A DNA stretch of 64,000 nt, taken from positions 2,480,001-2,544,000 of the forward strand of contig NC_016633.1 in the NCBI RefSeq assembly GCF_000236685.1, in the 5' to 3' direction. Shown one piece after another: positions 1 through 64,000 of the stretch. Made by a program: the position numbers and the translations under genes. Below the pieces are notes generated by a model. That model was not told the DNA's origin, searched no databases, and worked only from the letters and a program-made list of their open reading frames with translations. The DNA comes from Sphaerochaeta pleomorpha str. Grapes (GTDB taxonomy: Bacteria > Spirochaetota > Spirochaetia > Sphaerochaetales > Sphaerochaetaceae). How positions within the stretch are numbered: position 1 is the stretch's first letter; every line of letters starts with the position of its first letter.

Positions 1-1519
1 GCAAATGGTCTTCAGTTGTTTTGGTAATGAGACATACGAATTCATCGCCCCCGATTCTATAGATTTCTGATCTGCTCGGGGCTAATTTTTCTATTTTATG
101 GGAGAAGTCCTTGAGAATTCTATCACCTTCCAAATGTCCGAGGGTGTCATTGATTTCCTTGAGGTTGTTGATATCCATTAATAATACACCAATTACCTCT
201 GCATTTGTTTTAGTATCCATGATGGTCTGTATTCGTTTTTCATATGCACTACGATTGTTCAGACCGGTAAGGGAATCGGTATAGGCCATTTCAAGGAGCA
301 TTTGCTCTTTGAATTTACTGAGGCTCCCTTCTTTGATTATGCGAGCGCTATGCCAGAAGAGAATGACTCCACTGAGGGTCATGCCAAAATGGAGTATCAC
401 TGCATTGCGCAAAATGATTCCCAGAAACAGCAATAATTCCTCGGCGCCAACAGAGATAATCAAGATAAGTATAGCAACCAGAAATGAGCCCAATGCTTTG
501 TTGCCTTTGCAATAATCGATAAAGGAAACCATAAAAAAGGCTAAAAGATAAAGTCCTAAAGCCAACCCGGCATAGAGAAGCATATCTGTATACTGTACCA
601 GTCCCAATATCTGGAGGATTCCACCCACTACATACCCAATGGGGAAAATAATGGATACGTTGCACAGCTTCTTTTCCCAAGGTCCTACAAAATAGGAGAT
701 GCATACGAATTTCGATAAGAAAAAGGGGAGCAGATATAGTGCGGCCATACTGAGATTCATAGGAACTGCAGGGTTTCTTATAATGAACAGTTTACTACAA
801 CTTTGGGTAAACACCCAGGAACCCAGGGCAATTTCAATCCATCCGAAATAGAAAAGGTTGTCCCGTTCCTTGCCTTTTTTAAGACCGAGGGAAACCAGGA
901 AACAGATTAGCCCTAACAGGATAAAGGAATACCCGAAAACAAGTGAAGGCCATTCCTTTTGTTGTTCCAGGAGGACAGATGCTTTGCTTCCCAGTTCTGG
1001 AATCCGTATATTTCCTGCAAACGAATTGTTGGAAGAAAATTCCATCTTAAGGGTAATTTCTTTTCCCCTTGTCCAGTTGGGTAAACGAACGAAATGGGAA
1101 AAGCCCCCCCCGTAAACAGGTACTTTCCAGGGAGATCCAGTGGCATCGAAACGATAGAGACTTTGGCCCTCTACCAGTAATTCAAGGGAACACATTCCTG
1201 TCTCGATTGCAAAGCAGGTGTTGTTGTTGGGATATTCCAAAGGCAGCGTACGTGTTGCCAGGGAGGTTTTCCCTTTTACATCCTCCTTGATCGAGTATGG
1301 CAAGGTAATGTTTTCGGCAACTATGGTTCCATCGACAGAAATTGTCCAGCCTGAATCAATTGCAATATTTTTTTCATTTTGCAATGGTTCTGTCTGGAGA
1401 AAAGAGTCAAATAGTATGCAAATCGAAAAAACAATAATTACCAATCCGATAATCACCATTTGAAAAGAACGTTGGGTAGGTTCTGGCTTTTTAATTGGCA
1501 CTGATACTAATCTCCCCAT
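1..1519 (-). CDS. Membrane-bound GGDEF diguanylate cyclase, 3' end cut by window edge
   Basis: The reading frame starts at an ATG and stays open to the left window edge, giving 506 residues without a stop. One transmembrane helix lies near residues 20-40. A likely extracytoplasmic sensor of the 7TMR-DISM type follows to about residue 180, then a cluster of hydrophobic helices to about 390. The C-terminal part opens a GGDEF domain (AYTDSLTGLNNRSAYEKRI) and reaches the active-site motif RIGGDEFVCL some 20 codons from the edge. GGDEF proteins make cyclic di-GMP from two GTP, so this is probably a receptor that turns an external signal into c-di-GMP. The motif is intact. Any domain after GGDEF, such as EAL, lies outside the window. 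The sensor assignment rests on layout only. Confidence 0.9.
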   Translation of the reverse strand, partial: MGRLVSVPIKKPEPTQRSFQMVIIGLVIIVFSICILFDSFLQTEPLQNEKNIAIDSGWTISVDGTIVAENITLPYSIKEDVKGKTSLATRTLPLEYPNNNTCFAIETGMCSLELLVEGQSLYRFDATGSPWKVPVYGGGFSHFVRLPNWTRGKEITLKMEFSSNNSFAGNIRIPELGSKASVLLEQQKEWPSLVFGYSFILLGLICFLVSLGLKKGKERDNLFYFGWIEIALGSWVFTQSCSKLFIIRNPAVPMNLSMAALYLLPFFLSKFVCISYFVGPWEKKLCNVSIIFPIGYVVGGILQILGLVQYTDMLLYAGLALGLYLLAFFMVSFIDYCKGNKALGSFLVAILILIISVGAEELLLFLGIILRNAVILHFGMTLSGVILFWHSARIIKEGSLSKFKEQMLLEMAYTDSLTGLNNRSAYEKRIQTIMDTKTNAEVIGVLLMDINNLKEINDTLGHLEGDRILKDFSHKIEKLAPSRSEIYRIGGDEFVCLITKTTEDHL

Positions 1520-1658
1520 ATAAAACACCAATAGCATAGCATATAATTACTTAATTAAAAACATTAAAAAAATTGGGCAACTTCTAAGTGGATATGGACT
1601 GCTGTATTACCAGTGTATAAATTGGGAGAATCGGTTGTTTTAGCTCTTTTTTAAGCTA

Positions 1659-1790
1659 TCAGAAGATTTTCCTGTTACGCTGGAATAGGGCCCTAAGATC
1701 TTTGGCTGCAGAAAAAACATCTGATTCCGATACAAGGGCAGAGACCACGGCAACCCCTGCAATGCCTATACTGGCGCAAGAAGGAATCAT
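1659..1790 (-). pseudogene. Relic of the C-terminus of thiamine-phosphate synthase (ThiE)
   Basis: Just downstream of the pseudouridine synthase, on the same strand, 43 codons read like the end of ThiE. The stretch GIAGVAVVSALVSES, followed by SAAKDLRALFQ and a stop, matches the family pattern where the last beta strand (G-V-x-V-x-S-A-I) is followed by an acidic turn and the final helix. Everything that should precede it, about 170 residues with the phosphate and pyrimidine sites, is absent: the upstream DNA is the end of the pseudouridine synthase gene. No ribosome-binding site is visible. I read it as a deletion remnant, not a gene. The identification is by eye and rests on about 30 residues. 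Confidence 0.5.
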
Positions 1791-1840
1791 TCTGCGATGC
1801 AGCTTCCTGGATTGTGGTAAGTGTATTACAGGAAATCTTT

Positions 1841-3145
1841 TCAGAACTCAGGCAAGCTTTCGAAAGACATTGGTTCTTGGGTGACCGGGTGGATAAAGGA
1901 AATCCTATATGCATGGAGCAGCATGCGCTGTCCCTGTTCCCGTTTCCCATAGAGACGATCTCCGATAATGGGATGAGCCAGTCCCTTCTCATGGGCACTG
2001 TGGACCCTTAGCTGGTGGGTCCTTCCTGTCTTAGGTGAAAAGAGGATTCTGGTTGCCAAGCGTTTTTCCTGAAAATACTCAACGCCCAGTTTTTCCCATT
2101 GGGTTATTCCCCATTTTCCTCGGTTTTCGTCATAGATCTGGCGGGGTCTGTTTTCTGTATCAAGGCGGAAAGGTAGCTCGATTAGTCCCGATTGTGAACG
2201 TATGAGTCCTTCAAGCAGGGCAATGTACTGCTTTTCGACCTTCCCATCCATGAATTGGATAGAAAGATTCCTGTGGGCCCTCGCTTCCAGGCAAAGTACG
2301 AGTAACCCAGAGGTGTCCATGTCGAGGCGATGGACTGCCGGTTGGTTGATGCAGTCAGGAAAAAGCCTTTTTATTCGGGTCTCCACGCAATCCTGCATAT
2401 CTTCTCCCCGGCCAGGGACAGAAAGCATGCCTTCTTTTTTATTCACGACAAGAAGATTTTCATCGCAGTAGACAATATCGAGTCCCAGCATATGTTTTAA
2501 CAAGGGTTTGCATTTGTCGTCGCAAGGTCCGTAGAACTGTTTGTGCTCCTTGGTAAGCGAACGATTGGCCTTTCCATAATAGAACTCAGCCATACTTACA
2601 GGTTGGAGATGATGCGAAAAAGCATAATGCAGGAGTTTGGGGGCACAGCAATCCCCTGTACCTGTCGGAGGCAGTTTTTCCCCGAATACTTCTTCAAGGG
2701 TAAGGATACTCTTGTCTATGCAACAGAATCTGTAGGAATCATAGATTTCTTGAAGGCAGGCTTGGGAAAGACCCTTACGCTTTTCTTGCAGGGAAAAAGC
2801 CTCTTTTCCTGTTTCAGCTAATAGTTTTTGGGATAATGCATGAATCTGGCTATCATATTTTGAGACAATGGCTGTGAACTGAGAAACCTCGCAGACAGGT
2901 GGAACCCATCCGGGGATAACCCACTTGCCATCATATTGACCTGAAAACGCCTTGAGAATGACCTCGTTCCCCTGGTTGTCCTGACAGACAAGAACCCCAA
3001 ACATTTGGCCTCTTGCAGGGCCGAAGAGGTATTGTGTAGATATAAGTCTTTCGCTTTCGAAGTCAAGGCAACCAAAGGTGTCAAGGTTGTCTTGCAGGGC
3101 CTTGCAGAATTTTTCGGCTTGCTTGGCTGGAAATGGGTTGTTCAT
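1841..3145 (-). CDS. RluA-family RNA pseudouridine synthase with N-terminal extension
   Basis: A 434-residue protein. The C-terminal 220 residues are an RluA-type pseudouridine synthase domain: an N-terminal strand DIVYCDENLLVVNKKEGMLS, the catalytic motif HRLDMDTSGLLVL whose Asp attacks the uridine, and the late motif TGRTHQLRVH. These enzymes isomerise uridine to pseudouridine in rRNA or tRNA in the cytoplasm. The first 200 residues are not an S4 domain; they are a poorly characterised extension seen in a subgroup of RluA proteins and contain several Cys and His. The exact RNA target cannot be told from sequence. It follows the creatininase-family gene by 23 bases and is probably cotranscribed with it. 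Confidence 0.88.
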   Translation of the reverse strand: MNNPFPAKQAEKFCKALQDNLDTFGCLDFESERLISTQYLFGPARGQMFGVLVCQDNQGNEVILKAFSGQYDGKWVIPGWVPPVCEVSQFTAIVSKYDSQIHALSQKLLAETGKEAFSLQEKRKGLSQACLQEIYDSYRFCCIDKSILTLEEVFGEKLPPTGTGDCCAPKLLHYAFSHHLQPVSMAEFYYGKANRSLTKEHKQFYGPCDDKCKPLLKHMLGLDIVYCDENLLVVNKKEGMLSVPGRGEDMQDCVETRIKRLFPDCINQPAVHRLDMDTSGLLVLCLEARAHRNLSIQFMDGKVEKQYIALLEGLIRSQSGLIELPFRLDTENRPRQIYDENRGKWGITQWEKLGVEYFQEKRLATRILFSPKTGRTHQLRVHSAHEKGLAHPIIGDRLYGKREQGQRMLLHAYRISFIHPVTQEPMSFESLPEF

Positions 3146-3168
3146 GAATATTCTATCCTTGCCTGTAA

Positions 3169-3894
3169 TTAAAGCAGACCTAGTGCTCCGAGTCTGGTTT
3201 CCAATGATTCGAGCGTTTTGGCCAATAATTCCTGCCCAAAGCCCGGACTACTATCTCGGGGATCTTCCCCCCTTACCCCGAGCGGCCATTCGGTTTTTTC
3301 CTGTGGCAAGCGGTCAAGGTCTACCAGGTCGGGGCGAAGGGCAAGCATAAGGGAGGTTTCGTTCTTTCCTGCATGGTCTGCCTGGGTTAGCCAGGTTCCA
3401 GCTTCGAAATCACGTAAGGGGGAAACGAGAAGCAAATCAAATTGTTTCTCCCAGGTATCAGCCATCTCACTCCAAACCTTGCGTGAAGGTCCATGGCCAT
3501 CTGCAACGATACAACGGAAACCGGCACGCTTTGCCATTTTCAGTATCGATTCCACAACCAAGATAAACAGTCCCTTCGAGACATAGTAACAACTTCCGCT
3601 CAGCTGTCGGTTGGGTTGGGTTTCCTTTGCTTTATCCATTCCCATCAAAGGATAGGCTGTACCGTCACCGGTTATGCTGTCGGGACCTATGAAGAGCGGG
3701 GGGAATACGATTCCCCCGCATTCCCTGGCAGCAATTTGGAAGAGGCCCTTAGCCTGTATGAGATCAGCTCCCAGGGCATTGTGTGGCCCATGCCATTCCA
3801 GAGTCCCAAGGGGAAGGTATCCTATGGGATGTTCTTTTAGCCTTTCAGCAAATTCATGGGGAAGCAATTCCTCGTACATTACCGAATTATTCAT
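3169..3894 (-). CDS. Creatininase-family amidohydrolase
   Basis: Creatininase-family fold (creatinine amidohydrolase and relatives that open cyclic amides or remove formamide groups). The signature PLGTLEWHGPHNALGAD holds the metal ligands Glu, His and Asp. VADGHGPS and the Glu in GKNETSLML supply further expected active-site positions. Length, about 241 residues, is normal for the family. I chose the ATG that gives MNNSVMYEELLP. A TTG start 13 codons upstream is open too, and a second ATG five codons inside is equally family-like, so the start is uncertain. The gene sits between an MFS transporter and the pseudouridine synthase in one run of same-strand genes. The transporter may import its substrate, but the substrate is unknown. 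Confidence 0.85.
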   Translation of the reverse strand: MNNSVMYEELLPHEFAERLKEHPIGYLPLGTLEWHGPHNALGADLIQAKGLFQIAARECGGIVFPPLFIGPDSITGDGTAYPLMGMDKAKETQPNRQLSGSCYYVSKGLFILVVESILKMAKRAGFRCIVADGHGPSRKVWSEMADTWEKQFDLLLVSPLRDFEAGTWLTQADHAGKNETSLMLALRPDLVDLDRLPQEKTEWPLGVRGEDPRDSSPGFGQELLAKTLESLETRLGALGLL

Positions 3895-3940
3895 GGTACT
3901 GTATAGTTTCTCATTCAACGGGGAAATCTGCAAGAGGGTG

Positions 3941-5188
3941 TCAGGCTCTCGCCTCGGCTTCCTTTACAACTACTTCTCTCATAGGGGTTTTGATGGTGAG
4001 GGCAAACAGCGTATTTATCAGTCCCAGAATTCCCGAAAGGGTAAAAAGCATCTCGATTCCTACTTGCTGCCAGATATAGCCTCCCAGCAAAGCGACCATG
4101 ACACTGATTAGGTGGTTTACCGAGATTCCCGTGGTGATGGTTGCCGTCATTTCTTCCTGGGTTGCTGCGATATCCTGGACATAGACTTTGGAAGCCATAC
4201 TTGCCATCGAGATGATGGAATCGAGGACAAAGTTAACACAGACAACGATAAAGGCAACGTCTGGACTGAATAATCTGTGGGCATACCCATAGAAGAAACA
4301 GACTACCATGAGTAAAAGCGTATCGGTTACCATGATGAACTTATACCCGAGACGGTCGATCAGTTTTCCGATGACCGGGGCCAAAAGCATCCCAAACCCT
4401 GCACAGATTGCAAGCAAGAGGGCAACGAGAGATGTATCGGCACCATAGAAAAGAATGAGTACATAGGGAGCGAATGTAAGGAATATTTGTTTTCTTGCCC
4501 CATAGAAGATTTCCAACATATAGTATTTGGAGAATTTTTTGCTGAAATAAATCTTACTCCGCTTTACCGGTTTTCCCTGGTCTTTGATGGCAAGGGCTAT
4601 GATGGCTGAGCAGACGAGCAATAACGTAGCAATAAAAAATACTGTCTTGAAGCCAACGATTGAGTCGTCTGGGATTCCCATCTTGCCAAGGACAGCAAAA
4701 ATTACCGTTACTACCAAAAAACCGATAATATTCCCACCATTGCTGATACTGGACATGAGGCCGAGCGAAGCCCCTCCCTTTCCTTGCTTTGCCATATCGA
4801 GCGACATGGAACTCTTGATGGGCATGGTAATATGTTCGCCGGTGCTGAAAATGACCATGAACAGAATGACAACGGCTTTGGATGTACCGATCAAGAGTAA
4901 TCCCAAGGTTCCCAGGAGCATGATTGCCGTGCCGATCTTAAATACCTTTGACTCAGAAAAACGATACATGGCAGCGAGTATGAAAACAAGGAACAATCCT
5001 GGGAGTTCCCTGAAGAATTCTACGATTCCCCGTTCGAATTTGGAAATCTGGATTATCTGGGCAAGATAGTTGTCTTGAACGCCCCGATAGAAGCCATAGG
5101 CAAGTCCTGAGAAAAGAATGACCAAGAGAAATTTATTTCGCCTGGAATCGCTTTTGTAAATGGAGTTCAATCTTTCACGTATAATCAT
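3941..5188 (-). CDS. Major facilitator superfamily transporter
   Basis: A 415-residue integral membrane protein with about 12 hydrophobic helices split by a charged central loop (IKDQGKPVKRSKIYFSKKF). This is the layout of a single MFS permease. The N-terminus is basic and cytoplasmic. No motif lets me name the substrate. It is the first gene of a same-strand run with the creatininase-family hydrolase and the pseudouridine synthase, with gaps of tens of bases, so uptake of a substrate for the hydrolase is a reasonable guess. The ATG has no clear Shine-Dalgarno sequence upstream. Confidence 0.85.
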   Translation of the reverse strand: MIIRERLNSIYKSDSRRNKFLLVILFSGLAYGFYRGVQDNYLAQIIQISKFERGIVEFFRELPGLFLVFILAAMYRFSESKVFKIGTAIMLLGTLGLLLIGTSKAVVILFMVIFSTGEHITMPIKSSMSLDMAKQGKGGASLGLMSSISNGGNIIGFLVVTVIFAVLGKMGIPDDSIVGFKTVFFIATLLLVCSAIIALAIKDQGKPVKRSKIYFSKKFSKYYMLEIFYGARKQIFLTFAPYVLILFYGADTSLVALLLAICAGFGMLLAPVIGKLIDRLGYKFIMVTDTLLLMVVCFFYGYAHRLFSPDVAFIVVCVNFVLDSIISMASMASKVYVQDIAATQEEMTATITTGISVNHLISVMVALLGGYIWQQVGIEMLFTLSGILGLINTLFALTIKTPMREVVVKEAEARA

Positions 5189-5363
5189 ACGAATGAATAT
5201 GGTTCAATAGGTGTTATATTGTCAATTGAACGGAGCGCCTATAGTGGATATTTGGCCAATTCTAAGAAAAAAGTAGGATACCAGACAAATTGAAAAACGC
5301 TCAAGCCCTAGTTCGGCACGTATCCTGTTTGTGCAGGAACCACTTTCTGGGAAAACCCAAAGA

Positions 5364-5398
5364 TAGGCAACATCGTTCGAAAAATAAGATGTTGCCTG
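5364..5398 (-). terminator. Hairpin terminator after the beta-galactosidase operon
   Basis: A perfect 10-bp stem (AGGCAACATC / GATGTTGCCT) with a 13-nt loop lies 14 bases past the beta-galactosidase stop codon. The T-rich tract that follows is weak, so termination may be partial. Confidence 0.6.
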
Positions 5399-5411
5399 GG
5401 CAATCAGATGT

Positions 5412-8318
5412 TCAGAGTATCTCAAACGAAATTCTCCAAGGACCTTCAGGCCCTTTGTAGAGATACTTGTCATGCACCGGGGCTCCCCAGGAGTCATCAC
5501 CCCCGACGCCTGTCTGGCCGTCAAGGATCCTGACATAGAAACAGTCATTGGTGGGCAGCTCACTCTTCTTTGTTGCATTTTCCAATTCATGGCAGCTATA
5601 GGGAAGAACGGAACCCTCGAAGGGTTTTTCTCCCCGTATTCTCATTCCGTGTCCCTGGTCATCGGTCAATTCCAGATATCTCAAATCGGTAAGGTTTCCG
5701 CATTCCTGTGGGTCATTATGATTTGTATAGAAGGAGGAAGCATCCTCCTGTGCAATTCCCAGCAGATTGCCGCACAGGCGGTCCTGATACGTATCGATTA
5801 CAGTATTTCCGAACCATTTTACATTGTGATAGCGCTTGTCTATGGCAAAGCTTATCCCAAAGCAGGGCAATGAGGTGGGGAAGCTTGGGGCAAGTACGGT
5901 AAGTGTTGTGGTATTGCCATGGCAGGTATACCTGCATTCCGCCTCGAAGGATGGGGTGGCGATAACCGTAGACAATACGTTTTCAGCAAGATGATACTTT
6001 GTACACCTCTGGTACAGGCTGGCCAGTTTGTAAGGTGCCCATAGCAATGTGTTTCCGTTTCCCTTGTCATTGTTGGTTGGTGCTCTCCAGGTTTCAAGCT
6101 TGACCGGACGGGAAAGCAGGTTACCCTGATTGGTGAGCATTGCTTCCCATTGGCCAAGGAAGAGGGAATACAGGAATACACCCTTTTCACAACGATAGCC
6201 AATATTGCAGCTTCCCTTTATGAAAGGTTCGATTTCTTGAGGTAAGGAGACTTCACCTACTGTATTTGCGAGGAAGGAATGCTTTGCAATAACAAATCCT
6301 TTCTCAGCCCATTTGGTTGCAACATCCAATCTGATTTCACCTGTTACGGAATAAGTCTCAGTAGTATCTGGGAGGGGATCGAAAAGCGTAAAGGTTTTTG
6401 TTTCACCGGCTCCCAGATCGGTTTTGAAGGAACCGCTTGAAACCGCAACGCCTTCTTTGAGTAATGTCCAGGCAATCAGGAAAGACGAGGCATCGATAAA
6501 AAGGTTCCTGTTGGTTATGGTAAGCTTGTTTCCTTCCCCTGCCATCGGGAAAGGGGAGTAGGCATACTTTACTTCCTTCATCTTTGCAGTTGTTTTCCTG
6601 TCTCCGGTCAGCAACCCGTTGGTACAGAAATATCCATCGGTCGGCATATCGAATCCGAATCCTCCGCTAAGGTTGTCAGGGTTTTTATCATCGAGTTGGA
6701 AAGCCTGGTCGACGAAGTCCCAGATGAAACCGCCATGGTAGACTGGGTGGCTTTGTTCGAGCGCAACATATTCTTCCAGGTTCCCCGTTGAATTACCCAT
6801 GGAATGGCTGTATTCACACAGGATGAACGGTTTGGTTGCATGTTTGGAATATTCCTGTATTTCGGGAATCTTAGCATACATACGGCTTTCCACATCACTC
6901 GTCCTTGGATACCTGCGGTCATGGAAAATTCCTTCATAGTGAATCAAGCGGTTGTCGTTAAGTGACCTGAAGTAATCGGATTCGCTATCGAGGACTGACC
7001 CTCCATAGCTTTCATTGCCGCAGGACCAGAAAATGATGGAGGGGTGGTTCTTGTCCCGCATGGCCATGGAGGAAGCCCTGTCCAATACAGCCTCTTTCCA
7101 TTCTTCCTTGCAATTGGGAATGGTATGTTCATCCGGAACAACCCGGCCGAATACCATCCAGGTACCGTGGGTTTCCAAATTTGTCTCATCGACAACATAT
7201 AGCCCCAATACATCACAGAAATCATAGAAGCAACTCTGGTTCGGATAATGGGAGGTCCTTACCGCATTGATATTGTTTCGTTTCATTTCCACCAGGTCCG
7301 CATAAATATCTTCTTTGGAAATCGCCCTCCCTTTTTTGCAATGGAACTCATGGCGGTTTACCCCGTGGATCAACAGCCTTTTTCCATTGAGAAGTATAGT
7401 AGTCCCCTCAATATGGATATCCCTAAATCCGAACGGGATAGTGGTTTTGTCCAGAATGGTTTTTTCATCCTTCAGGACAATCGTGGCATGGTAGAGAAAG
7501 GGATTCTCTGCACTCCACAGCAAAGGATTCTCCAAGGTACAGGAAAGGGAGTCTCCTGCTTTGCATTCTGCAAGCAATTTGTCCCCTACAAAAAGGGAAA
7601 CCGTTTGATCGGCTGTGGCCTCTGCAACCTGTACTTTTGCAAGCAAAGCCCCCAGGGAGAAATCCTGGTTCAAAATCGGTTTGAGGAAAACATCCTCGAT
7701 ATGGGTTTTTTCCAGAATGAGGAGGTGTACACTCCTGAAAATACCAGACAGTCGCCAGAAATCCTGGTCTTCCAGCCAGCTACCGCTGCAAAAGCGGGTA
7801 ACCATGACCGAAATCAGATTATCTCCCTCTTTGAGTTGGTTGGTGATGCAGAATTCGCTTGGAGTGAAACTATCTTCGCTATAGCCGACAAATATACCGT
7901 TGACATACAGAATTACATTGCTTTCGGACCCCTCGAAACGTATCCTGATTTCCTTTTCAAGCTGGGAACGGGAAATCTGTATTGTTCTCGCATAACAACC
8001 GGTGAGATTCTGGTGAGTGGGAATCTGCGGAGGGACAATATTCTCTTTTCCGTCCCAGGAGTACATGGTATTCGTGTATTGAAGCAATCCATGCCCCTGA
8101 AGCTGAAGATGTCCGGGAACTTCAATGGTTCCCATCGTATCGAGTTTTGCAGGGTCGAGGAATGTGGTATCTGCCTCTTCCGGACGGAAAAAGGAAAGGA
8201 AATGCCAGGTCCCGTCCAAAGATATTGATTTGCAAGCTTCACTTACAAAATCGGCATGGGCGGGTACCCTGTTGATTTGAAACACTTCTGGGTCGCTGAG
8301 ATAGGAAAGGTTGAACAT
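5412..8318 (-). CDS. Glycoside hydrolase family 2 beta-galactosidase (LacZ/EbgA type)
   Basis: A 968-residue GH2 enzyme, the usual length for large LacZ-type beta-galactosidases. Residues 30-200 form the sugar-binding domain. The TIM-barrel follows, with HGVNRHEFH near 318-326 and VRTSHYPNQ near 353-361. The acid/base Glu436 lies in FWSCGNESYGG and the nucleophile Glu502 in ILCEYSHSMGN. The C-terminal part from about 690 is the small beta-galactosidase domain. There is no signal peptide, so it acts in the cytoplasm on an imported beta-galactoside. It is the last gene of an operon with a sugar ABC importer and lies across from an EbgR-like repressor. The start has GAGGA eight bases upstream. 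Substrate (lactose or another beta-galactoside) is not proven by sequence. Confidence 0.95.
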   Translation of the reverse strand: MFNLSYLSDPEVFQINRVPAHADFVSEACKSISLDGTWHFLSFFRPEEADTTFLDPAKLDTMGTIEVPGHLQLQGHGLLQYTNTMYSWDGKENIVPPQIPTHQNLTGCYARTIQISRSQLEKEIRIRFEGSESNVILYVNGIFVGYSEDSFTPSEFCITNQLKEGDNLISVMVTRFCSGSWLEDQDFWRLSGIFRSVHLLILEKTHIEDVFLKPILNQDFSLGALLAKVQVAEATADQTVSLFVGDKLLAECKAGDSLSCTLENPLLWSAENPFLYHATIVLKDEKTILDKTTIPFGFRDIHIEGTTILLNGKRLLIHGVNRHEFHCKKGRAISKEDIYADLVEMKRNNINAVRTSHYPNQSCFYDFCDVLGLYVVDETNLETHGTWMVFGRVVPDEHTIPNCKEEWKEAVLDRASSMAMRDKNHPSIIFWSCGNESYGGSVLDSESDYFRSLNDNRLIHYEGIFHDRRYPRTSDVESRMYAKIPEIQEYSKHATKPFILCEYSHSMGNSTGNLEEYVALEQSHPVYHGGFIWDFVDQAFQLDDKNPDNLSGGFGFDMPTDGYFCTNGLLTGDRKTTAKMKEVKYAYSPFPMAGEGNKLTITNRNLFIDASSFLIAWTLLKEGVAVSSGSFKTDLGAGETKTFTLFDPLPDTTETYSVTGEIRLDVATKWAEKGFVIAKHSFLANTVGEVSLPQEIEPFIKGSCNIGYRCEKGVFLYSLFLGQWEAMLTNQGNLLSRPVKLETWRAPTNNDKGNGNTLLWAPYKLASLYQRCTKYHLAENVLSTVIATPSFEAECRYTCHGNTTTLTVLAPSFPTSLPCFGISFAIDKRYHNVKWFGNTVIDTYQDRLCGNLLGIAQEDASSFYTNHNDPQECGNLTDLRYLELTDDQGHGMRIRGEKPFEGSVLPYSCHELENATKKSELPTNDCFYVRILDGQTGVGGDDSWGAPVHDKYLYKGPEGPWRISFEIL

Positions 8319-8328
8319 CGAAGAATCC

Positions 8329-9153
8329 TCACTGTTTTACTGATCCGACCATCCCCTGGACGAATTGTTTCTGGAAGGCAAAGAATACGATAATTACCGG
8401 AAGGGTAGCCACTGCGATACCTGTCATGATAACCCCGTAGTCAGGGTTGTAGGCCGAAGAGAGAGAAGAGATAAGCAGGGTTGCTGTTCGCTTATCATTT
8501 GTCTGCAGGACGATCAAAGGCCAAATGTAGGCATTCCAGCTGTTCATAAACGAATAGATGGCTGCCGCTGCATAGGTTGACTTCATCGAAGGTATGAAAA
8601 TGGTCACAAAGATCCTGAATTCATTCGCCCCATCGACCCTTGCAGCCTGTAGTATTTCGGTCGGGTAGTTCATGAAGCTCTGACGGAAGAAGAAAATCAT
8701 GAATACGGAAGCTGAGGTTACCAAAATGATTGCACTCAGAGAATTGAGCATCCTCAGCAGTACGATAATCTGGAAGAGTGGAATCATAAGCGAGGCAAAG
8801 GGAACCATCATAGTCAGAAGGAAGAACGAATAGGTATTCTCCTTGTGTCTTGTCTTGTACATCTGAAACCCATAGGCAGCCATGGAAGTTGTCGTCAACG
8901 TGAGCAATACGGTAAAGAAGGCAATCCTGGCAGAGTTCCCAAGGGCTATTCCCATATTTACAGAACCGAAAAGGTTTTTGAAATTGGTTGCCAGCTGATT
9001 GCCGAAGGTCAGCTTGCCGGTAACGATTGCATGTGCATCATTGGTGCTGCCGATAATAATCCACAGGAAGGGAGAAATCGAGAATATTGCAGAAATGGTT
9101 AGAAAGATATACACAAAAATCATGGTAAACGAAGTTTTCTTTGTTTTTTTCAT
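8329..9153 (-). CDS. Carbohydrate ABC transporter permease (MalG type)
   Basis: Inner-membrane permease of 274 residues with six predicted helices. The cytoplasmic EAA loop (LQAARVDGANEFRIF) docks the ATPase. It is the MalG-like partner of the permease encoded just upstream, which it overlaps by 4 bases, indicating translational coupling. The beta-galactosidase start follows 10 bases after its stop. No ATPase gene is present in the operon, so a shared MsiK/UgpC-like ATPase elsewhere is expected. Confidence 0.93.
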   Translation of the reverse strand: MKKTKKTSFTMIFVYIFLTISAIFSISPFLWIIIGSTNDAHAIVTGKLTFGNQLATNFKNLFGSVNMGIALGNSARIAFFTVLLTLTTTSMAAYGFQMYKTRHKENTYSFFLLTMMVPFASLMIPLFQIIVLLRMLNSLSAIILVTSASVFMIFFFRQSFMNYPTEILQAARVDGANEFRIFVTIFIPSMKSTYAAAAIYSFMNSWNAYIWPLIVLQTNDKRTATLLISSLSSAYNPDYGVIMTGIAVATLPVIIVFFAFQKQFVQGMVGSVKQ

Positions 9154-10103
9154 TTGTTCTCCCCCTGTGACAAAATTGCATTCCTTGTTCTCACTTTGCG
9201 CAAGAGAGTGGTATTGGTGTCGGAACTTACCCTGAACTGAATGTAGGTTAGGATAGCAATGATGATAAGGATTGCATAGGAAACAGTAGCCGCATATCCA
9301 AAGTTCGGGGTGTATTTAAAGCATATATTATAGATATAGACACTCAAGGTTAGAAAACAGTTGTTTGGTCCGACCGTCGAAGCGGTAACGCCTCCTTGTG
9401 CAAGATTCATCGGTTCATCAAACAATTGCAAGGTTCCAATCGTGGACATTACGGTGGTGAACAATATCATCGGTTTGAGAAGCGGTAAGGTAATCGTAAA
9501 GAAACTCATGGTAGGGGATGCCCCGTCGATCGAAGCTGCCTCATACAAGTCCCCGGATATATTCTGCATGGCTGAGAGATAGAAAATCATATTGTAGCCG
9601 GTCCATCGCCAGATCATGGCGACAATGAGTACAAACAGGGCAAGGGAAGGGGTACCCAGCCAATCGAGGGGTTTTTGGACTAGGTTGAGAAACATGAGCA
9701 GATGGTTTACCAGCCCATCATAGGCAAAGAGCATCTTGAACAGGATGGTATAGGCAATAAGGGAGGTTACCGAGGGGAGAAACAGGGCTGTTCTGAAAAA
9801 ACCTTTGAACTTGAGTTTCCTGTTATTCAACAACGAGGCAAAAACCAGTGCAAGGCAGAGCATGATAGGCACCTGCAAGAGAAGAATCTTGAAGGTGTTT
9901 TTCAAAGCAAGGTAGAACATGGGGTCACCAAAGAGCCTGGTATAATTTTTGAACCCAACAAAATTGGAGACGATACCCTTAGTTGACGTAAAGGAAAGAT
10001 AGAAAGAATAGAAAATAGGATATACGAGAAAAACTGCTAGCAGCAGTCCCACAGGGAGGATGAAAAACCACCCGATTTTGTTGAGTCTTCGTTCCGTAGC
10101 CAT
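9150..10103 (-). CDS. Carbohydrate ABC transporter permease (MalF type)
   Basis: Inner-membrane permease of 317 residues with an N-terminal helix (IGWFFILPVGLLLAVFLVYPIFYS) typical of UgpA/MalF-like subunits without a large periplasmic loop. The EAA motif reads YEAASIDGASPTMSFFTITLP. GGAGG lies a few bases before the ATG. It pairs with the downstream permease to form the channel for the sugar brought by the upstream binding protein. Confidence 0.93.
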   Translation of the reverse strand: MATERRLNKIGWFFILPVGLLLAVFLVYPIFYSFYLSFTSTKGIVSNFVGFKNYTRLFGDPMFYLALKNTFKILLLQVPIMLCLALVFASLLNNRKLKFKGFFRTALFLPSVTSLIAYTILFKMLFAYDGLVNHLLMFLNLVQKPLDWLGTPSLALFVLIVAMIWRWTGYNMIFYLSAMQNISGDLYEAASIDGASPTMSFFTITLPLLKPMILFTTVMSTIGTLQLFDEPMNLAQGGVTASTVGPNNCFLTLSVYIYNICFKYTPNFGYAATVSYAILIIIAILTYIQFRVSSDTNTTLLRKVRTRNAILSQGENK

Positions 10104-10120
10104 GATGACCTCCGATTAAA

Positions 10121-10153
10121 ACAACGGCAGAGGTATTTGACCCCTGCCGTTGT
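10121..10153 (-). promoter_or_regulatory. Intercistronic hairpin between binding-protein and permease genes
   Basis: A 10-bp perfect stem (ACAACGGCAG / CTGCCGTTGT) that extends inward by GGT/ACC sits between the binding-protein stop and the first permease start. No T-run follows. Such hairpins usually protect the 3' end of the binding-protein mRNA and lower permease expression. The other ABC operon in this window has a hairpin at the same place. Confidence 0.65.
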
Positions 10154-10167
10154 CTGTTGTGTAGAAA

Positions 10168-11448
10168 TTACTGAATGGAATTCTTCAGCTGGGCCTCCGC
10201 TGCCTGCAAGGTCTGGTCAAGGGTTGCTTTTCCAGCATAGTAGGCTTCCATATTGGCCATGATAGCTGCATCGGCTTCGTAGGTATACTGGCCAATGTTT
10301 ACCATCGGGATCATCTCTGCCCATTTGCTGAGGTCTGCATAAATGGGGTAGTTGCCGAAGAAGGCATCCTTTTTGGCGAAAGCATCGCCTTCGAAAGCAG
10401 GGGTATAGGACCCGATGGCTCCGTTGTTGAGGAGGATGGTCTGGTAGAATTCCTTGTCAGCGCCGTAGATTTCATTCATGAAGGCAATGGCTGCAGCTCT
10501 TTTAGGTCCGTTCTGGAGAATATACCAGGAAGAACCGCCGAGGTTCGAGGCATTGACCGAGGAAGTACCGGAGAGACGGGGAATGGGAGCAACTGCCCAA
10601 AGCCCACTTTGGTCTTTTCCTGCTTTGATCGAACCGACGATCCATACGCCGGAGGAAATGGAAGCAGCGTCACTGGTGTACAGGGCGCCAACCCAGTCAT
10701 TCCATCCATTGGTAGGATAGGCAAGGTCTTCGTCAATGAATCTCTTGTAAAGCTGTACAGCCTCACGGATAGCTGCATTGTTGACAAGGTTCGGCTTTCC
10801 GTCTTTGTCGAAGTACCACTGGCCGGCACTCTGGAGCATGACTCTCATCAGGCCTCCGTCACTCTTTCCGTTTGCAAAGAGATACCTGCCGGTTTTCTTG
10901 TGGTAGTCGGCTGCGATTTCACAGAAACGGCTCCAGGTGATGTTAGTCAGGTCGGCTGCACTGTATCCTGCTTTGGATAAAAGGTCGGTTCTATAGAAAA
11001 AGCCGGTTACACCAGAGTCAAAGGGGACACTATAATTCTTGCCGCCGACAACACCAATATCTGTCTTGGACTTGATGAACTTGGAATAATCGAAGCTTTT
11101 GGTCAGGTCTGCGAACTGCCCGGGGTAGGAGGTAAGGTATTTCTGTGCATTGTAATCTTCAATAAGGACAATGTCAGGAAGACCTGTTTTTGTTTTTGCT
11201 GCAAGTGTGGTATGCAGTTTCTGCTCAAGGTCTGCCTTGGCAATTTCGACAATCTGGAATTTTGCATCCGGATGTGTAGCCTGATAGCGGCTGATTGCTT
11301 CCTGCATAATGGAAATGTTGAAATTTGGGTCCCAAGCCCAGATGGTAATTGGGGTTTCATCGCTGGTTGCTGTTTCAGTTGCCCCACCGGCAAACAGACA
11401 GGTCGCCATAACAAGGACCAGAAGCAGAGACAGTGCCTTTTTTTTCAT
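10168..11448 (-). CDS. Extracellular sugar-binding protein of ABC transporter
   Basis: A 426-residue family 1 solute-binding protein. The N-terminus is an export signal (KKK, hydrophobic core to LFAGGATETATS). The GGATET start of the mature region is a common look in spirochaete binding proteins, and Cys17 offers a loose lipobox. Motifs such as TPIWAWDPNF-like strand 1 (ITIWAWDPN), an 'ANGKSDGGLMRVMLQS' pocket region and the C-terminal LDQTLQAAEAQLK helix fit sugar binding. GGAGC lies before the ATG. It is the first gene of the beta-galactosidase operon and should deliver a beta-galactoside to the permeases. Confidence 0.92.
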   Translation of the reverse strand: MKKKALSLLLVLVMATCLFAGGATETATSDETPITIWAWDPNFNISIMQEAISRYQATHPDAKFQIVEIAKADLEQKLHTTLAAKTKTGLPDIVLIEDYNAQKYLTSYPGQFADLTKSFDYSKFIKSKTDIGVVGGKNYSVPFDSGVTGFFYRTDLLSKAGYSAADLTNITWSRFCEIAADYHKKTGRYLFANGKSDGGLMRVMLQSAGQWYFDKDGKPNLVNNAAIREAVQLYKRFIDEDLAYPTNGWNDWVGALYTSDAASISSGVWIVGSIKAGKDQSGLWAVAPIPRLSGTSSVNASNLGGSSWYILQNGPKRAAAIAFMNEIYGADKEFYQTILLNNGAIGSYTPAFEGDAFAKKDAFFGNYPIYADLSKWAEMIPMVNIGQYTYEADAAIMANMEAYYAGKATLDQTLQAAEAQLKNSIQ

Positions 11449-11479
11449 AGAAAGCTCCTTTTTTGCTCATAGTGAATAA

Positions 11480-11502
11480 CATGTGTAAATAGTTTCCACA
11501 TG
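11480..11502. promoter_or_regulatory. Candidate LacI-family operator in the beta-galactosidase operon leader
   Basis: A 23-bp imperfect palindrome with perfect 6-bp ends (CATGTG ... CACATG) and A/T-rich inner arms lies just downstream of the -10 box of the binding-protein promoter, about +5 to +27. A repressor bound there would block transcription. The LacI-type gene diverges from the same region. Confidence 0.6.
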
Positions 11503-11513
11503 AAAGTAATTAT

Positions 11514-11542
11514 AGCGTAAAGCCGAAAAGGGTATCTGTCAA
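11514..11542 (-). promoter_or_regulatory. Sigma-70-type promoter of the beta-galactosidase operon
   Basis: On the minus strand TTGACA is followed after 17 bases by TACGCT (part of TACGCTATAAT). A start about 60 bases upstream of the binding-protein ATG is expected. The palindrome just downstream suggests repression. Confidence 0.6.
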
Positions 11543-11585
11543 TGACTAATTTACTAAAATTTACTACATGTTATTTACAAATACA

Positions 11586-11601
11586 TTACTAAATATAGTA
11601 A
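11586..11601. promoter_or_regulatory. Second palindromic site and TTACTA half-sites
   Basis: TTACTA-AATA-TAGTAA is a perfect inverted repeat. Further TTACTA copies lie at 11551 and 11561. The cluster lies upstream of both divergent promoters and could be an auxiliary operator or an activator site. Confidence 0.45.
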
Positions 11602-11646
11602 ACTATGGGTAAAGAAAGAGAAATAGACTGTTTGTTATGGGTTTTC

Positions 11647-11675
11647 TTGCATTCACTATTTCATTTCACTATACT
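11647..11675 (+). promoter_or_regulatory. Sigma-70-type promoter of the lacI-family gene
   Basis: TTGCAT, 17 bases, TATACT, ending 35 bases before the ATG. Confidence 0.6.
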
Positions 11676-11710
11676 GGTAGGTAAAAATTGGTAAAAGTTA
11701 GGTTTGAGAA

Positions 11711-12730
11711 ATGGCAACAATAAAAGATATCTCCAAACTTTCTGGGGTTTCTCCCTCCGCGGTCTCCCGAATTCTTAATCATGATTCTTCATTGAGCGTA
11801 AGCAATGAAACCAAAATAAAGGTCTTGGCTGCTGCCGAGGAACTGGAATATGTCACGATCAAAGAAAGGAAGAGGAATTCAGTCAAGGAAAAGCGTCTGA
11901 CTATTGCCATTGTCGAGTGGTATTCGGAATCTGCTTTGATCGAAGACCCCTACTACCTGTACCTGGAGAAAATGGTAGAAAAGAAACTTGCCCAGGAGGA
12001 TATCGATACCTTCAAGATTGTAAACATTGATGGAACCTATACTTCGGCAGTAAATGCCCAGGTAGACGGTCTGATTGCAATTGGCAGGTTCTCCCCGTCC
12101 CAGGTAACCCAGCTGACCTCGTTCTCTCCCTACATTGTATTCTTGGATTCCTCTCCTGACCCATCTCTGTATGATTCCTTGCTGATCAATACCGAACAGG
12201 GGATCACGTTGGCCATGAAACATCTTTTTGAGCTGGGCCACACAAAGATAGGTTTTGTCTGTGGACATGTAATCGATGATAACGGAGGGGAAGGCTTTGA
12301 CCTGAGAAAGAAAGCCTACTATGCTTTCATGAAGGAGAACAACCTCTTTTCCCCCTCCCTCATTTTTGAAGGTGATCGGCTTTCCTATGAACAGGGTAGA
12401 ATCCTTACAAAAAGGATTCTGGATGAGAAGGAAAGACCAACTGCTCTAGTTGTTGCCAATGATACGATGGCAACCGGAGTATTGTCCCTCCTGCAGGAAT
12501 CGGGACTTTCCGTTCCTTCAGATATGAGCCTGGTTGGGTTCAATGATTTGCCATCGGTAAAATTCCTTGACCCACCCCTGACCAGTGTCCAGATTCCCAT
12601 GCAACTGCTGGCTATGACTGCCGTAGACCTCCTTCGCCAGAGAATTACCGGTGATTATCCAGTCCCCCTGAAGATTTTCCTTCCGACGATGTTGAAGGTG
12701 AGAAAAAGCACTGCGATACCCCATAAATGA
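11711..12730 (+). CDS. LacI/GalR-family repressor (EbgR-like)
   Basis: A 339-residue regulator. Residues 2-25 are a LacI helix-turn-helix (ATIKDISKLSGVSPSAVSRIL) followed by the hinge region. Residues 63-330 are a periplasmic-binding-protein-like sensor with the usual patterns AMKHLFELGHTKIGFVCG and VGFNDLPSVKFLDPPLTSV. It most resembles the EbgR branch by its long segment IVEWYSESALIEDPYYLYLE, which is recognition by eye. It is divergent from the binding protein/permease/beta-galactosidase operon and almost certainly controls it, with a galactoside as inducer. It probably also controls itself, given the shared 260-bp gap with palindromes. Confidence 0.92.
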   Translation: MATIKDISKLSGVSPSAVSRILNHDSSLSVSNETKIKVLAAAEELEYVTIKERKRNSVKEKRLTIAIVEWYSESALIEDPYYLYLEKMVEKKLAQEDIDTFKIVNIDGTYTSAVNAQVDGLIAIGRFSPSQVTQLTSFSPYIVFLDSSPDPSLYDSLLINTEQGITLAMKHLFELGHTKIGFVCGHVIDDNGGEGFDLRKKAYYAFMKENNLFSPSLIFEGDRLSYEQGRILTKRILDEKERPTALVVANDTMATGVLSLLQESGLSVPSDMSLVGFNDLPSVKFLDPPLTSVQIPMQLLAMTAVDLLRQRITGDYPVPLKIFLPTMLKVRKSTAIPHK

Positions 12731-12763
12731 CTTTTGATATATATTATTATAGGTAATTGTGAG

Positions 12764-12816
12764 AAAAGAGCTATCAAACAGCCTTGTATTGGCTTTTTGG
12801 ATAGCTCTTTTTATTT
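12764..12816 (+). terminator. Intrinsic terminator of the lacI-family gene
   Basis: Stem AAAAGAGCTATC (12764-12775) pairs with GATAGCTCTTTT (12800-12811), with a small inner AGCC/GGCT stem, followed by TTATTTTT. It also works in part on the minus strand. Confidence 0.88.
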
Positions 12817-13262
12817 TTCGCTGAATGTATTGATTATCATCCCGATATTGCCGTTGGCAATCTGGTCTTCGAGCGAATTGGAATTATTGAATTTGCCAAT
12901 CCCCATACAATATTACTTGGCAATCATTGGCCCAGATTATGTAGAATGAACTTGGGTTTTCTTTTCCGAATGACGGCACATTGAAAGTTTTTTGCAACAG
13001 AGGAAAAAGATCCTTTTCTTTTCATTTGTAAGCATTGACAGCACATATGGGACTAATATTTTCCATTCGAGTGAAGACCTAACTTTGCAGAAGGGCTACC
13101 TGCAAAGTCTTGGATGGGTACCTCAGTGAAACCCAGGGAGAAAAGGAATATTTTTTAAAGTGTGTCAAATTGTACTTTACTGCCACAAGAATGTCCTCGT
13201 TGCAAAAAAAGGAGCGGACTTCACTTTTTGAAAGTTGAAATGGTCGAGAGTAACCGATTTTC
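12817..13262. other. Gap of about 450 bases with hairpins and no convincing gene
   Basis: This gap separates the lacI-family gene from the convergent PocR-AraC genes. I find no ORF with a ribosome-binding site. A perfect 9-bp hairpin (ACTTTGCAG / CTGCAAAGT, loop of 9) lies at 13082-13108 and a weaker TGGGT/ACCCA stem follows at once. Short open stretches of about 40-55 codons occur on both strands, but none is recognisable. A small RNA or gene remnants are possible but unproven. Confidence 0.5.
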
Positions 13263-14156
13263 CTAGTTGGTTGCCTGGTGCTTTTCATCCTTGTAATATT
13301 TCTGATAATCAGTGGGGGTGATTTTCACCTGATCCTTAAACAATCTGCAAAAATGATTGTAATCCTTGAACCCCAGTTTAAGCGCCACCTCTTTGGGGTG
13401 CTGCCCAGTTTCCAAGAGTAACTTTTCACTCTGCTCTATCCTGATTACGTTTACATACTCCCTGAAATTCTTTGCATTGGTTGCTTCAATTAGATTATAC
13501 AGGCTTGTTTTTGAAATATTGCAGGAGGTAAGCACTTGTTCAACCAAAATCTTTTCGTTTGCATTTTCTGCAATGAAGGTCCTGATTTTGGCCTCTTCCT
13601 CAATACCGGCTTTTAGGTCTTTTACCGGGTTTTTTGCATTTTTTACTATCTCGGCAATATATTCTGCAAGTAATTCAAGTGAATACTGCACCTCGGGCAC
13701 TTCGATTGTCGCTGGCCTGACAAATTGCTCATATAAGAACTTCGCCGTGAGTTTTCTCTGTTCTGGGGCCCCTTGCAACCAACTTTCCCGTTTCTCAATC
13801 CCTTTGTTGCCCCCAAGCGCAAAATGGGAGACGTTGATGGATCCGAAAACCTGGGCTTTGTTTGCAATCGGAATGACCAGTTCACATATCCCTGCGGGGC
13901 AATATCCCACAAAGGGTTTTCTGGCCTTACATCGTTCATAGAGCGGTTTGTTTTGGGCTAGGCAACGCTGATAGCCTTCACGGGTTTCTTTAATGAACAT
14001 GCAGTATGGACTGGAGTGGGCGAGATAGGGCCGGAGAACTCTCTCGAGATTTTCATCAGTATAGATGAACCCTGAATAGTCCTTGATAGTAACATCAAGT
14101 GAATAGGTTGTCTTGAGGTGTTCGATGTAGGAGGTTATTTTTCTGTAACTTGACAT
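13263..14156 (-). CDS. PocR-domain AraC-family transcriptional regulator (second of a tandem pair)
   Basis: About 297 residues. An N-terminal PocR sensor domain carries the conserved Cys-rich pattern SPYCMFIK, RCLAQNK and FVGYCPAGICELVIPI. The last 100 residues form an AraC double helix-turn-helix (second half: HPKEVALKLGFKDYNHFCRLFKDQVKITPTDYQK). I start it at MSSYRKIT because AAAGGAAAC lies just before that ATG; longer frames would run into the upstream gene. It lies 10 bases behind a paralogous regulator in the same direction. Together they are likely to sense a small metabolite and activate the divergent oxidoreductase/ABC operon. The ligand is unknown. Confidence 0.88.
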   Translation of the reverse strand: MSSYRKITSYIEHLKTTYSLDVTIKDYSGFIYTDENLERVLRPYLAHSSPYCMFIKETREGYQRCLAQNKPLYERCKARKPFVGYCPAGICELVIPIANKAQVFGSINVSHFALGGNKGIEKRESWLQGAPEQRKLTAKFLYEQFVRPATIEVPEVQYSLELLAEYIAEIVKNAKNPVKDLKAGIEEEAKIRTFIAENANEKILVEQVLTSCNISKTSLYNLIEATNAKNFREYVNVIRIEQSEKLLLETGQHPKEVALKLGFKDYNHFCRLFKDQVKITPTDYQKYYKDEKHQATN

Positions 14157-14166
14157 GCTGTTTCCT

Positions 14167-15066
14167 TTAGGAGAATCGTCGTCGAAATTCAGCTGGAGGT
14201 ATCCCGAGCAGGGAGGAAAATACCCTGCTATAATAGGATAAATCCTCAAAACCTACAATTTCTGAAATCTCGGCAATGGTCTTGTCCGAGGTAAGCAAAT
14301 ACGTTTTTGATACCTCGATTCTCAATTTGTTTATATAAGTGCTGATATTCATTCCCACTGCCTTGTTGAAATTCCTAGAGACGTAGGAAGTGCTGAAATT
14401 ACAATACTGGGCAATATCCTCAATTCGAATTTTTTCGGTAAGGTGCATCTTGATATACGCCAAGGCATTCTGGAGGAATTGGTCTTCAATCTTGCTTTTG
14501 GGTTGGGAAATCAATTTTGCAGTATTTTCGGTTACGGTATATTGATTGCCAAGGTTTGCGAGGTAACAGGCAATGAATTCAAGGGAAAGCAAAATAGGTT
14601 CCATCTCAATATCTAATGGGATCTGCGGTTCGTTTTTGTATAAAACGGCAAGTTTCTCAAAATCCAATTCATTATATTTTTTACAAATCGCATGGAAATT
14701 TTTATTCCCGGGTGTGGATTCTGATGCATAGCAACCAAAGGTAATTGCACCGAGGACATTGTCTTTATCAATAATCGGAACGATATATTCAAACATTCCT
14801 GCATGGCAGAATCCCGAGAAAGTCTGCCGGGTCTCAGTACATTTTGCAAGCATTTTTGGTATCATATCTAGGCAGTCCCTCTGGCATTGTCTATTGCTTT
14901 TTACGTAGACGCAGTAGGGGGCATTGTGATTGGAAAAGAGACTGAGTGCGTTGAAGACTTCTTTGTTTTGACGAAAGAATCCTGTAAAGTCTTTTATGCA
15001 AATTGTTGCACTGTATCTATTAGACAATTCTGTGAGATAACATTGCAGGCTTTGCAGGGTAGTCAA
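14167..15066 (-). CDS. PocR-domain AraC-family transcriptional regulator (first of a tandem pair)
   Basis: A 299-residue paralogue of the next gene. The PocR sensor has APYCVYVK, QCQRDCLDM and FSGFCHAGMFEYIVPIID; the Cys positions match those of its neighbour. The C-terminal AraC domain is complete (IRIEDIAQYCNFSTSYVSRNF ... TIAEISEIVGFEDLSYYSRVF ... LLGIPPAEFRRR). The two copies differ widely along their length, so this is an old duplication or a paired acquisition. It is divergent from the FAD-oxidoreductase/ABC operon across 257 bases and is the obvious candidate regulator of that operon. Whether the two proteins form heterodimers cannot be told. Confidence 0.9.
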   Translation of the reverse strand: MTTLQSLQCYLTELSNRYSATICIKDFTGFFRQNKEVFNALSLFSNHNAPYCVYVKSNRQCQRDCLDMIPKMLAKCTETRQTFSGFCHAGMFEYIVPIIDKDNVLGAITFGCYASESTPGNKNFHAICKKYNELDFEKLAVLYKNEPQIPLDIEMEPILLSLEFIACYLANLGNQYTVTENTAKLISQPKSKIEDQFLQNALAYIKMHLTEKIRIEDIAQYCNFSTSYVSRNFNKAVGMNISTYINKLRIEVSKTYLLTSDKTIAEISEIVGFEDLSYYSRVFSSLLGIPPAEFRRRFS

Positions 15067-15323
15067 TTATTCAGCCTCCTCTTTATTTGGGAGCCTACCA
15101 TGGCTTTCTTTGATTGTCAAACAAGATCTACTGGTAAAGAGGCAGAATGGTTATGTACTTCCAATAGACTGGTTAGCTGATTGCAATGAAAAACTGAACA
15201 TATCTACAATTATATTTTTTTTCGCAATCTTCTTGTGCAATTGAATTATGAGCATTTATTTTAAAATAGTCTGCAAAATTTTCCATTGTTTTCTGCTGAT
15301 TCCTACCGTACAGTTTCCACATA

Positions 15324-17492
15324 ATGAAAAAAGAAACGGATTACGAGAAACATATCGTTGCAGATATAACCATAGTCGGGGGTGGACTATCAGGGGTTTG
15401 TGCCGCAATAGCGGCCGCCCGGAAGGGATGTACAGTCTCACTGGTCCATTCCCGTTCGGTTTTAGGTGGAAACAGCTCTAGCGAGATACGGGTATGGACC
15501 AGAGGGGCCACCGGGGGAGGAAACCTTTTTGCCGAGGAAATGGGCATACTGGGGGAACTTAAGCTTACCAACCAATATAGAAACCCCGAGGGAAACCCTA
15601 TCCTTTGGGATGATATTCTTCTGGACGCAGTACTTACTGAAAAAAATATTTCACTGTTCCTCAACTCTTTTGTTTTCCAGGTAGAAAGCAAGGAAGGTCA
15701 TGTTGCGTCGGTACATGCCCTCGAAATAAACTCGGAACGAGCATTTTGTTTCACGTCAGATTTTTTTATTGATGCTACTGGGGATGGTTTTATAGCTGCC
15801 TCGGCCGGCATGCCTTTCGTTGTTGGAAAAGAAAGCAAGGAAACCTATAATGAGGGTAAGGCCCCCGAAAAATTTGATCCAACAACCCAAGGCTGTACGA
15901 TACTGATGAACATCCTTAAAAGAGATCACCCAGTTCCCTTTGTCGCACCGTCGTTTGCTTATTCTCTTTCAAAAATCGAACAGCTTCTCAATAATGGTGG
16001 ACGTATCATATCTGAGAAATCAAACGGTTGTGATTTTTGGTGGGTCGAGTTCGGAGGCCAGCTCGATACAATCCAGGATATCGCTACAATTTCCCTTGAG
16101 TTGAAAAGGCTTTCCTATGGAATCTACAACTATATAAAGAATTCTGGGAAGTATGAGGCAGAAAATCTTGATTTAATTTGGATGGGTAACCTGCCGGGGA
16201 AACGGGAATCAAGAAGGTTTGTTACCGATTATGTGCTTACGGGTAACGATATCCTTGCAGGGACAAAATTTGAAGATGTTGCTTTCTATGGTGGGTGGTA
16301 TATGGATTTCCATCCCTCCGAGGGTATCTACAGCAAGTCAGATTTCTGCACCCAGATACCGGTTCCTTTGTATGGCATACCTTTGCGTGTATTGTACGCT
16401 TCCTCTTTTGATAATCTCATGCTCTGCGGCCGAATCATCGGAGCTTCCCATACAGCTTTTTCGAGTACTCGCATCATGGATACCTGCGCCTTGTCAGGGC
16501 AATCTGCTGGGACGGCAGCTTCCGTACTTGTTTCCCGAAAGCTGAAAACCTGTAATCTGAGGAATTCCTCGGTGTATGGTGAGGTACAGGCTATCCTGGA
16601 TGCCAATGATCTGTTGTTGCCAGGATATACCTCAAAGCCAATCGGCAATATTGCAGAATGCATACCTAGCAGTGTTGTTTCCTCTTGTCAGGGAAAAGAA
16701 AAGAATAAATTGGAACTTGCCGATGATTTTTTTCTGGCAATTCCCGTTACCCTGGCGAAGGAATCTTCAATTTTCGTCGAAGCCAGTGAGAGTGCAAAAC
16801 TTTCTGTCGAAATCAGCTTCTCAATGCTTCCGAGCAGGAATTGCCAACCAGGGAGAATAACAATCGGGCAGCTATCCCTCAATTCTGGTAGGAACAAGGT
16901 TTCTCTGAAACCCTTTAGTGACGGTGAAGGATATCTGTTGTTGGTTATCCGCAGAACCTTGGGTGTTTCGGTTGTTACCTGTGACCAGGAGTTGCCTGGG
17001 GTACTCTGTGGCTATACCCAGCTGGCAACATATCAATTCCCTTTGCTAGAGATTGCTTCGTTTGAGACCTATGGAGCTTTAAACCTTTCCAATGGATATA
17101 CCAGACCCTATGGGGGAGCAAATATCTGGCTGTCCGACCAAGAGGAAAAACCAAGTGTCAAACTGATTCTCACCTCAATGCAAACCGTATCTGCAGTGGA
17201 ATTCTTTTTCGATTGTTCGCTAAGCCAGGAAATGGTAAGCAGCAGGGTTATGGATGTTGATGCACATCATAATATTCATCTCCGCAATGGGGTTAGTCCC
17301 TCTCTAGTCAGGGATTTTGAAATCTTTGCTGTGATTGGTGAATGCAATGTACTGCTTGGCCAAGTGCATGATAATTTTCAGCGTCATATTAAAGTGTCAT
17401 TTGATCCAGTGATTACCCAATGTGTTTTCGTTCGGTTCTTGAGGACTTTCGGTGCTAAAAACACTGGTGTCTATGAAATACGAGTTCATTAA
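15324..17492 (+). CDS. FAD-dependent oxidoreductase (FAD_oxidored family) with C-terminal beta-rich extension
   Basis: A 722-residue protein. The N-terminal ADP-binding fold is plain (ITIVGGGLSGVCAAIAAA, residues 16-32), followed by the family motif LGGNSSSEIRVW, a second FAD motif DFFIDATGDGFIAASAG, GKRESRRFVTDYVL and the C-terminal FAD strand LMLCGRIIGASHTAFSSTRIMDT. These mark the FAD_oxidored (PF12831-like) family, whose members often lie in polysaccharide or glycoside loci. From about 480 on, the protein is beta-rich, and the last 150 residues resemble an F5/8 type C-like carbohydrate-binding fold (weak, by eye). No signal peptide, so cytoplasmic. No Shine-Dalgarno is visible before the ATG. 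It heads an operon with a sugar importer and a second enzyme of the same family, so it probably oxidises the imported sugar or glycoside; the substrate is unknown. Confidence 0.85.
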   Translation: MKKETDYEKHIVADITIVGGGLSGVCAAIAAARKGCTVSLVHSRSVLGGNSSSEIRVWTRGATGGGNLFAEEMGILGELKLTNQYRNPEGNPILWDDILLDAVLTEKNISLFLNSFVFQVESKEGHVASVHALEINSERAFCFTSDFFIDATGDGFIAASAGMPFVVGKESKETYNEGKAPEKFDPTTQGCTILMNILKRDHPVPFVAPSFAYSLSKIEQLLNNGGRIISEKSNGCDFWWVEFGGQLDTIQDIATISLELKRLSYGIYNYIKNSGKYEAENLDLIWMGNLPGKRESRRFVTDYVLTGNDILAGTKFEDVAFYGGWYMDFHPSEGIYSKSDFCTQIPVPLYGIPLRVLYASSFDNLMLCGRIIGASHTAFSSTRIMDTCALSGQSAGTAASVLVSRKLKTCNLRNSSVYGEVQAILDANDLLLPGYTSKPIGNIAECIPSSVVSSCQGKEKNKLELADDFFLAIPVTLAKESSIFVEASESAKLSVEISFSMLPSRNCQPGRITIGQLSLNSGRNKVSLKPFSDGEGYLLLVIRRTLGVSVVTCDQELPGVLCGYTQLATYQFPLLEIASFETYGALNLSNGYTRPYGGANIWLSDQEEKPSVKLILTSMQTVSAVEFFFDCSLSQEMVSSRVMDVDAHHNIHLRNGVSPSLVRDFEIFAVIGECNVLLGQVHDNFQRHIKVSFDPVITQCVFVRFLRTFGAKNTGVYEIRVH

Positions 17493-17506
17493 AAAGGAGT
17501 AGGACA

Positions 17507-18793
17507 ATGAAAAAGTTTGTTGTCGTGTTGTCAATTTTGGCAATGGTGGTTTCTTCGGCCTTTGCAGCTGGTTCTTCAGAGAAAACAGTTGAGCAGGACG
17601 GAATGGTTTTTTCCAACTGGTCAGGTTCGGAAAAAGCATCTTCAGAGATTTTTACCTGGATGATAGATTCTTTCAATCAGAAAAGTGCACCAGAAAATAA
17701 AATCGAACAAATTAACTGGCCTTGGGGCGAGACAGAGTCTCAGCTTGCTATTCGTGCACAGGGAAATGAACCCTATGATGTTGCCCAGATAGATATCAGG
17801 ATGCTTCCCGCTTTGGCTGAAGCCGGCGTGCTTGCCGACCTTACCAAGGTGTTCGGATCTTCATATTTTACGGACAATTTCTCAGAAGGTTCGATTTCTG
17901 TCGGAAATTACAAAGGAACCCAGTACGGAGTACCTTGGACTGTTGCACCTATGGCGTTGATTTCCAATCCCAAGATTCTTTCAGATTCCGGGGTTGATTT
18001 CGAAATTGTTACGATTGCTGATTTCGAGAAAGCTTGTGCCATGGTAAAGGAAAACCATCCTGCAAACAAAGATGCCGATTTGTCGAATGATATTATTCCT
18101 TATGCCGCAATGACAAAGGATTCTGGAACTGCTGCCCCTGATTTGATGGTCTGGCTTTGGACCTTTGGTGCCAATGTTTATGACAGTGATGGAAATTGTA
18201 CCCTAAATAGTGAAAAAGCAGTTTCTGCACTCACTTGGTTCGAGAATCTGATGGAAAAAGGGTATATTCAGAAAGCCGTTTCCCGCGGCGATGCCAGGAC
18301 TCTTTTTAAGGAAGGCCGTGTAGCGTTCTATGATGATGCCTTGATGAGCAAAGGTGCCATTACCAATGATGCTTTTGGTGATATCTCAACCTATGCCTTT
18401 CCAAAGGTCCATCCGGTCCTGAACAAAGGGGACAAGCCACAGGCCAGTGGGTGGGGCCATTTGCTGGTCATTATCGACCGCAGTCCAAAAAAGGCTGAGG
18501 CCAAGGCTTTCATTGAACACCTGATAAGCGAAGAAGTTGCACTCAAGTATTTTAAGGAGAATGGGATGCTTCCTTCCAGAAAAGCAGTCCTTTCCAATAC
18601 TGCGGTTACTTCAGACTACTGGTCAAATGCCTGGACACCTGTCCTTGCAGGTGGAAGACTGGCAGAGACTGCAGGTCCCCAGTATGCAGCGGCTAATGGA
18701 GTAATATTGGAGGAACTGCAATCAATGCTTTCCGGGACAAAGACTCCGAAACAGGCTGCCGATGCTATGTGTTCCAGAATTACCAGTCTATAA
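17507..18793 (+). CDS. Extracellular solute-binding protein of ABC transporter
   Basis: A 428-residue sugar-binding protein with a clear signal peptide (KKFVVVLSILAMVVSSAFA, then AGSSEKT as mature start). The body has family 1 features: INWPWGETESQLAIRAQGNEPYD in the first lobe, GVPWTVAPMALISNPKIL at the hinge, and a C-terminal helix GVILEELQSMLSGTKTPKQAADAM. GGAG lies before the ATG, 14 bases after the oxidoreductase stop. It should bind the substrate of the flanking oxidoreductases outside the inner membrane. Confidence 0.92.
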   Translation: MKKFVVVLSILAMVVSSAFAAGSSEKTVEQDGMVFSNWSGSEKASSEIFTWMIDSFNQKSAPENKIEQINWPWGETESQLAIRAQGNEPYDVAQIDIRMLPALAEAGVLADLTKVFGSSYFTDNFSEGSISVGNYKGTQYGVPWTVAPMALISNPKILSDSGVDFEIVTIADFEKACAMVKENHPANKDADLSNDIIPYAAMTKDSGTAAPDLMVWLWTFGANVYDSDGNCTLNSEKAVSALTWFENLMEKGYIQKAVSRGDARTLFKEGRVAFYDDALMSKGAITNDAFGDISTYAFPKVHPVLNKGDKPQASGWGHLLVIIDRSPKKAEAKAFIEHLISEEVALKYFKENGMLPSRKAVLSNTAVTSDYWSNAWTPVLAGGRLAETAGPQYAAANGVILEELQSMLSGTKTPKQAADAMCSRITSL

Positions 18794-18805
18794 TATGTAG
18801 GAAGT

Positions 18806-18828
18806 CCTGCCTTCTACGAGAAGGCAGG
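18806..18828 (+). promoter_or_regulatory. Intercistronic hairpin after the binding-protein gene
   Basis: A perfect 10-bp stem CCTGCCTTCT / AGAAGGCAGG with a 3-nt loop and no following T-run. Probably an mRNA 3'-end stabiliser that keeps binding-protein mRNA above permease mRNA, as in the other ABC operon of the window. Confidence 0.7.
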
Positions 18829-18854
18829 GCCCCTTTCAGAATAAAGGAAATACC

Positions 18855-19730
18855 ATGAACCGATCGTCAAGAGACCAAGCATTAATGGGATGGGTGTTAA
18901 TTCTCCCTGCTTTGGCTATCTTTCTGCTTATGATTTTCTATCCCTTCGTAAATTCGATCCTCATTAGTTTTACCAATAGGAACCTCATCTACCCGAACTA
19001 TAAGTTCATTGGACTTGAAAATTATCGGAAACTATTTTCCGATCCAAATACCCTGCAGTTGATTCTGACTACTGTCACGTTTGTCTTCTTCTCGACCCTT
19101 GCTCCTTTTTGCATTGGTCTGGTCTGGGCTTTGCTGATGAACCAGAAATTCAAAGGCTCTGAGTTTCTTCGCGGTTTTGCATTAGTCAACTGGATTATCC
19201 CCGGAATTGCCATCGGTTTCTTATGGAGCTGGATATTCAATGGGGATTATGGAATATTGAATGCCTTGTTGGCAAAGCTTGGCATAATTGAAAAAAATGT
19301 AATCTGGCTAGGGGGGAAGCAAACCTCCATGCTTGCCGTTGTGCTGGCTAGGACCTGGCAGATGTTTCCCTGGTACATGGCCTTTATTATGGGAGGCTTG
19401 CAGGGGGTTTCAAAAGAACAATGTGAAGCTTCCCGGATAGATGGTGCCAATAATCTCCAGATGTTCGTACACGTAATCATCCCTGCGATTAAACCGGTAC
19501 TGACCCTCATTCTTATTTTGGGAACTATCGGCAATCTGCAGCACTTTGATTTGATCAATGTCATGACAGGTGGCGGCCCGGAACGGGCAACCTCAACGTT
19601 TGCAACCGAGGTGTACAAGAAAGCGTTCAAGGAGTACAGCCTAGGGCGTGCGGCATCTCTCGGGGTTGTCTGGGCTGTGGCTTTGAGTATATTCAGCGGT
19701 TTTTATCTTAAACGCATCAAGGAGGACTAG
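18855..19730 (+). CDS. Sugar ABC transporter permease (MalF/UgpA type)
   Basis: A 291-residue membrane protein with six helices. The first is GWVLILPALAIFLLMIFYPFVNSILISF. The EAA loop is CEASRIDGANNLQMFVHVIIP and the motif NVMTGGGPERATSTFATEVYKKAF follows, as in this family. AAAGGAAA precedes the ATG. It pairs with the next permease, which begins 1 base after its stop. No ATPase gene is in the operon. Confidence 0.93.
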   Translation: MNRSSRDQALMGWVLILPALAIFLLMIFYPFVNSILISFTNRNLIYPNYKFIGLENYRKLFSDPNTLQLILTTVTFVFFSTLAPFCIGLVWALLMNQKFKGSEFLRGFALVNWIIPGIAIGFLWSWIFNGDYGILNALLAKLGIIEKNVIWLGGKQTSMLAVVLARTWQMFPWYMAFIMGGLQGVSKEQCEASRIDGANNLQMFVHVIIPAIKPVLTLILILGTIGNLQHFDLINVMTGGGPERATSTFATEVYKKAFKEYSLGRAASLGVVWAVALSIFSGFYLKRIKED

Positions 19731-19731
19731 G

Positions 19732-20559
19732 ATGTTTCAGAAAACAGTTGGTTTTAAAATATTTTTCTGGGTCTTTCTTGTGATGATTGGATTTTTTGCC
19801 TTTTTCCCTCAATTGTGGATGATATCGACATCACTTAAACCAGAGAGCGAAATGTTTACCTTTTCTTTTTTCAGATACTTTGATACTGGCAATATCCTCA
19901 GGGTTTTATCTGATACTACTTTTCTGCGGTATCTGAGAAACGGCATCGTGGTTGCCGTAGCTTCCTCGTTCTGTTCTACCGTAGTGTCTGTTTTTGCAGG
20001 GTATAGCTTCTCCAAGTTTAGGTACAAGGGGCGAAAATCAGTCATGGCCTTGATTATGATAAGCCAGGCTTTTCCCCAGGGATTGTTATTGCTCAGCCTA
20101 TATCCAATGATGCAGAAAATCGGAATGTTGGATAAACTCCCTGCGATCATCTTAGCCTATGTAGCATTGACTCTCCCTGTTGGAACCTGGACGCTGAAAG
20201 CCTATTTCGACCAAGTGCCTGCCTCGCTTTTGGAGGCTGCCCGGGTAGATGGGTCCTCAGAGTGGAGGACAATGTTTCAGATAATCATTCCATTAGCAAT
20301 CCCAGGTATGATGACTATTGCCATTTATAGTTTTGTCTGGGCTTGGAATGACTTGCTCTATGCGCTCACCCTAATTTCCTCCACCGCAAACCGTACATTG
20401 GCCAGTGGAATGATTTTTACCTTCACAGGTGAAGGAGGGAACGATTGGATAGGTATGATGGCAGCTTCGGTTGTAGCCTCGATTCCCGTTGCGGTTATGT
20501 TCGTGTTTCTTCAGCGATATTTTATCGCCGGTCTGACAGCAGGGGCTGTAAAAGGTTGA
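19732..20559 (+). CDS. Sugar ABC transporter permease (MalG/UgpE type)
   Basis: A 275-residue membrane protein with six helices and the EAA loop LEAARVDGSSEWRTMFQIIIP. GGAGG lies before the ATG, inside the end of the preceding gene. Its stop is separated by 1 base from the start of the second oxidoreductase, so permease and enzyme are translated from one tight message. Confidence 0.93.
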   Translation: MFQKTVGFKIFFWVFLVMIGFFAFFPQLWMISTSLKPESEMFTFSFFRYFDTGNILRVLSDTTFLRYLRNGIVVAVASSFCSTVVSVFAGYSFSKFRYKGRKSVMALIMISQAFPQGLLLLSLYPMMQKIGMLDKLPAIILAYVALTLPVGTWTLKAYFDQVPASLLEAARVDGSSEWRTMFQIIIPLAIPGMMTIAIYSFVWAWNDLLYALTLISSTANRTLASGMIFTFTGEGGNDWIGMMAASVVASIPVAVMFVFLQRYFIAGLTAGAVKG

Positions 20560-20560
20560 T

Positions 20561-22348
20561 ATGAAAAACAATTCTGTGCTTGTTCCCGTTGGAAGTTTTG
20601 AAGAATATGGGGGCTGGGTTCTCGATACACAGTTTGTTCAGATCATGGGGTGTCCCTATCTGTTGGCACATGGTCTGGGAAAACCTGTTGAGGATGCCCG
20701 TACAATTGTGCATTTTCCCCAAAACGGGACATTCTACTTGAAGGTCTATACATCGAATTGGGTATCCCCTTGGAAAAAGGAACATCATCCCGGAACTTTT
20801 TGTGTCGGGATTGGCAATAGGGTAGTCCCAAGGGAATTCGGGACACATGAGGGGCTTTGGGACTGGGAAGACGGGGGAAGCATCGCGATTAACCATAATA
20901 CTGTCGAGATATCCCTGCATGACCTTACAGGATTTGAAGGTCGGTGTGGCTTCCTGTTCTTCTCAACTGATTCTGAATTCGTTCCTCCTAGGGAACCAAA
21001 GGAATTGTTTGCATTCTATCAAGATATGATGGGACTCAAACAGGAATCTGTCATTGCGAACTATGATATGGTTGTTGTCGGTGGCGGTATCGCGGGTATG
21101 TGTGCCGCACTTTCCTCTGCCCGCCAAGGCTTGAAGACTGCCCTTGTACAGGACCGGAAGGTGTATGGGGGGAACAATAGCTCCGAGGTTAGGGTCTGGC
21201 TCGGAGGTCTGACCAATCTGGAACCATTTTTCGGGGTGGGTAATATAGTTGGTGAGTTCGAACAGGAACGAATTGGCCATTATGGGGATGAAAACCAACC
21301 GGAGCTATATGAAGATGAAAAAAAACGGGCAATTTTGGAACGGGAGGAAAACCTTTCCCTCTTCTCCGCTACGATTCTGATGGACAGCCTGGTCAAAGAA
21401 CATTGTATCAAGTCGATTGTCCTTTGGGATTATACAATAGATAGTGTATTTGTCTTGGAATCTAAGCTTTTCTGCGATTGTACAGGCGACGGAAATCTTG
21501 GGGCTGGGAGCGGAGCCGACTTTGAGGTGAGCACCAACGGCCATATGGGCATGACCAATATCTGGTATGTTGAGAAAACACAGAGCGAAGAAGCCTTTCC
21601 TCCCTGTCCCTGGGCAGTCGACCTTTCCAAGGTGGATTTCCCTGGTCGATCTGATGTCAAAGATGTCTATGACAATACTCGGGAAATGTCTCTCGGCTGT
21701 TGGTTCTGGGAGAGCGGATGCGAACATGACCCTATAGCATATGCAGAATATGCCAGGGACATGAATTTTAGGGCGATGTATGGGGCTTGGGATTGTTTGA
21801 GAAACCATGACCGGGATTATGGTGGTTACAGGTTGGGTTTTTCTGCCTATATCGGGGGCAAACGGGAATCGAGGCGATTGCTCGGCGATGTTATCCTTAC
21901 GAAAGCAGAAGTCATTGCCCAGAGGGGCTATGATGATGGCTGTGTTCCGTCTACCTGGAATTTTGATGTCCATTATCCAGATCGTAGGTTTTATGCAGCA
22001 TTCCATGAAGGCGATGGGTTCCTGACAAAAGATTATCGGGATCGGTATAAAATCCCCTTTTTCATTCCCTACCGATGCCTGTATTCCAGGAATATTGAGA
22101 ACCTTTTCATGGCAGGGCGAAATATTTCGGTTACCCACGATGCCTTGGGTGCTGCAAGGGTGATGAGAACCTGCGGTATGATGGGCGAAGTAGTTGGGTT
22201 TGCTGCCAAAATCTGTAAAGAACAGGAAACTGTACCGCGTGGTGTCTATGAAAGGTATCTTAACATATTGCTTTCCCGTTTACAGTCATTGGAAAATCAT
22301 GAGACACCCAAACCTAGCCTTGAGAAGCAAATGCATAACGACCAGTGA
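20561..22348 (+). CDS. FAD-dependent oxidoreductase (FAD_oxidored family) with N-terminal extra domain
   Basis: A 595-residue relative of the first enzyme of this operon with a different build. Residues 1-160 are a beta-rich domain (GSFEEYGGWVLDTQFVQ ... NGTFYLKVYTSNW) reminiscent of the golvesin/Xly-type carbohydrate-binding modules fused to such enzymes; that match is by eye. The FAD fold starts at 169 (MVVVGGGIAGMCAALSSA), then YGGNNSSEVRVWLGG, LFCDCTGDGNLGAGSGAD, GGKRESRRLLGDVILTKAE and LFMAGRNISVTHDALGAARVM. Shared motifs GGNxSSExRVW and GKRESRR show homology to the first enzyme. It is the last gene of the operon. Its role is likely a redox step on the imported sugar, perhaps reciprocal or sequential to the first enzyme. 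The substrate is not known. Confidence 0.85.
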   Translation: MKNNSVLVPVGSFEEYGGWVLDTQFVQIMGCPYLLAHGLGKPVEDARTIVHFPQNGTFYLKVYTSNWVSPWKKEHHPGTFCVGIGNRVVPREFGTHEGLWDWEDGGSIAINHNTVEISLHDLTGFEGRCGFLFFSTDSEFVPPREPKELFAFYQDMMGLKQESVIANYDMVVVGGGIAGMCAALSSARQGLKTALVQDRKVYGGNNSSEVRVWLGGLTNLEPFFGVGNIVGEFEQERIGHYGDENQPELYEDEKKRAILEREENLSLFSATILMDSLVKEHCIKSIVLWDYTIDSVFVLESKLFCDCTGDGNLGAGSGADFEVSTNGHMGMTNIWYVEKTQSEEAFPPCPWAVDLSKVDFPGRSDVKDVYDNTREMSLGCWFWESGCEHDPIAYAEYARDMNFRAMYGAWDCLRNHDRDYGGYRLGFSAYIGGKRESRRLLGDVILTKAEVIAQRGYDDGCVPSTWNFDVHYPDRRFYAAFHEGDGFLTKDYRDRYKIPFFIPYRCLYSRNIENLFMAGRNISVTHDALGAARVMRTCGMMGEVVGFAAKICKEQETVPRGVYERYLNILLSRLQSLENHETPKPSLEKQMHNDQ

Positions 22349-22484
22349 AAGTTGGTGTTGAAACAGAATCAATTTTTTCCCGGGTACATGAAATTACCTT
22401 ACCTATAGTATAGGATACTATCGTTTAGGGAATTTCTAGATGTATGCAATCGATAGGGGGCTAATCTGGTAATTTGTTGCTAAA

Positions 22485-22511
22485 GAAGAAGTCTTAACGC
22501 AATACTTCTTC
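22485..22511. terminator. Hairpin in the convergent gap after the oxidoreductase operon
   Basis: GAAGAAGT (22485-22492) pairs with ACTTCTTC (22504-22511). There is no strong T-run on either side, so it is a weak terminator candidate. A 13-bp palindrome CCTATA-G-TATAGG lies upstream at 22402-22414. Otherwise the 250-base gap holds nothing I recognise. Confidence 0.4.
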
Positions 22512-22596
22512 GGGAAGCGGACAAAAAGAACTTTCTTATGAATAATTATCTTCGCCGCAGATTCTTGTTTCTCCCTGTATTCATTCGCTTTTTCTG

Positions 22597-23325
22597 CTAT
22601 TTAATAAATACGGCCTCATTCCCAAAAGAAAAGTTTCCTTCTGCTGCCAGCGCAAAGTGCAATTTGGCAATCCCCAGATCGATAGGATCAGTAGTCCTAG
22701 TTCCTGGAACCGAGGCTGTTACCCCGGTCTCGGAGTAATGGAAACGGACACGCTGGCTATTTATTGCCGAGGGGGCTTTCTGTACAGCCTTCATCCCTGA
22801 AATGAACCATTGAGGCACCTCACTCTCGGCTGTATATAGCTTTTCCAGGGGAATGGATTTTCTTCTTATGGTACGGTACACGAATTTTTCCTTCAGGGTC
22901 TGTTCTGGCGGAACATTGCCTATGGAAAGTATAGAAACTAGCTCTTCATCGTTTTCAAGGGGGAAAAGGTCGCTTTTCTTATCGTAGGTTCCTGCAATCC
23001 AGCAGGACCCCAATTCCAAGGCAGTTGCTTCCAGTACCAAAAGCTCCCCATAATACCCGATACGCTCGAACAAATCAGAAGTTGAGCGTGAGCCTTTCAA
23101 TATAATTATCGATTCGACATTTTTAAACATACCGTAGCTTTTCAAAGCAGTAAAGGCCTTGCCTCCATTCTCGAGCCAGGCCAACGACAAACCACCTTCC
23201 ATGTTGAATTTCTGGATTTTTTTCTGAAGATATGCAATTTTTGCGGGAGCGATCGGTTCTGTCGTGTAGGAGCGTCTCGATTTACGGGTTTCGATTGCAG
23301 AAAGAAAGTCTGTTTGGTTGTTCAT
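22597..23325 (-). CDS. Nitroreductase-family protein (TM1586 type)
   Basis: A 242-residue FMN-dependent nitroreductase-fold protein of the TM1586-like subgroup, which carries two half-domains. The N-terminal ETRKSRRSYTTEPI supplies the FMN-phosphate contacts. ELGSCWIAGTYDKK and the C-terminal TTDPIDLGIAKLHFALAAE resemble the repeated nitroreductase core. Such proteins reduce nitro compounds or quinones with NAD(P)H, but members of this subgroup are mostly uncharacterised. It stands alone, between a convergent operon and the antiporter gene. Confidence 0.82.
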   Translation of the reverse strand: MNNQTDFLSAIETRKSRRSYTTEPIAPAKIAYLQKKIQKFNMEGGLSLAWLENGGKAFTALKSYGMFKNVESIIILKGSRSTSDLFERIGYYGELLVLEATALELGSCWIAGTYDKKSDLFPLENDEELVSILSIGNVPPEQTLKEKFVYRTIRRKSIPLEKLYTAESEVPQWFISGMKAVQKAPSAINSQRVRFHYSETGVTASVPGTRTTDPIDLGIAKLHFALAAEGNFSFGNEAVFIK

Positions 23326-23438
23326 GAAATTCCTTTGTGCCCGGTGTTCGAAAAAAACCGGAATATCACTTTGTTACACTTGCTTATTCTTTGCTGTCTA
23401 AAGCAATAGAATGTATATTTTCTTCTGGACCCTTACAG

Positions 23439-24689
23439 TTATTGTACGGTAGTTCCAGATTCTGTCAATCTAGAGACCGGTAGTTTCTCTTCCTTGGCTC
23501 TGGGACTTCCTTCCTTGAGCAATCTAGGTCCGAAAAAACGTATGCCAAAAAGACCCAAAGGGGCTGTCATTAGGATGGAGACCACTGCAATTGCCAGAAT
23601 TTGTTGTCCCTCTGCTAGACCATAGCTGAGGGCAACCCCTCCAAGGGCTGCCTGTACCGTTGCTTTGGGGATATAGGCTATCATGCAGAAGAGCCGTTGT
23701 TTCCAATTCAAGGTGGAAAAGCTTGTAGCGAGCAGTACCCCAAGGGACCTGAAAACCAATCCCAATAAAATGACAGCGGCACTTTTCAACCCCGCCTGAG
23801 ACACCGTGGTGATATCAACAGAATATCCGATAATGACAAAGAGCGTGATTTCTGCAAAGATCCATATCTTTGAAAGCTTTGCTGACAATTCATGGGCAGC
23901 CGGCTCAAATTTCTCAAGCAAGATAAAACCTATGGTCATCAAACCCACTAAGGCTGCAAAGTGGAAGGTGTCGCCAACCTGTACGAGAAAAGATCCGCAA
24001 ACCAACAAGATAAGGGTTTTTTCAGTTGCCCTGATATCCGTATAGTGTTTTTTGAACAACAGTGTCAAAAGCAAACCAATGGCTATCCCGGCAGTAATCC
24101 CTATGGCTATGGAAATGGGTATGGAGAGAATCGATTTGATAATATGTACACTGCCACTACGTGCAAGTCCGAGAAACACCGAAAACAGCGTAATGGCGAA
24201 AACATCATCAACCGAAGCTCCTGCGAGGATAATGGTTGGGACTATCTGTTGCTCTTCCGATATTTTGCTTTGTATATCAAGCATGGAGGGAACCACCACT
24301 GCAGGGGAAACCGCGGCAAGCATAAAACCTGTCAGGCCAGAGACTTGCCAGGAAAAACCAAAAAAGAAATGGAATAGGAAAAGCAAGGATGCCCCTTCGG
24401 TAAGGCAGGGGATGAAAGACATGGCGATCGCGGTCTTTCCCACCTTTTTAAGCGTGCTTTTTTTTAGACCGAGACCTGCACGGAGCAGTATGACAATGAG
24501 GGCAAAGGATTTTAGGAAAGGGGTAATGTCCCAGAGGACAGACGGAGTATAGGGGGTAAGGAAGAAAGAACAGGCAATCCCGAAAAGGACCATGCCCAGG
24601 ATGGAAGGGAATTTCATTTTGGAAAACAATTTTCCCGATAGATACCCACCGGCGATAATGATGATAAATAGCTGGGAAAGTTGCAACAT
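23439..24689 (-). CDS. Cation/proton antiporter (NhaP/CPA-type Na+/H+ exchanger family)
   Basis: An integral membrane protein of about 416 residues with 11-13 helices. Motifs typical of the Na+/H+ exchanger fold are seen: GMVLFGIACSF, AAVSPAVVVPSMLDIQ, ILAGASVDDVFAITLFSVFLGLA with the paired acidic residues of the ion site, and IPKATVQAALGGVALSYG. I start it at the ATG preceded by AAGGAG seven bases away; an in-frame GTG 10 codons upstream is the alternative. It probably trades protons for Na+ or K+. It is monocistronic and preceded by a hairpin in its leader. Confidence 0.87.
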   Translation of the reverse strand: MLQLSQLFIIIIAGGYLSGKLFSKMKFPSILGMVLFGIACSFFLTPYTPSVLWDITPFLKSFALIVILLRAGLGLKKSTLKKVGKTAIAMSFIPCLTEGASLLFLFHFFFGFSWQVSGLTGFMLAAVSPAVVVPSMLDIQSKISEEQQIVPTIILAGASVDDVFAITLFSVFLGLARSGSVHIIKSILSIPISIAIGITAGIAIGLLLTLLFKKHYTDIRATEKTLILLVCGSFLVQVGDTFHFAALVGLMTIGFILLEKFEPAAHELSAKLSKIWIFAEITLFVIIGYSVDITTVSQAGLKSAAVILLGLVFRSLGVLLATSFSTLNWKQRLFCMIAYIPKATVQAALGGVALSYGLAEGQQILAIAVVSILMTAPLGLFGIRFFGPRLLKEGSPRAKEEKLPVSRLTESGTTVQ

Positions 24690-24724
24690 GCTATGGCTCC
24701 TTGCTTCAAACAGGGACACCTCGC

Positions 24725-24752
24725 CTGTATGAAGATTAGCAATCTTATACAG
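24725..24752 (-). promoter_or_regulatory. Hairpin in the leader of the antiporter gene
   Basis: CTGTAT(G)AAGATT pairs with AATCTTATACAG around a 3-nt loop, with one bulged base. It lies about 36 bases upstream of the preferred start codon. It could terminate the upstream unit or shape the antiporter mRNA leader. Confidence 0.45.
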
Positions 24753-24859
24753 GAGTCATTGGCTGTGACAACAGCGGTTAACGGCGAACTCCACCACCAG
24801 TGACTATGATGTACTTGAAATTGCAATATTAGTCAATTCACAGCGCTGCTTGTTTTCTT

Positions 24860-24994
24860 TTAACTGCTTTGGTAAAAAGAATACAAAGATTCCACTTCCC
24901 TGGCTTTTTCTTCATCAACAAAGGTTCCAGGGTATTGTACCAGAATGTTCCGATAGGATGCTTTATTGGGATTTCCTGCGAGGTAATAGAGCAT
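24860..24994 (-). other. Protein-like 44-codon ORF after the esterase, unidentified
   Basis: Past the esterase stop, in the same frame, 44 codons from an ATG read like protein (MLYYLAGNPNKASY ... YPGTFVDEEKAREVESLYSF, then a stop). No ribosome-binding site precedes the ATG. It may be the 3' remnant of a lost gene or a real small protein. I do not recognise the family. Confidence 0.3.
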
Positions 24995-25015
24995 CGGAAA
25001 ACAGGGGCTATTTTT

Positions 25016-25807
25016 CTAGGTCTCTTGTATGGGGAAGAAGAACTCCAGGGCTTTTTCCAAAGCTTGGTTGAAAAAGATCCAGTTATGTTCCCCTGTTCTT
25101 TCTTCGAAAGTACAGGGAGATCCCATTGTATGTAGAACATTGTTGAATCGTCTGTTTTCTTCCAGAAAAGAATCTTCAGTTCCACAAGATAGATAGAGGG
25201 AAGGGCTTTCCCCTTTTAGAAATGCCCTTTGTGCAAGCTCTGTGAGCTCGAATTCTGGTTTAGAGCAAAAATCCTGGCCAAAGATTGCCTGGAAATCTTG
25301 TACCAACTGTTTCCCGAACAATTGGTTGTTTTGTTCGGAAGTATTGTTTTCCATAATTCCAAGCCCTTCCTTGAGAAATAGGCATGCAGGGGAAAAAGCT
25401 GCACAGCCGCCATACTCGCCAGGATTCGAAAAGGCTAATTTCAAGGCTCCGTAACCTCCCATTGAGGCTCCAATTGCAAAAGTGTCTTCACGTTTTGCGC
25501 TTATATTGAAAACATTCTTTACTACTTGAGGGAGTTCCTTTGCATAATAGGAAAAATACTTTTGTCCATACTGCATATCAGTATAAAAACTTCTGCCTAC
25601 TTCGCCCATGATGAATATTGCATCATAGCGCTCAGCGAATACAGGAAGCATGGTATAGTTCAGCCAGTCTGCATTATTGCCACATAATCCATGCAGTAGA
25701 TATATTACTTTATGCGCCTGGGAACCAAGGGCTTTGTTGGGTAAATAGATTGAAAGCCCTGTTTCCATTTCAAGATAGGTTGAAAAAAAAGAACCCTGCA
25801 AAATCAT
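25016..25807 (-). CDS. Alpha/beta-hydrolase esterase (FrmB / esterase-D family)
   Basis: About 263 residues of the esterase-D/FrmB type. The nucleophile elbow is AIGASMGGYGALKLAFSNP with Ser in GASMGG. The acid lies near CGTEDSFLEENR and the base is the His of RTGEHNWIFF. The loop YLLHGLCGNNADWLN is the oxyanion region. I start at ATG giving MILQGSFFSTYLEME because the longer frame overlaps the metA terminator and coding region. No signal peptide, so cytoplasmic. Family members cleave S-formylglutathione, acetyl esters of sugars or feruloyl esters. It lies behind metA on the same strand beyond a strong hairpin and may be partly cotranscribed. Confidence 0.87.
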   Translation of the reverse strand: MILQGSFFSTYLEMETGLSIYLPNKALGSQAHKVIYLLHGLCGNNADWLNYTMLPVFAERYDAIFIMGEVGRSFYTDMQYGQKYFSYYAKELPQVVKNVFNISAKREDTFAIGASMGGYGALKLAFSNPGEYGGCAAFSPACLFLKEGLGIMENNTSEQNNQLFGKQLVQDFQAIFGQDFCSKPEFELTELAQRAFLKGESPSLYLSCGTEDSFLEENRRFNNVLHTMGSPCTFEERTGEHNWIFFNQALEKALEFFFPIQET

Positions 25808-25848
25808 TCTCAAGCACTCCTCGAAAAGTATTCTAGGATTTGAGAGAA

Positions 25849-25887
25849 TCCAAGTCAAGGCAGGAGAATTCCCTGCCTTGACTTGGA
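25849..25887 (-). terminator. Strong hairpin just behind metA
   Basis: A perfect 16-bp stem (TCCAAGTCAAGGCAGG with its complement) and a 7-nt loop starts 3 bases after the metA stop. The following tract TTCTCTC is only moderately T-rich. Likely terminator or attenuator ahead of the esterase gene. Confidence 0.75.
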
Positions 25888-25889
25888 TA

Positions 25890-26840
25890 TCAGAAATTGC
25901 AGGGTTGCCGGGCTTTTGTTTTCTCTGGCAATTTTTCAATATCGAAAGGGGTTTCCTGATACACGAAATAGTTCAACCAGTTACTGAACAAGAGATTGGC
26001 ATGTGATCGCCAACAAACCGTAGGGGCTCGGGAACTATCATTGTCTGGATAATAGTTACGGGGCAGGGAAGGGTTTTTCCCCGCTTCAAGATCCCTGCGG
26101 TACTCATTGTCCAAAGTCAGGTCATCATATTCGCTATGACCGGTTACAAATACCTTCCGACCATCCTTGCTTGCTGCCAGATATAACCCAGCCTCTTTTG
26201 AAACGCTCAACACCTCAAGGTCTTCGATGGCATGGACATCTTCGGTGAAGACAGTGGTATGCCTGCTATGGGGTGCAAAGAAAGTGTCATCGAATCCCCG
26301 CACCAGTTTATTCTTTGGTTGGAGAACCGAATGGGGGAATATGCCGAAGAGTTTCTTTTTCAAAGGATGTTTTTCCAATCCATAGTATGTATGGAGGGCT
26401 GCCTGGGCCCCCCAGCAGATAAAAAGAGAGGCATAGACATTGGTTTCCGCCCACGCAAGGATTTTAGTAAGTTCCTCCCAATACTGGACCTCGGCAAATT
26501 CTTTGGTCTCTACCGGGGCACCGGTTACTAGCAACCCATCGAACTGCTGGGATTGTACATCGGCAAAGGTCTGGTAGAACGTTTTGAGGTAGGAAAGCTG
26601 CGTGTTTTGGCTCTGGTAGGTTGCTGTGCAGAGGAACGTTGTCTCTACCTGCAAAGGGGTGTTCCCAATCAGTCGGAGGAGCTGGGTCTCTGTTGCAACC
26701 TTGGTGGGCATGAGATTCAAGATGGCAATTCTCAGCGGTCGGATGTCCTGGGAAACAGCCCGTTCACTGGTCATGACAAAGATATTTTCCTCAGTTAATG
26801 TTTGGACGGCAGGAAGGCCTCCGCATGTTTTTACTGGCAT
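25890..26840 (-). CDS. metA: Homoserine O-acetyltransferase, MetA type
   Basis: A 316-residue MetA acyltransferase, which activates homoserine for methionine synthesis. With the start at MPVKTCGG (AAGGAG in front), the catalytic Cys falls at 142 (FICWGAQAALH), His at 235 and Glu at 237 (VTGHSEYDD), exactly the family numbering. Residue 111 is Glu (VTGAPVETKEF). In the MetA family Glu111 goes with acetyl-CoA and Gly111 with succinyl-CoA, so this should be an acetyltransferase despite the usual name 'succinyltransferase'. That fits the adjacent O-acetylhomoserine sulfhydrylase gene, whose stop lies 13 bases upstream. Expression is expected from the metY leader region. Confidence 0.95.
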   Translation of the reverse strand: MPVKTCGGLPAVQTLTEENIFVMTSERAVSQDIRPLRIAILNLMPTKVATETQLLRLIGNTPLQVETTFLCTATYQSQNTQLSYLKTFYQTFADVQSQQFDGLLVTGAPVETKEFAEVQYWEELTKILAWAETNVYASLFICWGAQAALHTYYGLEKHPLKKKLFGIFPHSVLQPKNKLVRGFDDTFFAPHSRHTTVFTEDVHAIEDLEVLSVSKEAGLYLAASKDGRKVFVTGHSEYDDLTLDNEYRRDLEAGKNPSLPRNYYPDNDSSRAPTVCWRSHANLLFSNWLNYFVYQETPFDIEKLPEKTKARQPCNF

Positions 26841-26853
26841 AGCTGACTCCTTG

Positions 26854-28143
26854 TTAGATTGCCGCGAAAGCCTGGTCAAGATCAGAAATGATATCATCAA
26901 CATGTTCAATCCCGATTGAGAACCTGATCGTATTGCCTTGGATTCCCTGTTGTTGCAATTCTTCCTGGTTTAATTGAGCATGCGTGGTACTGGCCGGATG
27001 GATTACCAATGATTTTGCATCTGCAACATTCGCCAGAAGCGAAAATATCTGAAGGTGGTCTATAAATGCCTTGGCTTCTTTCTCCCCTCCTTTCACCGTG
27101 AAGGTGAAAATTGAAATTCCCCCCTTGGGAAAGTACTCGTTATAAAGTTTGTGGTGCCTGTTTCCGGGTAAACAAGGATGTTTAACTGACTCAACTTTTG
27201 GATGCTCGCAGAGGTAGGCAACCACCTTGAGTGCATTCTCTACATGTCTTTCCACCCGTAGGGAAAGGGTTTCCAGACCTTGGAGGAACAAAAAAGCATG
27301 CAACGGGGCAATGGTTGCTCCGGTGTCTCTGAGCAATACCGCCCTTGCTTTCGTAATCCAGGCAGCTGCGCCGGCAGTCTTGGTGAAACAGAACCCATGG
27401 TAGCTGGGATTTGGTTTCGTAAGGGACTCGAATTTGCCACTCGACTCCCAGTCGAATTTCCCGCTGTCGATGATGACACCCCCGATTGCAGTCCCATGCC
27501 CCCCGATGAATTTTGTTGCCGAGTGGACTACGATATCTGCACCGAATGCAATAGGTCGAACAAGGTACGGTGTGGCAAAGGTATTATCGACTACCAAGGG
27601 AATATTGTGCCGGTGGGCAACAGCTGCAACTGCTGCTATATCGATGAGGGTGGCATTTGGATTTCCGATGGTCTCGATGAAGAGAGCTTTTGTGTTTGGC
27701 CTGATTGCCCTCTCAAAACTGCCTTGTTCATCTGCATCGACGAAGGTCGTGGTTATGCCGAATTCGGGAAGAGTATGGGCTAAAAGGTTGTACGTTCCGC
27801 CGTAAATGGTTTTTGCTGAAACAAAATGATCACCGTTTTGGGCAAGATTGAGAAATGTATAATAAACAGCAGCTGCCCCAGAAGCCACAGCAAGCGCTGC
27901 AATCCCTCCTTCGAGGGCGGCGATACGTTTCTCGAAAACTTCCTGGGTGCTGTTTGTCAATCTCCCATAGATGTTTCCCGAATCGGAGAGGTTGAATCGC
28001 GCCTCGGCGTGTGCGCAGTCTCTGAACACATAGGAAGTGGTCTGGTAAATGGGTACGGCACGGGAATCGGTGGCACTATCGGCCTGTTCCTGTCCGACGT
28101 GGACCTGAAGTGTCTCGAAATGGAGATTTTTACTATTGCTCAT
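26854..28143 (-). CDS. metY: O-acetylhomoserine sulfhydrylase
   Basis: A 429-residue PLP enzyme of the Cys/Met metabolism family. Lys211 in VVHSATKFIGGHG is the PLP lysine; DNTFATPYLVRP and SGAAAVYYTFLNL are family motifs. The length (about 430) and the insert typical of OAH sulfhydrylases separate it from the shorter cystathionine gamma-synthases. It makes homocysteine from O-acetylhomoserine and sulfide in the cytoplasm. metA follows at once, giving a two-gene unit for the direct sulfhydrylation route. The ATG has AAGGA eight bases upstream, and that ribosome-binding site is complementary to an element about 150 bases upstream in the leader. Confidence 0.95.
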   Translation of the reverse strand: MSNSKNLHFETLQVHVGQEQADSATDSRAVPIYQTTSYVFRDCAHAEARFNLSDSGNIYGRLTNSTQEVFEKRIAALEGGIAALAVASGAAAVYYTFLNLAQNGDHFVSAKTIYGGTYNLLAHTLPEFGITTTFVDADEQGSFERAIRPNTKALFIETIGNPNATLIDIAAVAAVAHRHNIPLVVDNTFATPYLVRPIAFGADIVVHSATKFIGGHGTAIGGVIIDSGKFDWESSGKFESLTKPNPSYHGFCFTKTAGAAAWITKARAVLLRDTGATIAPLHAFLFLQGLETLSLRVERHVENALKVVAYLCEHPKVESVKHPCLPGNRHHKLYNEYFPKGGISIFTFTVKGGEKEAKAFIDHLQIFSLLANVADAKSLVIHPASTTHAQLNQEELQQQGIQGNTIRFSIGIEHVDDIISDLDQAFAAI

Positions 28144-28368
28144 GGTAGGGTTCCTTGTTTTTCAATCATGGAGATACAGCTATTGCTCTGCTGTAACGGC
28201 TCTGAAGGGAAAATTATAGGTTGCCTGCCATACGGTCTTTGACCGAACCGCATCTTGGAAAGATTGCTTGTTTCATAAAACACCTTGTGTAGGAATAGGA
28301 ACCCCGGTCATTGCTAGGGTCACGATTCTCAGTTCATTGATTTGATTGCTTGCAAAGGTTGTTGTATG
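28144..28368 (-). promoter_or_regulatory. Long structured leader of metY-metA
   Basis: Between the leader-peptide stop and the metY start lie 225 transcribed bases. GGGTTCCT (minus-strand sense of 28297-28304) is perfectly complementary to AGGAACCC, which spans the metY ribosome-binding site (28148-28155). The same element can instead pair locally as ACCC/GGGT (28317-28320 with 28301-28304). Nearer the gene are a CGGTC-AAA-GACCG hairpin, the sequence GGCAGGCAACC and a TACAGC/GCTGTA stem. No U-tract terminator is visible, which favours control of translation. All pairings are by eye. Confidence 0.5.
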
Positions 28369-28425
28369 TTATGCGCAGCGGCACATCATACCATCTGGTG
28401 AATCAGTCATAGACATTGACTTCAT
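28369..28425 (-). CDS. Putative Met/Cys-rich leader peptide upstream of metY
   Basis: An 18-codon ORF reading MKSMSMTDSPDGMMCRCA, preceded by GGAGG with 7 bases to the ATG, the best ribosome-binding site in this part of the window. Five Met and two Cys in 18 residues, ending Met-Met-Cys-Arg-Cys, fit a peptide that would stall ribosomes when sulfur amino acids or their charged tRNAs are low. It starts about 45 bases after a strong promoter and lies in the 330-base leader of the metY-metA unit. The function is inferred from composition and place only. A chance ORF cannot be excluded without comparative data. Confidence 0.55.
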   Translation of the reverse strand: MKSMSMTDSPDGMMCRCA

Positions 28426-28477
28426 GGTGCCGCCTCCAAGAAAAGGATATCCTACCAAAATGGTTGGAATTTCGGAT

Positions 28478-28507
28478 AGCATACAGAACTTGCTTCCTTT
28501 TAGTCAA
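28478..28507 (-). promoter_or_regulatory. Strong promoter of the metY-metA leader
   Basis: Minus strand TTGACT, 18 bases, TATGCT. Expected start near 28470, giving a leader of about 330 bases before metY. Confidence 0.7.
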
Positions 28508-28675
28508 GTAGGGATTGCCTATTTTCTATAATTGAAACAGGGCAAAAGAATTGTTTTTATACGGTTGTTTTTCGAGTTTCAAGACAACCGAAAAGTTAGG
28601 GTAATCTGCAGGGTCTGTTTTCTATAGATGTCTAGAATTGTAAACCAGAAACAATCCTATAGATTGAGGTCAAGC

Positions 28676-28720
28676 TTGACAGTTTCTTATAACCTATGGT
28701 AAAAGTAACATATGTTATAA
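28676..28720 (+). promoter_or_regulatory. Promoter and palindromic operator of the padR-family gene
   Basis: TTGACA at 28676, 18 bases, TAAAAG at 28700-28705. Directly after lies a perfect 12-bp palindrome TAACATATGTTA (28706-28717), and an outer pair TTATAAC (28687-28693) / GTTATAA (28714-28720). The sites overlap the promoter and end 16 bases before the ATG, which suggests autorepression by the PadR protein. Confidence 0.6.
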
Positions 28721-28736
28721 ATATAAGGAGTATCAG

Positions 28737-29663
28737 ATGGTTCCAATAGGAAATGCAATCCTGGGGGTTTTGAGCTGGAAACCTTGTACAGGTTATGAAC
28801 TGAAAAAGCTATTTGAAACCTCGTCATTCATGTATTGGTCTGGAAATAATAACCAGATCTATAAGACTTTGTTATTGCTCAAGAAAGAAGGACTTGTAGA
28901 GAATGAGGTAATCCACCAGGAAAGCTCACCCTTGAAAAAACGATATTTTATTACAGGGGCCGGTACAGATGCCTTGAGAAAATGGTTGAAATCTTCTCCT
29001 CAGGCTCCTGAATATCGAAAATCCTTCCTTGTGCAGGTAGCCTGGTCTGATTCTTTGTCTGACCAAGAGTTGGACCTGATGCTGTCAGCCTATGAAGAGG
29101 AATTGACCTTGCATTCAGTCATGGAACAGGAAAAAATGAAACGTGGCCTAAACAATCCCCGAAGAAATTCCCGTGAAGAGTATATCTGGGAAGCTATAGC
29201 CCAGAATATCCTCGATTCTTACAAGAAGGATTTGGATTGGGTGAGAGAGGTGAGGCAACAACTTCGTGAAATTCCTCCCGCTGTCGAGGAATCCCTTATT
29301 CACTATGTCTTCGGGGAAGCCGATGCAAAGCCGTATCTGGAAGTCTTTTCGGCTTCTCCCCCGATGGGGACAACAGAAGATATCATTAGGTTGCTTGGTC
29401 TCTGCAGCGAACGTAAAACCCATCTGCTTTTGTTGCATGAATCAGCGTTGGCAGAGACGTTTTTCCATCTCTCTTCCAAGGTAGCTGGCAATATGCTACA
29501 GAAACTTGCCAACTATACTATGAAAACGGCATTGATTGTTTCTTCTTCAGACCGTTACCAAGGCAAGTTCTGGGAAATGGCGTTAGAGGCAAACCGTAGC
29601 GGTCAATTCAGGATTTTTGAGCAGAAAGAAGATGCCATAACCTGGCTTACTTCTCCTAGATGA
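28737..29663 (+). CDS. PadR-family regulator fused to a DUF4180-like domain
   Basis: A 308-residue protein. Residues 5-80 are a PadR winged helix (ILGVLSWKPCTGYELKKLFETSSFMYWSGNNNQIYKTLLLLKKEGLV). Residues 85-185 are the helical PadR C-terminal dimer arm. Residues 198-305 resemble DUF4180 (LLLLHESALAETFFHLSSKVAGNMLQKL ... FRIFEQKEDAITWL), a small domain of unknown role that occurs alone or on PadR proteins. Start has AAGGAG seven bases upstream. The palindrome over its promoter points to autoregulation. Its stop overlaps the convergent acetyltransferase gene by 8 bases. Target genes and ligand are unknown. Confidence 0.87.
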   Translation: MVPIGNAILGVLSWKPCTGYELKKLFETSSFMYWSGNNNQIYKTLLLLKKEGLVENEVIHQESSPLKKRYFITGAGTDALRKWLKSSPQAPEYRKSFLVQVAWSDSLSDQELDLMLSAYEEELTLHSVMEQEKMKRGLNNPRRNSREEYIWEAIAQNILDSYKKDLDWVREVRQQLREIPPAVEESLIHYVFGEADAKPYLEVFSASPPMGTTEDIIRLLGLCSERKTHLLLLHESALAETFFHLSSKVAGNMLQKLANYTMKTALIVSSSDRYQGKFWEMALEANRSGQFRIFEQKEDAITWLTSPR

Positions 29664-30117
29664 GTTCTTTCTTCATGCAGATACTGCTCTCTATTTGCCT
29701 ATAGGGGCCATAATTGGGTATTACCCTGTAGTTCCTATGGGCATAGAGACCTCTGGCTGAGTGCAAGTGTTTTCCCGTCTCCAAGACGGCGAAAGAATAT
29801 CCCTCTTCTTTTCCAATCCGTTCGAGTTCTGCAAGCAGGAGCTTGGACAGCCCTAGGCCTCGATATTCCTCTTTTACGAAAACCCGTTTGATTTCCACAG
29901 TATTGGAATCGAATTGCTTGAAAGCTCCACAGGCAACAGGGATTTTCTCCTGATAGATAAGTACCACTACCAGAATTGCATCCAATTGGTTGTATTGCTC
30001 GCAAAGTTGATGGGCTTGCTGGCAGGACTTATCAAGTTCCCTATCCAAAAGGGTGACCAGATACAGGAAATCAGGATCTGCTGTATCGACAATCTTACTA
30101 TGAAATTCTTTTTCCAT
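29656..30117 (-). CDS. GNAT-family N-acetyltransferase
   Basis: A 153-residue GNAT domain. The acetyl-CoA pyrophosphate loop is EYRGLGLSKLLLAELERIGKEEGY (Q/R-x-x-G-x-G/A form), preceded by the strand EIKRVFVK and followed by SFAVLETGKHLHSARGLYAHRNYRVIPNYGPY. The last part resembles enzymes that acetylate small molecules or peptides. TGAGGAAA precedes the ATG. It lies 18 bases behind an MFS gene on the same strand. Substrate unknown. Confidence 0.85.
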   Translation of the reverse strand: MEKEFHSKIVDTADPDFLYLVTLLDRELDKSCQQAHQLCEQYNQLDAILVVVLIYQEKIPVACGAFKQFDSNTVEIKRVFVKEEYRGLGLSKLLLAELERIGKEEGYSFAVLETGKHLHSARGLYAHRNYRVIPNYGPYRQIESSICMKKELI

Positions 30118-30135
30118 CGGGTTTCCTCATCTGCC

Positions 30136-31356
30136 TTACTCCAAGGCAATCCCTTGTTTCTGTATGGTATAGGGCTTGAAGGCCCACAGGTAGGCGACAC
30201 AGAGAAGTGTTGCAAGAATTGCCATGAGCAGGAAAGCAAGCTGCAGGGACCAATGGTCACCGATAGCCCCTGCAATGGGAAATATAAGGATCATAAAAAA
30301 ACTGAAAGCCATACTCTGCAGTGACAATATCGTTGCCCTCTGGGCACTGGGGATAAGCCGATTCAGATAGGTCCCGATGGAGGCAATGAGAATTCCCTCG
30401 ATACAGCCGGTAAGGACATAAAAGAATTCCTGGTAGGTACCTAGCGCGACCCCCCAGAGGCATATGATCAGAAGCAGAGGCATGGAGGTCAGAACGCCCC
30501 TTTCTCCTATCTTCCGCTCAATTTTACCCGCAAAGAGGGCCGTAAGGCCTGCTACGAGTGCGTTGGCAGCAAACACGATTCCTATCTGGAATTCTGTTTT
30601 CCCGCCGGACACCCAGAAATTCTGCAGATAAAAGAACAAGACAGTAAGGAAACAGAATAACGATTCGGAAAACACAATAAAAAAAGCAATCCGTTTACGG
30701 CTTTTGAGAAGCAGGAAACTTTCTTTCATTTGGCTCTGCATCGACAACCCGATTTTTTTCGAAAGGCTTGCTTCGAGATTTTTTGTCGTAACCCTTTCAA
30801 TTTCCGGTTCGATGAACAACAGGGCAAGGCAGGCTCCAAGGACATAGAAACCCATGGTCAGGGAGAAAACCCACTTGTAGGAGTGGACGGCAAGGTATCC
30901 TCCCAGAAGAAAACTGGCAATAGCGGCTATCTGGTAGCATAATTCCTGCTTACCGGCTACCTGGATATAGATATCCTGCTTCTCATCGAGTAGCAAGGAA
31001 TCATAGACCAGGGCGTCTCCTGCTCCCGACTCCAGGTTGTTGCCTAGGGCTGTCAGGATGAAACCCAAGGCTTGCAAGAGAAAACCAGAAGAGAAAAACA
31101 TGATAGCGACACTCAGTACTGCTGCAATCCTTCCCAGTATCCGACTTAGTTTTCTTCCCCAGAGGTCTGCAATGACTCCTGTTGGGACTTCCATAAGAAA
31201 GCTGGTAACATGGTAAATTCCTTCCAGTATTCCGAGCTCGACCAAAGAGAAACCTTTGAGTGCAAGGTAAATCATCCATATCCCATGGGTCAGGTTCAAG
31301 GTAGACAATGCGGTAAACAGATAATTCAATCCAATGTTTCGCCCATAGCGGTTCAT
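30136..31356 (-). CDS. MFS transporter, multidrug-efflux-like
   Basis: A 406-residue permease with 12 helices. After helix 2 comes the MFS signature FLMEVPTGVIADLWGRKLSRILGR (GxxxDxxGRR type), the classic motif A. The central loop is charged. I start at MNRYGRN because GGGGAG lies just upstream; an ATG eight codons earlier has no ribosome-binding site. It probably exports a drug or metabolite. The GNAT gene lies 18 bases downstream, and the pair could form a resistance unit in which one modifies and the other exports, though this is only suggested by position. Confidence 0.87.
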   Translation of the reverse strand: MNRYGRNIGLNYLFTALSTLNLTHGIWMIYLALKGFSLVELGILEGIYHVTSFLMEVPTGVIADLWGRKLSRILGRIAAVLSVAIMFFSSGFLLQALGFILTALGNNLESGAGDALVYDSLLLDEKQDIYIQVAGKQELCYQIAAIASFLLGGYLAVHSYKWVFSLTMGFYVLGACLALLFIEPEIERVTTKNLEASLSKKIGLSMQSQMKESFLLLKSRKRIAFFIVFSESLFCFLTVLFFYLQNFWVSGGKTEFQIGIVFAANALVAGLTALFAGKIERKIGERGVLTSMPLLLIICLWGVALGTYQEFFYVLTGCIEGILIASIGTYLNRLIPSAQRATILSLQSMAFSFFMILIFPIAGAIGDHWSLQLAFLLMAILATLLCVAYLWAFKPYTIQKQGIALE

Positions 31357-31486
31357 GTATGACTCCCCTTCCAAACCCATAGATTGTACCCATAGTGGAA
31401 CTTGTTTGTCCAGCTAATTATAAAGAAGGGAGGAAAAGGAGACATAAGGCTTTAAGCAAGAGAAATATTTTCTTACAGAATAATTC

Positions 31487-33346
31487 TCATGCCTCTTTGT
31501 TATATTCTTTGATTGCCTGCAAAAAGTATGAACCGTAGGCTTCCAGTTTCTTCTCCCCGACACCAGAGACGGAGAGGAACTGGGAAGAGGTTTCTGGCTT
31601 GAGGCCTGCCATTTCAGTCAGGGTTTTGTCCGAGAAAATGATATACGGCGGTACCTTATGCTCCTGGGCCAGTTCAGAGCGAACGTGCTTCAACTTTTTT
31701 AACAGGACTTCGTCAGTAAAACCAAGGAAGTCGCTGCCATGGTTTTTCCCAGGTATTTCTTTCTTGGTTGCTACCGTTGCCTCGCTGACGTAGAAAAGCT
31801 CTTGACCCAACAACACTTTTCTGCCTGAGGCAGTCATGCGAAGTATATTGAAGCGTTCGCTGTCCTGATACACTATCTGCTGTCCGATCATTTCCTCTAC
31901 GATACCCCGCCACCACTTCTTTGGTTTGTCCTTTCCTACAGAAAAGGTCTTGAGTGCCTGATGGTTATTGCTTCGAACCTTTTCCGTGTCTGCACCCCAG
32001 ACGATATCAATGATGTGTCCTGCCCCGAATCCTTCATTGGTTCTTGCCATTGCCGAAAGTATCATGCGGGCATCCTGGGTAGCCTCGACTTTTTTCGATA
32101 CATTGTTGCAGACATCACAGCTTTTACAGTTTCCCTCATGGGCCTCCCCGAAATACTCAAGAATTTGTTTTCGTCGACAGACCTGCACGGTTGCAAACCG
32201 AACAATACGATTGAGGCTTGCTTTTGCTTTTTCCTGTTCTGCAGGGTCCTCGATCTGCTCAATGAAGTATTGTTGTCTGGCAACATCCCCTGCTCCGAAG
32301 AACATAATGCAATCGGAGGCAAGCCCATCACGGCCGGCCCTGCCAGTTTCCTGATAATACCCCTCCATGTTTTTCGAAAGATCACCATGGATGACATAGC
32401 GGATATTGCTTTTGTCTATACCCATGCCAAAGGCTATCGTGGCTACGATGACATCGGCTTTGTCATTGTTGAACAAGTCTTGGTTCTTTGCCCGTTCTTC
32501 CCTGCTAAGGCCTGCATGGTAGTAGAGCGCCTTTATCCCTTGGGTTTTTAGATATGCTGCGGTTTTCTCTACATCTTTTCTGCTGATTCTGTACACGATG
32601 CCCGATTCTTCACTATGGAGTTTGATGAAATCTGCTATCTGTGACAATATTTCGGTTTTCTGGCGAACTTCGTAATACAACTCCTTACGGTTGAAAGAAG
32701 CCCTGACTGTCAAAGGGTCCCGCATCTTGAGGATACGGATGATATCATCCTGTACCTGCTGGGTGGCGGTTGCCGTAAAACCTGCCAGCGGAACCGTTGG
32801 GAAGGCATCACGAATTTGAGCCAAAGATAAATAGTCAGGCCGGAAATCGTGTCCCCATTCACTGAGGCAATGGGCTTCGTCGATGGCAAAGAAGGAGATA
32901 TTGAGCGTTTGCAGCCATTGCAGGTATCCATCGATTGCCAATCGCTCGGGGGAGATGTATAGCAGTTTGATTTCATTTCGGTGGAGCCGGGCATAAATCT
33001 CAGTTATCTCTTTGCTTTCAAGACTGCTGTTCAAGAAAGATGCGGCAATGCCCTTGGAGACGGCATCATCGACCTGGTCCTTCATTAAGGCAATCAATGG
33101 GCTGATGACGACTGTCAGCCCCTCGAACATCACAGCGGGTATCTGGTAGCACAGGCTTTTTCCACCCCCTGTGGGCATGGACGTAAACACATCACGCCCT
33201 GAAAGGATGGCAGATATGACCTCTTTTTGGTTATCCCGAAAAGAATCATAGCCAAAGACTGTCTTGAGAATCTTCTTGGCCCGAACGATAGAAAGAGAAT
33301 TTCCTGGCAATTGAATGCACCCCCGCAAACGGAATGGCCATACCAT
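31487..33346 (-). CDS. recQ: ATP-dependent DNA helicase RecQ
   Basis: A complete RecQ of about 619 residues. Walker A is SMPTGGGKSLCYQ, the DExH box AIDEAHCLSEWGHDFRPDY, motif VI QETGRAGRDG, then the zinc Cys cluster CRRKQILEYFGEAHEGNCKSCDVC, the winged-helix RQC domain and a C-terminal HRDC domain (DKTLTEMAGLKPETSSQFLSVSGVGEKKLEAYG). RecQ unwinds 3'-5' and works in recombination and fork repair. Homology starts about 20 residues after the ATG I chose, and no good ribosome-binding site is seen, so the true start may be a nearby TTG. It lies 102 bases downstream of the MATE gene on the same strand. Confidence 0.95.
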   Translation of the reverse strand: MVWPFRLRGCIQLPGNSLSIVRAKKILKTVFGYDSFRDNQKEVISAILSGRDVFTSMPTGGGKSLCYQIPAVMFEGLTVVISPLIALMKDQVDDAVSKGIAASFLNSSLESKEITEIYARLHRNEIKLLYISPERLAIDGYLQWLQTLNISFFAIDEAHCLSEWGHDFRPDYLSLAQIRDAFPTVPLAGFTATATQQVQDDIIRILKMRDPLTVRASFNRKELYYEVRQKTEILSQIADFIKLHSEESGIVYRISRKDVEKTAAYLKTQGIKALYYHAGLSREERAKNQDLFNNDKADVIVATIAFGMGIDKSNIRYVIHGDLSKNMEGYYQETGRAGRDGLASDCIMFFGAGDVARQQYFIEQIEDPAEQEKAKASLNRIVRFATVQVCRRKQILEYFGEAHEGNCKSCDVCNNVSKKVEATQDARMILSAMARTNEGFGAGHIIDIVWGADTEKVRSNNHQALKTFSVGKDKPKKWWRGIVEEMIGQQIVYQDSERFNILRMTASGRKVLLGQELFYVSEATVATKKEIPGKNHGSDFLGFTDEVLLKKLKHVRSELAQEHKVPPYIIFSDKTLTEMAGLKPETSSQFLSVSGVGEKKLEAYGSYFLQAIKEYNKEA

Positions 33347-33448
33347 CCCAGAACTGTTGCACCAGTATACCCTAGAGCAAAAGGGACAGGGAAGGATAAA
33401 GCCAAAGGTTTGTAAAAGCACAGCCCAATGTTTGCTCCTTCAGGTAGA

Positions 33449-34789
33449 CTATAATTTGTTCTTCATCCAGCCGGAGGTGAAATAATAGGTGAGGAAGAGT
33501 ATCGAACTCAAAGTCCAGGTGATTGGGTAGGCCCAGAAGACAATTCTGATGTCCATCAGGATTGTAAGCCCAATCTTGATGTATAGCATCCGTATAATGC
33601 ACCAGCAGGATAACATGACAGACATGGGAACGATGGATTTTCCTGCGCCTCGAAACAGACCCGCCATGGTATGGGAAAGGGCAACTGCGAAGAGGAACGT
33701 GGAAGCAATCCGTGCCTTTTGTATCCCTATGGCGATGACTTCACTGTCCCTGCTGAAAAGGGAAAGCAGGGGTCCTGCATAGAGATAGAGCAGTAGGCCG
33801 ATACTTTCGGCAAGGATCATGGAGAAAATGATACCAAACCTTGCCCCTTTTTTTACCCTGTCCAATTCCCCCGCTCCCAGATTCTGGCTGGTGTACGTCG
33901 TTAAGGCAAGGGCAAAACTGGTTACAGGGATCAAGGCAAAACCCTGAATCCTGAGAAAGGCCCCGTTGCCAGCCATTGCCGTAGCGCCGAATAGGTTGAT
34001 ACTTGCCTGAACGAAAACGTTAGCCAAGGAAGTCACAGAGTTCTGAATCCCCGAAGGAATCCCTATTTTCAAGATTTTGGGCAACATCGAGTCATGGAAT
34101 CGAATCTGCCGTAATTCTATTTTATAGATTTCTTTTGAGGTGAAGAGCAGACGGAAAGAGAAAAAGACACTGACCGTCTGGCTGATAATCGTTGCATAGG
34201 CTGTGCCTGCGATGCCCAAATGGAACACAGCAACAAAGAGAATGTCCAGCACGATATTCAGTATCGAGGCTATGATCAAAAAATACAGCGGATGCCGGCT
34301 ATCTCCTACGGCCCGTAGGATACCTGCCGCCGTGTTGTATAAAATAAGGGAACCGATTCCTAGAAAATATATCTGGATGTACGTATTTGCATCCTGGAAT
34401 ACTGAGTCAGGGGTTCCCATCCAGCGGAGGAGGTGTGGGGACCCTAAATATCCGAGAAGTGTGAGCACAAGGCTGCTGGCAAGGCCAAACGCTACGGCAG
34501 TATGGATGGCTTTGCGAACCGATGGTAAATTCCCTGAACCGAAAAAATTGGATATTACCACTCCGGCACCAACGAAAATACCCTGGAATAGACCGACCAG
34601 AAGGAAGATCATAGGTGCGCAGGAGGTAATGGCTGCAAGGGCTTCCTTGCCTACATAATTGCCGACTACCAATGAGTCAGTCGTGTTGTACAGCTGTTGA
34701 AACAAGCTTCCGATGAATATCGGCAGGGCAAAGGAGATGATATTTTTCTGAATCGATCCTGTTGTCATCAACCTTGTATTTGTTTTCAT
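33449..34789 (-). CDS. MATE-family efflux transporter
   Basis: A 446-residue membrane protein with 12 helices and the internal twofold build of MATE transporters. It begins LMTTGSIQKNIISFALPIFIGSLFQQLYNTTDSLVVGNYVG, the classic N-terminal MATE motif, and repeats the pattern near 230 (KILKIGIPSGIQNSVTSLANVFVQASINLFG). It exports cationic drugs or metabolites using a Na+ or H+ gradient. The ATG used lacks a clear ribosome-binding site; an in-frame TTG four codons upstream is an alternative. Confidence 0.92.
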   Translation of the reverse strand: MKTNTRLMTTGSIQKNIISFALPIFIGSLFQQLYNTTDSLVVGNYVGKEALAAITSCAPMIFLLVGLFQGIFVGAGVVISNFFGSGNLPSVRKAIHTAVAFGLASSLVLTLLGYLGSPHLLRWMGTPDSVFQDANTYIQIYFLGIGSLILYNTAAGILRAVGDSRHPLYFLIIASILNIVLDILFVAVFHLGIAGTAYATIISQTVSVFFSFRLLFTSKEIYKIELRQIRFHDSMLPKILKIGIPSGIQNSVTSLANVFVQASINLFGATAMAGNGAFLRIQGFALIPVTSFALALTTYTSQNLGAGELDRVKKGARFGIIFSMILAESIGLLLYLYAGPLLSLFSRDSEVIAIGIQKARIASTFLFAVALSHTMAGLFRGAGKSIVPMSVMLSCWCIIRMLYIKIGLTILMDIRIVFWAYPITWTLSSILFLTYYFTSGWMKNKL

Positions 34790-34918
34790 ACTATTGAGCA
34801 ATGTACCCCAGTTGGAAAGGGCTTTGCAAGCAAATAAGCAAAGAAATAATCTCTGGGTAAAACATAAAATTCTTGCCCATTGGTATGATTCCTTTCCTTC
34901 TTTTTCCTAGCAGGTAAC

Positions 34919-34955
34919 AAAAAAAAGCTGTCCCACATTTCTTGTTTGGGACAGC
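34919..34955 (-). terminator. Intrinsic terminator of the PTS IIC / dehydrogenase operon
   Basis: Stem GCTGTCCCA / TGGGACAGC with an 11-nt loop, then eight T on the minus strand. It starts about 20 bases past the dehydrogenase stop. Confidence 0.93.
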
Positions 34956-34976
34956 CCTTTTAGTAAGTGTAAAAAA

Positions 34977-35972
34977 CTAGAGGGAGATTTCGCAATCGCA
35001 GCAACTGGTTCTGATGAACTGGGAGAGACTGCTCAGCCCACAGGCTACCATGTCATCTACTGCCTGGTCGGTGTAGAAAGCCATATGTCCCGTTGCCACT
35101 ACATTGTCAAGCGACTTGAGAATGGCTATGTGGTCATTGGCGATGCCACAAAGACGATTGTCGGTATGATAGATCCCAAGCTCGCCTTCCAGGACATCAA
35201 GGCCAGCGCCGGCAACATGTTTGGCTTTCAGACTGTCGATCAAAGCCTGAGTGTCTACCAGTTCCCCCCGTGCGGTGTTGATAATCTTTACGCCCTGCTT
35301 TGTCTTTGCAAGCGTTTCCTTGTTGATTATATGGTAGGTCTCATCGTTCAAGGGCATATGCAGGCTTATGATGTCAGATTCACTTAGTAAAGTATCGAGG
35401 TCGACATAGGTGGCACGCTCCTTGACAGCATCATTTTGGTAAGTGTCGTAGGCCAGGATCTTGCAGCCGAACCCGCTATAATTGTCTATGACGGTTTTCC
35501 CGATTCTTCCGGTACCCATGACCCCGATGGTCATATTTTTCATTTCCTGCCCCTGTATGCCAGGCAGGGAATAGTCATTACCGACATTTCGCTTGAGGGC
35601 TACCATGACCCTGCGGTTGACCATCAGTGCAAGCATGAGGGCAAAATCGGCAACACAATTCGGCGAGTACCGTGCATTGCTGACCCTGATTCCCAGGCGT
35701 TTGGCTGCAACCAGGTCAATATTATTGAACCCGGCACTCCTACTGGCAACGAATTTCACACCCATTGCGGCAAGAGCTTCCAAAACTGGTTCTGATGCAT
35801 CGCAATTGCCCAGGATGGTTACCCCTTGGCTCCCGCTAGCTTCTTCTGCGGTTTCAAAAGAAAGGTTTCCCTTGACATATTTTATATCTAGGTCCAATTG
35901 TTTGCCAAGTCGGATGAAACTTGCTTGTTCGTCCGGCCTGCTCGCATATGCTGTTACTTTGACTGTATCCAT
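34977..35972 (-). CDS. D-isomer 2-hydroxyacid dehydrogenase (D-lactate dehydrogenase-like)
   Basis: A 331-residue NAD-dependent dehydrogenase. The NAD site is GVMGTGRIGKT (150-160) with Asp176 after the next strand (AYDTYQ). The catalytic trio is Arg235 (NTARGELVD), Glu264 (LEGELG) and His296 (TGHMAFYTD). The length and the SRSAGFNNIDL motif put it near D-lactate dehydrogenases and VanH-type enzymes, which reduce pyruvate or another 2-oxoacid. The start has AAGGAT in front and lies 15 bases behind a PTS IIC gene, so uptake or export of the substrate may be linked. Which 2-oxoacid is used cannot be decided from sequence. Confidence 0.9.
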   Translation of the reverse strand: MDTVKVTAYASRPDEQASFIRLGKQLDLDIKYVKGNLSFETAEEASGSQGVTILGNCDASEPVLEALAAMGVKFVASRSAGFNNIDLVAAKRLGIRVSNARYSPNCVADFALMLALMVNRRVMVALKRNVGNDYSLPGIQGQEMKNMTIGVMGTGRIGKTVIDNYSGFGCKILAYDTYQNDAVKERATYVDLDTLLSESDIISLHMPLNDETYHIINKETLAKTKQGVKIINTARGELVDTQALIDSLKAKHVAGAGLDVLEGELGIYHTDNRLCGIANDHIAILKSLDNVVATGHMAFYTDQAVDDMVACGLSSLSQFIRTSCCDCEISL

Positions 35973-35987
35973 TTTATTAATCCTTAC

Positions 35988-37004
35988 TTAGATTTCGATA
36001 GCGTAGTCTTCGGCCTTTACGATTTTCAAACCTTTGAAGAAGAGTACTTTGAAAACAAACCCCAGGACAATGGGGAGAATCAGAAAGACCAAAAGGGTGA
36101 TCATCCAGTTGGTAAACGAATAGCCGACGATTCCCAGGTGGTTTAAAGGTCCGATCAGACCGCTGATACCGAATCCTGCACTCATGGGGGTTCCTACAAT
36201 TCCCAATATTCCTGCAAGGATACCCAGTACCAAAGCGTTGCAGAGCAAGGGGAGGCTCATTTTCGGATTTTTCAAGAAATTTGCCATATGCAGTTTTGGT
36301 GATCCAAGGACTGATGCTAAGGAAGTTCCCCATCCGTTTTTCTCAAAGCCTGCAATGGCAAGGCCGAACCCTGCTGCACAGATTCCGAGGTTTGCTGCTC
36401 CAGAGCTAATCCCTGAAAGGGAGACTGCCAAGGCAATTGCAACAGTGGAAATGGGTGAGATGATGATAATGCAGAAACTCATTGAAATGAGTGCACCCAT
36501 CAATATTGGCTGCAAGGTTGTGCACCAAGCGATGAAATGTCCGACTTCCCCGGTGATCATGGAGACATAGGGCAAGGTAAACAGGCCGATGATCCCACTG
36601 ATGGCTATGGTCAAGGTCGGTACCAGGATCATGGTGTAACTCTTGAAACGGTCACCGAACCACAGCAATAGCAAAGTAGCAATGATTGCGGTGATACCTG
36701 CATTGATGATGTCGCCCATCCCAGCAAGTACCAAGGCACCGTTTATCTGCTTGATCGCCCCACTTCCGAGCAGAGTGGAGATGGCGAGAGCCACTGAATG
36801 GATTGGTTTCATTTTGAATTGGCCGGCAATACACAACCCCATGGCTACGACTGCAAGCCGTGCAGCTATAGTGGTTAAGAGCACGAGAGTGGTCAAACCC
36901 AATGCCTTGCTGAGTTCGCCGAGGATGGCACTGGGAACCAGAGCAGCAACGATGCCGATGCTCATGCCATTGAGAATTTTGTTCATGAATTCTTTAGAGG
37001 ACAT
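35988..37004 (-). CDS. PTS-type IIC membrane protein (PTS_EIIC_2 family)
   Basis: A 338-residue membrane protein with about 10 helices of the PTS_EIIC_2 (PF13303-like) family: GMSIGIVAALVPSAILGELSKAL, HSVALAISTLLGSGAIK and SPISTVAIALAVSLSGISSGAANLGI. These stand alone without IIA or IIB parts, and their substrates are largely unknown. AAGGGAG precedes the ATG. It heads a two-gene operon with the 2-hydroxyacid dehydrogenase. A promoter and palindrome lie directly upstream, and a YheO-like regulator lies further upstream on the same strand. Confidence 0.85.
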   Translation of the reverse strand: MSSKEFMNKILNGMSIGIVAALVPSAILGELSKALGLTTLVLLTTIAARLAVVAMGLCIAGQFKMKPIHSVALAISTLLGSGAIKQINGALVLAGMGDIINAGITAIIATLLLLWFGDRFKSYTMILVPTLTIAISGIIGLFTLPYVSMITGEVGHFIAWCTTLQPILMGALISMSFCIIIISPISTVAIALAVSLSGISSGAANLGICAAGFGLAIAGFEKNGWGTSLASVLGSPKLHMANFLKNPKMSLPLLCNALVLGILAGILGIVGTPMSAGFGISGLIGPLNHLGIVGYSFTNWMITLLVFLILPIVLGFVFKVLFFKGLKIVKAEDYAIEI

Positions 37005-37047
37005 AGTACTTTTTTCTCCCTTGAGGATAAATTTTTATCTAAAAGGA

Positions 37048-37076
37048 TAATAAAATATACTATACAAATAAGTCAA
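37048..37076 (-). promoter_or_regulatory. Promoter of the PTS IIC / dehydrogenase operon
   Basis: Minus strand TTGACT, 17 bases, TTATTA, about 44 bases before the ATG. Confidence 0.6.
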
Positions 37077-37080
37077 GTAA

Positions 37081-37098
37081 ATCATAAAAATTTATGAT
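37081..37098. promoter_or_regulatory. Perfect palindrome next to the -35 box
   Basis: ATCATAAA-AA-TTTATGAT, an 18-bp site 4 bases upstream of the -35 box, at about -40 to -58. This is a usual place for an activator. The rest of the gap to 37288 is very A/T-rich and otherwise featureless. Confidence 0.55.
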
Positions 37099-37288
37099 AA
37101 TTCATGAAAATATTGTGTAAAAATGCTAAATAAAATGCACGAAAGAATATTAATAATATAAATATGGTGTTAGATGCTATATATATAATTTTATTATTAT
37201 TTTAATTAATTAAATAATAATAATGGATTATGAACATAGAGGGGGTAAAAAGCGAAAAATTAGGAAAATGAAGGCTCGCTATGGATGA

Positions 37289-37918
37289 CTACTCTTCTTG
37301 TCGCCCTAGCTGCTTCAGGTATTTGTATAGTGTAGGCGGAGCGATATCCAGAAGTTCACATACCTTGGGAATAGCTTGCTTTACTTTGAAAACACCCCTG
37401 TTATCCAAACGGGAAATGACATCCAGTTTGGCTTGTTTTCCCTCGAACTGGTACACATCCAGGTGTTTGACTTCCTCAAGGATGATATTGGTCATGATAT
37501 CCTCGATATCAGTGCCTTCCTCGCGTTCTGTTTTAACCGGAGTTGACGAAGTGGAAAGCATATGGTCAAGGATTCCCTGGATATTGGAAAATCCCGTGAT
37601 ATCCTGATTTACACAGATAACATACCGCAGTTTGTCATTTTCCCTGATCATCAGGTTGCTGGTTCGCAGCAAGGTGTCTGCCTCTGATCGATTCAAGTTG
37701 CCTACCAGACGGTCGGTATGCTCTTTTTTGCACCGTGAGTCCAAGAGGGTCAATATGGAGGTAGTTGTAACGTCCCCCTCGCGCCTTTTTGAAATGGCTT
37801 TATCATTGATCCAGAGAATGGAACCCGATTGGGCATCATGAAGCAGTACCTCGGAGCTAGGCCCAAGGATTTCGCTGATGAATCTGCAGATGGAAATGAG
37901 AAGGTCCTGTGAAATCAT
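37289..37918 (-). CDS. YheO-like PAS regulator with C-terminal helix-turn-helix
   Basis: About 209 residues. Residues 10-110 are a YheO-like PAS sensor (ISEILGPSSEVLLHDAQSGSILWINDKAISKRREGD ... LRYVICVNQDITGF). The last 60 residues are an HTH_22-type DNA-binding segment (LDVISRLDNRGVFKVKQAIPKVCELLDIAPPTLYKYLKQLG). I start at MISQDLLI; there is no clear ribosome-binding site and 12 further upstream codons are open. It points the same way as the PTS IIC / dehydrogenase operon across an A/T-rich gap holding a palindrome, and likely controls it. The ligand is unknown. Confidence 0.83.
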   Translation of the reverse strand: MISQDLLISICRFISEILGPSSEVLLHDAQSGSILWINDKAISKRREGDVTTTSILTLLDSRCKKEHTDRLVGNLNRSEADTLLRTSNLMIRENDKLRYVICVNQDITGFSNIQGILDHMLSTSSTPVKTEREEGTDIEDIMTNIILEEVKHLDVYQFEGKQAKLDVISRLDNRGVFKVKQAIPKVCELLDIAPPTLYKYLKQLGRQEE

Positions 37919-38079
37919 GCTAGCTATTATAGGGCGCAAAAGAAGCAAAGGCAAGCGAGCTGTATTTAGGGAGCAGAGCTTACCATTGGTATCGCCAAGG
38001 CCGAATGCGGAGGAACTCGAGAAAAGGACAATGGTGGAAATGCAATCAAGGGGCTATACTACAGATTCAGGAGAAACGC

Positions 38080-39105
38080 ATGAAATTATTCGATTCCTTT
38101 TTCCTTAAGCACCTTGAACTTCGCAATCGCCTGGTCATGCCCCCTATGTGCACCTATCAGGCACAAGCCTGTGATGGGAAGGTGACGCCATTTCATCAGG
38201 CCCATTACCTTGCTCCTGCCATTGGAGGAGTAGGCCTTGTCATTGTAGAGGCAACCGCGGTAGCACCTGAAGGCCGCATATCGGACTATGACCTCGGGCT
38301 TTGGTGCGATGGCCAAATTTCCGGCCTTCGGTCACTTGTCGAGGGTGTCCATGCAACGGGGGCAAAGATTGCTATCCAGCTGGGACATGCTGGACGCAAA
38401 TGCGAGGCAACCAATGGGGTCTCTTCCATTTTGGGCCCTTCCCCTTTGGCTTATGACGATTCATATCGTATACCGGAAGAAATGGACGAAAAAACTATCA
38501 ATCGAGTCATTGATGAGTTCAAACAAGCTGCCCGGCGTGCAGAGGAGGCTGGTTTTGACGCGATAGAAATCCATGCGGCCCATGGATATCTCATCAACCA
38601 GTTTATCAGTCCTGCGACAAACAAGCGTTCCGACCAGTATAAGGAACCCTCTTTGTTCCTTTCCCAGGTTCTGCAAGCCGTGCATGCAACCTGGCCTGTG
38701 GAAAAGCCTCTCTGGGTACGGGTCAGTGCTACCGATTACAGCCCAGACGGGTATGATGTCACCTATTGTAGCAAGGTACTTGCAGCAATAAAGCCGATGA
38801 TCGATGCCGTACATGTGTCTTCCGGTGGGGTTGTCCCCATCGTTCCCCCTGTGTATCCAGGGTATCAAATCGCATTTGCCCGGACGATTGGTGAGGCTGT
38901 AGACCTCCCTGTCATTGCCGTCGGGATGCTTTCCAGCCCTGATTTGGCAGAATATGCATTGCAGAGCGGTTTTGCAGATCTTGTGGCTGTAGGCCGCGGT
39001 TTGCTTCGTAATCCGAATTGGCTTTTGGAAATTGCGTGTCAGCATCAGAAAGACTTTCTGTTGCAGCAGCCCATGTACTTGCAACGGGGATTTCCTCTTC
39101 ACTAG
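38080..39105 (+). CDS. Old Yellow Enzyme-family NADH:flavin oxidoreductase (NamA/YqjM type)
   Basis: A 341-residue FMN-dependent ene-reductase. The start MKLFDSFF has AGGAG eight bases in front. Early motif NRLVMPPMCTYQA places Cys24 at the redox-tuning position of YqjM-type enzymes. QLGHAGRKCE gives the conserved His, DAIEIHAAHGYLINQFISPATNKRSDQY is the family signature, and AVGRGLLRNPNW binds the FMN phosphate. It reduces activated C=C bonds with NADPH. It stands alone between the YheO-like gene and the efflux operon. The physiological substrate is unknown. Confidence 0.93.
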   Translation: MKLFDSFFLKHLELRNRLVMPPMCTYQAQACDGKVTPFHQAHYLAPAIGGVGLVIVEATAVAPEGRISDYDLGLWCDGQISGLRSLVEGVHATGAKIAIQLGHAGRKCEATNGVSSILGPSPLAYDDSYRIPEEMDEKTINRVIDEFKQAARRAEEAGFDAIEIHAAHGYLINQFISPATNKRSDQYKEPSLFLSQVLQAVHATWPVEKPLWVRVSATDYSPDGYDVTYCSKVLAAIKPMIDAVHVSSGGVVPIVPPVYPGYQIAFARTIGEAVDLPVIAVGMLSSPDLAEYALQSGFADLVAVGRGLLRNPNWLLEIACQHQKDFLLQQPMYLQRGFPLH

Positions 39106-39233
39106 GGTTTGTGGGGATACTTCTCTTCTTTTCTTCTCTCTGGCCAAAGAGCTTTTCTTTGACTTGAAAGCAATGGTCCCCTACCGATAGGTGGAAGGGT
39201 TTTGGTTTCTTTGCTTTTTTTTTGCGAATGCGG

Positions 39234-39262
39234 TTGTACCTTATTGGCAATACACATATATT
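39234..39262 (+). promoter_or_regulatory. Promoter of the RND efflux operon
   Basis: TTGTAC, 17 bases, TATATT. A start near 39269 would leave an mRNA leader of only about 13 bases before the ATG. Confidence 0.7.
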
Positions 39263-39278
39263 ACCGAATATACGGTAA
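39261..39278. promoter_or_regulatory. Operator palindrome over the transcription start
   Basis: TTACCG-AATATA-CGGTAA, perfect 6-bp arms. It begins in the -10 box and ends 4 bases before the ATG, so it occupies the place where a ribosome-binding site would be. Almost certainly the binding site of the TetR-type protein encoded just downstream. Confidence 0.75.
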
Positions 39279-39282
39279 CATA

Positions 39283-40383
39283 ATGGCAAAAAATACGAAA
39301 CAGCAGATAATCGACGCAACATTGGGTTTGCTTGCAGTTCACCCGCTCGAACCCCTCACCATGGATGAGATAGCCAGGAAAGTAGGGATTTGCAAACCGG
39401 CCATTTACCGGCATTTTGCCAGTAAGCAGGAATTGTTGGAAACCATAGACAAAACTGTCACCAATGACTTTGGCGCTTTGTTTGCTCATATCGACCCTGC
39501 AAAGGCAAATGACATACGGTATCTTCTGACAACCTTTACCGAGTCCTTTTTACTGCAAAGGAATCATTTTGCCTTCATCGTTCACCTGATGATTGCCAGA
39601 CATATTGATGTTTCTCATTTCTTGAAACGGTTGTTTGTCTATCCGGGATGTGACGATTCCGATTTTGGATTGCTCTATCGCTCCTCTTTGTATTCATATA
39701 TTGCATCAAGTGATATCCGCAACGACAAGTTGTTTGCAAAGGATGTCCAGCTGTTCGTCGAAAAAATCCTTGGCTGGTATTCCCACGGTCTGGGAATTTT
39801 TTCGGAGATTGAGGACCCTGTCTGGCAAGAGGCATTGGTAGGAAAAGAAGAAATCGAAGAAGACAGGTTTTTGGTTTCCATGGACAAGGTAGCCAATACA
39901 TATGGGTTGGATGGGTTGACCATGCAGAGAATTGCAAAGGAACTGCATCTTGCAAGCAGTTCAATCTATTACAGTTTTCCGACAAAGGAAGCCTTGGTCA
40001 GTGAGACTGCCTGCAAAGAACAGCTCCAGTTTTTGACTATTCTCGATCGCAAACTCTTAAATGCAAAGGATATAAGACAGGCTCTACAGATTCTGTTCAG
40101 CGCCTCGGGTTCCTATATATCCAAGCGTCCGCGCCTGGCAGTTCAGTTTATTGTGCTGTCCTGTTTTCATGACAAAGGTATTCCCTCCCAATTCCTACAG
40201 CTTCGTTATTGGAGCGATCAACTTTCCCTTCTGCAGGAGAATGCCGGAAATCTGTGTCTGTTTATGGCAATAGCCCCCCAGTTCAAATATTTCTGCAAGT
40301 CAGCCGATCCTCTCGATTGGATGAATGATACTAAAAAAATGTACCGCTATTTTACGAGCGGATGTGTAACGGAGGAATCATGA
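39283..40383 (+). CDS. Double-headed TetR/AcrR-family regulator (two TetR units in one chain)
   Basis: A 366-residue protein with two TetR DNA-binding domains. The first is at residues 6-52 (IIDATLGLLAVHPLEPLTMDEIARKVGICKPAIYRHFASKQEL), the second at about 195-240 (MDKVANTYGLDGLTMQRIAKELHLASSSIYYSFPTKEAL). Each is followed by a helical region, so this looks like a fused dimer of two TetR proteins; ordinary members are about 200 residues with one head. I start at MAKNTKQQ. No ribosome-binding site precedes it, because a palindrome lies there. Its stop overlaps the TolC-like gene by 4 bases. It most likely represses its own operon and responds to an efflux substrate. Confidence 0.9.
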   Translation: MAKNTKQQIIDATLGLLAVHPLEPLTMDEIARKVGICKPAIYRHFASKQELLETIDKTVTNDFGALFAHIDPAKANDIRYLLTTFTESFLLQRNHFAFIVHLMIARHIDVSHFLKRLFVYPGCDDSDFGLLYRSSLYSYIASSDIRNDKLFAKDVQLFVEKILGWYSHGLGIFSEIEDPVWQEALVGKEEIEEDRFLVSMDKVANTYGLDGLTMQRIAKELHLASSSIYYSFPTKEALVSETACKEQLQFLTILDRKLLNAKDIRQALQILFSASGSYISKRPRLAVQFIVLSCFHDKGIPSQFLQLRYWSDQLSLLQENAGNLCLFMAIAPQFKYFCKSADPLDWMNDTKKMYRYFTSGCVTEES

Positions 40384-41678
40384 GAAAATTTTCGATGGCC
40401 TTGACCCTTGTTTTATGCATGTGCCTGGGATCAGTCTATTCCCTCGATATGACAGTCGATGAAGCTGTCAACAGGGCTTTGGCAAGCAATCAGAGCTTGC
40501 AAAGTTCTGCTTTGGATGTACAGATGGCCAAGGATGCCAGCGAAGTGAGCTGGAATGGGTTTTTACCGACTGTCCAGGCTTCGAGCACCTTGTCTAGAAG
40601 CAATGAGGTATCGAGCATTGCAAAAATGTTTGACCCAACCGCATCTGTAACCACCGCCTTTGTTGGAAACCTTTCCTTTTCCTTCAATTTCAACCCTGCT
40701 TTGATAACCAATATGGAACTTTCCAGGCAAAAATACCTTGCCGGCCAGATAACGTACGAGCAGGCAAAGGCAGAGACGGTGCTTAATGTGAAAAAACTGT
40801 TCTATGCCATTTTGCTCCAGCAGCAGAGCTTGGCCCTGCAACAGGAAACACTGGCGAATACGGAAGCCCGGATGGAGCAAGCCCAGAATTTGTATGCACA
40901 GGGCTATGCCACTGAACTTACGGTTTTGCAGGCTCAGGTTGGGTACGAGAACCTAAAGGCAATGACTCTCAAAAGCGAGCAGGCTGTGGCCCAACAACTT
41001 GCCAATTTTGCCTTTCTTTTACATCTTGATGGAGAGGAACCCTTGCATCTGGTGGGTGAAATCGAACCGGAATTCAAGACTGTTGACCTGCAACAGTGCC
41101 TTGCCAGAATCGGGGCACGGTATGACATTGCAGGCTTACTCAAACAGAAAGACATTCTCTTGGTACAAAGGGAAGCAATCGACCGGCAAATCTGGATTCC
41201 TTCGGTTTCCATCGGGTTTTCTCTGCAACCTGTTCATTCCAATATTACTGATTCCTGGTTCGACAGTAACAATTGGTCAGACAGTGGCTCTTCCAGCATG
41301 ACCGTAGCTTGGAATCTCACCAATCTGCTTCCTTGGTCCGCGGGAAGGCAAAATGCAAAGGTACTTGAGAATAACGTCAAGAAAATGGATCTCCAGCTCT
41401 CGATGCTCAAGGAAAGTGCCCAGTTGCAGATTAAGAACCTCATAATCTCCCTTGCCCAGGCAGAACAAGCAATTGAAAGCAGCGAACGGTCTATTTCGCT
41501 TGCAAAGAAATCCTATGAGATGACCGTTAGTGCCTATGGCTCTGGTGTCAGGGAACTCTTGGATGTGCGCGACAGTGAGAGTCAGCTCAATCAGGCGCGG
41601 CTGGGCAAACTCAGTGAGCAGTACAATTACCTCACAGCCTTGTTGGATTTGGAATATGCTACACAAATTATATTCTAG
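40380..41678 (+). CDS. TolC-family outer-membrane efflux protein
   Basis: A 432-residue outer-membrane factor. It has a signal peptide (RKFSMALTLVLCMCLGSVYS) and two repeats of long coiled helices: SNQSLQSSALDVQMAKDASEVSW, AEARMEQAQNLYAQGYATELTVLQAQ (here ARMEQAQNLYAQGYATELTVLQ) and SLAKKSYEMTVSAYGSGVRELLDVRDSESQLNQAR. These are typical OEP domains that form the periplasmic tunnel. It begins inside the stop of the regulator gene (ATGA overlap). It is the outer-membrane channel of the tripartite pump encoded by this operon, which supports a double-membrane cell. Confidence 0.93.
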   Translation: MRKFSMALTLVLCMCLGSVYSLDMTVDEAVNRALASNQSLQSSALDVQMAKDASEVSWNGFLPTVQASSTLSRSNEVSSIAKMFDPTASVTTAFVGNLSFSFNFNPALITNMELSRQKYLAGQITYEQAKAETVLNVKKLFYAILLQQQSLALQQETLANTEARMEQAQNLYAQGYATELTVLQAQVGYENLKAMTLKSEQAVAQQLANFAFLLHLDGEEPLHLVGEIEPEFKTVDLQQCLARIGARYDIAGLLKQKDILLVQREAIDRQIWIPSVSIGFSLQPVHSNITDSWFDSNNWSDSGSSSMTVAWNLTNLLPWSAGRQNAKVLENNVKKMDLQLSMLKESAQLQIKNLIISLAQAEQAIESSERSISLAKKSYEMTVSAYGSGVRELLDVRDSESQLNQARLGKLSEQYNYLTALLDLEYATQIIF

Positions 41679-41694
41679 TAGAAAGGAACCAAAC

Positions 41695-42624
41695 ATGAAA
41701 AAATACATTCTGGCAGTGACCTGCCTGTTTCTCTTGCTCTCGCTTAGCGGCTGTTCGAAAATCAAAAGTATCATTTCCCCTGCACAGGAGCCTGTAGCAA
41801 CAGAGGTAAAGGTCGAAGAGCCCAAGGCAACTGCTGTACAGACCTATATAGTGGGGACCTCTGCTTTGGTCTCTTCACATAATTTCGGGGGGGATGTCTA
41901 TCCTGTCGAATCTTTGGATGTCTATAGTGAAACGACCGGTAAGATTGTCAGCGTTTCCGTAAGTGAAGGGGACTTTGTCGAGAAAGACCAGGTAATTGCT
42001 GAAATTGACCAGTCGAAACCGGGGTTGAATTACAACATCAGTACCGTTAAGGCACCGATGTCCGGGGTCCTTGTCTCCTTATCCGCACAGAAAGGTGGCA
42101 TTGCCACTCCCAATATTCCGGTTGGCAAGGTTATCTCAGCTGATAATCTCGAAATTCGATTCTCAGTCGTGGAACGGTATCTGTCCTTGGTGAATCTTGG
42201 ACAGAAGGCCTTGGTTACTTTTGATGCATATCCTACCTTGGTGTTCCCTGCTACCATTACCAGGCTCAGTCCTGTACTGGACAGGGCAAGCCGGACGAGG
42301 ACTATTTATTGCACCTTGAATGAAAAGGATAGCCGTGTCATTGCCGGTATGTATGCCAAGATCAAGGTTATTACCGAAGAGAAAGACAACTGTATTGTCG
42401 TTCCCCGGGCAACTGTCCTTACGGAAAACGAGCAATCCTATGTCTATGTCGTCGAGAATTCTATTGCCCGTAAGGTGAAGGTCACCATCGGCATTGAGAG
42501 TGAAGGGCTTCTTGAGATTACCAGCGGGTTGAAAGCGGGTATGCAAATCGTTGATAAAGGACAGAATCTTATCAGTGATGGAACAAAGGTTCTCATTTCT
42601 TCCACAGTGGAGGGTTCGAACTGA
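41695..42624 (+). CDS. RND efflux periplasmic adaptor (membrane fusion lipoprotein)
   Basis: About 309 residues. A lipoprotein signal ends in LLSLSGCSK, so Cys20 is the lipid anchor. The body shows the adaptor order: first half of the lipoyl domain (DVYSETTGKIVSVSVSEGDFVEKDQVIAEIDQS), almost no coiled hairpin, second lipoyl half (STVKAPMSGVLVSLSAQKGG), beta barrel and membrane-proximal domain. The short hairpin is notable compared with AcrA. AAAGGAA precedes the ATG. The stop overlaps the permease start by 1 base (TGATG). It joins the RND permease to the TolC-like channel. Confidence 0.93.
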   Translation: MKKYILAVTCLFLLLSLSGCSKIKSIISPAQEPVATEVKVEEPKATAVQTYIVGTSALVSSHNFGGDVYPVESLDVYSETTGKIVSVSVSEGDFVEKDQVIAEIDQSKPGLNYNISTVKAPMSGVLVSLSAQKGGIATPNIPVGKVISADNLEIRFSVVERYLSLVNLGQKALVTFDAYPTLVFPATITRLSPVLDRASRTRTIYCTLNEKDSRVIAGMYAKIKVITEEKDNCIVVPRATVLTENEQSYVYVVENSIARKVKVTIGIESEGLLEITSGLKAGMQIVDKGQNLISDGTKVLISSTVEGSN

Positions 42625-45600
42625 TGTCCCCATCGAAAAGCGCAGTAAAACATCCAACGACGGTCTTGATTATTTTTGTGCTCTTGACCGCCTTGGGAAT
42701 TTATTCCATTCAGAAATTACCGATTGACTTGTTTCCAGATATGGATATTCCCTACATTCTGGTCCAGACTACGTACACGAATGCTTCACCCTCAGAAGTG
42801 GAGGATAAGCTTACCCGTACCCTGGAGAACGCCCTTTCTGGCGTTTCGGGGCTGAAGAAACTCAGCAGTACTTCTTCAGAGGGGTCGAGTACCATTATTT
42901 TGGAATTCAATATGGGAACGGATCTGAGTGAAGCGGCCAATACGATCCGAGACCGCTTTGATCTGGTACGAAACTATCTTCCCAGCGAGGCTTTCTCACC
43001 GATGATTCTCAAGCTTGACCCTACCATGATGCCTATCATGACTTTGGCCTTGACGAGTGATTCGCTTTCACCCGAGGAGCTGCGAAAGATTGCCGATTCT
43101 ACGGTGCAACCTCGATTGGAGCAGATTGATGGCGTAGCCTCAACTACGTTGTCCGGCGGCAGGGAAAGGGCCATCAGGGTAGAAATCCAGAAAGACAAAC
43201 TAAAATCGTATAACCTGACCATAAGCCAGGTCAGCCAGATGATCGCCATACAGAATCTCCAGACCTCAGTCGGACAGATTGATGAGGATGGACTTGACTG
43301 GTCCATAGCTGCAAATGGCGAGTATACCTCCCTTGATGATCTGCGCAATACGGTCATTTCCTACAAAGTTGGCAGTGATGCCGAAGCCAAGCGTATTCTT
43401 CTTGGAGACATTGCCTTGGTATCTGATAGCTATAAGGACGTAGCTAGCTATGCCTATTTTGATGGGGTTCCAAGTGTAACCATTTCCATCCAGAAGCAGA
43501 CAGGAAAGAATACGGTTACTACTGCCAATGCCGTGCGCAAACAGATGGCAACGATTCAGAATGTGCTGCCAGCGCATACAAAGCTTTCCGAAGCTTTCAA
43601 TACCAGTGATGTTGTCGAGCAGGCGGTCGACCAGGTCGTAAACAGTGCTTTGCAAGGGGCGCTTTTGGCAGTGCTGGTTCTTTTAATCTTCTTGAGAAGT
43701 TTCAAGAGTACCTTGATTGTCGGGCTATCCATTCCCATTTCTTTGGCCATTACCTTGGGAGTGATGTATTTCTCTGGTTTTTCCCTTAACCTGATGACGC
43801 TTGCGGGGTTGGCTCTGGGGGTAGGGATGCTGGTGGATAATTCCATTGTTATTCTTGAAAATATATATAGTTACCGAGAAAATGGTACGAAGCCGACCGT
43901 CGCTGCTATTTTGGGTTCCCAGGAAATGCTTACCGCTATTGTCAGCAGTACGCTGACTACCATCTGTGTTTTCCTCCCTATGATTATGTACAAGAAGCAA
44001 TTGGGCATGGCTGGGCAGGTATTCAACAGTTTGGCTTTTACCGTAGTTATTTCCTTGCTTTGTTCGCTTTTTGTAGCAGTTACGCTGGTTCCTGTCCTTG
44101 CTTCCAAGTATCTCAAGCTCGGGAACATCCAGAAGCGAAATTCCAAAGGAATTCAGAAAAAGATTTCAAGTGTGTTCGAGGCCCTGGACAATAGCTATGC
44201 CAAAATGGTGCGCTTCGTTCTCCACCACAAGGTCTTTACCTTGCTTTTCATCGTGGCTTTGCTTGGCGTGTCAATTATGCAGATTACCCGAGTCGGATTC
44301 ATTTATATGCCTGAAAATGAACAGAATAGCGTTTCGGTGAACATAGAGTTGCCCCAAGGTACCAATCTGGATGTCACAAACGATGTTTTGCAGCAATTCA
44401 ATGCATTGGCTCTCGAGAGTCTTGAAGGTGTAAAAATGAGCGTTAGCTCCAGTGGCGGGGGAAGTAATCCTATGGCTTCCTCTGGCGGTGCCAACACAGC
44501 ATCAGCCCGTTATACGCTCTACTCGAGCAATGAACGACAGGAAGGGTGGGATAATGATGCGTCTGCACGAAAGAAGCTTGAACAGTTGTTCAATCTCTTT
44601 CCCGAGGCGAAATTTACCATTGAAAGTAGTTCCCTTACCAGTAGCCTTGGAGGCGGTGGCCTCGATATCTCAATCAAGAGCAATGACTTGGAACTCTGTA
44701 GGGAAACTTCACTTGCAATCAAGCAGTTGCTTACCAATGAGGCAGGCTCCTTGGTAAAGGATGTGGAAAGTTCACTCAACGATGGCCTTCCGCAGTTGAC
44801 CATAGTGTATGACAGGGAAAGGATGTATGCCCTGGGGCTTAATATTGCATCGGTCAATAGCGAATTGCAATCTGCAATTAAGGGGGCAACGGTCACCCGG
44901 TATCGTGAGAACGGTGATGAGGTCGACGTAATTGTAGGTTTGCGGGCAGAGGATAAGAGCCAGATAGCAGATCTGGATGAGATTACTGTGTCAAATTCCA
45001 GCGGGATGAAGATTTCGCTTTCCAATTTTGCACACTATGAGCGGAGTAAGGCCCCTGTTTCCATAACAAGGGAGGACCAGAGCCGTATCGTCCATGTAAC
45101 GGCGAAACTCCAGGAAGGGCAGACCGTCGACAAGGTACAGAAGGAAGTCGAAAAGATGGTAGCTGCCAATATTCCTTCTGACAATGATTTGATACTTAGC
45201 TATGGTGGTGATTACCAGCAATTAATGGAAGGCCTGCGCACGTTTGCGGAGATTATCATCATTGCAATACTTTTGGTATTTGCAGTCATGGCAAGTCAAT
45301 TCGAATCGTTCCTCAAGCCTTTTATCATTATCTTCTCCATACCGCTCTCGATTATCGGTATCGTTGCAATCTACATGATTACCGGCCAGACCTTCAGTTT
45401 GATCACTGCTGTCGGGTTGTTGATACTGGTAGGCATCATCGTTAACAATGGCATTGTGTTGGTCAGTTATACGGATTTGCTGCAGAAACGGGGATTCTCG
45501 TTGGAAGAAGCCTGCGTACAGGCTGCAAAGAGCAGACTTCGCCCGATTCTGATGACTACGCTTACCACTATTCTTGCCCTGGTTCCCATGGCCTTTTTCC

Positions 45601-45788
45601 CTGGCGAAGGTTCGGAGATGGTCCAGCCTATAGGCCAGACTGTTCTTGGAGGCCTGGGGTTCGGAACCTTGATGACTCTCTTCCTTATGCCGACTCTCTA
45701 CTATGTGTTCAACAGGGGTAGTGAAAAGAGAATGCACAAGAAGATGGAGAAAGAAGTTGAGCGATTGTCTGATTCGCAACAGTTATAA
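42624..45788 (+). CDS. RND-family efflux permease (AcrB/HAE-1-like)
   Basis: A 1054-residue inner-membrane pump. It has 12 helices in two halves, each with a large periplasmic loop (residues about 35-330 and 560-870). Motifs include LPIDLFPDMDIPYILVQTTYTNASPSEVE in the porter domain, LGVGMLVDNSIVILENIYSY in helix 4, VGLLILVGIIVNNGIVLVSYTDLL in helix 10 and KSRLRPILMTTLTTILALVPMAFFPGEGSEM. The proton-relay Asp pair of AcrB reads Asp-Asn here, as in many distant RND pumps. It exports hydrophobic or amphiphilic compounds using the proton gradient. The P-II-like gene follows after 12 bases. Confidence 0.95.
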   Translation: MSPSKSAVKHPTTVLIIFVLLTALGIYSIQKLPIDLFPDMDIPYILVQTTYTNASPSEVEDKLTRTLENALSGVSGLKKLSSTSSEGSSTIILEFNMGTDLSEAANTIRDRFDLVRNYLPSEAFSPMILKLDPTMMPIMTLALTSDSLSPEELRKIADSTVQPRLEQIDGVASTTLSGGRERAIRVEIQKDKLKSYNLTISQVSQMIAIQNLQTSVGQIDEDGLDWSIAANGEYTSLDDLRNTVISYKVGSDAEAKRILLGDIALVSDSYKDVASYAYFDGVPSVTISIQKQTGKNTVTTANAVRKQMATIQNVLPAHTKLSEAFNTSDVVEQAVDQVVNSALQGALLAVLVLLIFLRSFKSTLIVGLSIPISLAITLGVMYFSGFSLNLMTLAGLALGVGMLVDNSIVILENIYSYRENGTKPTVAAILGSQEMLTAIVSSTLTTICVFLPMIMYKKQLGMAGQVFNSLAFTVVISLLCSLFVAVTLVPVLASKYLKLGNIQKRNSKGIQKKISSVFEALDNSYAKMVRFVLHHKVFTLLFIVALLGVSIMQITRVGFIYMPENEQNSVSVNIELPQGTNLDVTNDVLQQFNALALESLEGVKMSVSSSGGGSNPMASSGGANTASARYTLYSSNERQEGWDNDASARKKLEQLFNLFPEAKFTIESSSLTSSLGGGGLDISIKSNDLELCRETSLAIKQLLTNEAGSLVKDVESSLNDGLPQLTIVYDRERMYALGLNIASVNSELQSAIKGATVTRYRENGDEVDVIVGLRAEDKSQIADLDEITVSNSSGMKISLSNFAHYERSKAPVSITREDQSRIVHVTAKLQEGQTVDKVQKEVEKMVAANIPSDNDLILSYGGDYQQLMEGLRTFAEIIIIAILLVFAVMASQFESFLKPFIIIFSIPLSIIGIVAIYMITGQTFSLITAVGLLILVGIIVNNGIVLVSYTDLLQKRGFSLEEACVQAAKSRLRPILMTTLTTILALVPMAFFPGEGSEMVQPIGQTVLGGLGFGTLMTLFLMPTLYYVFNRGSEKRMHKKMEKEVERLSDSQQL

Positions 45789-45800
45789 GAAGGAAAAGAG

Positions 45801-46088
45801 ATGAAAAAACTTGAGATTATCGTTAGTCAGGCGATCGACGAGGACTTTCTGCATGATTGCAAGGTTCTGAGGGTAGCCCAGCATTATACCAAGGCTGTAG
45901 GCGTGCTTGGCTCAGGCCATAGTGTACCCAAGATGGGGGATGAGATTTGGCCACAGCTGAACAACCATTACATGATTGTCGTTGAGGATGAGGAAATGGA
46001 GGCGATTAAACGAATCGTAGACAATCTGAGAAAGACCTATCCCAACGAAGGTATTGCGTGTTTTGTTTCCAGCGTGGAGGCCTTATAA
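45801..46088 (+). CDS. P-II-like small protein at the end of the RND operon
   Basis: A 95-residue protein with the beta-alpha-beta-beta-alpha-beta pattern of P-II-like/ferredoxin-fold regulators: KLEIIVSQAIDEDFLHDCK, HYTKAVGVLGSGHSVPKMGDEIWPQLNNHYMIVVEDEEMEAIKRIVDNLRKTYPNEGIACFVSSVEAL. The Gly-rich loop (GVLGSGHS) lies where P-II proteins have the T-loop. AAGGAAA precedes the ATG. Small P-II-like proteins are known next to metal and RND transporters, and may sense a ligand or bind the pump. Its role here is inferred from position. Two other transport operons in the window also end in such proteins. Confidence 0.75.
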   Translation: MKKLEIIVSQAIDEDFLHDCKVLRVAQHYTKAVGVLGSGHSVPKMGDEIWPQLNNHYMIVVEDEEMEAIKRIVDNLRKTYPNEGIACFVSSVEAL

Positions 46089-46130
46089 TCGTTGGGTTTC
46101 CCAGATAGTGCAAACTCAAAAGAGAAAAGC

Positions 46131-46220
46131 CGGGGCATGGAAGTGTATGTACTGCATGCCCCGATTAAAAAAGAACAATCCCCTGCAAGACTTTACAATC
46201 TGCAGGGGTTCTTTATTTTT
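46131..46220 (+). terminator. Two successive hairpins ending the RND operon
   Basis: First stem CGGGGCATG / CATGCCCCG (46131-46139 with 46155-46163). Second stem CCCCTGCA / TGCAGGGG (46180-46187 with 46201-46208), extended by GAAC/GTTC, then CTTTATTTTT. The second is a good intrinsic terminator. Confidence 0.88.
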
Positions 46221-46565
46221 CTCACTCCCAAGGCTCTGAGCCAAGATGCAAAGCTCTTGCCGTTATCGCAATACTCTGCGTATACTCAAAGCTAGATTGT
46301 CCTGATAGAAAATAGCTTCTAACCTATGCTTCGATCGAAGCTTGGAAGGTTGGAGTGATTGCTGGGTTTGTCTTGGTAGTATTCTTGAAAAAAGGTGTAC
46401 TGTATAGGAATCAATACAATACAAATAGATTCAGTTTCAGGGAGAAAGGCTTTTGGGTAAAACGGGGGTTTACCCTGACCAAGGAGAGCCTGGAAAGAAC
46501 CGAAAATAGGCTAGTTTTTATACTACGTATTGGATAATGCAATTTCTGATGAGAAGGAATGTACT
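46221..46565. other. Gene-free gap with palindromes
   Basis: No ORF with a start signal. A perfect 14-bp palindrome GCTTCGATCGAAGC lies at 46328-46341, flanked by AACCT and AGGTT. A 7-bp hairpin GGGTAAA / TTTACCC lies at 46455-46475. A TATACT box lies at about 46519, upstream of the M23-like gene, but I see no convincing -35 box. Confidence 0.45.
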
Positions 46566-47243
46566 ATGTTGCTGGTATCGCCTCCCTTGCTTGGAGTCTA
46601 TATTTCACCAAATACCCCTGGGTCAAAAGTTCCGAGTCACGGAACATCCTGCTTTGGCGAAGAGTATGCAATAGATTTTGTGATGATCCCGGAGTCTGGT
46701 AAAAGCAAAAAACCCTATAGAAAAAGTTTTTTTAGCTATGTATGCAAAGGGCTTCCCCTGGATGATTTTTATGGATGGGGCCAAAGAGTATATTCTCCGG
46801 TAAACGGCAGAGTCATTGAAGTTGAAAACACCATACGCGAGCGTAATCCAGTCAATATTTTTAAAGACTATAAAAATACAATTACTGTAACCCATGAATT
46901 TATGAAGAATTATGCGTCTTCAAAGATGATCACGGGTAACTATGTAATGATTGAAATGGCAAAGGATGCATATGCATTGCTAGTACACTTGAAGCAAGGG
47001 TCTGTATGTGTACAAGTAGGCCAAGAAATAACTACACATGACGTCCTGGGGGAATTAGGGCATTCGGGAAATTCAACAATGCCTCATCTGCATATGCAAT
47101 TTATGGATAGCAGGGATTTTTCAATTGCCAAAGGACTTCCGTTTATATTTGATACGTACAAAATCAAAAATACTACAAACTGGGTTACGATAAGAAATGC
47201 AGTACCCAAAGTGGAAGATATCATAAAATTTGAAATGGAATAG
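46566..47243 (+). CDS. M23-family metallopeptidase-like protein without signal peptide
   Basis: About 225 residues. The LytM/M23 zinc site appears complete: His25 and Asp37 (SHGTSCFGEEYAIDF), His141 (YALLVHLKQGS) and the HxH pair His174/His176 (GHSGNSTMPHLHMQF). AAGGA lies seven bases before the ATG I chose. M23 enzymes cut peptidoglycan peptides outside the membrane, but this one has no signal peptide or membrane anchor. It would need another export route, lysis, or a cytoplasmic job. The DNA is richer in A/T than its neighbours and the gene stands alone, which suggests horizontal arrival. Family assignment is firm; role is open. Confidence 0.8.
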   Translation: MLLVSPPLLGVYISPNTPGSKVPSHGTSCFGEEYAIDFVMIPESGKSKKPYRKSFFSYVCKGLPLDDFYGWGQRVYSPVNGRVIEVENTIRERNPVNIFKDYKNTITVTHEFMKNYASSKMITGNYVMIEMAKDAYALLVHLKQGSVCVQVGQEITTHDVLGELGHSGNSTMPHLHMQFMDSRDFSIAKGLPFIFDTYKIKNTTNWVTIRNAVPKVEDIIKFEME

Positions 47244-47619
47244 GGGAAGGGCGACGGCAACTGATGCAAACCAATTCGTTTGTTGGCAACAAATCAAAGG
47301 GAACCCCTGCACAAAAAGGTTGAAACGGGAATAAATTTCGGGTTTTTCAGCGAACATTCCCTCGTATACCCCCAGTTTCTTCCAGAATTCCTGCATCAGG
47401 GAAAACACTCTTTTTACAGCTTAGCATTGCCTCTTTCCCTTCGCCTCGTAACAAGGTTTCAGTTTGGCAATAGCATTGGGGAGAAGCCCTATGTTTTCGT
47501 AGCTCTTATCCATGTAATACCTTAGGTTTCTTCTTCTGGCAGTGTTATACTGATTGAGTCAGCAGGTTTACACTGAACGATGACCTGGTGAGATCGAGCT
47601 TTTATAGGGGGTCTTTACA
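47244..47619. other. Gene-poor gap, possibly with a decayed minus-strand gene
   Basis: No intact gene is visible. On the minus strand a 30-codon frame (47421-47513) and its upstream extension read LRYYMDKSYENIGLLPNA, which recalls the 'LRYY..IGLLP' wing of MerR-type regulators, and ends at a stop. Other frames downstream stay open in pieces. This may be a dead regulator gene or chance. Confidence 0.25.
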
Positions 47620-48369
47620 ATGAAACTGGTATTGTTACGACACGGGCAGAGCCTGTGGAATTTGGAAAACCGCTTTACGGGTTGGACAGATGTTCCCCTG
47701 AGTGAAGCCGGTAGGCTGGAAGCATCTGAAGCTGGACGACTCCTGAAAGAAGAGGGTTTTGACTTTGACTGTTGCTATACTTCGTATCTGAAGAGGGCAA
47801 TCCAAACCCTCGACCTTGTCTTGGAGCAAATGGACCGGCAGTGGTTGCCTGTCGTGAAAAGCTGGAAACTCAATGAACGGCACTATGGGGCCCTGCAGGG
47901 GTTGAACAAGGCTGAAACGGCTGTGAAATATGGTAATGAGCAGGTTCTGCTCTGGAGACGGTCCTTTTCGGTGCAGCCCCCATCGCTTTCAATAAACGAT
48001 GAGAGAAATCCTGCCTTACAGAACCAATACCGAGGCATCGATAAGAATGTACTACCTTTTACCGAAAGCCTGAAAGATACCATAGCGCGAACCATCCCCT
48101 ATTTTGAAGAGGAAATCAAACCCCGTATGCTTAAGGGAGAACGGATTTTGATTGTTGCCCATGGCAATTCATTGCGTGCGCTGGTGATGTATTTTGAACA
48201 TCTCAGCGAAGATGAGATTATGCAGGTAAATATCCCTACAGGAATTCCTCTTATCTATACGTTCTCCAAGGATTTTTCAGTGAAGAAAAAATACTATCTG
48301 GGGGACAGTGGGGAGATTGCCGAGAAGATGCGGCAAGTGAGTGACCAAGGGAAGGCGACCAAAGCCTAG
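47620..48369 (+). CDS. gpmA: 2,3-bisphosphoglycerate-dependent phosphoglycerate mutase
   Basis: A 249-residue histidine phosphatase-fold mutase that interconverts 3- and 2-phosphoglycerate in glycolysis. [26 protein letters not shown] holds the phosphorylated His8. RAIQTL and [19 protein letters not shown] are the GpmA-specific parts, and [16 protein letters not shown] carries the second catalytic His. The length and the [12 protein letters not shown] signature mark true dPGM and not a phosphatase relative. GGGGGT lies before the ATG. A central metabolic gene in an otherwise accessory neighbourhood; it stands alone. Confidence 0.96.
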
Positions 48370-48497
48370 GCAGAGGGTAGGGGGTATCCCAATAAAATCA
48401 CTGATAAGCAAGTTCTTCTGGCCAAAAAGCCGGGATGTCGATTCTGCAGGCTGCCATTGGGATTATGTACATCCATTGGTCTGTGAAGGTGGTTGGA

Positions 48498-49976
48498 ATG
48501 AATGTTTCTGATGATAGGAAGGACCGAATCCTCTTGGAAAAAATTGCACATCAGGCAATGCTTGACCGTGGGCTTGCCCCAGATTTCTCCAAATCGGTTC
48601 TTGCCGAACTTGAGGCGATCAAGGGTCCTGCAACATATGATTCTGTACCGGAAATGATTGATTTACGTGACAGGCTCTGGTGCTCCCTCGATAATGATGA
48701 TTCTAAAGACCTTGATCAGTTGACTGCGGTTGAAACCTCTGACAAGGGGTTTGCCAAGATTTTGATAGCGATAGCAGATGTCGATGCGGTGGTAAAAAAA
48801 CAGTCAGCTATCGATTTGCATGCACAGCAGAATACTACCTCAGTCTATACGGTACCACAGGTATTCCCTATGCTACCCGAGAAGTTATCTACAGATATTA
48901 CCTCACTCAATTTTGACAGAGACCGTCTTTCGCTTGTCGTTGAAATAGACCTTGCCGATGATGGCACTGTGCTCAGTTCTTCAATCTATAGGGCTATGGT
49001 ACGCAACAAGGCAAGGCTTTCTTATACTAGTGTCGCAGCCTGGCTGGATGGGACAGGAGCTATGCCAGTAGAAATTGCCTCAGTCAAAGGGATGGAGGAG
49101 AGTCTGCGTTTGCAGGATAGTATTGCCCAGAAAATGAAATTGCTCCGTCATCAACACGGGGCCCTCGTCCTTGAGACGATCGAGGCCAAACCGGTTTTCT
49201 CTGGTGATACCCTGATGAATCTGGTACCTGATACACGGAATCGTGCAAAAGAAATTGTCGAGGATTTTATGATTGCGGCAAACGGGGTTACTTCACGATT
49301 CCTTACCGCTAAAAAGTTCCCTTCGATCAGGCGGATAGTTACAGAACCCAAAAGATGGGACAGGATTGTAAAAATTGCCGCTGACAAAGGTACTGTCCTG
49401 CCTAAGAAACCAGATTCTTTGGCTCTGGAGAATTTCCTCATTGCATCCCAGAGGGCGGAACCCCTACGGTTTCCTGATTTGTCTCTCAGTGTAATAAAGT
49501 TACTGGGTTCCGGAGAGTATATCGTCCAGATGCCTGATCAAACGGGAAAGGGGCATTTTGGACTGGCAGTAAAGAATTATACCCATTCGACTGCACCCAA
49601 TCGTCGTTTTCCTGACTTGATCACCCAGCGTCTGTTAAAATCTGCAATTGCTGGCATTCCCTCTCCCTATTCGGTTGAAGAGCTTACTTCTCTTGCCCAA
49701 CATTGTAACGAGGCCGAGAATGCCGCAAATAAAGTAGAGCGGCAGGTTGTAAAATCTGCTGCGGCAATTCTCCTTGAATCAAGGATAGGAGAGCAGTTCG
49801 ATGCTATCGTAACAGGAGCGGCCGCCAAGGGTACGTGGGTGCGTATTTTTGATCCTCCGCTGGAAGGACGCCTCGAAAGTGGTTTTGAAGGCTTGGATAT
49901 TGGTGACAGACTTCGTGTTCAGCTGGTGAGTACCGATGTGAACCGGGGATTTATCGATTTCAAGCGGGTGAGATAA
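48498..49976 (+). CDS. RNase II/R-family exoribonuclease (RNB domain)
   Basis: About 492 residues from MNVSDDRK. The RNB catalytic domain starts early: the Asp cluster LDNDDSKDLDQLT (residues 64-75) is the magnesium-binding active site. Further motifs are LPEKLSTDITSLNFDRDRLSLVVEIDLADDG, VEDFMIAANGVTSRFL, and NYTHSTAPNRRFPDLITQRLL. A short S1-like segment ends the chain (GAAAKGTWVRIFDPPLEGRLESGFEGLDIGDRLRVQLVSTD). The N-terminal cold-shock domains of RNase R are missing, so it is a compact RNase II-like enzyme, degrading RNA 3' to 5'. The start is uncertain because in-frame codons continue upstream. Confidence 0.9.
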   Translation: MNVSDDRKDRILLEKIAHQAMLDRGLAPDFSKSVLAELEAIKGPATYDSVPEMIDLRDRLWCSLDNDDSKDLDQLTAVETSDKGFAKILIAIADVDAVVKKQSAIDLHAQQNTTSVYTVPQVFPMLPEKLSTDITSLNFDRDRLSLVVEIDLADDGTVLSSSIYRAMVRNKARLSYTSVAAWLDGTGAMPVEIASVKGMEESLRLQDSIAQKMKLLRHQHGALVLETIEAKPVFSGDTLMNLVPDTRNRAKEIVEDFMIAANGVTSRFLTAKKFPSIRRIVTEPKRWDRIVKIAADKGTVLPKKPDSLALENFLIASQRAEPLRFPDLSLSVIKLLGSGEYIVQMPDQTGKGHFGLAVKNYTHSTAPNRRFPDLITQRLLKSAIAGIPSPYSVEELTSLAQHCNEAENAANKVERQVVKSAAAILLESRIGEQFDAIVTGAAAKGTWVRIFDPPLEGRLESGFEGLDIGDRLRVQLVSTDVNRGFIDFKRVR

Positions 49977-49990
49977 AGCCCGGCATTATT

Positions 49991-50030
49991 GAAAACACCT
50001 TCCAGATACTAATTTTGGAAGGTGTTTTCC
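49991..50030. terminator. Bidirectional intrinsic terminator
   Basis: A perfect 14-bp stem (GAAAACACCTTCCA with its complement at 50016-50029) and an 11-nt loop, with A- and T-runs on both sides. It lies between convergent genes and can serve both the exoribonuclease gene and the antiporter operon. Confidence 0.9.
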
Positions 50031-50101
50031 GGTCTTATGCGTGTGACTCATTTTGTAATACAGCAAACATATGTTGCAAGTCTGGTTGTAAGGATTCTGT
50101 C

Positions 50102-50446
50102 CTACTTGCTCCAACCTGAAGCTTGGTCAAATGACATCGAAACAGGAAGCACCATAAGATTGAGGATATCTTCTTTTTTCAGGGGAATCCCACCTGCTTC
50201 CAGGTTCTGGAGCAACTCCTTGGCATCATCTGGGGAATCGATGGGCGCCATGATAATCAATCTCTCTCCCTCTTTGTCGGTCCTACTTTGTAAAAAACCC
50301 GTAAAGAGACTGAATTCGCTCTCTAGGCTGCTGTTTAGGTTCTTTGCATCAAAAGCAGAGGCTTTTGTTATTCCTATACTCTGGAGAGCCAGAAATACGT
50401 CTTCTTTATAGTCTAATTGTGATAATTCAATAACCAGTAAATTCAT
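50102..50446 (-). CDS. P-II-like small protein at the end of the antiporter operon
   Basis: A 114-residue protein with alternating strands and helices: MNLLVIELSQLDYKEDVFLALQSIGITKASAFDAKNL, then RLIIMAPIDSPDDAKELLQNLEAGGIPLKKEDILNLMVLPVSMS. The pattern, with a strand, helix, long T-loop-like insert, strand and helix, fits P-II-like signal proteins, though sequence identity with real P-II is low. AAGGAG precedes the ATG. It follows the antiporter by 12 bases. It could report on a nucleotide or ion and gate the antiporter; this is inferred from position. Confidence 0.65.
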   Translation of the reverse strand: MNLLVIELSQLDYKEDVFLALQSIGITKASAFDAKNLNSSLESEFSLFTGFLQSRTDKEGERLIIMAPIDSPDDAKELLQNLEAGGIPLKKEDILNLMVLPVSMSFDQASGWSK

Positions 50447-50458
50447 GGCGTTCTCCTT

Positions 50459-51679
50459 TTATTGGGAATCCGAACTCTTGTTCGTTTCTCCTGCTTTCTT
50501 CAATGCAAAGCGGGTTAATAATGGTCCTATGATTTCAGTGATAATAGTGGTAAACAGCAGTACGTTGATGATGGTACTCGCAAGGTTTATCCCATTTTCC
50601 CCAAATTGAGGCATTGTGAATTTCTTATTTATGGCCAAAGCCAAGGCCAAAGCGACACCGACTTGGGGCAGGAGTGCGAAACCGACAAGGTTCCTTGTCT
50701 GTTTGGGAGCCTTTCCGATGATAGCCCCGAGTGTTGCCCCACCCATTTTGCCAATGCCTCTTGCAAAGAAGTAAAAGAGACCGAGAATCCCAATTTTCCC
50801 AATCAAGGAAACATCCAAATGGGCTCCTCCGAGAATAAAGAAAGCGACCAGAAAGATTGGTGAGAAGTTCGCAACAATGTTCTCGCTTTTTTTGCTCAAC
50901 GTAGGTGAACTGTTTACGATTACCATGCCGAAAGCCATGATTGAGAGCAGTTCCGAAATTCCGAGCAATTCGCAGATCCCGAGGAGGGCAAAAAGGAAGG
51001 TTGCCAGCAAAAGGGCAATCCAATCGTTGTTTTTGACCTTTCGTAGAATAAGGCTATACATGATAGCTGCTACGACGCCGATACCCAAGGCCATGAGGAT
51101 GGAAAGCAGTGCAGAAGCAAACATGGAAGAAATGGCCACTGAGTCCCCTAGGAGACTGGAACTGACAAAACCTTCTACGAATACATAGATAATAAGTGCA
51201 AAAGCATCATCCAAGCCTACAACTGCAAGGATTGTAGAAGTCAGAGGTCCCTTCGCCTTATATTGCTTGATTACCGCTACGGTGGCTGCAGGGGCAGTAG
51301 CTGAAGCAACGGCTCCCAATAGCAGGGATGTATTCAGGTCTGCCTTGTAAATATATTGAAGAACAAGAAATACAACGGTAAAGGCACCGAGGCTTTCAAA
51401 CGTTACAATTGCCAGGATACTTTTTCCCAGGCGTCTGATTACGTCCAGTTTCAATTCAATACCGATGGTGAAAGCAATCATACCCAAGGCTATGGTGGAT
51501 AGGGGGCTGAGCGCATTCAAGACCTCGGTGGTCAAAAGTTTGACAAGTGAGGTTCCCAAAATTACACCGAGTAATACATACCCGGTGACCTCGGGAATCT
51601 TAATTGCATTGGTTATCAATTTAATACAGTATCCTGCACCAAAGATGGCGGCAAGATATAAAAACAAATGAAATTCCAT
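50459..51679 (-). CDS. Cation/proton antiporter (CPA2/KefB-like)
   Basis: A 406-residue membrane protein with 12-13 helices of the Na+/H+ exchanger fold: GYVLLGVILGTSLV, AFTIGIELKLDVIRRLGKS, LLLGAVASATAPAATVAVIKQYKAKGPLTSTILAVVGLDDAFALIIYVF with the paired ion-site region, and VNSSPTLSKKSENIVANFSPIFLVAFFILGGAHLDVSL. No TrkA-N or TrkA-C domain is attached. I start at MEFHLFLYL, which has AAGGAAAC upstream. It exchanges K+ or Na+ for protons. It sits between a PTS IIA-like regulator and a P-II-like protein. Confidence 0.9.
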   Translation of the reverse strand: MEFHLFLYLAAIFGAGYCIKLITNAIKIPEVTGYVLLGVILGTSLVKLLTTEVLNALSPLSTIALGMIAFTIGIELKLDVIRRLGKSILAIVTFESLGAFTVVFLVLQYIYKADLNTSLLLGAVASATAPAATVAVIKQYKAKGPLTSTILAVVGLDDAFALIIYVFVEGFVSSSLLGDSVAISSMFASALLSILMALGIGVVAAIMYSLILRKVKNNDWIALLLATFLFALLGICELLGISELLSIMAFGMVIVNSSPTLSKKSENIVANFSPIFLVAFFILGGAHLDVSLIGKIGILGLFYFFARGIGKMGGATLGAIIGKAPKQTRNLVGFALLPQVGVALALALAINKKFTMPQFGENGINLASTIINVLLFTTIITEIIGPLLTRFALKKAGETNKSSDSQ

Positions 51680-51698
51680 GTATTCTGTTTCCTTGACC

Positions 51699-52145
51699 CT
51701 AGAGCTCTGCGAATGCAGCCAGAACAGCTTTTGCATCTTTAGCGGCCATCAGGGCTTTTCTCCTGGCAGGGTTCTTGATGACAAGCGTGATTTTTGAGAG
51801 GATTTTGAGGTAATCGGTTTGACTATCGCTAGGACCGCCAATCATAAAGACAAGGCGAACAGGCCGTTTGTCGATGGCATCCCAGTTGGAATCCTGAGAC
51901 AAAATAGCAGGAATAACAAAGAATTCCTGAATTTCCGGTAATTTTGCGTGGGGAATAGCTACCTGCAAGCCCATACCGGTACTCATGATGGCTTCTCTTT
52001 CAAAGATTGCATGTTTGAATGAATTTTCATCTGGTATTAGACCAGATGAGGCCGCATGTGCCACCATTGCAGCTAGCACTTCATTTTTGTCACTGTTGTT
52101 CAAAAACAATACTGATGATTCCGAAAGATAATCGAGTATCCGCAT
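51699..52145 (-). CDS. PTS EIIA domain protein (fructose/nitrogen type)
   Basis: A 148-residue stand-alone EIIA domain. His66 in LQVAIPHAKL is the phosphorylation site, in the place typical for the fructose/mannitol/Ntr EIIA family. RPVRLVFMIGGPSDSQTDYLKILSKIT is the expected second half. I start at MRILDYL (GGGAG seven bases upstream). No PTS IIB or IIC gene is nearby. It is followed after 19 bases by a cation antiporter, so it is likely a regulator of ion transport by phosphorylation state, as EIIA-Ntr is of potassium transport in Escherichia coli. Confidence 0.9.
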   Translation of the reverse strand: MRILDYLSESSVLFLNNSDKNEVLAAMVAHAASSGLIPDENSFKHAIFEREAIMSTGMGLQVAIPHAKLPEIQEFFVIPAILSQDSNWDAIDKRPVRLVFMIGGPSDSQTDYLKILSKITLVIKNPARRKALMAAKDAKAVLAAFAEL

Positions 52146-52284
52146 GAGCTTCTCCCTTCCAGCGCAAAGCATAGAATTTTGGCCTTGCTTTGTAAAGGTT
52201 GTAGGAGAATATATTCGCTTCGATGCTATTTCTCTTTCAGGAATATAAAAACCTTTCTATTGACTAAGAAGGAATGGTCGGTTC

Positions 52285-52324
52285 TTCAGAAAAAGAGAGG
52301 AGAGAGGTTTTATAGCCTCTCTCC
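52285..52324 (-). terminator. Intrinsic terminator of the DUF4382 gene
   Basis: Stem GGAGAGAGG / CCTCTCTCC with an 8-nt loop, followed on the minus strand by TCTCTTTTTC. It lies 30 bases past the stop codon. Confidence 0.85.
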
Positions 52325-52354
52325 CTGAAAACAGTATGTCCTTGTATGAAAATC

Positions 52355-53317
52355 CTAAAGACTGCCGCCTACAGCCACATCTTGGGTGGTGGTTGATTCA
52401 GATTCCACCACTATATCGCGATAGGTAGTTGAATCTATTACTGTATACGAACCGTCATCCGCAACTCCGGCAATTATCAAATCATAGGTGCCTGCTGATA
52501 GGAATGGAAGTACATACCCGTTTGAGATAGGGTCAGCTACAGCACTGCTGATAGCATTTTCAAAGGGTATGAAGGTATCATCCGGGTCTTCGGTTCCTGA
52601 AGGGGCCTCAGTGTCTGTATAGCTACCGTTGGCATAGGCAAAGATGGTGTATGCATTGTAGGTGGACAGGTTTGTCGTGAAATTGCCAGCTATAGTTCCT
52701 GCTTGGTGGTTTACAACCAGACGGAGGGTAGGCTTGAGGATGTACTCGTCAAGTCCACCTCTTTTTACAACTGACTTCCGTACATCAAAGTCTGCGGTGA
52801 TTTCAACTTCTCCGTTTCTTGGAATGGTGAAATTACCCACTGCCTTGTATCCTGTTTGGCTCCCGCTTGGTACAAAAAGCTCGTGTTTTACATCATCATC
52901 GTAATTGCCGTCAGCCTCGCTGTTGGGGTCAATCAAGATATAGTTGTTTGGATTTGCTTTTTGTGCAGCTCCCTTTTCTTGCACATCCAGCATGAATCGA
53001 ATCTGGGTAACCTCTCCTGCACGTATGACGGTGTTGGACAGAGGTGCTACAGTACCCCCGGTGAGTTCCAGCAGGTTGAATACTTGTGGACCTATAAAAT
53101 CAGGATCTTTAATCCATGCCCCATTCAAGTTGTATTCAACTGATTGGATGGTAATGAATACCCCTTCGACATTCTGTGCATCGACAATCGGTGCATCGGT
53201 AAGACTTAACTTGATTGTCCCCGATCCATCTGCTGCAAATGAACAGCCCAGTAGCAAAAAGGTGACCAGAAAAGCTCCCAAAAAAACTTTGACAAAGCGA
53301 TGCAATTTCTTTTGCAT
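52355..53317 (-). CDS. DUF4382-family lipoprotein
   Basis: A 320-residue secreted lipoprotein. The signal ends FLVTFLLLGCSF, with Cys25 the lipid site. Residues 32-170 are a DUF4382 domain (GTIKLSLTDAPIVDAQNVEGVFITIQSVEYNL ... FNLLELTGGTVAPLSNTVIRAGEVTQIRFML), a transthyretin-like beta sandwich often near carbohydrate-binding folds. The C-terminal third is a second beta-rich module with a Glu/Asp-rich stretch (TDTEAPSGTEDPDDTFIPFENA) that may bind calcium. GGGAGG precedes the ATG. It is monocistronic; role unknown. Confidence 0.85.
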   Translation of the reverse strand: MQKKLHRFVKVFLGAFLVTFLLLGCSFAADGSGTIKLSLTDAPIVDAQNVEGVFITIQSVEYNLNGAWIKDPDFIGPQVFNLLELTGGTVAPLSNTVIRAGEVTQIRFMLDVQEKGAAQKANPNNYILIDPNSEADGNYDDDVKHELFVPSGSQTGYKAVGNFTIPRNGEVEITADFDVRKSVVKRGGLDEYILKPTLRLVVNHQAGTIAGNFTTNLSTYNAYTIFAYANGSYTDTEAPSGTEDPDDTFIPFENAISSAVADPISNGYVLPFLSAGTYDLIIAGVADDGSYTVIDSTTYRDIVVESESTTTQDVAVGGSL

Positions 53318-53552
53318 ACGTTTACGACCTCCCGTGAGATTATGCTCTCATGTATAGCTTCGAAATCTGTAGCAACATGTGTTTCCCTCACATCTTCCTA
53401 ACAGATTGCCCTAAGAATGAACCTCTGGCTGGAATGGAAATTCCCACACACCAAACGTACAAGCTTCTATGTAAACAACAATAAAGTACCATGATAGTTA
53501 CATCGTTGGAGGGTATTGCCTTTGTGGATGTCTTTTTGCTTTCGTTGGCTGT

Positions 53553-54950
53553 CTAGGTATTTTCAGCAGTAGGGTTTGTGATGCCATGGGTTTGCAGCTG
53601 CTTTTCTATTCGCTCAATGTAATCCTGCATCGTGAACTTCCGTTCCAGTCCCTTGTCATTCATATAGCGTACATTGCCGAAAATGGCACGTTCTGCCCAA
53701 GGACGGTCATGCTTGCCGAAACACCATGCGATCCCGGCAAACCCATTGGGGTCTCGTCCATCCATTTGGTACTTGTTGTTCAGGTAGAGTGCGGTAGCGA
53801 ATGCTTCTTGTGGCGTTTCGCTCCATTCAAGGATTTTTTTCCCCCAATACATGCGCATATACCCATGCATGGTCCCTAACCCGACAAGTTCTCTTTGGGC
53901 GGTATTCCAATACCTATCATGGGTCTCTGCCCTTTCGAGCTGTTCTTTGGTGTAGATGCTAGTTCGTTTGTCTGCCTGATGCTTTTGCATTGAGGCACGG
54001 GCCCATGCAGGCAGACCCTCATATGCATCATAGAGAGGGTTGTAATAGACAAAATTCATTGCCAGTTCCCTTCGGATTACCAATTCTTCCAAGAATGGTG
54101 CAACGTCAGGAAGACCTGTCTTCATTACCTCTTGATAGATGGTCACGGGACTGATCATGCCGAAATGCAAATAAGGGCTGAGATGGGATACATGGGGAAT
54201 TGCAGGGTCATTACTCTTACTGCCATAACCCTCTAGATTTTCCTGGATAAAGGTCTTTAGGATTGCTGAGGCATTTGCTTGCCCTCCATGCATCCAAGGG
54301 CACTGGCTTGCCTCCTCGGCAATACCCAGGTGTTCCATCAAAGCTGGGATTTGGGAAAGGTCGGCAGAGGCATACGGGGTATCTAGATTGAGGGAGGGAA
54401 CCGAAAGCGCAAGGACAGGAAGCTCTTGGATGCATTCGCCAATCATTGGGGTAATCTTGCGGCGTAAGGTTGCAGCTGAATATTCCTCCTTGGTGGAAGC
54501 ACATTCGACGGGAACTATTACGTTTGATTCGACCATTATCATTGCACAGGGCGTTTCTTGGGCAACCTGTGCACGCCAGGCGCGTTCATGGCGAGTATAG
54601 CCACGGTCTACCACCAAATATGCCATATGACTGTAAAGCGGTTTCAGCCCTTCGATGATGCCATAGGGATGGACAAGCAAAGGAATGCCCAGCTCTTTCA
54701 AATCCTTTTCTGTTTCTTCCATGCCTTCCAGCATAAACCGGTAATGGCGTCTATTTGCTTGTGGGAAATTCGCAGTTATCCCAAAGTAGACAAGCAACGG
54801 CTTATGCATAGCATTTGCCGTTTGGATGGCATACGACAACGCGTCATTCTGGATGGTTCTTTGTGAGGCTTGCATCCAATAGACTACATAGTCTCCGTTG
54901 GTATTGGGTGCTTTGTCATTGAGAATCTTGAGGCGGTAATCGCTATTCAT
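53553..54950 (-). CDS. Class II CPD photolyase (deoxyribodipyrimidine photo-lyase)
   Basis: A 465-residue flavoprotein that repairs cyclobutane pyrimidine dimers with light. The N-terminal strand YVVYWMQASQRTIQNDALSYAI is the class II signature. The C-terminal FAD half has LSPYLHFGMISP, EELVIRRELAMNFVYYN, and the Trp-rich KILEWSETPQEAFATALYLNNKYQMDGRDPNGFAGIAWCFGKHDRPW, the class II catalytic core. I start at MNSDYRLK; longer open frame upstream runs through the tRNA gene and is not real. It stands alone between the DUF4382 gene and tRNA-Ala. Confidence 0.95.
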   Translation of the reverse strand: MNSDYRLKILNDKAPNTNGDYVVYWMQASQRTIQNDALSYAIQTANAMHKPLLVYFGITANFPQANRRHYRFMLEGMEETEKDLKELGIPLLVHPYGIIEGLKPLYSHMAYLVVDRGYTRHERAWRAQVAQETPCAMIMVESNVIVPVECASTKEEYSAATLRRKITPMIGECIQELPVLALSVPSLNLDTPYASADLSQIPALMEHLGIAEEASQCPWMHGGQANASAILKTFIQENLEGYGSKSNDPAIPHVSHLSPYLHFGMISPVTIYQEVMKTGLPDVAPFLEELVIRRELAMNFVYYNPLYDAYEGLPAWARASMQKHQADKRTSIYTKEQLERAETHDRYWNTAQRELVGLGTMHGYMRMYWGKKILEWSETPQEAFATALYLNNKYQMDGRDPNGFAGIAWCFGKHDRPWAERAIFGNVRYMNDKGLERKFTMQDYIERIEKQLQTHGITNPTAENT

Positions 54951-55097
54951 ATAAGAAAGCTTAACACACAAAAGCGGACATCGGTTGGAATTATCGGTCT
55001 GCGTTAGCATCTCTTTGTAGTGTATATGATAGCCTATCAAAGTCCTCTGATGGGTGAGGCGGTGCCAACAGAGGCTTTCCATGCTTTTCCCAAGAGC

Positions 55098-55124
55098 AAA
55101 AAAAAAGCCGCTGATTACCAGCGA
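55098..55124 (-). terminator. Terminator behind tRNA-Ala
   Basis: Stem GTCGCTG / CAGCGGC (one mismatch near the base) with a 5-nt loop, then nine T on the minus strand. It lies 10 bases after the tRNA 3' end. Confidence 0.85.
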
Positions 55125-55133
55125 CTTGCTAAG

Positions 55134-55207
55134 TGGAGGTAAGGGGAATCGAACCCCTGACCTTTTGAATGCCATTCAAACGCTCTAGCCAACTGAGCTA
55201 CACCCCC
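55134..55207 (-). tRNA. tRNA-Ala (anticodon GGC)
   Basis: A 74-nt cloverleaf on the minus strand. Acceptor GGGGGTG pairs with TACCTCC (two G-T pairs), D arm TAGCTCAGTTGGCTAGAGC, anticodon stem TTTGA/TCAAA with loop ATGGCAT giving anticodon GGC, and T arm AGGGG-TTCGATT-CCCCT. The discriminator is A; CCA is not encoded. Confidence 0.95.
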
Positions 55208-55319
55208 GAAGCGACAACAGAGTGAATAATAAAGATTGGAATAATTAAAGTCAAGTAGGTTCAAGGCTTTGTCCCGTAAATATCCTTTATGATTCCTCTT
55301 GTGGAAAACCCCGGTTTTA

Positions 55320-55348
55320 TTGTCCGTTTATCTCTTGTCTGATATACT
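55320..55348 (+). promoter_or_regulatory. Promoter of the DUF1538 / double P-II operon
   Basis: TTGTCC, 17 bases, TATACT, 51 bases before the ATG. Confidence 0.6.
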
Positions 55349-55399
55349 AACGGTCTCGCAACTATTTTCCCGAAAAATAATGGTATCAGGAGGGAATGC

Positions 55400-56866
55400 A
55401 TGGAGCTGCTCCGTAAGCTGAAGGAAGTTTCCATTTCCATTATCCCCATATGTATATTGGTCACTCTTTTACACTTTACGATATCCCCTCTAGTAGAGTC
55501 CCAGCTTGTTTCTTTTTATCTGGGATCTGTTTTTGTCATTGTGGGGCTCGCCTTGTTCTTGGTAGGCACTGAGATAGGGCTTCTTCCCATCGGAGAAAAG
55601 ATAGGCTCCGTGGTGACAGGTAAAAGGAACCTTCCCTTACTGATCTTCGTAGGCGTCATTATTGGATTTGTCATCACCTTTGCAGAACCGGATATTTCTG
55701 TGCTTGCCAGCCAAGTGCAGAAGGTAAATCCATCCCTATCTCCCATATTGCTCATCACACTTATAGCCTTGGGGGTAGGGTTGTTCGTAACATTGGGTAT
55801 GCTGCGGGTTCTTTTTGCCCTTTCCCTCAAAAAACTTTTGGTCTTGTTTTATGTCCTTATCTTTATCCTTGCCTTTTTTTCCGACCCTTCTCTGGTCGCC
55901 GTTGCCTTTGACAGCGGGGGAGCGACAACCGGACCCATGGCTGTTCCCTTTATCATGGCGCTTGGATTGGGCATTGCCCGCATCCAGAAACGCCAGAATG
56001 AAGCAGACACCTTTGGGTTCATTGCCCTCGCTTCCATTGGCCCCATCCTTGGGGTCTTGGTGCTGGGACTCTTGAAAACCAATGCAGATATGGTTTCGGT
56101 ATCACAAAGCATGCCCGCTTATGAAACCAACGGTTTTCTCCACCTGTTTCCCGAGATGGCCAGAGACGTTGCCAAGGCTCTGGCTCCCTTGGTATCAATC
56201 TGTGCACTCTTTCAAATTACCCTGATCAAGATGCCTGTGAGGCAAGTATTCAAGATGATCATGGGCATCCTGTATTCCTATATTGGCTTGGTTGTCTTTT
56301 TTGTCGGTGCCCAGGGAGGGTTCATGCCGGTAGGCTATACCATGGGCAGTACACTTTCTGCAATATCGCCTTCCTTGCTTATAGGTATGGGTTTTATCCT
56401 GGGGGCAATAACTGTCATTGCCGAACCTGCCGTATGGGTGTTGGTGGATCAGGTAGAAACCATTAGCAATGGACATATACGAAAGAAAGTAATGCTCGTT
56501 GCCATGGCAGTAGGGGTATCGCTGGCAATCGGTCTATCCCTATTGCGTATAGTTACAGGCCTTTCCCTCTGGTATTTCTTGCTTCCCGGGTATGGCCTTG
56601 CCCTGCTTTTGATGGCCTGGTGTCCCCCCTTGTTCTCGGCAATGGCCTTTGATAGCGGAGGAGTGGCCTCAGGTCCTTTGAGCTCCACCTTCATCCTTTC
56701 CTTTGCCATTGGTGCCTCAACGGGTTTGGGTGGCAATCCTGCTACCGATGCCTTCGGGGTGATAGCCTTCGTTGCCATGACTCCCCTAGTGACCATCCAG
56801 CTATTGGGCTTGCTCTATAAACGAAAACAAGCAAAAATGAAGAGCAAAGGAGAAATCAGAACATGA
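55400..56866 (+). CDS. DUF1538-family membrane protein, two internal repeats
   Basis: A 488-residue membrane protein with about 12 helices built from two DUF1538 repeats. The conserved stretch GLALFLVGTEIGLLPIGEKIGSVV (residues about 50-75) recurs as GLVVFFVGAQGGFMPVGYTMGSTL near 300. FAEPDISVLASQVQKVNP recurs as IAEPAVWVLVDQVETISNG, and VAFDSGGATTGPMAVPFIMALGLG recurs as MAFDSGGVASGPLSSTFILSFAIG. The repeated FDSGG motifs look like an ion or substrate site. AGGAGG precedes the ATG. DUF1538 genes commonly travel with P-II genes, as here, where the next gene overlaps by 4 bases. Substrate unknown; a cation or small anion is guessed. Confidence 0.88.
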   Translation: MELLRKLKEVSISIIPICILVTLLHFTISPLVESQLVSFYLGSVFVIVGLALFLVGTEIGLLPIGEKIGSVVTGKRNLPLLIFVGVIIGFVITFAEPDISVLASQVQKVNPSLSPILLITLIALGVGLFVTLGMLRVLFALSLKKLLVLFYVLIFILAFFSDPSLVAVAFDSGGATTGPMAVPFIMALGLGIARIQKRQNEADTFGFIALASIGPILGVLVLGLLKTNADMVSVSQSMPAYETNGFLHLFPEMARDVAKALAPLVSICALFQITLIKMPVRQVFKMIMGILYSYIGLVVFFVGAQGGFMPVGYTMGSTLSAISPSLLIGMGFILGAITVIAEPAVWVLVDQVETISNGHIRKKVMLVAMAVGVSLAIGLSLLRIVTGLSLWYFLLPGYGLALLLMAWCPPLFSAMAFDSGGVASGPLSSTFILSFAIGASTGLGGNPATDAFGVIAFVAMTPLVTIQLLGLLYKRKQAKMKSKGEIRT

Positions 56867-57501
56867 TATATCACCGACTGGTATGCATTGTAGAGAAAAA
56901 TGAAGCAGAAAATCTGATGACTCTTGCAAAAGCTGCAGGAAGTACCGGGGGAACAATTTTTTCGGCCCGGGGAACTGCCAGTAGCAATTTCCTTTCTTTT
57001 CTCTGCCTTGGCGACTCACGTAAGGAAATGTTGATAACTGTAGTGGATGACCAGCATTTTTCCTCAGTTTTCAAAGCCCTCACGGAAGGCAGATACACAA
57101 AGAAGGGGCTCTGTCTTTCCCTTCCCTGTATTAGGGCCTATATAAACCAAACGACCAATCCTTTACAAGGAGCTAAAAACATGCAGAATAAATGGGAAAT
57201 GATTCAAGTAATCTGTAGTAGTGGCTATGCAGACGATATAATGGCTACGGCTCGCAAGGCCGGTGCCGGTGGAGGTACCATCGTAGATGGTCGAGGAACG
57301 AGCAAACCCGACGATGTGACTTTTTTCGGAGCCAGTCTGGTACCTGAAAAAGAGATGCTGATGATTTTGGTCGAACAAGAAAAGGCCGAGGATGTATTTT
57401 CTGCCATAGTCAGTCTTCCCTGCTTGCAGCAACCAGGAAGTGGTATTGCCTATTCCTTGCCAGTGGAGAAATTTGCAAACCTCGGGCACAGTCAAGAGTG
57501 A
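56863..57501 (+). CDS. Double P-II-type signal protein
   Basis: A 212-residue protein made of two P-II-like domains in one chain. The first (1-105) has HRLVCIVEKNEAENLMTLAKAAGSTGGTIFSARG; the second (about 112-205) has EMIQVICSSGYADDIMATARKAGAGGGTIVDGRG. Both hold the Gly-rich B-loop-like end of helix 1, and EMLITVVDD / EMLMILVEQ as the matching third strand. Normal P-II proteins are single-domain, about 112 residues, and trimeric. The gene overlaps the DUF1538 gene by ATGA, so the two products should meet at the membrane. It may sense ATP/ADP or another nucleotide and gate the transporter, by analogy with GlnK-AmtB. Confidence 0.88.
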   Translation: MIYHRLVCIVEKNEAENLMTLAKAAGSTGGTIFSARGTASSNFLSFLCLGDSRKEMLITVVDDQHFSSVFKALTEGRYTKKGLCLSLPCIRAYINQTTNPLQGAKNMQNKWEMIQVICSSGYADDIMATARKAGAGGGTIVDGRGTSKPDDVTFFGASLVPEKEMLMILVEQEKAEDVFSAIVSLPCLQQPGSGIAYSLPVEKFANLGHSQE

Positions 57502-57683
57502 TATACAACTATCAAAAAAGAGGATATGCTTTGTATCAAATTGACCCAGTCTACAGAAAATCGTTCACTATGATGAATTTATGTGTTAATATAATAACAA
57601 TTTGTTAAAATAAATCATATTTTGTTAGAAGTGCCTTGAAAAAGTTTTCCAAACAAGGTAACGTACTATCACTTTAGGTATTT

Positions 57684-57705
57684 GAACGGTGTAACCTAAC
57701 CGTTC
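57684..57705 (+). promoter_or_regulatory. Hairpin touching the asd ribosome-binding site
   Basis: GAACGGT / ACCGTTC with an 8-nt loop ends exactly at the first base of GGGAG, the asd ribosome-binding site. It may modulate translation. The DNA upstream to about 57550 is A/T-rich and should hold the promoter. Confidence 0.45.
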
Positions 57706-57718
57706 GGGAGAAACTCAA

Positions 57719-58741
57719 ATGGATAAGAAATTCAAAGTTGCCGTAATGGGCGCAACTGGCGCTGTTGGCCAGGTATTTATGTGGATGCTCGCCGATCACC
57801 CTTGGTTTGAGGTCAGTTATGCCACAGCTTCAGCTTCCCGTGTTGGACTTCAATACGCATCGACCGTCCACTGGGTTCTCCCCATGGAAATGCCAGAACA
57901 GATAAAAACCATTGAAATACAGGAATTCAACTTTGAGGCAATGAAGGAAGCCGGTGTACAGATTGTATTCTCTGCCCTTCCTGCAGAAGTTGCCCGTGAG
58001 GCAGAGCCTCAGCTGAGAGCCAATGGATTCTATGTTTTCTCCAATGCCGCAGCAATGCGTTATGACAGTAACGTACCAATCCTCATTCCAGAGACAAACC
58101 TTGAAAAACTGGATTTGATCAAGGATCAAGGTTATCCTGAAAGCGGGTTTGTCGTTACCAATGCAAACTGTGTTACGACCGGTCTTGCAATGGCACTTGC
58201 CCCGCTTCGTAAATTCGGTATCAAGACCATCATGATGAACAGTTATCAGAGTGTAAGCGGTGCCGGTTACCCAGGACTCTCTTCTTTCGATATTACAGAC
58301 AACTGTATTCCTTTCATCAAGGGCGAAGAAGAGAAGATTGAAAAAGAAGTAAAGAAGATTCTCTCCATTTCCCCTGAAGTCTATGCCTATACTGTTCGTG
58401 TTCCCGTCATGTTCGGCCACCTCGAGTCAGTATGGCTCGACCTTGAGCAGGACGTGGAAATTGAGGACGTTATCAAGGCCTGGGCTGACTTCAAGGAAGT
58501 TGCAGAGCTTCCCTCTACCCCTAAACAGCCTGTAGAATACGGTTCAGACAACACCTTCCCCCAGCCAAAGTATGCTTTCTGGGGAAACCCGAAGGGCATG
58601 GTCGTCTATACCGGGCGCCTGAAAAAGAAGAACGGGAAGATTGGATTCCTGTTGCTGGTTAACAATATCGTCAAGGGTGCTGCCGGTGGTTCAATCCAGA
58701 ATGCAGAAGCCTTTGTCGAAAGGTTTGGCCTCCGTAAGTAA
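57719..58741 (+). CDS. asd: Aspartate-semialdehyde dehydrogenase
   Basis: A 340-residue NADP enzyme that reduces aspartyl-phosphate to aspartate semialdehyde, feeding lysine/diaminopimelate, threonine and methionine. The Rossmann loop is VAVMGATGAVGQVF. The catalytic Cys151 lies in VVTNANCVTTGLA, and SYQSVSGAGYPG plus RVPVMFGHLESV hold substrate residues. The sequence belongs to the archaeal/fungal-type branch (NANCVTTGL, SGAGYPG), which occurs also in some bacteria. The product supplies homoserine for the metA/metY route elsewhere in this window. It is monocistronic with a strong terminator behind. Confidence 0.95.
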   Translation: MDKKFKVAVMGATGAVGQVFMWMLADHPWFEVSYATASASRVGLQYASTVHWVLPMEMPEQIKTIEIQEFNFEAMKEAGVQIVFSALPAEVAREAEPQLRANGFYVFSNAAAMRYDSNVPILIPETNLEKLDLIKDQGYPESGFVVTNANCVTTGLAMALAPLRKFGIKTIMMNSYQSVSGAGYPGLSSFDITDNCIPFIKGEEEKIEKEVKKILSISPEVYAYTVRVPVMFGHLESVWLDLEQDVEIEDVIKAWADFKEVAELPSTPKQPVEYGSDNTFPQPKYAFWGNPKGMVVYTGRLKKKNGKIGFLLLVNNIVKGAAGGSIQNAEAFVERFGLRK

Positions 58742-58771
58742 GTCTTGTCTTCTCTATGCAGTTTGCTACAG

Positions 58772-58810
58772 ATGGGCTTTTGCAGATAGTATTTGCAAGA
58801 GCCCATTTTT
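58772..58810 (+). terminator. Intrinsic terminator of asd
   Basis: Stem ATGGGCTTTTGCA (58772-58784) with TGCAAGAGCCCAT (58794-58806), then TTTTGCG. Confidence 0.88.
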
Positions 58811-58814
58811 GCGT

Positions 58815-60209
58815 TTATTGGCGATGGCTCTCCACGATATGCTTGTGTTGGAGAATGTACATCTCGGGAATTTTCTTATGCGCTTCACGCCGAAAGAACT
58901 TGAAAGAGAAGGGAATTCCCATAAGGATATTGAACATCTGGTTTCCTACCTTGCGCTGGGGAAAGTCATAGAGCTTGTTTTTCCTATAGAATCGATGGTC
59001 ATCTTTGGCAAATCCACGCATCCCATAGATTAAGTCACGAAAGATTTTCTGCCCGCCAAGACCGAGAAAGGTTTTGCTTTTTTGGTAATTTTCCAGGATT
59101 GAAAGGTCGAGTCGTCTGGCCAAGTCAGTGATGAGTGATTCCAGATAGGCTGAGTCTTCATATTCATCACTGACAATCCCCACTGAATTTTCCTTTCCCA
59201 CTTGGTCTTTACCCTCAAGGAATTCCCTCACATTGGGAAGATTTCTCAGCTGACCTGAAATCAAGTAGCCGGTATGTTTGCCCATCATGCTTGTCCTATG
59301 TCCATTGGCGAACGTCCGATCCAGAAAAAGCTTCCATATTGGCTTGAGATACCTTTTTTCAAGATTCATGGCATACACGATGGCATCGCAACTGTTGACC
59401 AGATCGATATAGAAGCTCTGGAATCCGTCCTTTCGTGCACAATCACCTACAAATTCGCATTGCAGACATCCCTTACACCCTGATTCAAAGGGGAACTCAT
59501 TGATATCGATAACCTGTACCTGATAGGGATATGCTTCCAGGAAGACTTCGATCATCCCTGAGAGGTTACCCTTTTTCTGATATTCGTCGGTCAATAGGAC
59601 CGTCTTGAAAGAATCGTCTTTCTTTGTTTTCCCTTGTCTGGGAGAAGGGGAGAATCGTGGGATTGGTGTGTCAGGCAGGGGCGCGAATTTTCGTTCTACC
59701 GGTGCTTTGTTTCTACAGGAGTCAAGGAAACTGTGCATAAAGAAACGCATGTCCTTCCTTTCCCTCGATTTCAGCATATCTGCATTGTCGGCAGTCCTCC
59801 CTTCGATGTAGTGCATCCCAAGGTCTTCGCAGGTTGCCCTGATCCAAGCTTCTGCAAGGTGATCGTAATAATGGAAACAGGTGAGCATCCCCGTTGCCCA
59901 TTTGTCCTTGAAGATTTTATCTTCCCCCATAGCATTGATAAGGGAGAAAAGGCGCATCAGTTGCCAGGGTACGAGCATCGTATAAACAGGGGTTGTAAAA
60001 ACAATAGCATCACACCAACGGATATCTGCCATGGTCTTTTGTAACCATTCCTTATCGAATTCTCTATCGGAAAGTACTTCGCCCACCTGGGCTACTCGAT
60101 AGTCGATGGATGGTTCCTGGCCAAGCATATATAACGAATGTTGGAGCGAAAGGCTCAAATCTCCCTTGGGGCTCCCGTTAACTATGAGTACCTTGCTATT
60201 CTCTTCCAT
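58815..60209 (-). CDS. Two-domain flavodoxin-like NAD(P)H-dependent oxidoreductase
   Basis: A 464-residue protein with two flavodoxin-fold domains. The first (5-170) starts KVLIVNGSPKGDLSLSLQHSLYMLG, with the NGSP phosphate loop for FMN, and has DAIVFTTPVYTMLVPWQLMRLFS. The second (200-400) has TVLLTDEYQKKGNLSGMIEVFLEAYPYQVQVIDINEFPFESGCKGCLQCEFVGDCARKDGF, with the Cys cluster usual in NADPH-dependent FMN-reductase relatives, and DAIVYAMNLEKRYLKPIWKLFLDRTF. The NGSP loop is degenerate in the second half. Such proteins reduce quinones or act with iron-sulfur partners. It stands alone and convergent to asd; substrate unknown. Confidence 0.85.
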   Translation of the reverse strand: MEENSKVLIVNGSPKGDLSLSLQHSLYMLGQEPSIDYRVAQVGEVLSDREFDKEWLQKTMADIRWCDAIVFTTPVYTMLVPWQLMRLFSLINAMGEDKIFKDKWATGMLTCFHYYDHLAEAWIRATCEDLGMHYIEGRTADNADMLKSRERKDMRFFMHSFLDSCRNKAPVERKFAPLPDTPIPRFSPSPRQGKTKKDDSFKTVLLTDEYQKKGNLSGMIEVFLEAYPYQVQVIDINEFPFESGCKGCLQCEFVGDCARKDGFQSFYIDLVNSCDAIVYAMNLEKRYLKPIWKLFLDRTFANGHRTSMMGKHTGYLISGQLRNLPNVREFLEGKDQVGKENSVGIVSDEYEDSAYLESLITDLARRLDLSILENYQKSKTFLGLGGQKIFRDLIYGMRGFAKDDHRFYRKNKLYDFPQRKVGNQMFNILMGIPFSFKFFRREAHKKIPEMYILQHKHIVESHRQ

Positions 60210-60370
60210 AGTTGACTCCTTTTGAACTTGTATTCTAAGTCCATATTCCTGTAAAAAAAATAGGGAAAGATGATTGTCTTGGCAAAATTTTTATCGGGAA
60301 AGGTATTCTAGGAATGGGAATACAATGCTATGCTAGCTGCATATCCAAAAAGGTGAAGGTGTGGAAACTG

Positions 60371-60898
60371 ATGGAATACTGGGACCTTTATGATGCAGAC
60401 AGAAAGAGCCTTGGACGCGTGCATCAGCGTGGATTTGCCCTTCCGCAAGGGACCTACCACCTCGTAGTATCAATCTGGACGGTGAATGCAAACAATGAAA
60501 TCCTGCTGACTCTCCGTTCTCCTGCCAAGGATTTGTTTCCCAATTACTGGGAGACTACTGCAGGGGCAGTCCTTGCCGGAGAAACAAGCAAACAGGGCGC
60601 TGCTAGGGAATTGTTTGAGGAAACGGGGATTGTTGTTAGCGAAGACGAATTGGTTTTTTTGGAAACCAATGAAAAGAAAAATGCATTTGTCGATTTGTTC
60701 ATAGCGCAGAAAGATATCAAATGTACTGATATTGTATTGCAGGAAGGTGAAACCGTTGATGCCAAATGGGTCTCGGTTCATGAATTGGAGAGAATAATCA
60801 AACGTGGGGAATTGGCCTTCCCCGTTGCGCAAAGGTTTGAACAGGTAAGGATCCAATTCGAAGCGTTCCTGAAAAATAGGTCTCAGCATAATTCGTAG
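60371..60898 (+). CDS. Nudix hydrolase, isopentenyl-diphosphate-isomerase-like
   Basis: A 175-residue Nudix protein. The Nudix box GAVLAGETSKQGAARELFEETGI fits G-x5-E-x7-R-E-x2-E-E-x-G fully, so the metal site is intact. The N-terminus MEYWDLYDADRKSLGRVHQRG resembles the IDI/YfcD-like branch that has a short lead domain. It hydrolyses a nucleoside diphosphate linked to some group, or acts on a related pyrophosphate; the exact substrate is unclear. I start at MEYWDLYD with weak GGAAAC upstream. It stands convergent to the polysaccharide deacetylase gene, 3 bases apart. Confidence 0.88.
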   Translation: MEYWDLYDADRKSLGRVHQRGFALPQGTYHLVVSIWTVNANNEILLTLRSPAKDLFPNYWETTAGAVLAGETSKQGAARELFEETGIVVSEDELVFLETNEKKNAFVDLFIAQKDIKCTDIVLQEGETVDAKWVSVHELERIIKRGELAFPVAQRFEQVRIQFEAFLKNRSQHNS

Positions 60899-60901
60899 GA
60901 T

Positions 60902-61825
60902 TCAACGTCCGGAAAGTTTCAACATATTCTGAGTGAATACATCGGTACTATAGTTCTCAACATTGAAACCACCGATTTGCATCAGGTCCAGGGAACTGAG
61001 TAGGGTTGCGACAGGCCGGGAAGTCCTGATTACTGTAAAACCGACTTTTTTTGCAATATCGATTATTTCCTTATCCCCCGCACCGCTTCCGAACGGCAAA
61101 GCCAGGGCCTCTGTCGGATACCCCGTTTCCTGTTCGATAATTCGTTTTGACTCGGACAGTTCCCTCTGGATCTCTGAGGAGGTCAGGTCGCCCAAAGGCC
61201 TGTGGGTAAGCGAATGGGAACCGAAGAAAAACAAGCGTTTCCCGTTCACATCTCGGTAATTGGCCATCTCGCGGATTTGTTCCCAACTCATATAGCCAAC
61301 CGTCCCAATAAAGTTGGGCACGAGGAAAAAGGTTGCCTTGGTTTTGTATTCCTTGAGCAGGGGGAACACGATGCCATACATGGAAAGATCCCCGTCATCG
61401 AAGGTAATGACAGCCTGGTCGGTCTTCAATGTCCCTTTGCCCATATTGTCGATCAATTCTGAAAAATCGGTAACCGAATAGTTTCTCTTCAGGACAATAA
61501 GGTCATGTTCGAAATTATAGAGGTCCCTATTGTAGATATTCCCTGTTCGCCCATACACGATATTATGGTACATGACGACAAGCAGTTTAGGATTTGCCCG
61601 GACAGGAGCTGTTGTCTGTAACTGGTTTGGGTCTATCGTACGCACCGAGATTTCGGAGTTGGTTGTGGGTTTCCAGTATCGGATACTGGAAATGGTTACA
61701 GGATTCAGCGCTGCAGGCTTTTCCTCTGCATAGGTGGAATTGGTTGCAAATGCTTTGAATGCTATCAATAAGCCTATAATTAAAAGAATACCTATCTTGT
61801 TTCTATGGCTGTGTATATAGGTCAT
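60902..61825 (-). CDS. Polysaccharide deacetylase-family protein (NodB domain)
   Basis: A 307-residue protein with an N-terminal membrane/export segment (IGILLIIGLLIAFKAFA). The NodB domain starts with LLVVMYHNIVYG. The catalytic pair Asp143/Asp144 lies in VITFDDGDLSMYG, and His204/His208 in FFGSHSLTHRPLG complete the metal site. ALALPFGSGAGDKEIIDIAKKVGFTVIRTSRP is the family's later motif. It should remove N- or O-acetyl groups from an envelope or extracellular glycan outside the inner membrane. It is monocistronic. Confidence 0.9.
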   Translation of the reverse strand: MTYIHSHRNKIGILLIIGLLIAFKAFATNSTYAEEKPAALNPVTISSIRYWKPTTNSEISVRTIDPNQLQTTAPVRANPKLLVVMYHNIVYGRTGNIYNRDLYNFEHDLIVLKRNYSVTDFSELIDNMGKGTLKTDQAVITFDDGDLSMYGIVFPLLKEYKTKATFFLVPNFIGTVGYMSWEQIREMANYRDVNGKRLFFFGSHSLTHRPLGDLTSSEIQRELSESKRIIEQETGYPTEALALPFGSGAGDKEIIDIAKKVGFTVIRTSRPVATLLSSLDLMQIGGFNVENYSTDVFTQNMLKLSGR

Positions 61826-61927
61826 TGTTTCATTTCCTTACGTATCTGATAGTAATAAATACTGTGCTTGATGGCAATGTTATACGTCTGTTTATTCGTA
61901 TTGAAGGTAAGGGGCTATGGCTACAGA

Positions 61928-61973
61928 CAAAAAAACAGCCACACCCGATTGTTTTTGCAACGAATGTGGCTGT
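61928..61973 (-). terminator. Intrinsic terminator of the U32 peptidase gene
   Basis: Stem ACAGCCACA / TGTGGCTGT with a 21-nt loop that has an inner short stem, then seven T on the minus strand. Confidence 0.9.
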
Positions 61974-61979
61974 CTTTTC

Positions 61980-64000
61980 CTAGGCTTTTACCACGGTGGT
62001 AATGCAATCATTTACCATGACATGATATCGGTGGTTCTGCTGTTTTACATACCAGGAACCCTTGTGTGGGCATTGGTCGCATTTGAGCATCAAGGAATCA
62101 TGGCGGAAACAGCTCCTGCTTATAAACAGGGGAGGTGCATACAACGTTCCTACTCTGGAGGGCTCAAACGGCCATCGCTCAGATGCAAAGGAATCATTTT
62201 CCATCCAGAGATATCCTCCTGCCAGACTTGGATAAATCTGTAAAGCCATCTTGGCAGCCTCGCTGTTTGCAAGATAGAGGTAGGTGTCGAAAAAGCAGTG
62301 TACGTCCGGGTTTCTCTTTGCCCAGCGAATCTGGGCGATATTATTCAACCCGATAAGCGTTCTTTCCAGATAGTTTCCTTCTTTGAGCATACGTACGATT
62401 GTATCGAGGCTTTTGTAATACCGTTCTTCTTCGAACATCACAGGAGAGAGGGGCAGGTAGAAAAGATCATTTTCGAAAAACAGCAATCCTTCTATCTTTT
62501 TCCCGCTTTCCAGCATTGATGCAACCTGATAGATGTCGAGGTACGGCAACCCTTCCTTTGTACAGAGCTTTTCCCTGCTTGGTAGGGTTACCATATCGGC
62601 TTTTCTTTCAGATGCAGGGAAAACAACTTCACTTTCCAACCAATTGGCAAGTTTCTTGTCAAGGATTCCGTACCAGTCACGTCTGATCGATTTCAGAACG
62701 GAAAGGGGCAGAAATACCTCTTCGTCCTTCAATCCGGTCTCATTCGTATAGGATAGTGAACCCAAGGTACAGTAGGACGTATCACTCTGGGAAAAAATAG
62801 TCTCAAGGTGATGGGTCAAGTCCTGGCTTTTTTTGGCCACCGAAATATCGGCCGGGTAGTTCTGATTAATCTTTTCGCCCATGAAACTGGTTTGGAGGGA
62901 GATCCCTTCTTTTCCTATTCTTACTTCCAGGTCCAAGGGATATTTCACCGTCTGCACACTCTCATTGAGCAAGGCAGGGTTCTGGTCGTGGGCACTGATC
63001 AGATACAGGGTTTCCCCTGCATGGGGGATCGGACCGGAACGGGGTATTTCGATCTCTACTGTTTCGCCTTTGTATGCATAGGTGATACTATTTCCCTTGT
63101 TGTCATAGATTCCACTGAGGCTGAATTTGACCGTATCGATTGGCTGGTTGATGCCTTTTGTAAAAAACATGATGCCATCGCGGATAGCAAGGTTGCATTT
63201 GGTTGTCACCACTGCATAGTCGCCTTTGACAACGAGAACCTGTGCAGCCGGGATACCCCTGTGCCCAGGATAGCTCGTGCTGCCCAAGGTAGGTTTCTTT
63301 CTTGGTACGAACGATTGGCTGGTCCTTCCGTAGCCAGTGAGCCAGCCTCCGGTCTGTCTTCGGGCAAATACGACTGAAAGGCTCTCTTCGAGCGCTTGTT
63401 TTTCTTCTTCCGTTGCTGTTCCGTCGAGGACAGAACGATAATATTTGCTGGCAGCCTCGCTGTAGGCGGGTCCCTTCATGCGGCCTTCAACCTTCAGGCT
63501 TTCGATACCCATCTCATCAAGGGCCTTTGCTGCCTCGCCTCCCTTGAGGTCACTCATGGAAAAATACCATCCGGTTGTTTTTCCTTCGGGTACAGGGGAG
63601 AGAGCTTCAGAAACTTCCTTGTCCCCTTCGAGGGAGAACCAGGAACGGCAGATCTGTGCACAGGCCCCGCAGTTGGCGCTGCGGCCGCAAAGTTGCTGGC
63701 TTGCCGTACAGAGACCGGAAAATCCATAGCAAAGGGCCCCATGGATAAATACTTTCAACTCGATATCGGGACAGGCTTCCCGTATTACCTGGATTTCTTC
63801 AAGTGTCAATTCCCTAGAAAGGACGACACGTTCGAATCCCATATCCTGCATTTGTCTCACGCCTTCAATAGTATGGACAGCAAGCTGTGTGCTTCCATGC
63901 AGGCTCAGCGAGGGGAACTGGGTTTTGATGAGGTGGGCGATACCCAGGTCCTGGACAATGACTCCATCGCAACCGATGAAGGAAATCTGGCGTAGAAGTT
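61980..64000 (-). CDS. U32-family peptidase (collagenase-like), 5' end cut by window edge
   Basis: The frame stays open from its stop to the right window edge (673 codons), so the N-terminus lies outside. Visible are GVIVQDLGIAHLIKTQFPSLSLHGSTQLAVHTIEGVRQMQDMGFERVVLSRELTLEEI, FIHGALCYGFSGLCTASQQLCGRSANCGACAQICR with the U32 Cys cluster, and ESLKVEGRMKGPAYSEAASKYYRSVLDG. The last 300 residues form a DUF3656-like and C-terminal extension ending QCPHKGSW. U32 proteins include RlhA, TrhP and UbiU/V-type enzymes that modify RNA or quinones and carry iron-sulfur clusters; real collagen cleavage is doubtful. RlhA-like long forms match this length best. Confidence 0.9.
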   Translation of the reverse strand, partial: LLRQISFIGCDGVIVQDLGIAHLIKTQFPSLSLHGSTQLAVHTIEGVRQMQDMGFERVVLSRELTLEEIQVIREACPDIELKVFIHGALCYGFSGLCTASQQLCGRSANCGACAQICRSWFSLEGDKEVSEALSPVPEGKTTGWYFSMSDLKGGEAAKALDEMGIESLKVEGRMKGPAYSEAASKYYRSVLDGTATEEEKQALEESLSVVFARRQTGGWLTGYGRTSQSFVPRKKPTLGSTSYPGHRGIPAAQVLVVKGDYAVVTTKCNLAIRDGIMFFTKGINQPIDTVKFSLSGIYDNKGNSITYAYKGETVEIEIPRSGPIPHAGETLYLISAHDQNPALLNESVQTVKYPLDLEVRIGKEGISLQTSFMGEKINQNYPADISVAKKSQDLTHHLETIFSQSDTSYCTLGSLSYTNETGLKDEEVFLPLSVLKSIRRDWYGILDKKLANWLESEVVFPASERKADMVTLPSREKLCTKEGLPYLDIYQVASMLESGKKIEGLLFFENDLFYLPLSPVMFEEERYYKSLDTIVRMLKEGNYLERTLIGLNNIAQIRWAKRNPDVHCFFDTYLYLANSEAAKMALQIYPSLAGGYLWMENDSFASERWPFEPSRVGTLYAPPLFISRSCFRHDSLMLKCDQCPHKGSWYVKQQNHRYHVMVNDCITTVVKA

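Follow-up and report, generated by a model that had tools for sequence, protein, structure and literature searches.

The usual control of methionine genes is by SAM riboswitches, T-boxes or repressors. Control through a translated peptide is the principle of the ermC and ermB translational attenuators, in which a ribosome stalled on the leader in response to an antibiotic frees a sequestered Shine-Dalgarno (SD) sequence, and of the MTO1 arrest peptide of plant CGS1, where AdoMet causes arrest within the coding region and the mRNA then decays. The nearest precedent that we found is MetL, the predicted leader peptide of C. jejuni metBA, which is 20 amino acids long with three Met and has been proposed to sense charged tRNA (PMC3847290). 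MetL is a single ORF limited to three Campylobacter species, and it was proposed to attenuate transcription, yielding a short, terminated RNA (PMC3847290). In Actinobacteria, predicted Cys leader peptides have several Cys codons in a row close to the stop, and no obvious terminator (PMC1262725), and metA/metZ of S. meliloti are controlled by a SAM-II riboswitch (PMC9373788).

The metY-metA locus of Sphaerochaeta pleomorpha str. Grapes lies in a window of 64,000 nucleotides (the whole stretch of DNA that we analysed) of a complete genome of 3.59 Mb, and we consider it reasonably likely, judging from sequence comparison, that its leader mediates translational attenuation in response to methionine, through two leader peptides in tandem, here named uORF1 and uORF2. 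The likeness to MetL lies in a short Met-containing ORF before methionine genes; unlike MetL, with its one ORF and termination, the Sphaerochaeta leader has two ORFs, no terminator that we could find, and a helix at the metY SD that would work at the level of translation. As in ermC and ermB, the stall site in a uORF abuts the anti-SD that sequesters the downstream SD, although here the gene is an amino-acid biosynthetic one, a second uORF stands in tandem, and the stalling is a prediction. The actinobacterial Cys leaders resemble this one in that a conserved leader ORF carries codons for sulfur amino acids and an obvious terminator is missing, whereas uORF1 is Met-rich, has one or two Cys and no run near its stop, and is followed by a second ORF. 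Plant CGS1 is comparable in that a PLP enzyme of methionine synthesis, from the superfamily of MetY, is there controlled through a peptide, but the sequences are unrelated and the CGS1 arrest sits in the coding region. The SAM riboswitches of met genes have the same physiological target; in the metY leader region of the window, however, neither a SAM riboswitch nor any other known RNA gave a significant Rfam match, and RF00162 (SAM-I) was absent from all seven genus genomes tested, while being present in seven other genomes of the family. In the literature that we searched, which included few subscription papers, we found no description of a methionine-gene leader peptide in Sphaerochaeta, or of a tandem Met leader.

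Results

The features of the locus are collected in Table 1; the 5' part of metA overlaps the end of metY. A divergent gene on the plus strand (28737-29663), with a weak PadR-type regulator match, shares its intergenic region with the metY leader and may encode a transcriptional regulator of metY. A fluoride riboswitch aptamer (RF01734, 43.7 bits, 24743-24807, minus strand) lies downstream of the metY-metA-esterase genes. In sister genera (L098-L103 and L105) a small ribosomal-protein-like gene, by eye probably rpsU, adjoins the metY leader upstream together with its terminator.

Table 1. Features of the metY-metA leader and its genes, in positions of the window
Feature	Position	Strand	Detail
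Promoter TTGACT-18-TATGCT	28478..28507	minus	-35 28507-28502, 18-nt spacer, -10 28483-28478
5' hairpin TCC-A-ACC/GGT-A-GGA	28450..28468	minus	directly 3' of the -10 box
SD of uORF1, GGAGG	28433..28437	minus	7 nt before ATG 28425; an SD precedes every uORF1
Stem H2	28378..28433	minus	GCGGCAC (28433-28427, overlaps uORF1 SD) with GUGCCGC (28384-28378, Met-Cys-Arg codons)
uORF1, 18 codons MKSMSMTDSPDGMMCRCA + stop	28369..28425	minus	ATG at 28425, stop 28371-28369; frame conserved with in-frame indels; excess of synonymous change (P=0.011); rich in Met
Weak SD of uORF2, AAGGTG	28281..28286	minus	
uORF2, 20 codons MKQAIFPRCGSVKDRMAGNL + stop	28214..28276	minus	Met16 codon 28231-28229; third-position excess
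Predicted metY-sequestering helix, 5' side (UAUGG, AGG, CCU, UUUUC)	28209..28232	minus	overlaps and continues after Met16
Predicted metY-sequestering helix, 3' side	28141..28163	minus	metY SD AAGGAA (28156-28151) and start codon
metY, O-acetylhomoserine sulfhydrylase	26854..28143	minus	TIGR01326, E 2.6e-187, exceeds cut-off
metA, homoserine O-acyltransferase	25890..26909	minus	MetA_acetyl NF047918, E 4e-138, 459.8 bits vs cut-off 460.5

A sequence-only reading of this DNA had described the promoter, the GGAGG and an 18-codon ORF with five Met and two Cys, all of which we located on the minus strand as described. A longer in-frame ORF starting from ATG 28482, present in the ORF listing, was rejected, as that ATG falls within the -10 box. 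We compared the metY leaders of 24 genomes, namely 23 of the 26 genus genomes and one of another genus of the same family (G172); the three genus genomes left out had no metY match, or a metY truncated at a contig edge. Every one of the 24 metY leaders with intact upstream DNA contains uORF1, with promoter, SD, start and stop in corresponding positions, the promoter of the relatives being a TTGAC/TATACT-like pair. The stem of the 5' hairpin shows compensatory change in L019-L021, and it may be either a 5' stem of the mRNA or a DNA operator. Within the genus its motif was found at metY only, and because of this a wider regulon is unsupported and the hairpin was rejected as a regulon-wide operator. 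Palindromes (AAACCAGTAGGTTTA or CCTACCAGGTTGGTAGG) also stand right after the -10 box in metY leaders without uORFs (L090, L092-L095 and L097 of genus g31, and L018); they have GTAGG(A/T)T in common with the Sphaerochaeta hairpin and are possibly the operator of some regulator.

The uORF1 peptides range from 16 to 21 codons, each difference in length being a whole number of codons (as in MMRSNNNDSSDPCMCRMAL, MMRSNDSSDPCMCRMAL and MMRSTNDSSDPCMCRMAL), and keep across relatives their richness in Met and an acidic-Ser pair whose serine codon alternates between TCN and AGY. Column-shuffle tests gave a synonymous fraction of 0.259, compared with 0.139 after shuffling (P=0.011), and P=0.005 for residue similarity, third-position excess alone being not significant (P=0.14). 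Among 47 control ORFs, chosen as short (14-24 codons) and preceded by an SD, none had four internal Met and two had three, and a single one had at least four Met plus Cys; this was MTRTLSILCITMCSSMRMPLQG of L091, itself located before metY of another genus. The genome in question (G438, of g31) has two metY-like genes, one of which follows the Met/Cys-rich uORF; its single SAM-I riboswitch lies elsewhere. Through its Met enrichment uORF1 is a leader peptide rich in codons for the end product, as in attenuators of the trp type; the intrinsic terminator of that type was found in none of five leaders when the mRNA strand from uORF1 to metY was examined, and a terminator match in L020 lies inside the 5' hairpin, upstream of uORF1. 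Both uORFs are single copy per genome and occur at metY only. The weak matches of the uORF1 model elsewhere in the genus (L054-L060) look like chance on inspection, and two more in family f19 (L062, L064) have in common only a purine-rich SD and an ATG before a ribosomal-protein-like frame.

The sequence-only reading had taken this ORF for a genuine leader ORF of metY-metA, and had named its lack of conservation, or frameshifts within it, among relatives as grounds for giving the claim up. We examined both and neither occurred: the alignment of upstream regions kept start, stop and SD with the synonymous excess reported above, the Met richness was maintained, and coding tests together with conservation indicate that the leader holds the short, apparently translated ORF that a translational attenuator requires. 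Sensing of Cys, which had been proposed alongside that of Met, fared differently, as it gained no independent support. The uORF1 peptides have their one or two Cys never in a run, and the Cys codon in ATG TGC C is always TGC. Because these codons also form an arm of stem H2, conservation of Met-Cys in uORF1 is not purely a matter of decoding, and therefore the conservation of the TGC and Met codons alone is no evidence for Cys sensing. By eye, H2 shows a compensatory change from GGCGGCAC:GTGCCGCC to GGTGGCAC:GTGCCACC in L003/L004, with C-G to U-A setting these apart from L001/L002/G172. Relatives have Asn or Tyr in place of the uORF2 Cys; where Cys is kept, both TGT and TGC encode it.

Between uORF1 and metY sits uORF2, whose peptide in the window is MKQAIFPRCGSVKDRM-AGNL. 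It is present in all 24 intact leaders with the consensus MKxAxHPRCGSVxDHM (core PRCGSVxDHM), and is better conserved than uORF1. It has changed 22 times at the first codon position, 21 times at the second and 61 times at the third (P=5e-5), its synonymous fraction is 0.47 against a null of 0.165, and the constraint before Met16 acts on the protein and not on the DNA, as in an arrest peptide. Sister genera without uORF1 carry related ORFs in the place of uORF2 (RCSSVRDRM, RYGSVRSSM, RNGLVRASM and SFGPVHSSM). Met16 is invariant, including in the uORF2-like ORFs of sister genera g136, g18 and g33, and R8 nearly so across genera, with Cys9, Gly10 and Ser11 replaced in relatives. Matches to uORF2 across the class with E above 0.002 were mostly partial, many of them within longer frames, and were treated as chance. 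In L007, L008 and L009 the stop after Met16 is lost, and the frame continues to, or beyond, the metY start.

In folded leaders the metY SD pairs with the bases right after the Met codon of uORF2. Counting from the first base of codon 15 as +1 (the P-site codon when Met16 occupies the A site), the SD core pairs within +10 to +17, at about +12 to +17, in all 17 main-clade genomes tested (L005-L017, L019-L022); this register is constant although 38 to 61 nt separate Met16 from the SD there and the SD sequence shifts from AGGAG to AAGGAA. Both sides of the helix have changed in eight of its ten pairs, across sublineages, and its covariation score is 0.523, compared with 0.246 after shuffling and no more than 0.21 after sliding; as the rows share ancestry, the shuffle count cannot be read as a probability, but pair types do differ between sublineages. 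With the footprint set by E. coli geometry, which may not hold for Sphaerochaeta, a stalled ribosome would cover the RNA as far as about +16, and masking this footprint at Met16 reduced the cost of opening the SD by 3.0-10.7 kcal/mol in 13 main-clade genomes (P <=0.013, shuffle test). In the window this helix differs in sequence: UAUGG (including Met16) pairs with CCAUG at the metY start and CCU with AGG of the SD, and a ribosome at Met16 would lower the opening cost of SD plus start codon by 3.4 kcal/mol, which 0 of 200 shuffles equalled; the leader segment as a whole has no unusual stability (z -0.73). The gain was 4.9 kcal/mol in L004 (P=0.025), marginal in L003 and G172, and missing in L002 (-0.1 kcal/mol). 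Sequestration of the downstream SD by a helix with its 5' arm at the predicted stall site, as expected of an attenuator, is thus strongly indicated for the main clade and the genus, moderately for the window and its own sublineage, and not for L002. In sister genera g18 (L099-L101) and g33 (L105) the metY SD (AAGGAACC) pairs with GGTTCC in the SD region of the uORF2-like ORF; this alternative pairing extends to GGAGGTTCC:GGAACCTCC, and amounts to the same parts in a different wiring.

In the main clade the uORF1 SD region also takes part in a further helix, H4, whose partner strand, the SD region of uORF2, lies 3-6 nt past the stop of uORF1. H4 is 98% paired and has one compensatory position, was not separated from shuffles (110/500), and did not turn up in the lineage of the window; we count it as supporting evidence only. 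What these stems suggest is that translation of uORF1, or stalling on it, may gate uORF2.

Discussion

In the mechanism that we favour, uORF2 would be the direct switch. When methionine, and hence charged elongator tRNA-Met, is scarce, a ribosome would wait with the Met16 codon of uORF2 in its A site and mask the roughly ten next nucleotides, which hold the metY anti-SD; the metY SD (in the window the start codon as well) would be freed, and metY-metA translated. When methionine is plentiful, the ribosome would pass Met16 and depart, the helix of anti-SD and SD would re-form, and metY would be shut. Upstream, the Met-rich uORF1 would gate uORF2 through H4 in most of the genus and through H2, which contains its own Met-Cys codons, so that translation or stalling on uORF1 would set the accessibility of uORF2. 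The coding constraint on both ORFs, the covarying metY SD helix, the fixed register of Met16, and the lack of a terminator and of SAM-I were all computed, and it is from these that we infer the stalling itself and methionine as its signal. The direction of the uORF1 effect is likewise a proposal, as its stall position and sign are ambiguous. The sequence-only reading was correct as to the class of regulator, a leader peptide, but its anatomy was incomplete, as the best-supported switch resides at the overlooked uORF2, where a Met codon abuts the metY anti-SD. Other points speak against our proposal: by classical standards a single Met codon senses poorly, masking brought no gain in L002 and a marginal one in L003 and G172, and sister genera g18 and g33 pair the metY SD with the uORF2 SD region instead.

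A further objection, directed at plain starvation, is that the R, G, S, V and D residues of uORF2 are kept upstream of Met16, where codon starvation alone has no need of them. This conservation as protein, with the invariant Met16 and the nearly invariant R8, would be explained if the ...PRCGSVxDHM chain bound a small molecule in the exit tunnel and stalled there, instead of simply waiting for charged tRNA-Met; candidate ligands are methionine, S-adenosylmethionine, homocysteine or acyl-homoserine. In this bacterial sensor, the nascent chain of uORF2 would respond to methionine, to SAM or to an intermediate of the pathway and arrest at the invariant Met, with the Met-rich uORF as its gate, and it would replace SAM riboswitches in Sphaerochaeta. 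We regard such a sensor as a tentative, rather unlikely possibility, given that no known arrest motif is present, that Cys9, Gly10 and Ser11 are substituted in relatives, and that the sign of the feedback requires arrest at low methionine, the opposite of plant CGS1, in which excess AdoMet causes arrest.

Translation of the two uORFs might also hold the metY initiation region open or closed constitutively, with no sensing involved. The tight spacing of the ORFs, SD helices that translation would open, and the run of uORF2 into metY in L007-L009 agree with such coupling, for which, however, the Met enrichment of uORF1, the invariant Met16 and the peptide-level constraint on uORF2 would all be needless, and we consider it improbable. 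Least credible of all, in our opinion, is an unrecognised riboswitch or protein-binding RNA in which the ORFs are incidental: the conserved 5' hairpin, H2 and H4 stems could be read in this way, but the structure is kept mainly around the SDs, Rfam gave no significant match, and two frames stay open under codon-level constraint with in-frame indels only.

Under attenuation by tandem leader peptides, the cell probably senses its methionine supply with its own ribosomes and not with a riboswitch. If this is true, a lineage of spirochaetes would sense methionine by means of ribosomes, through a start-site switch that can be placed to the nucleotide, and uORF2 would be a candidate, and a short one, for an arrest peptide that responds to methionine or SAM.
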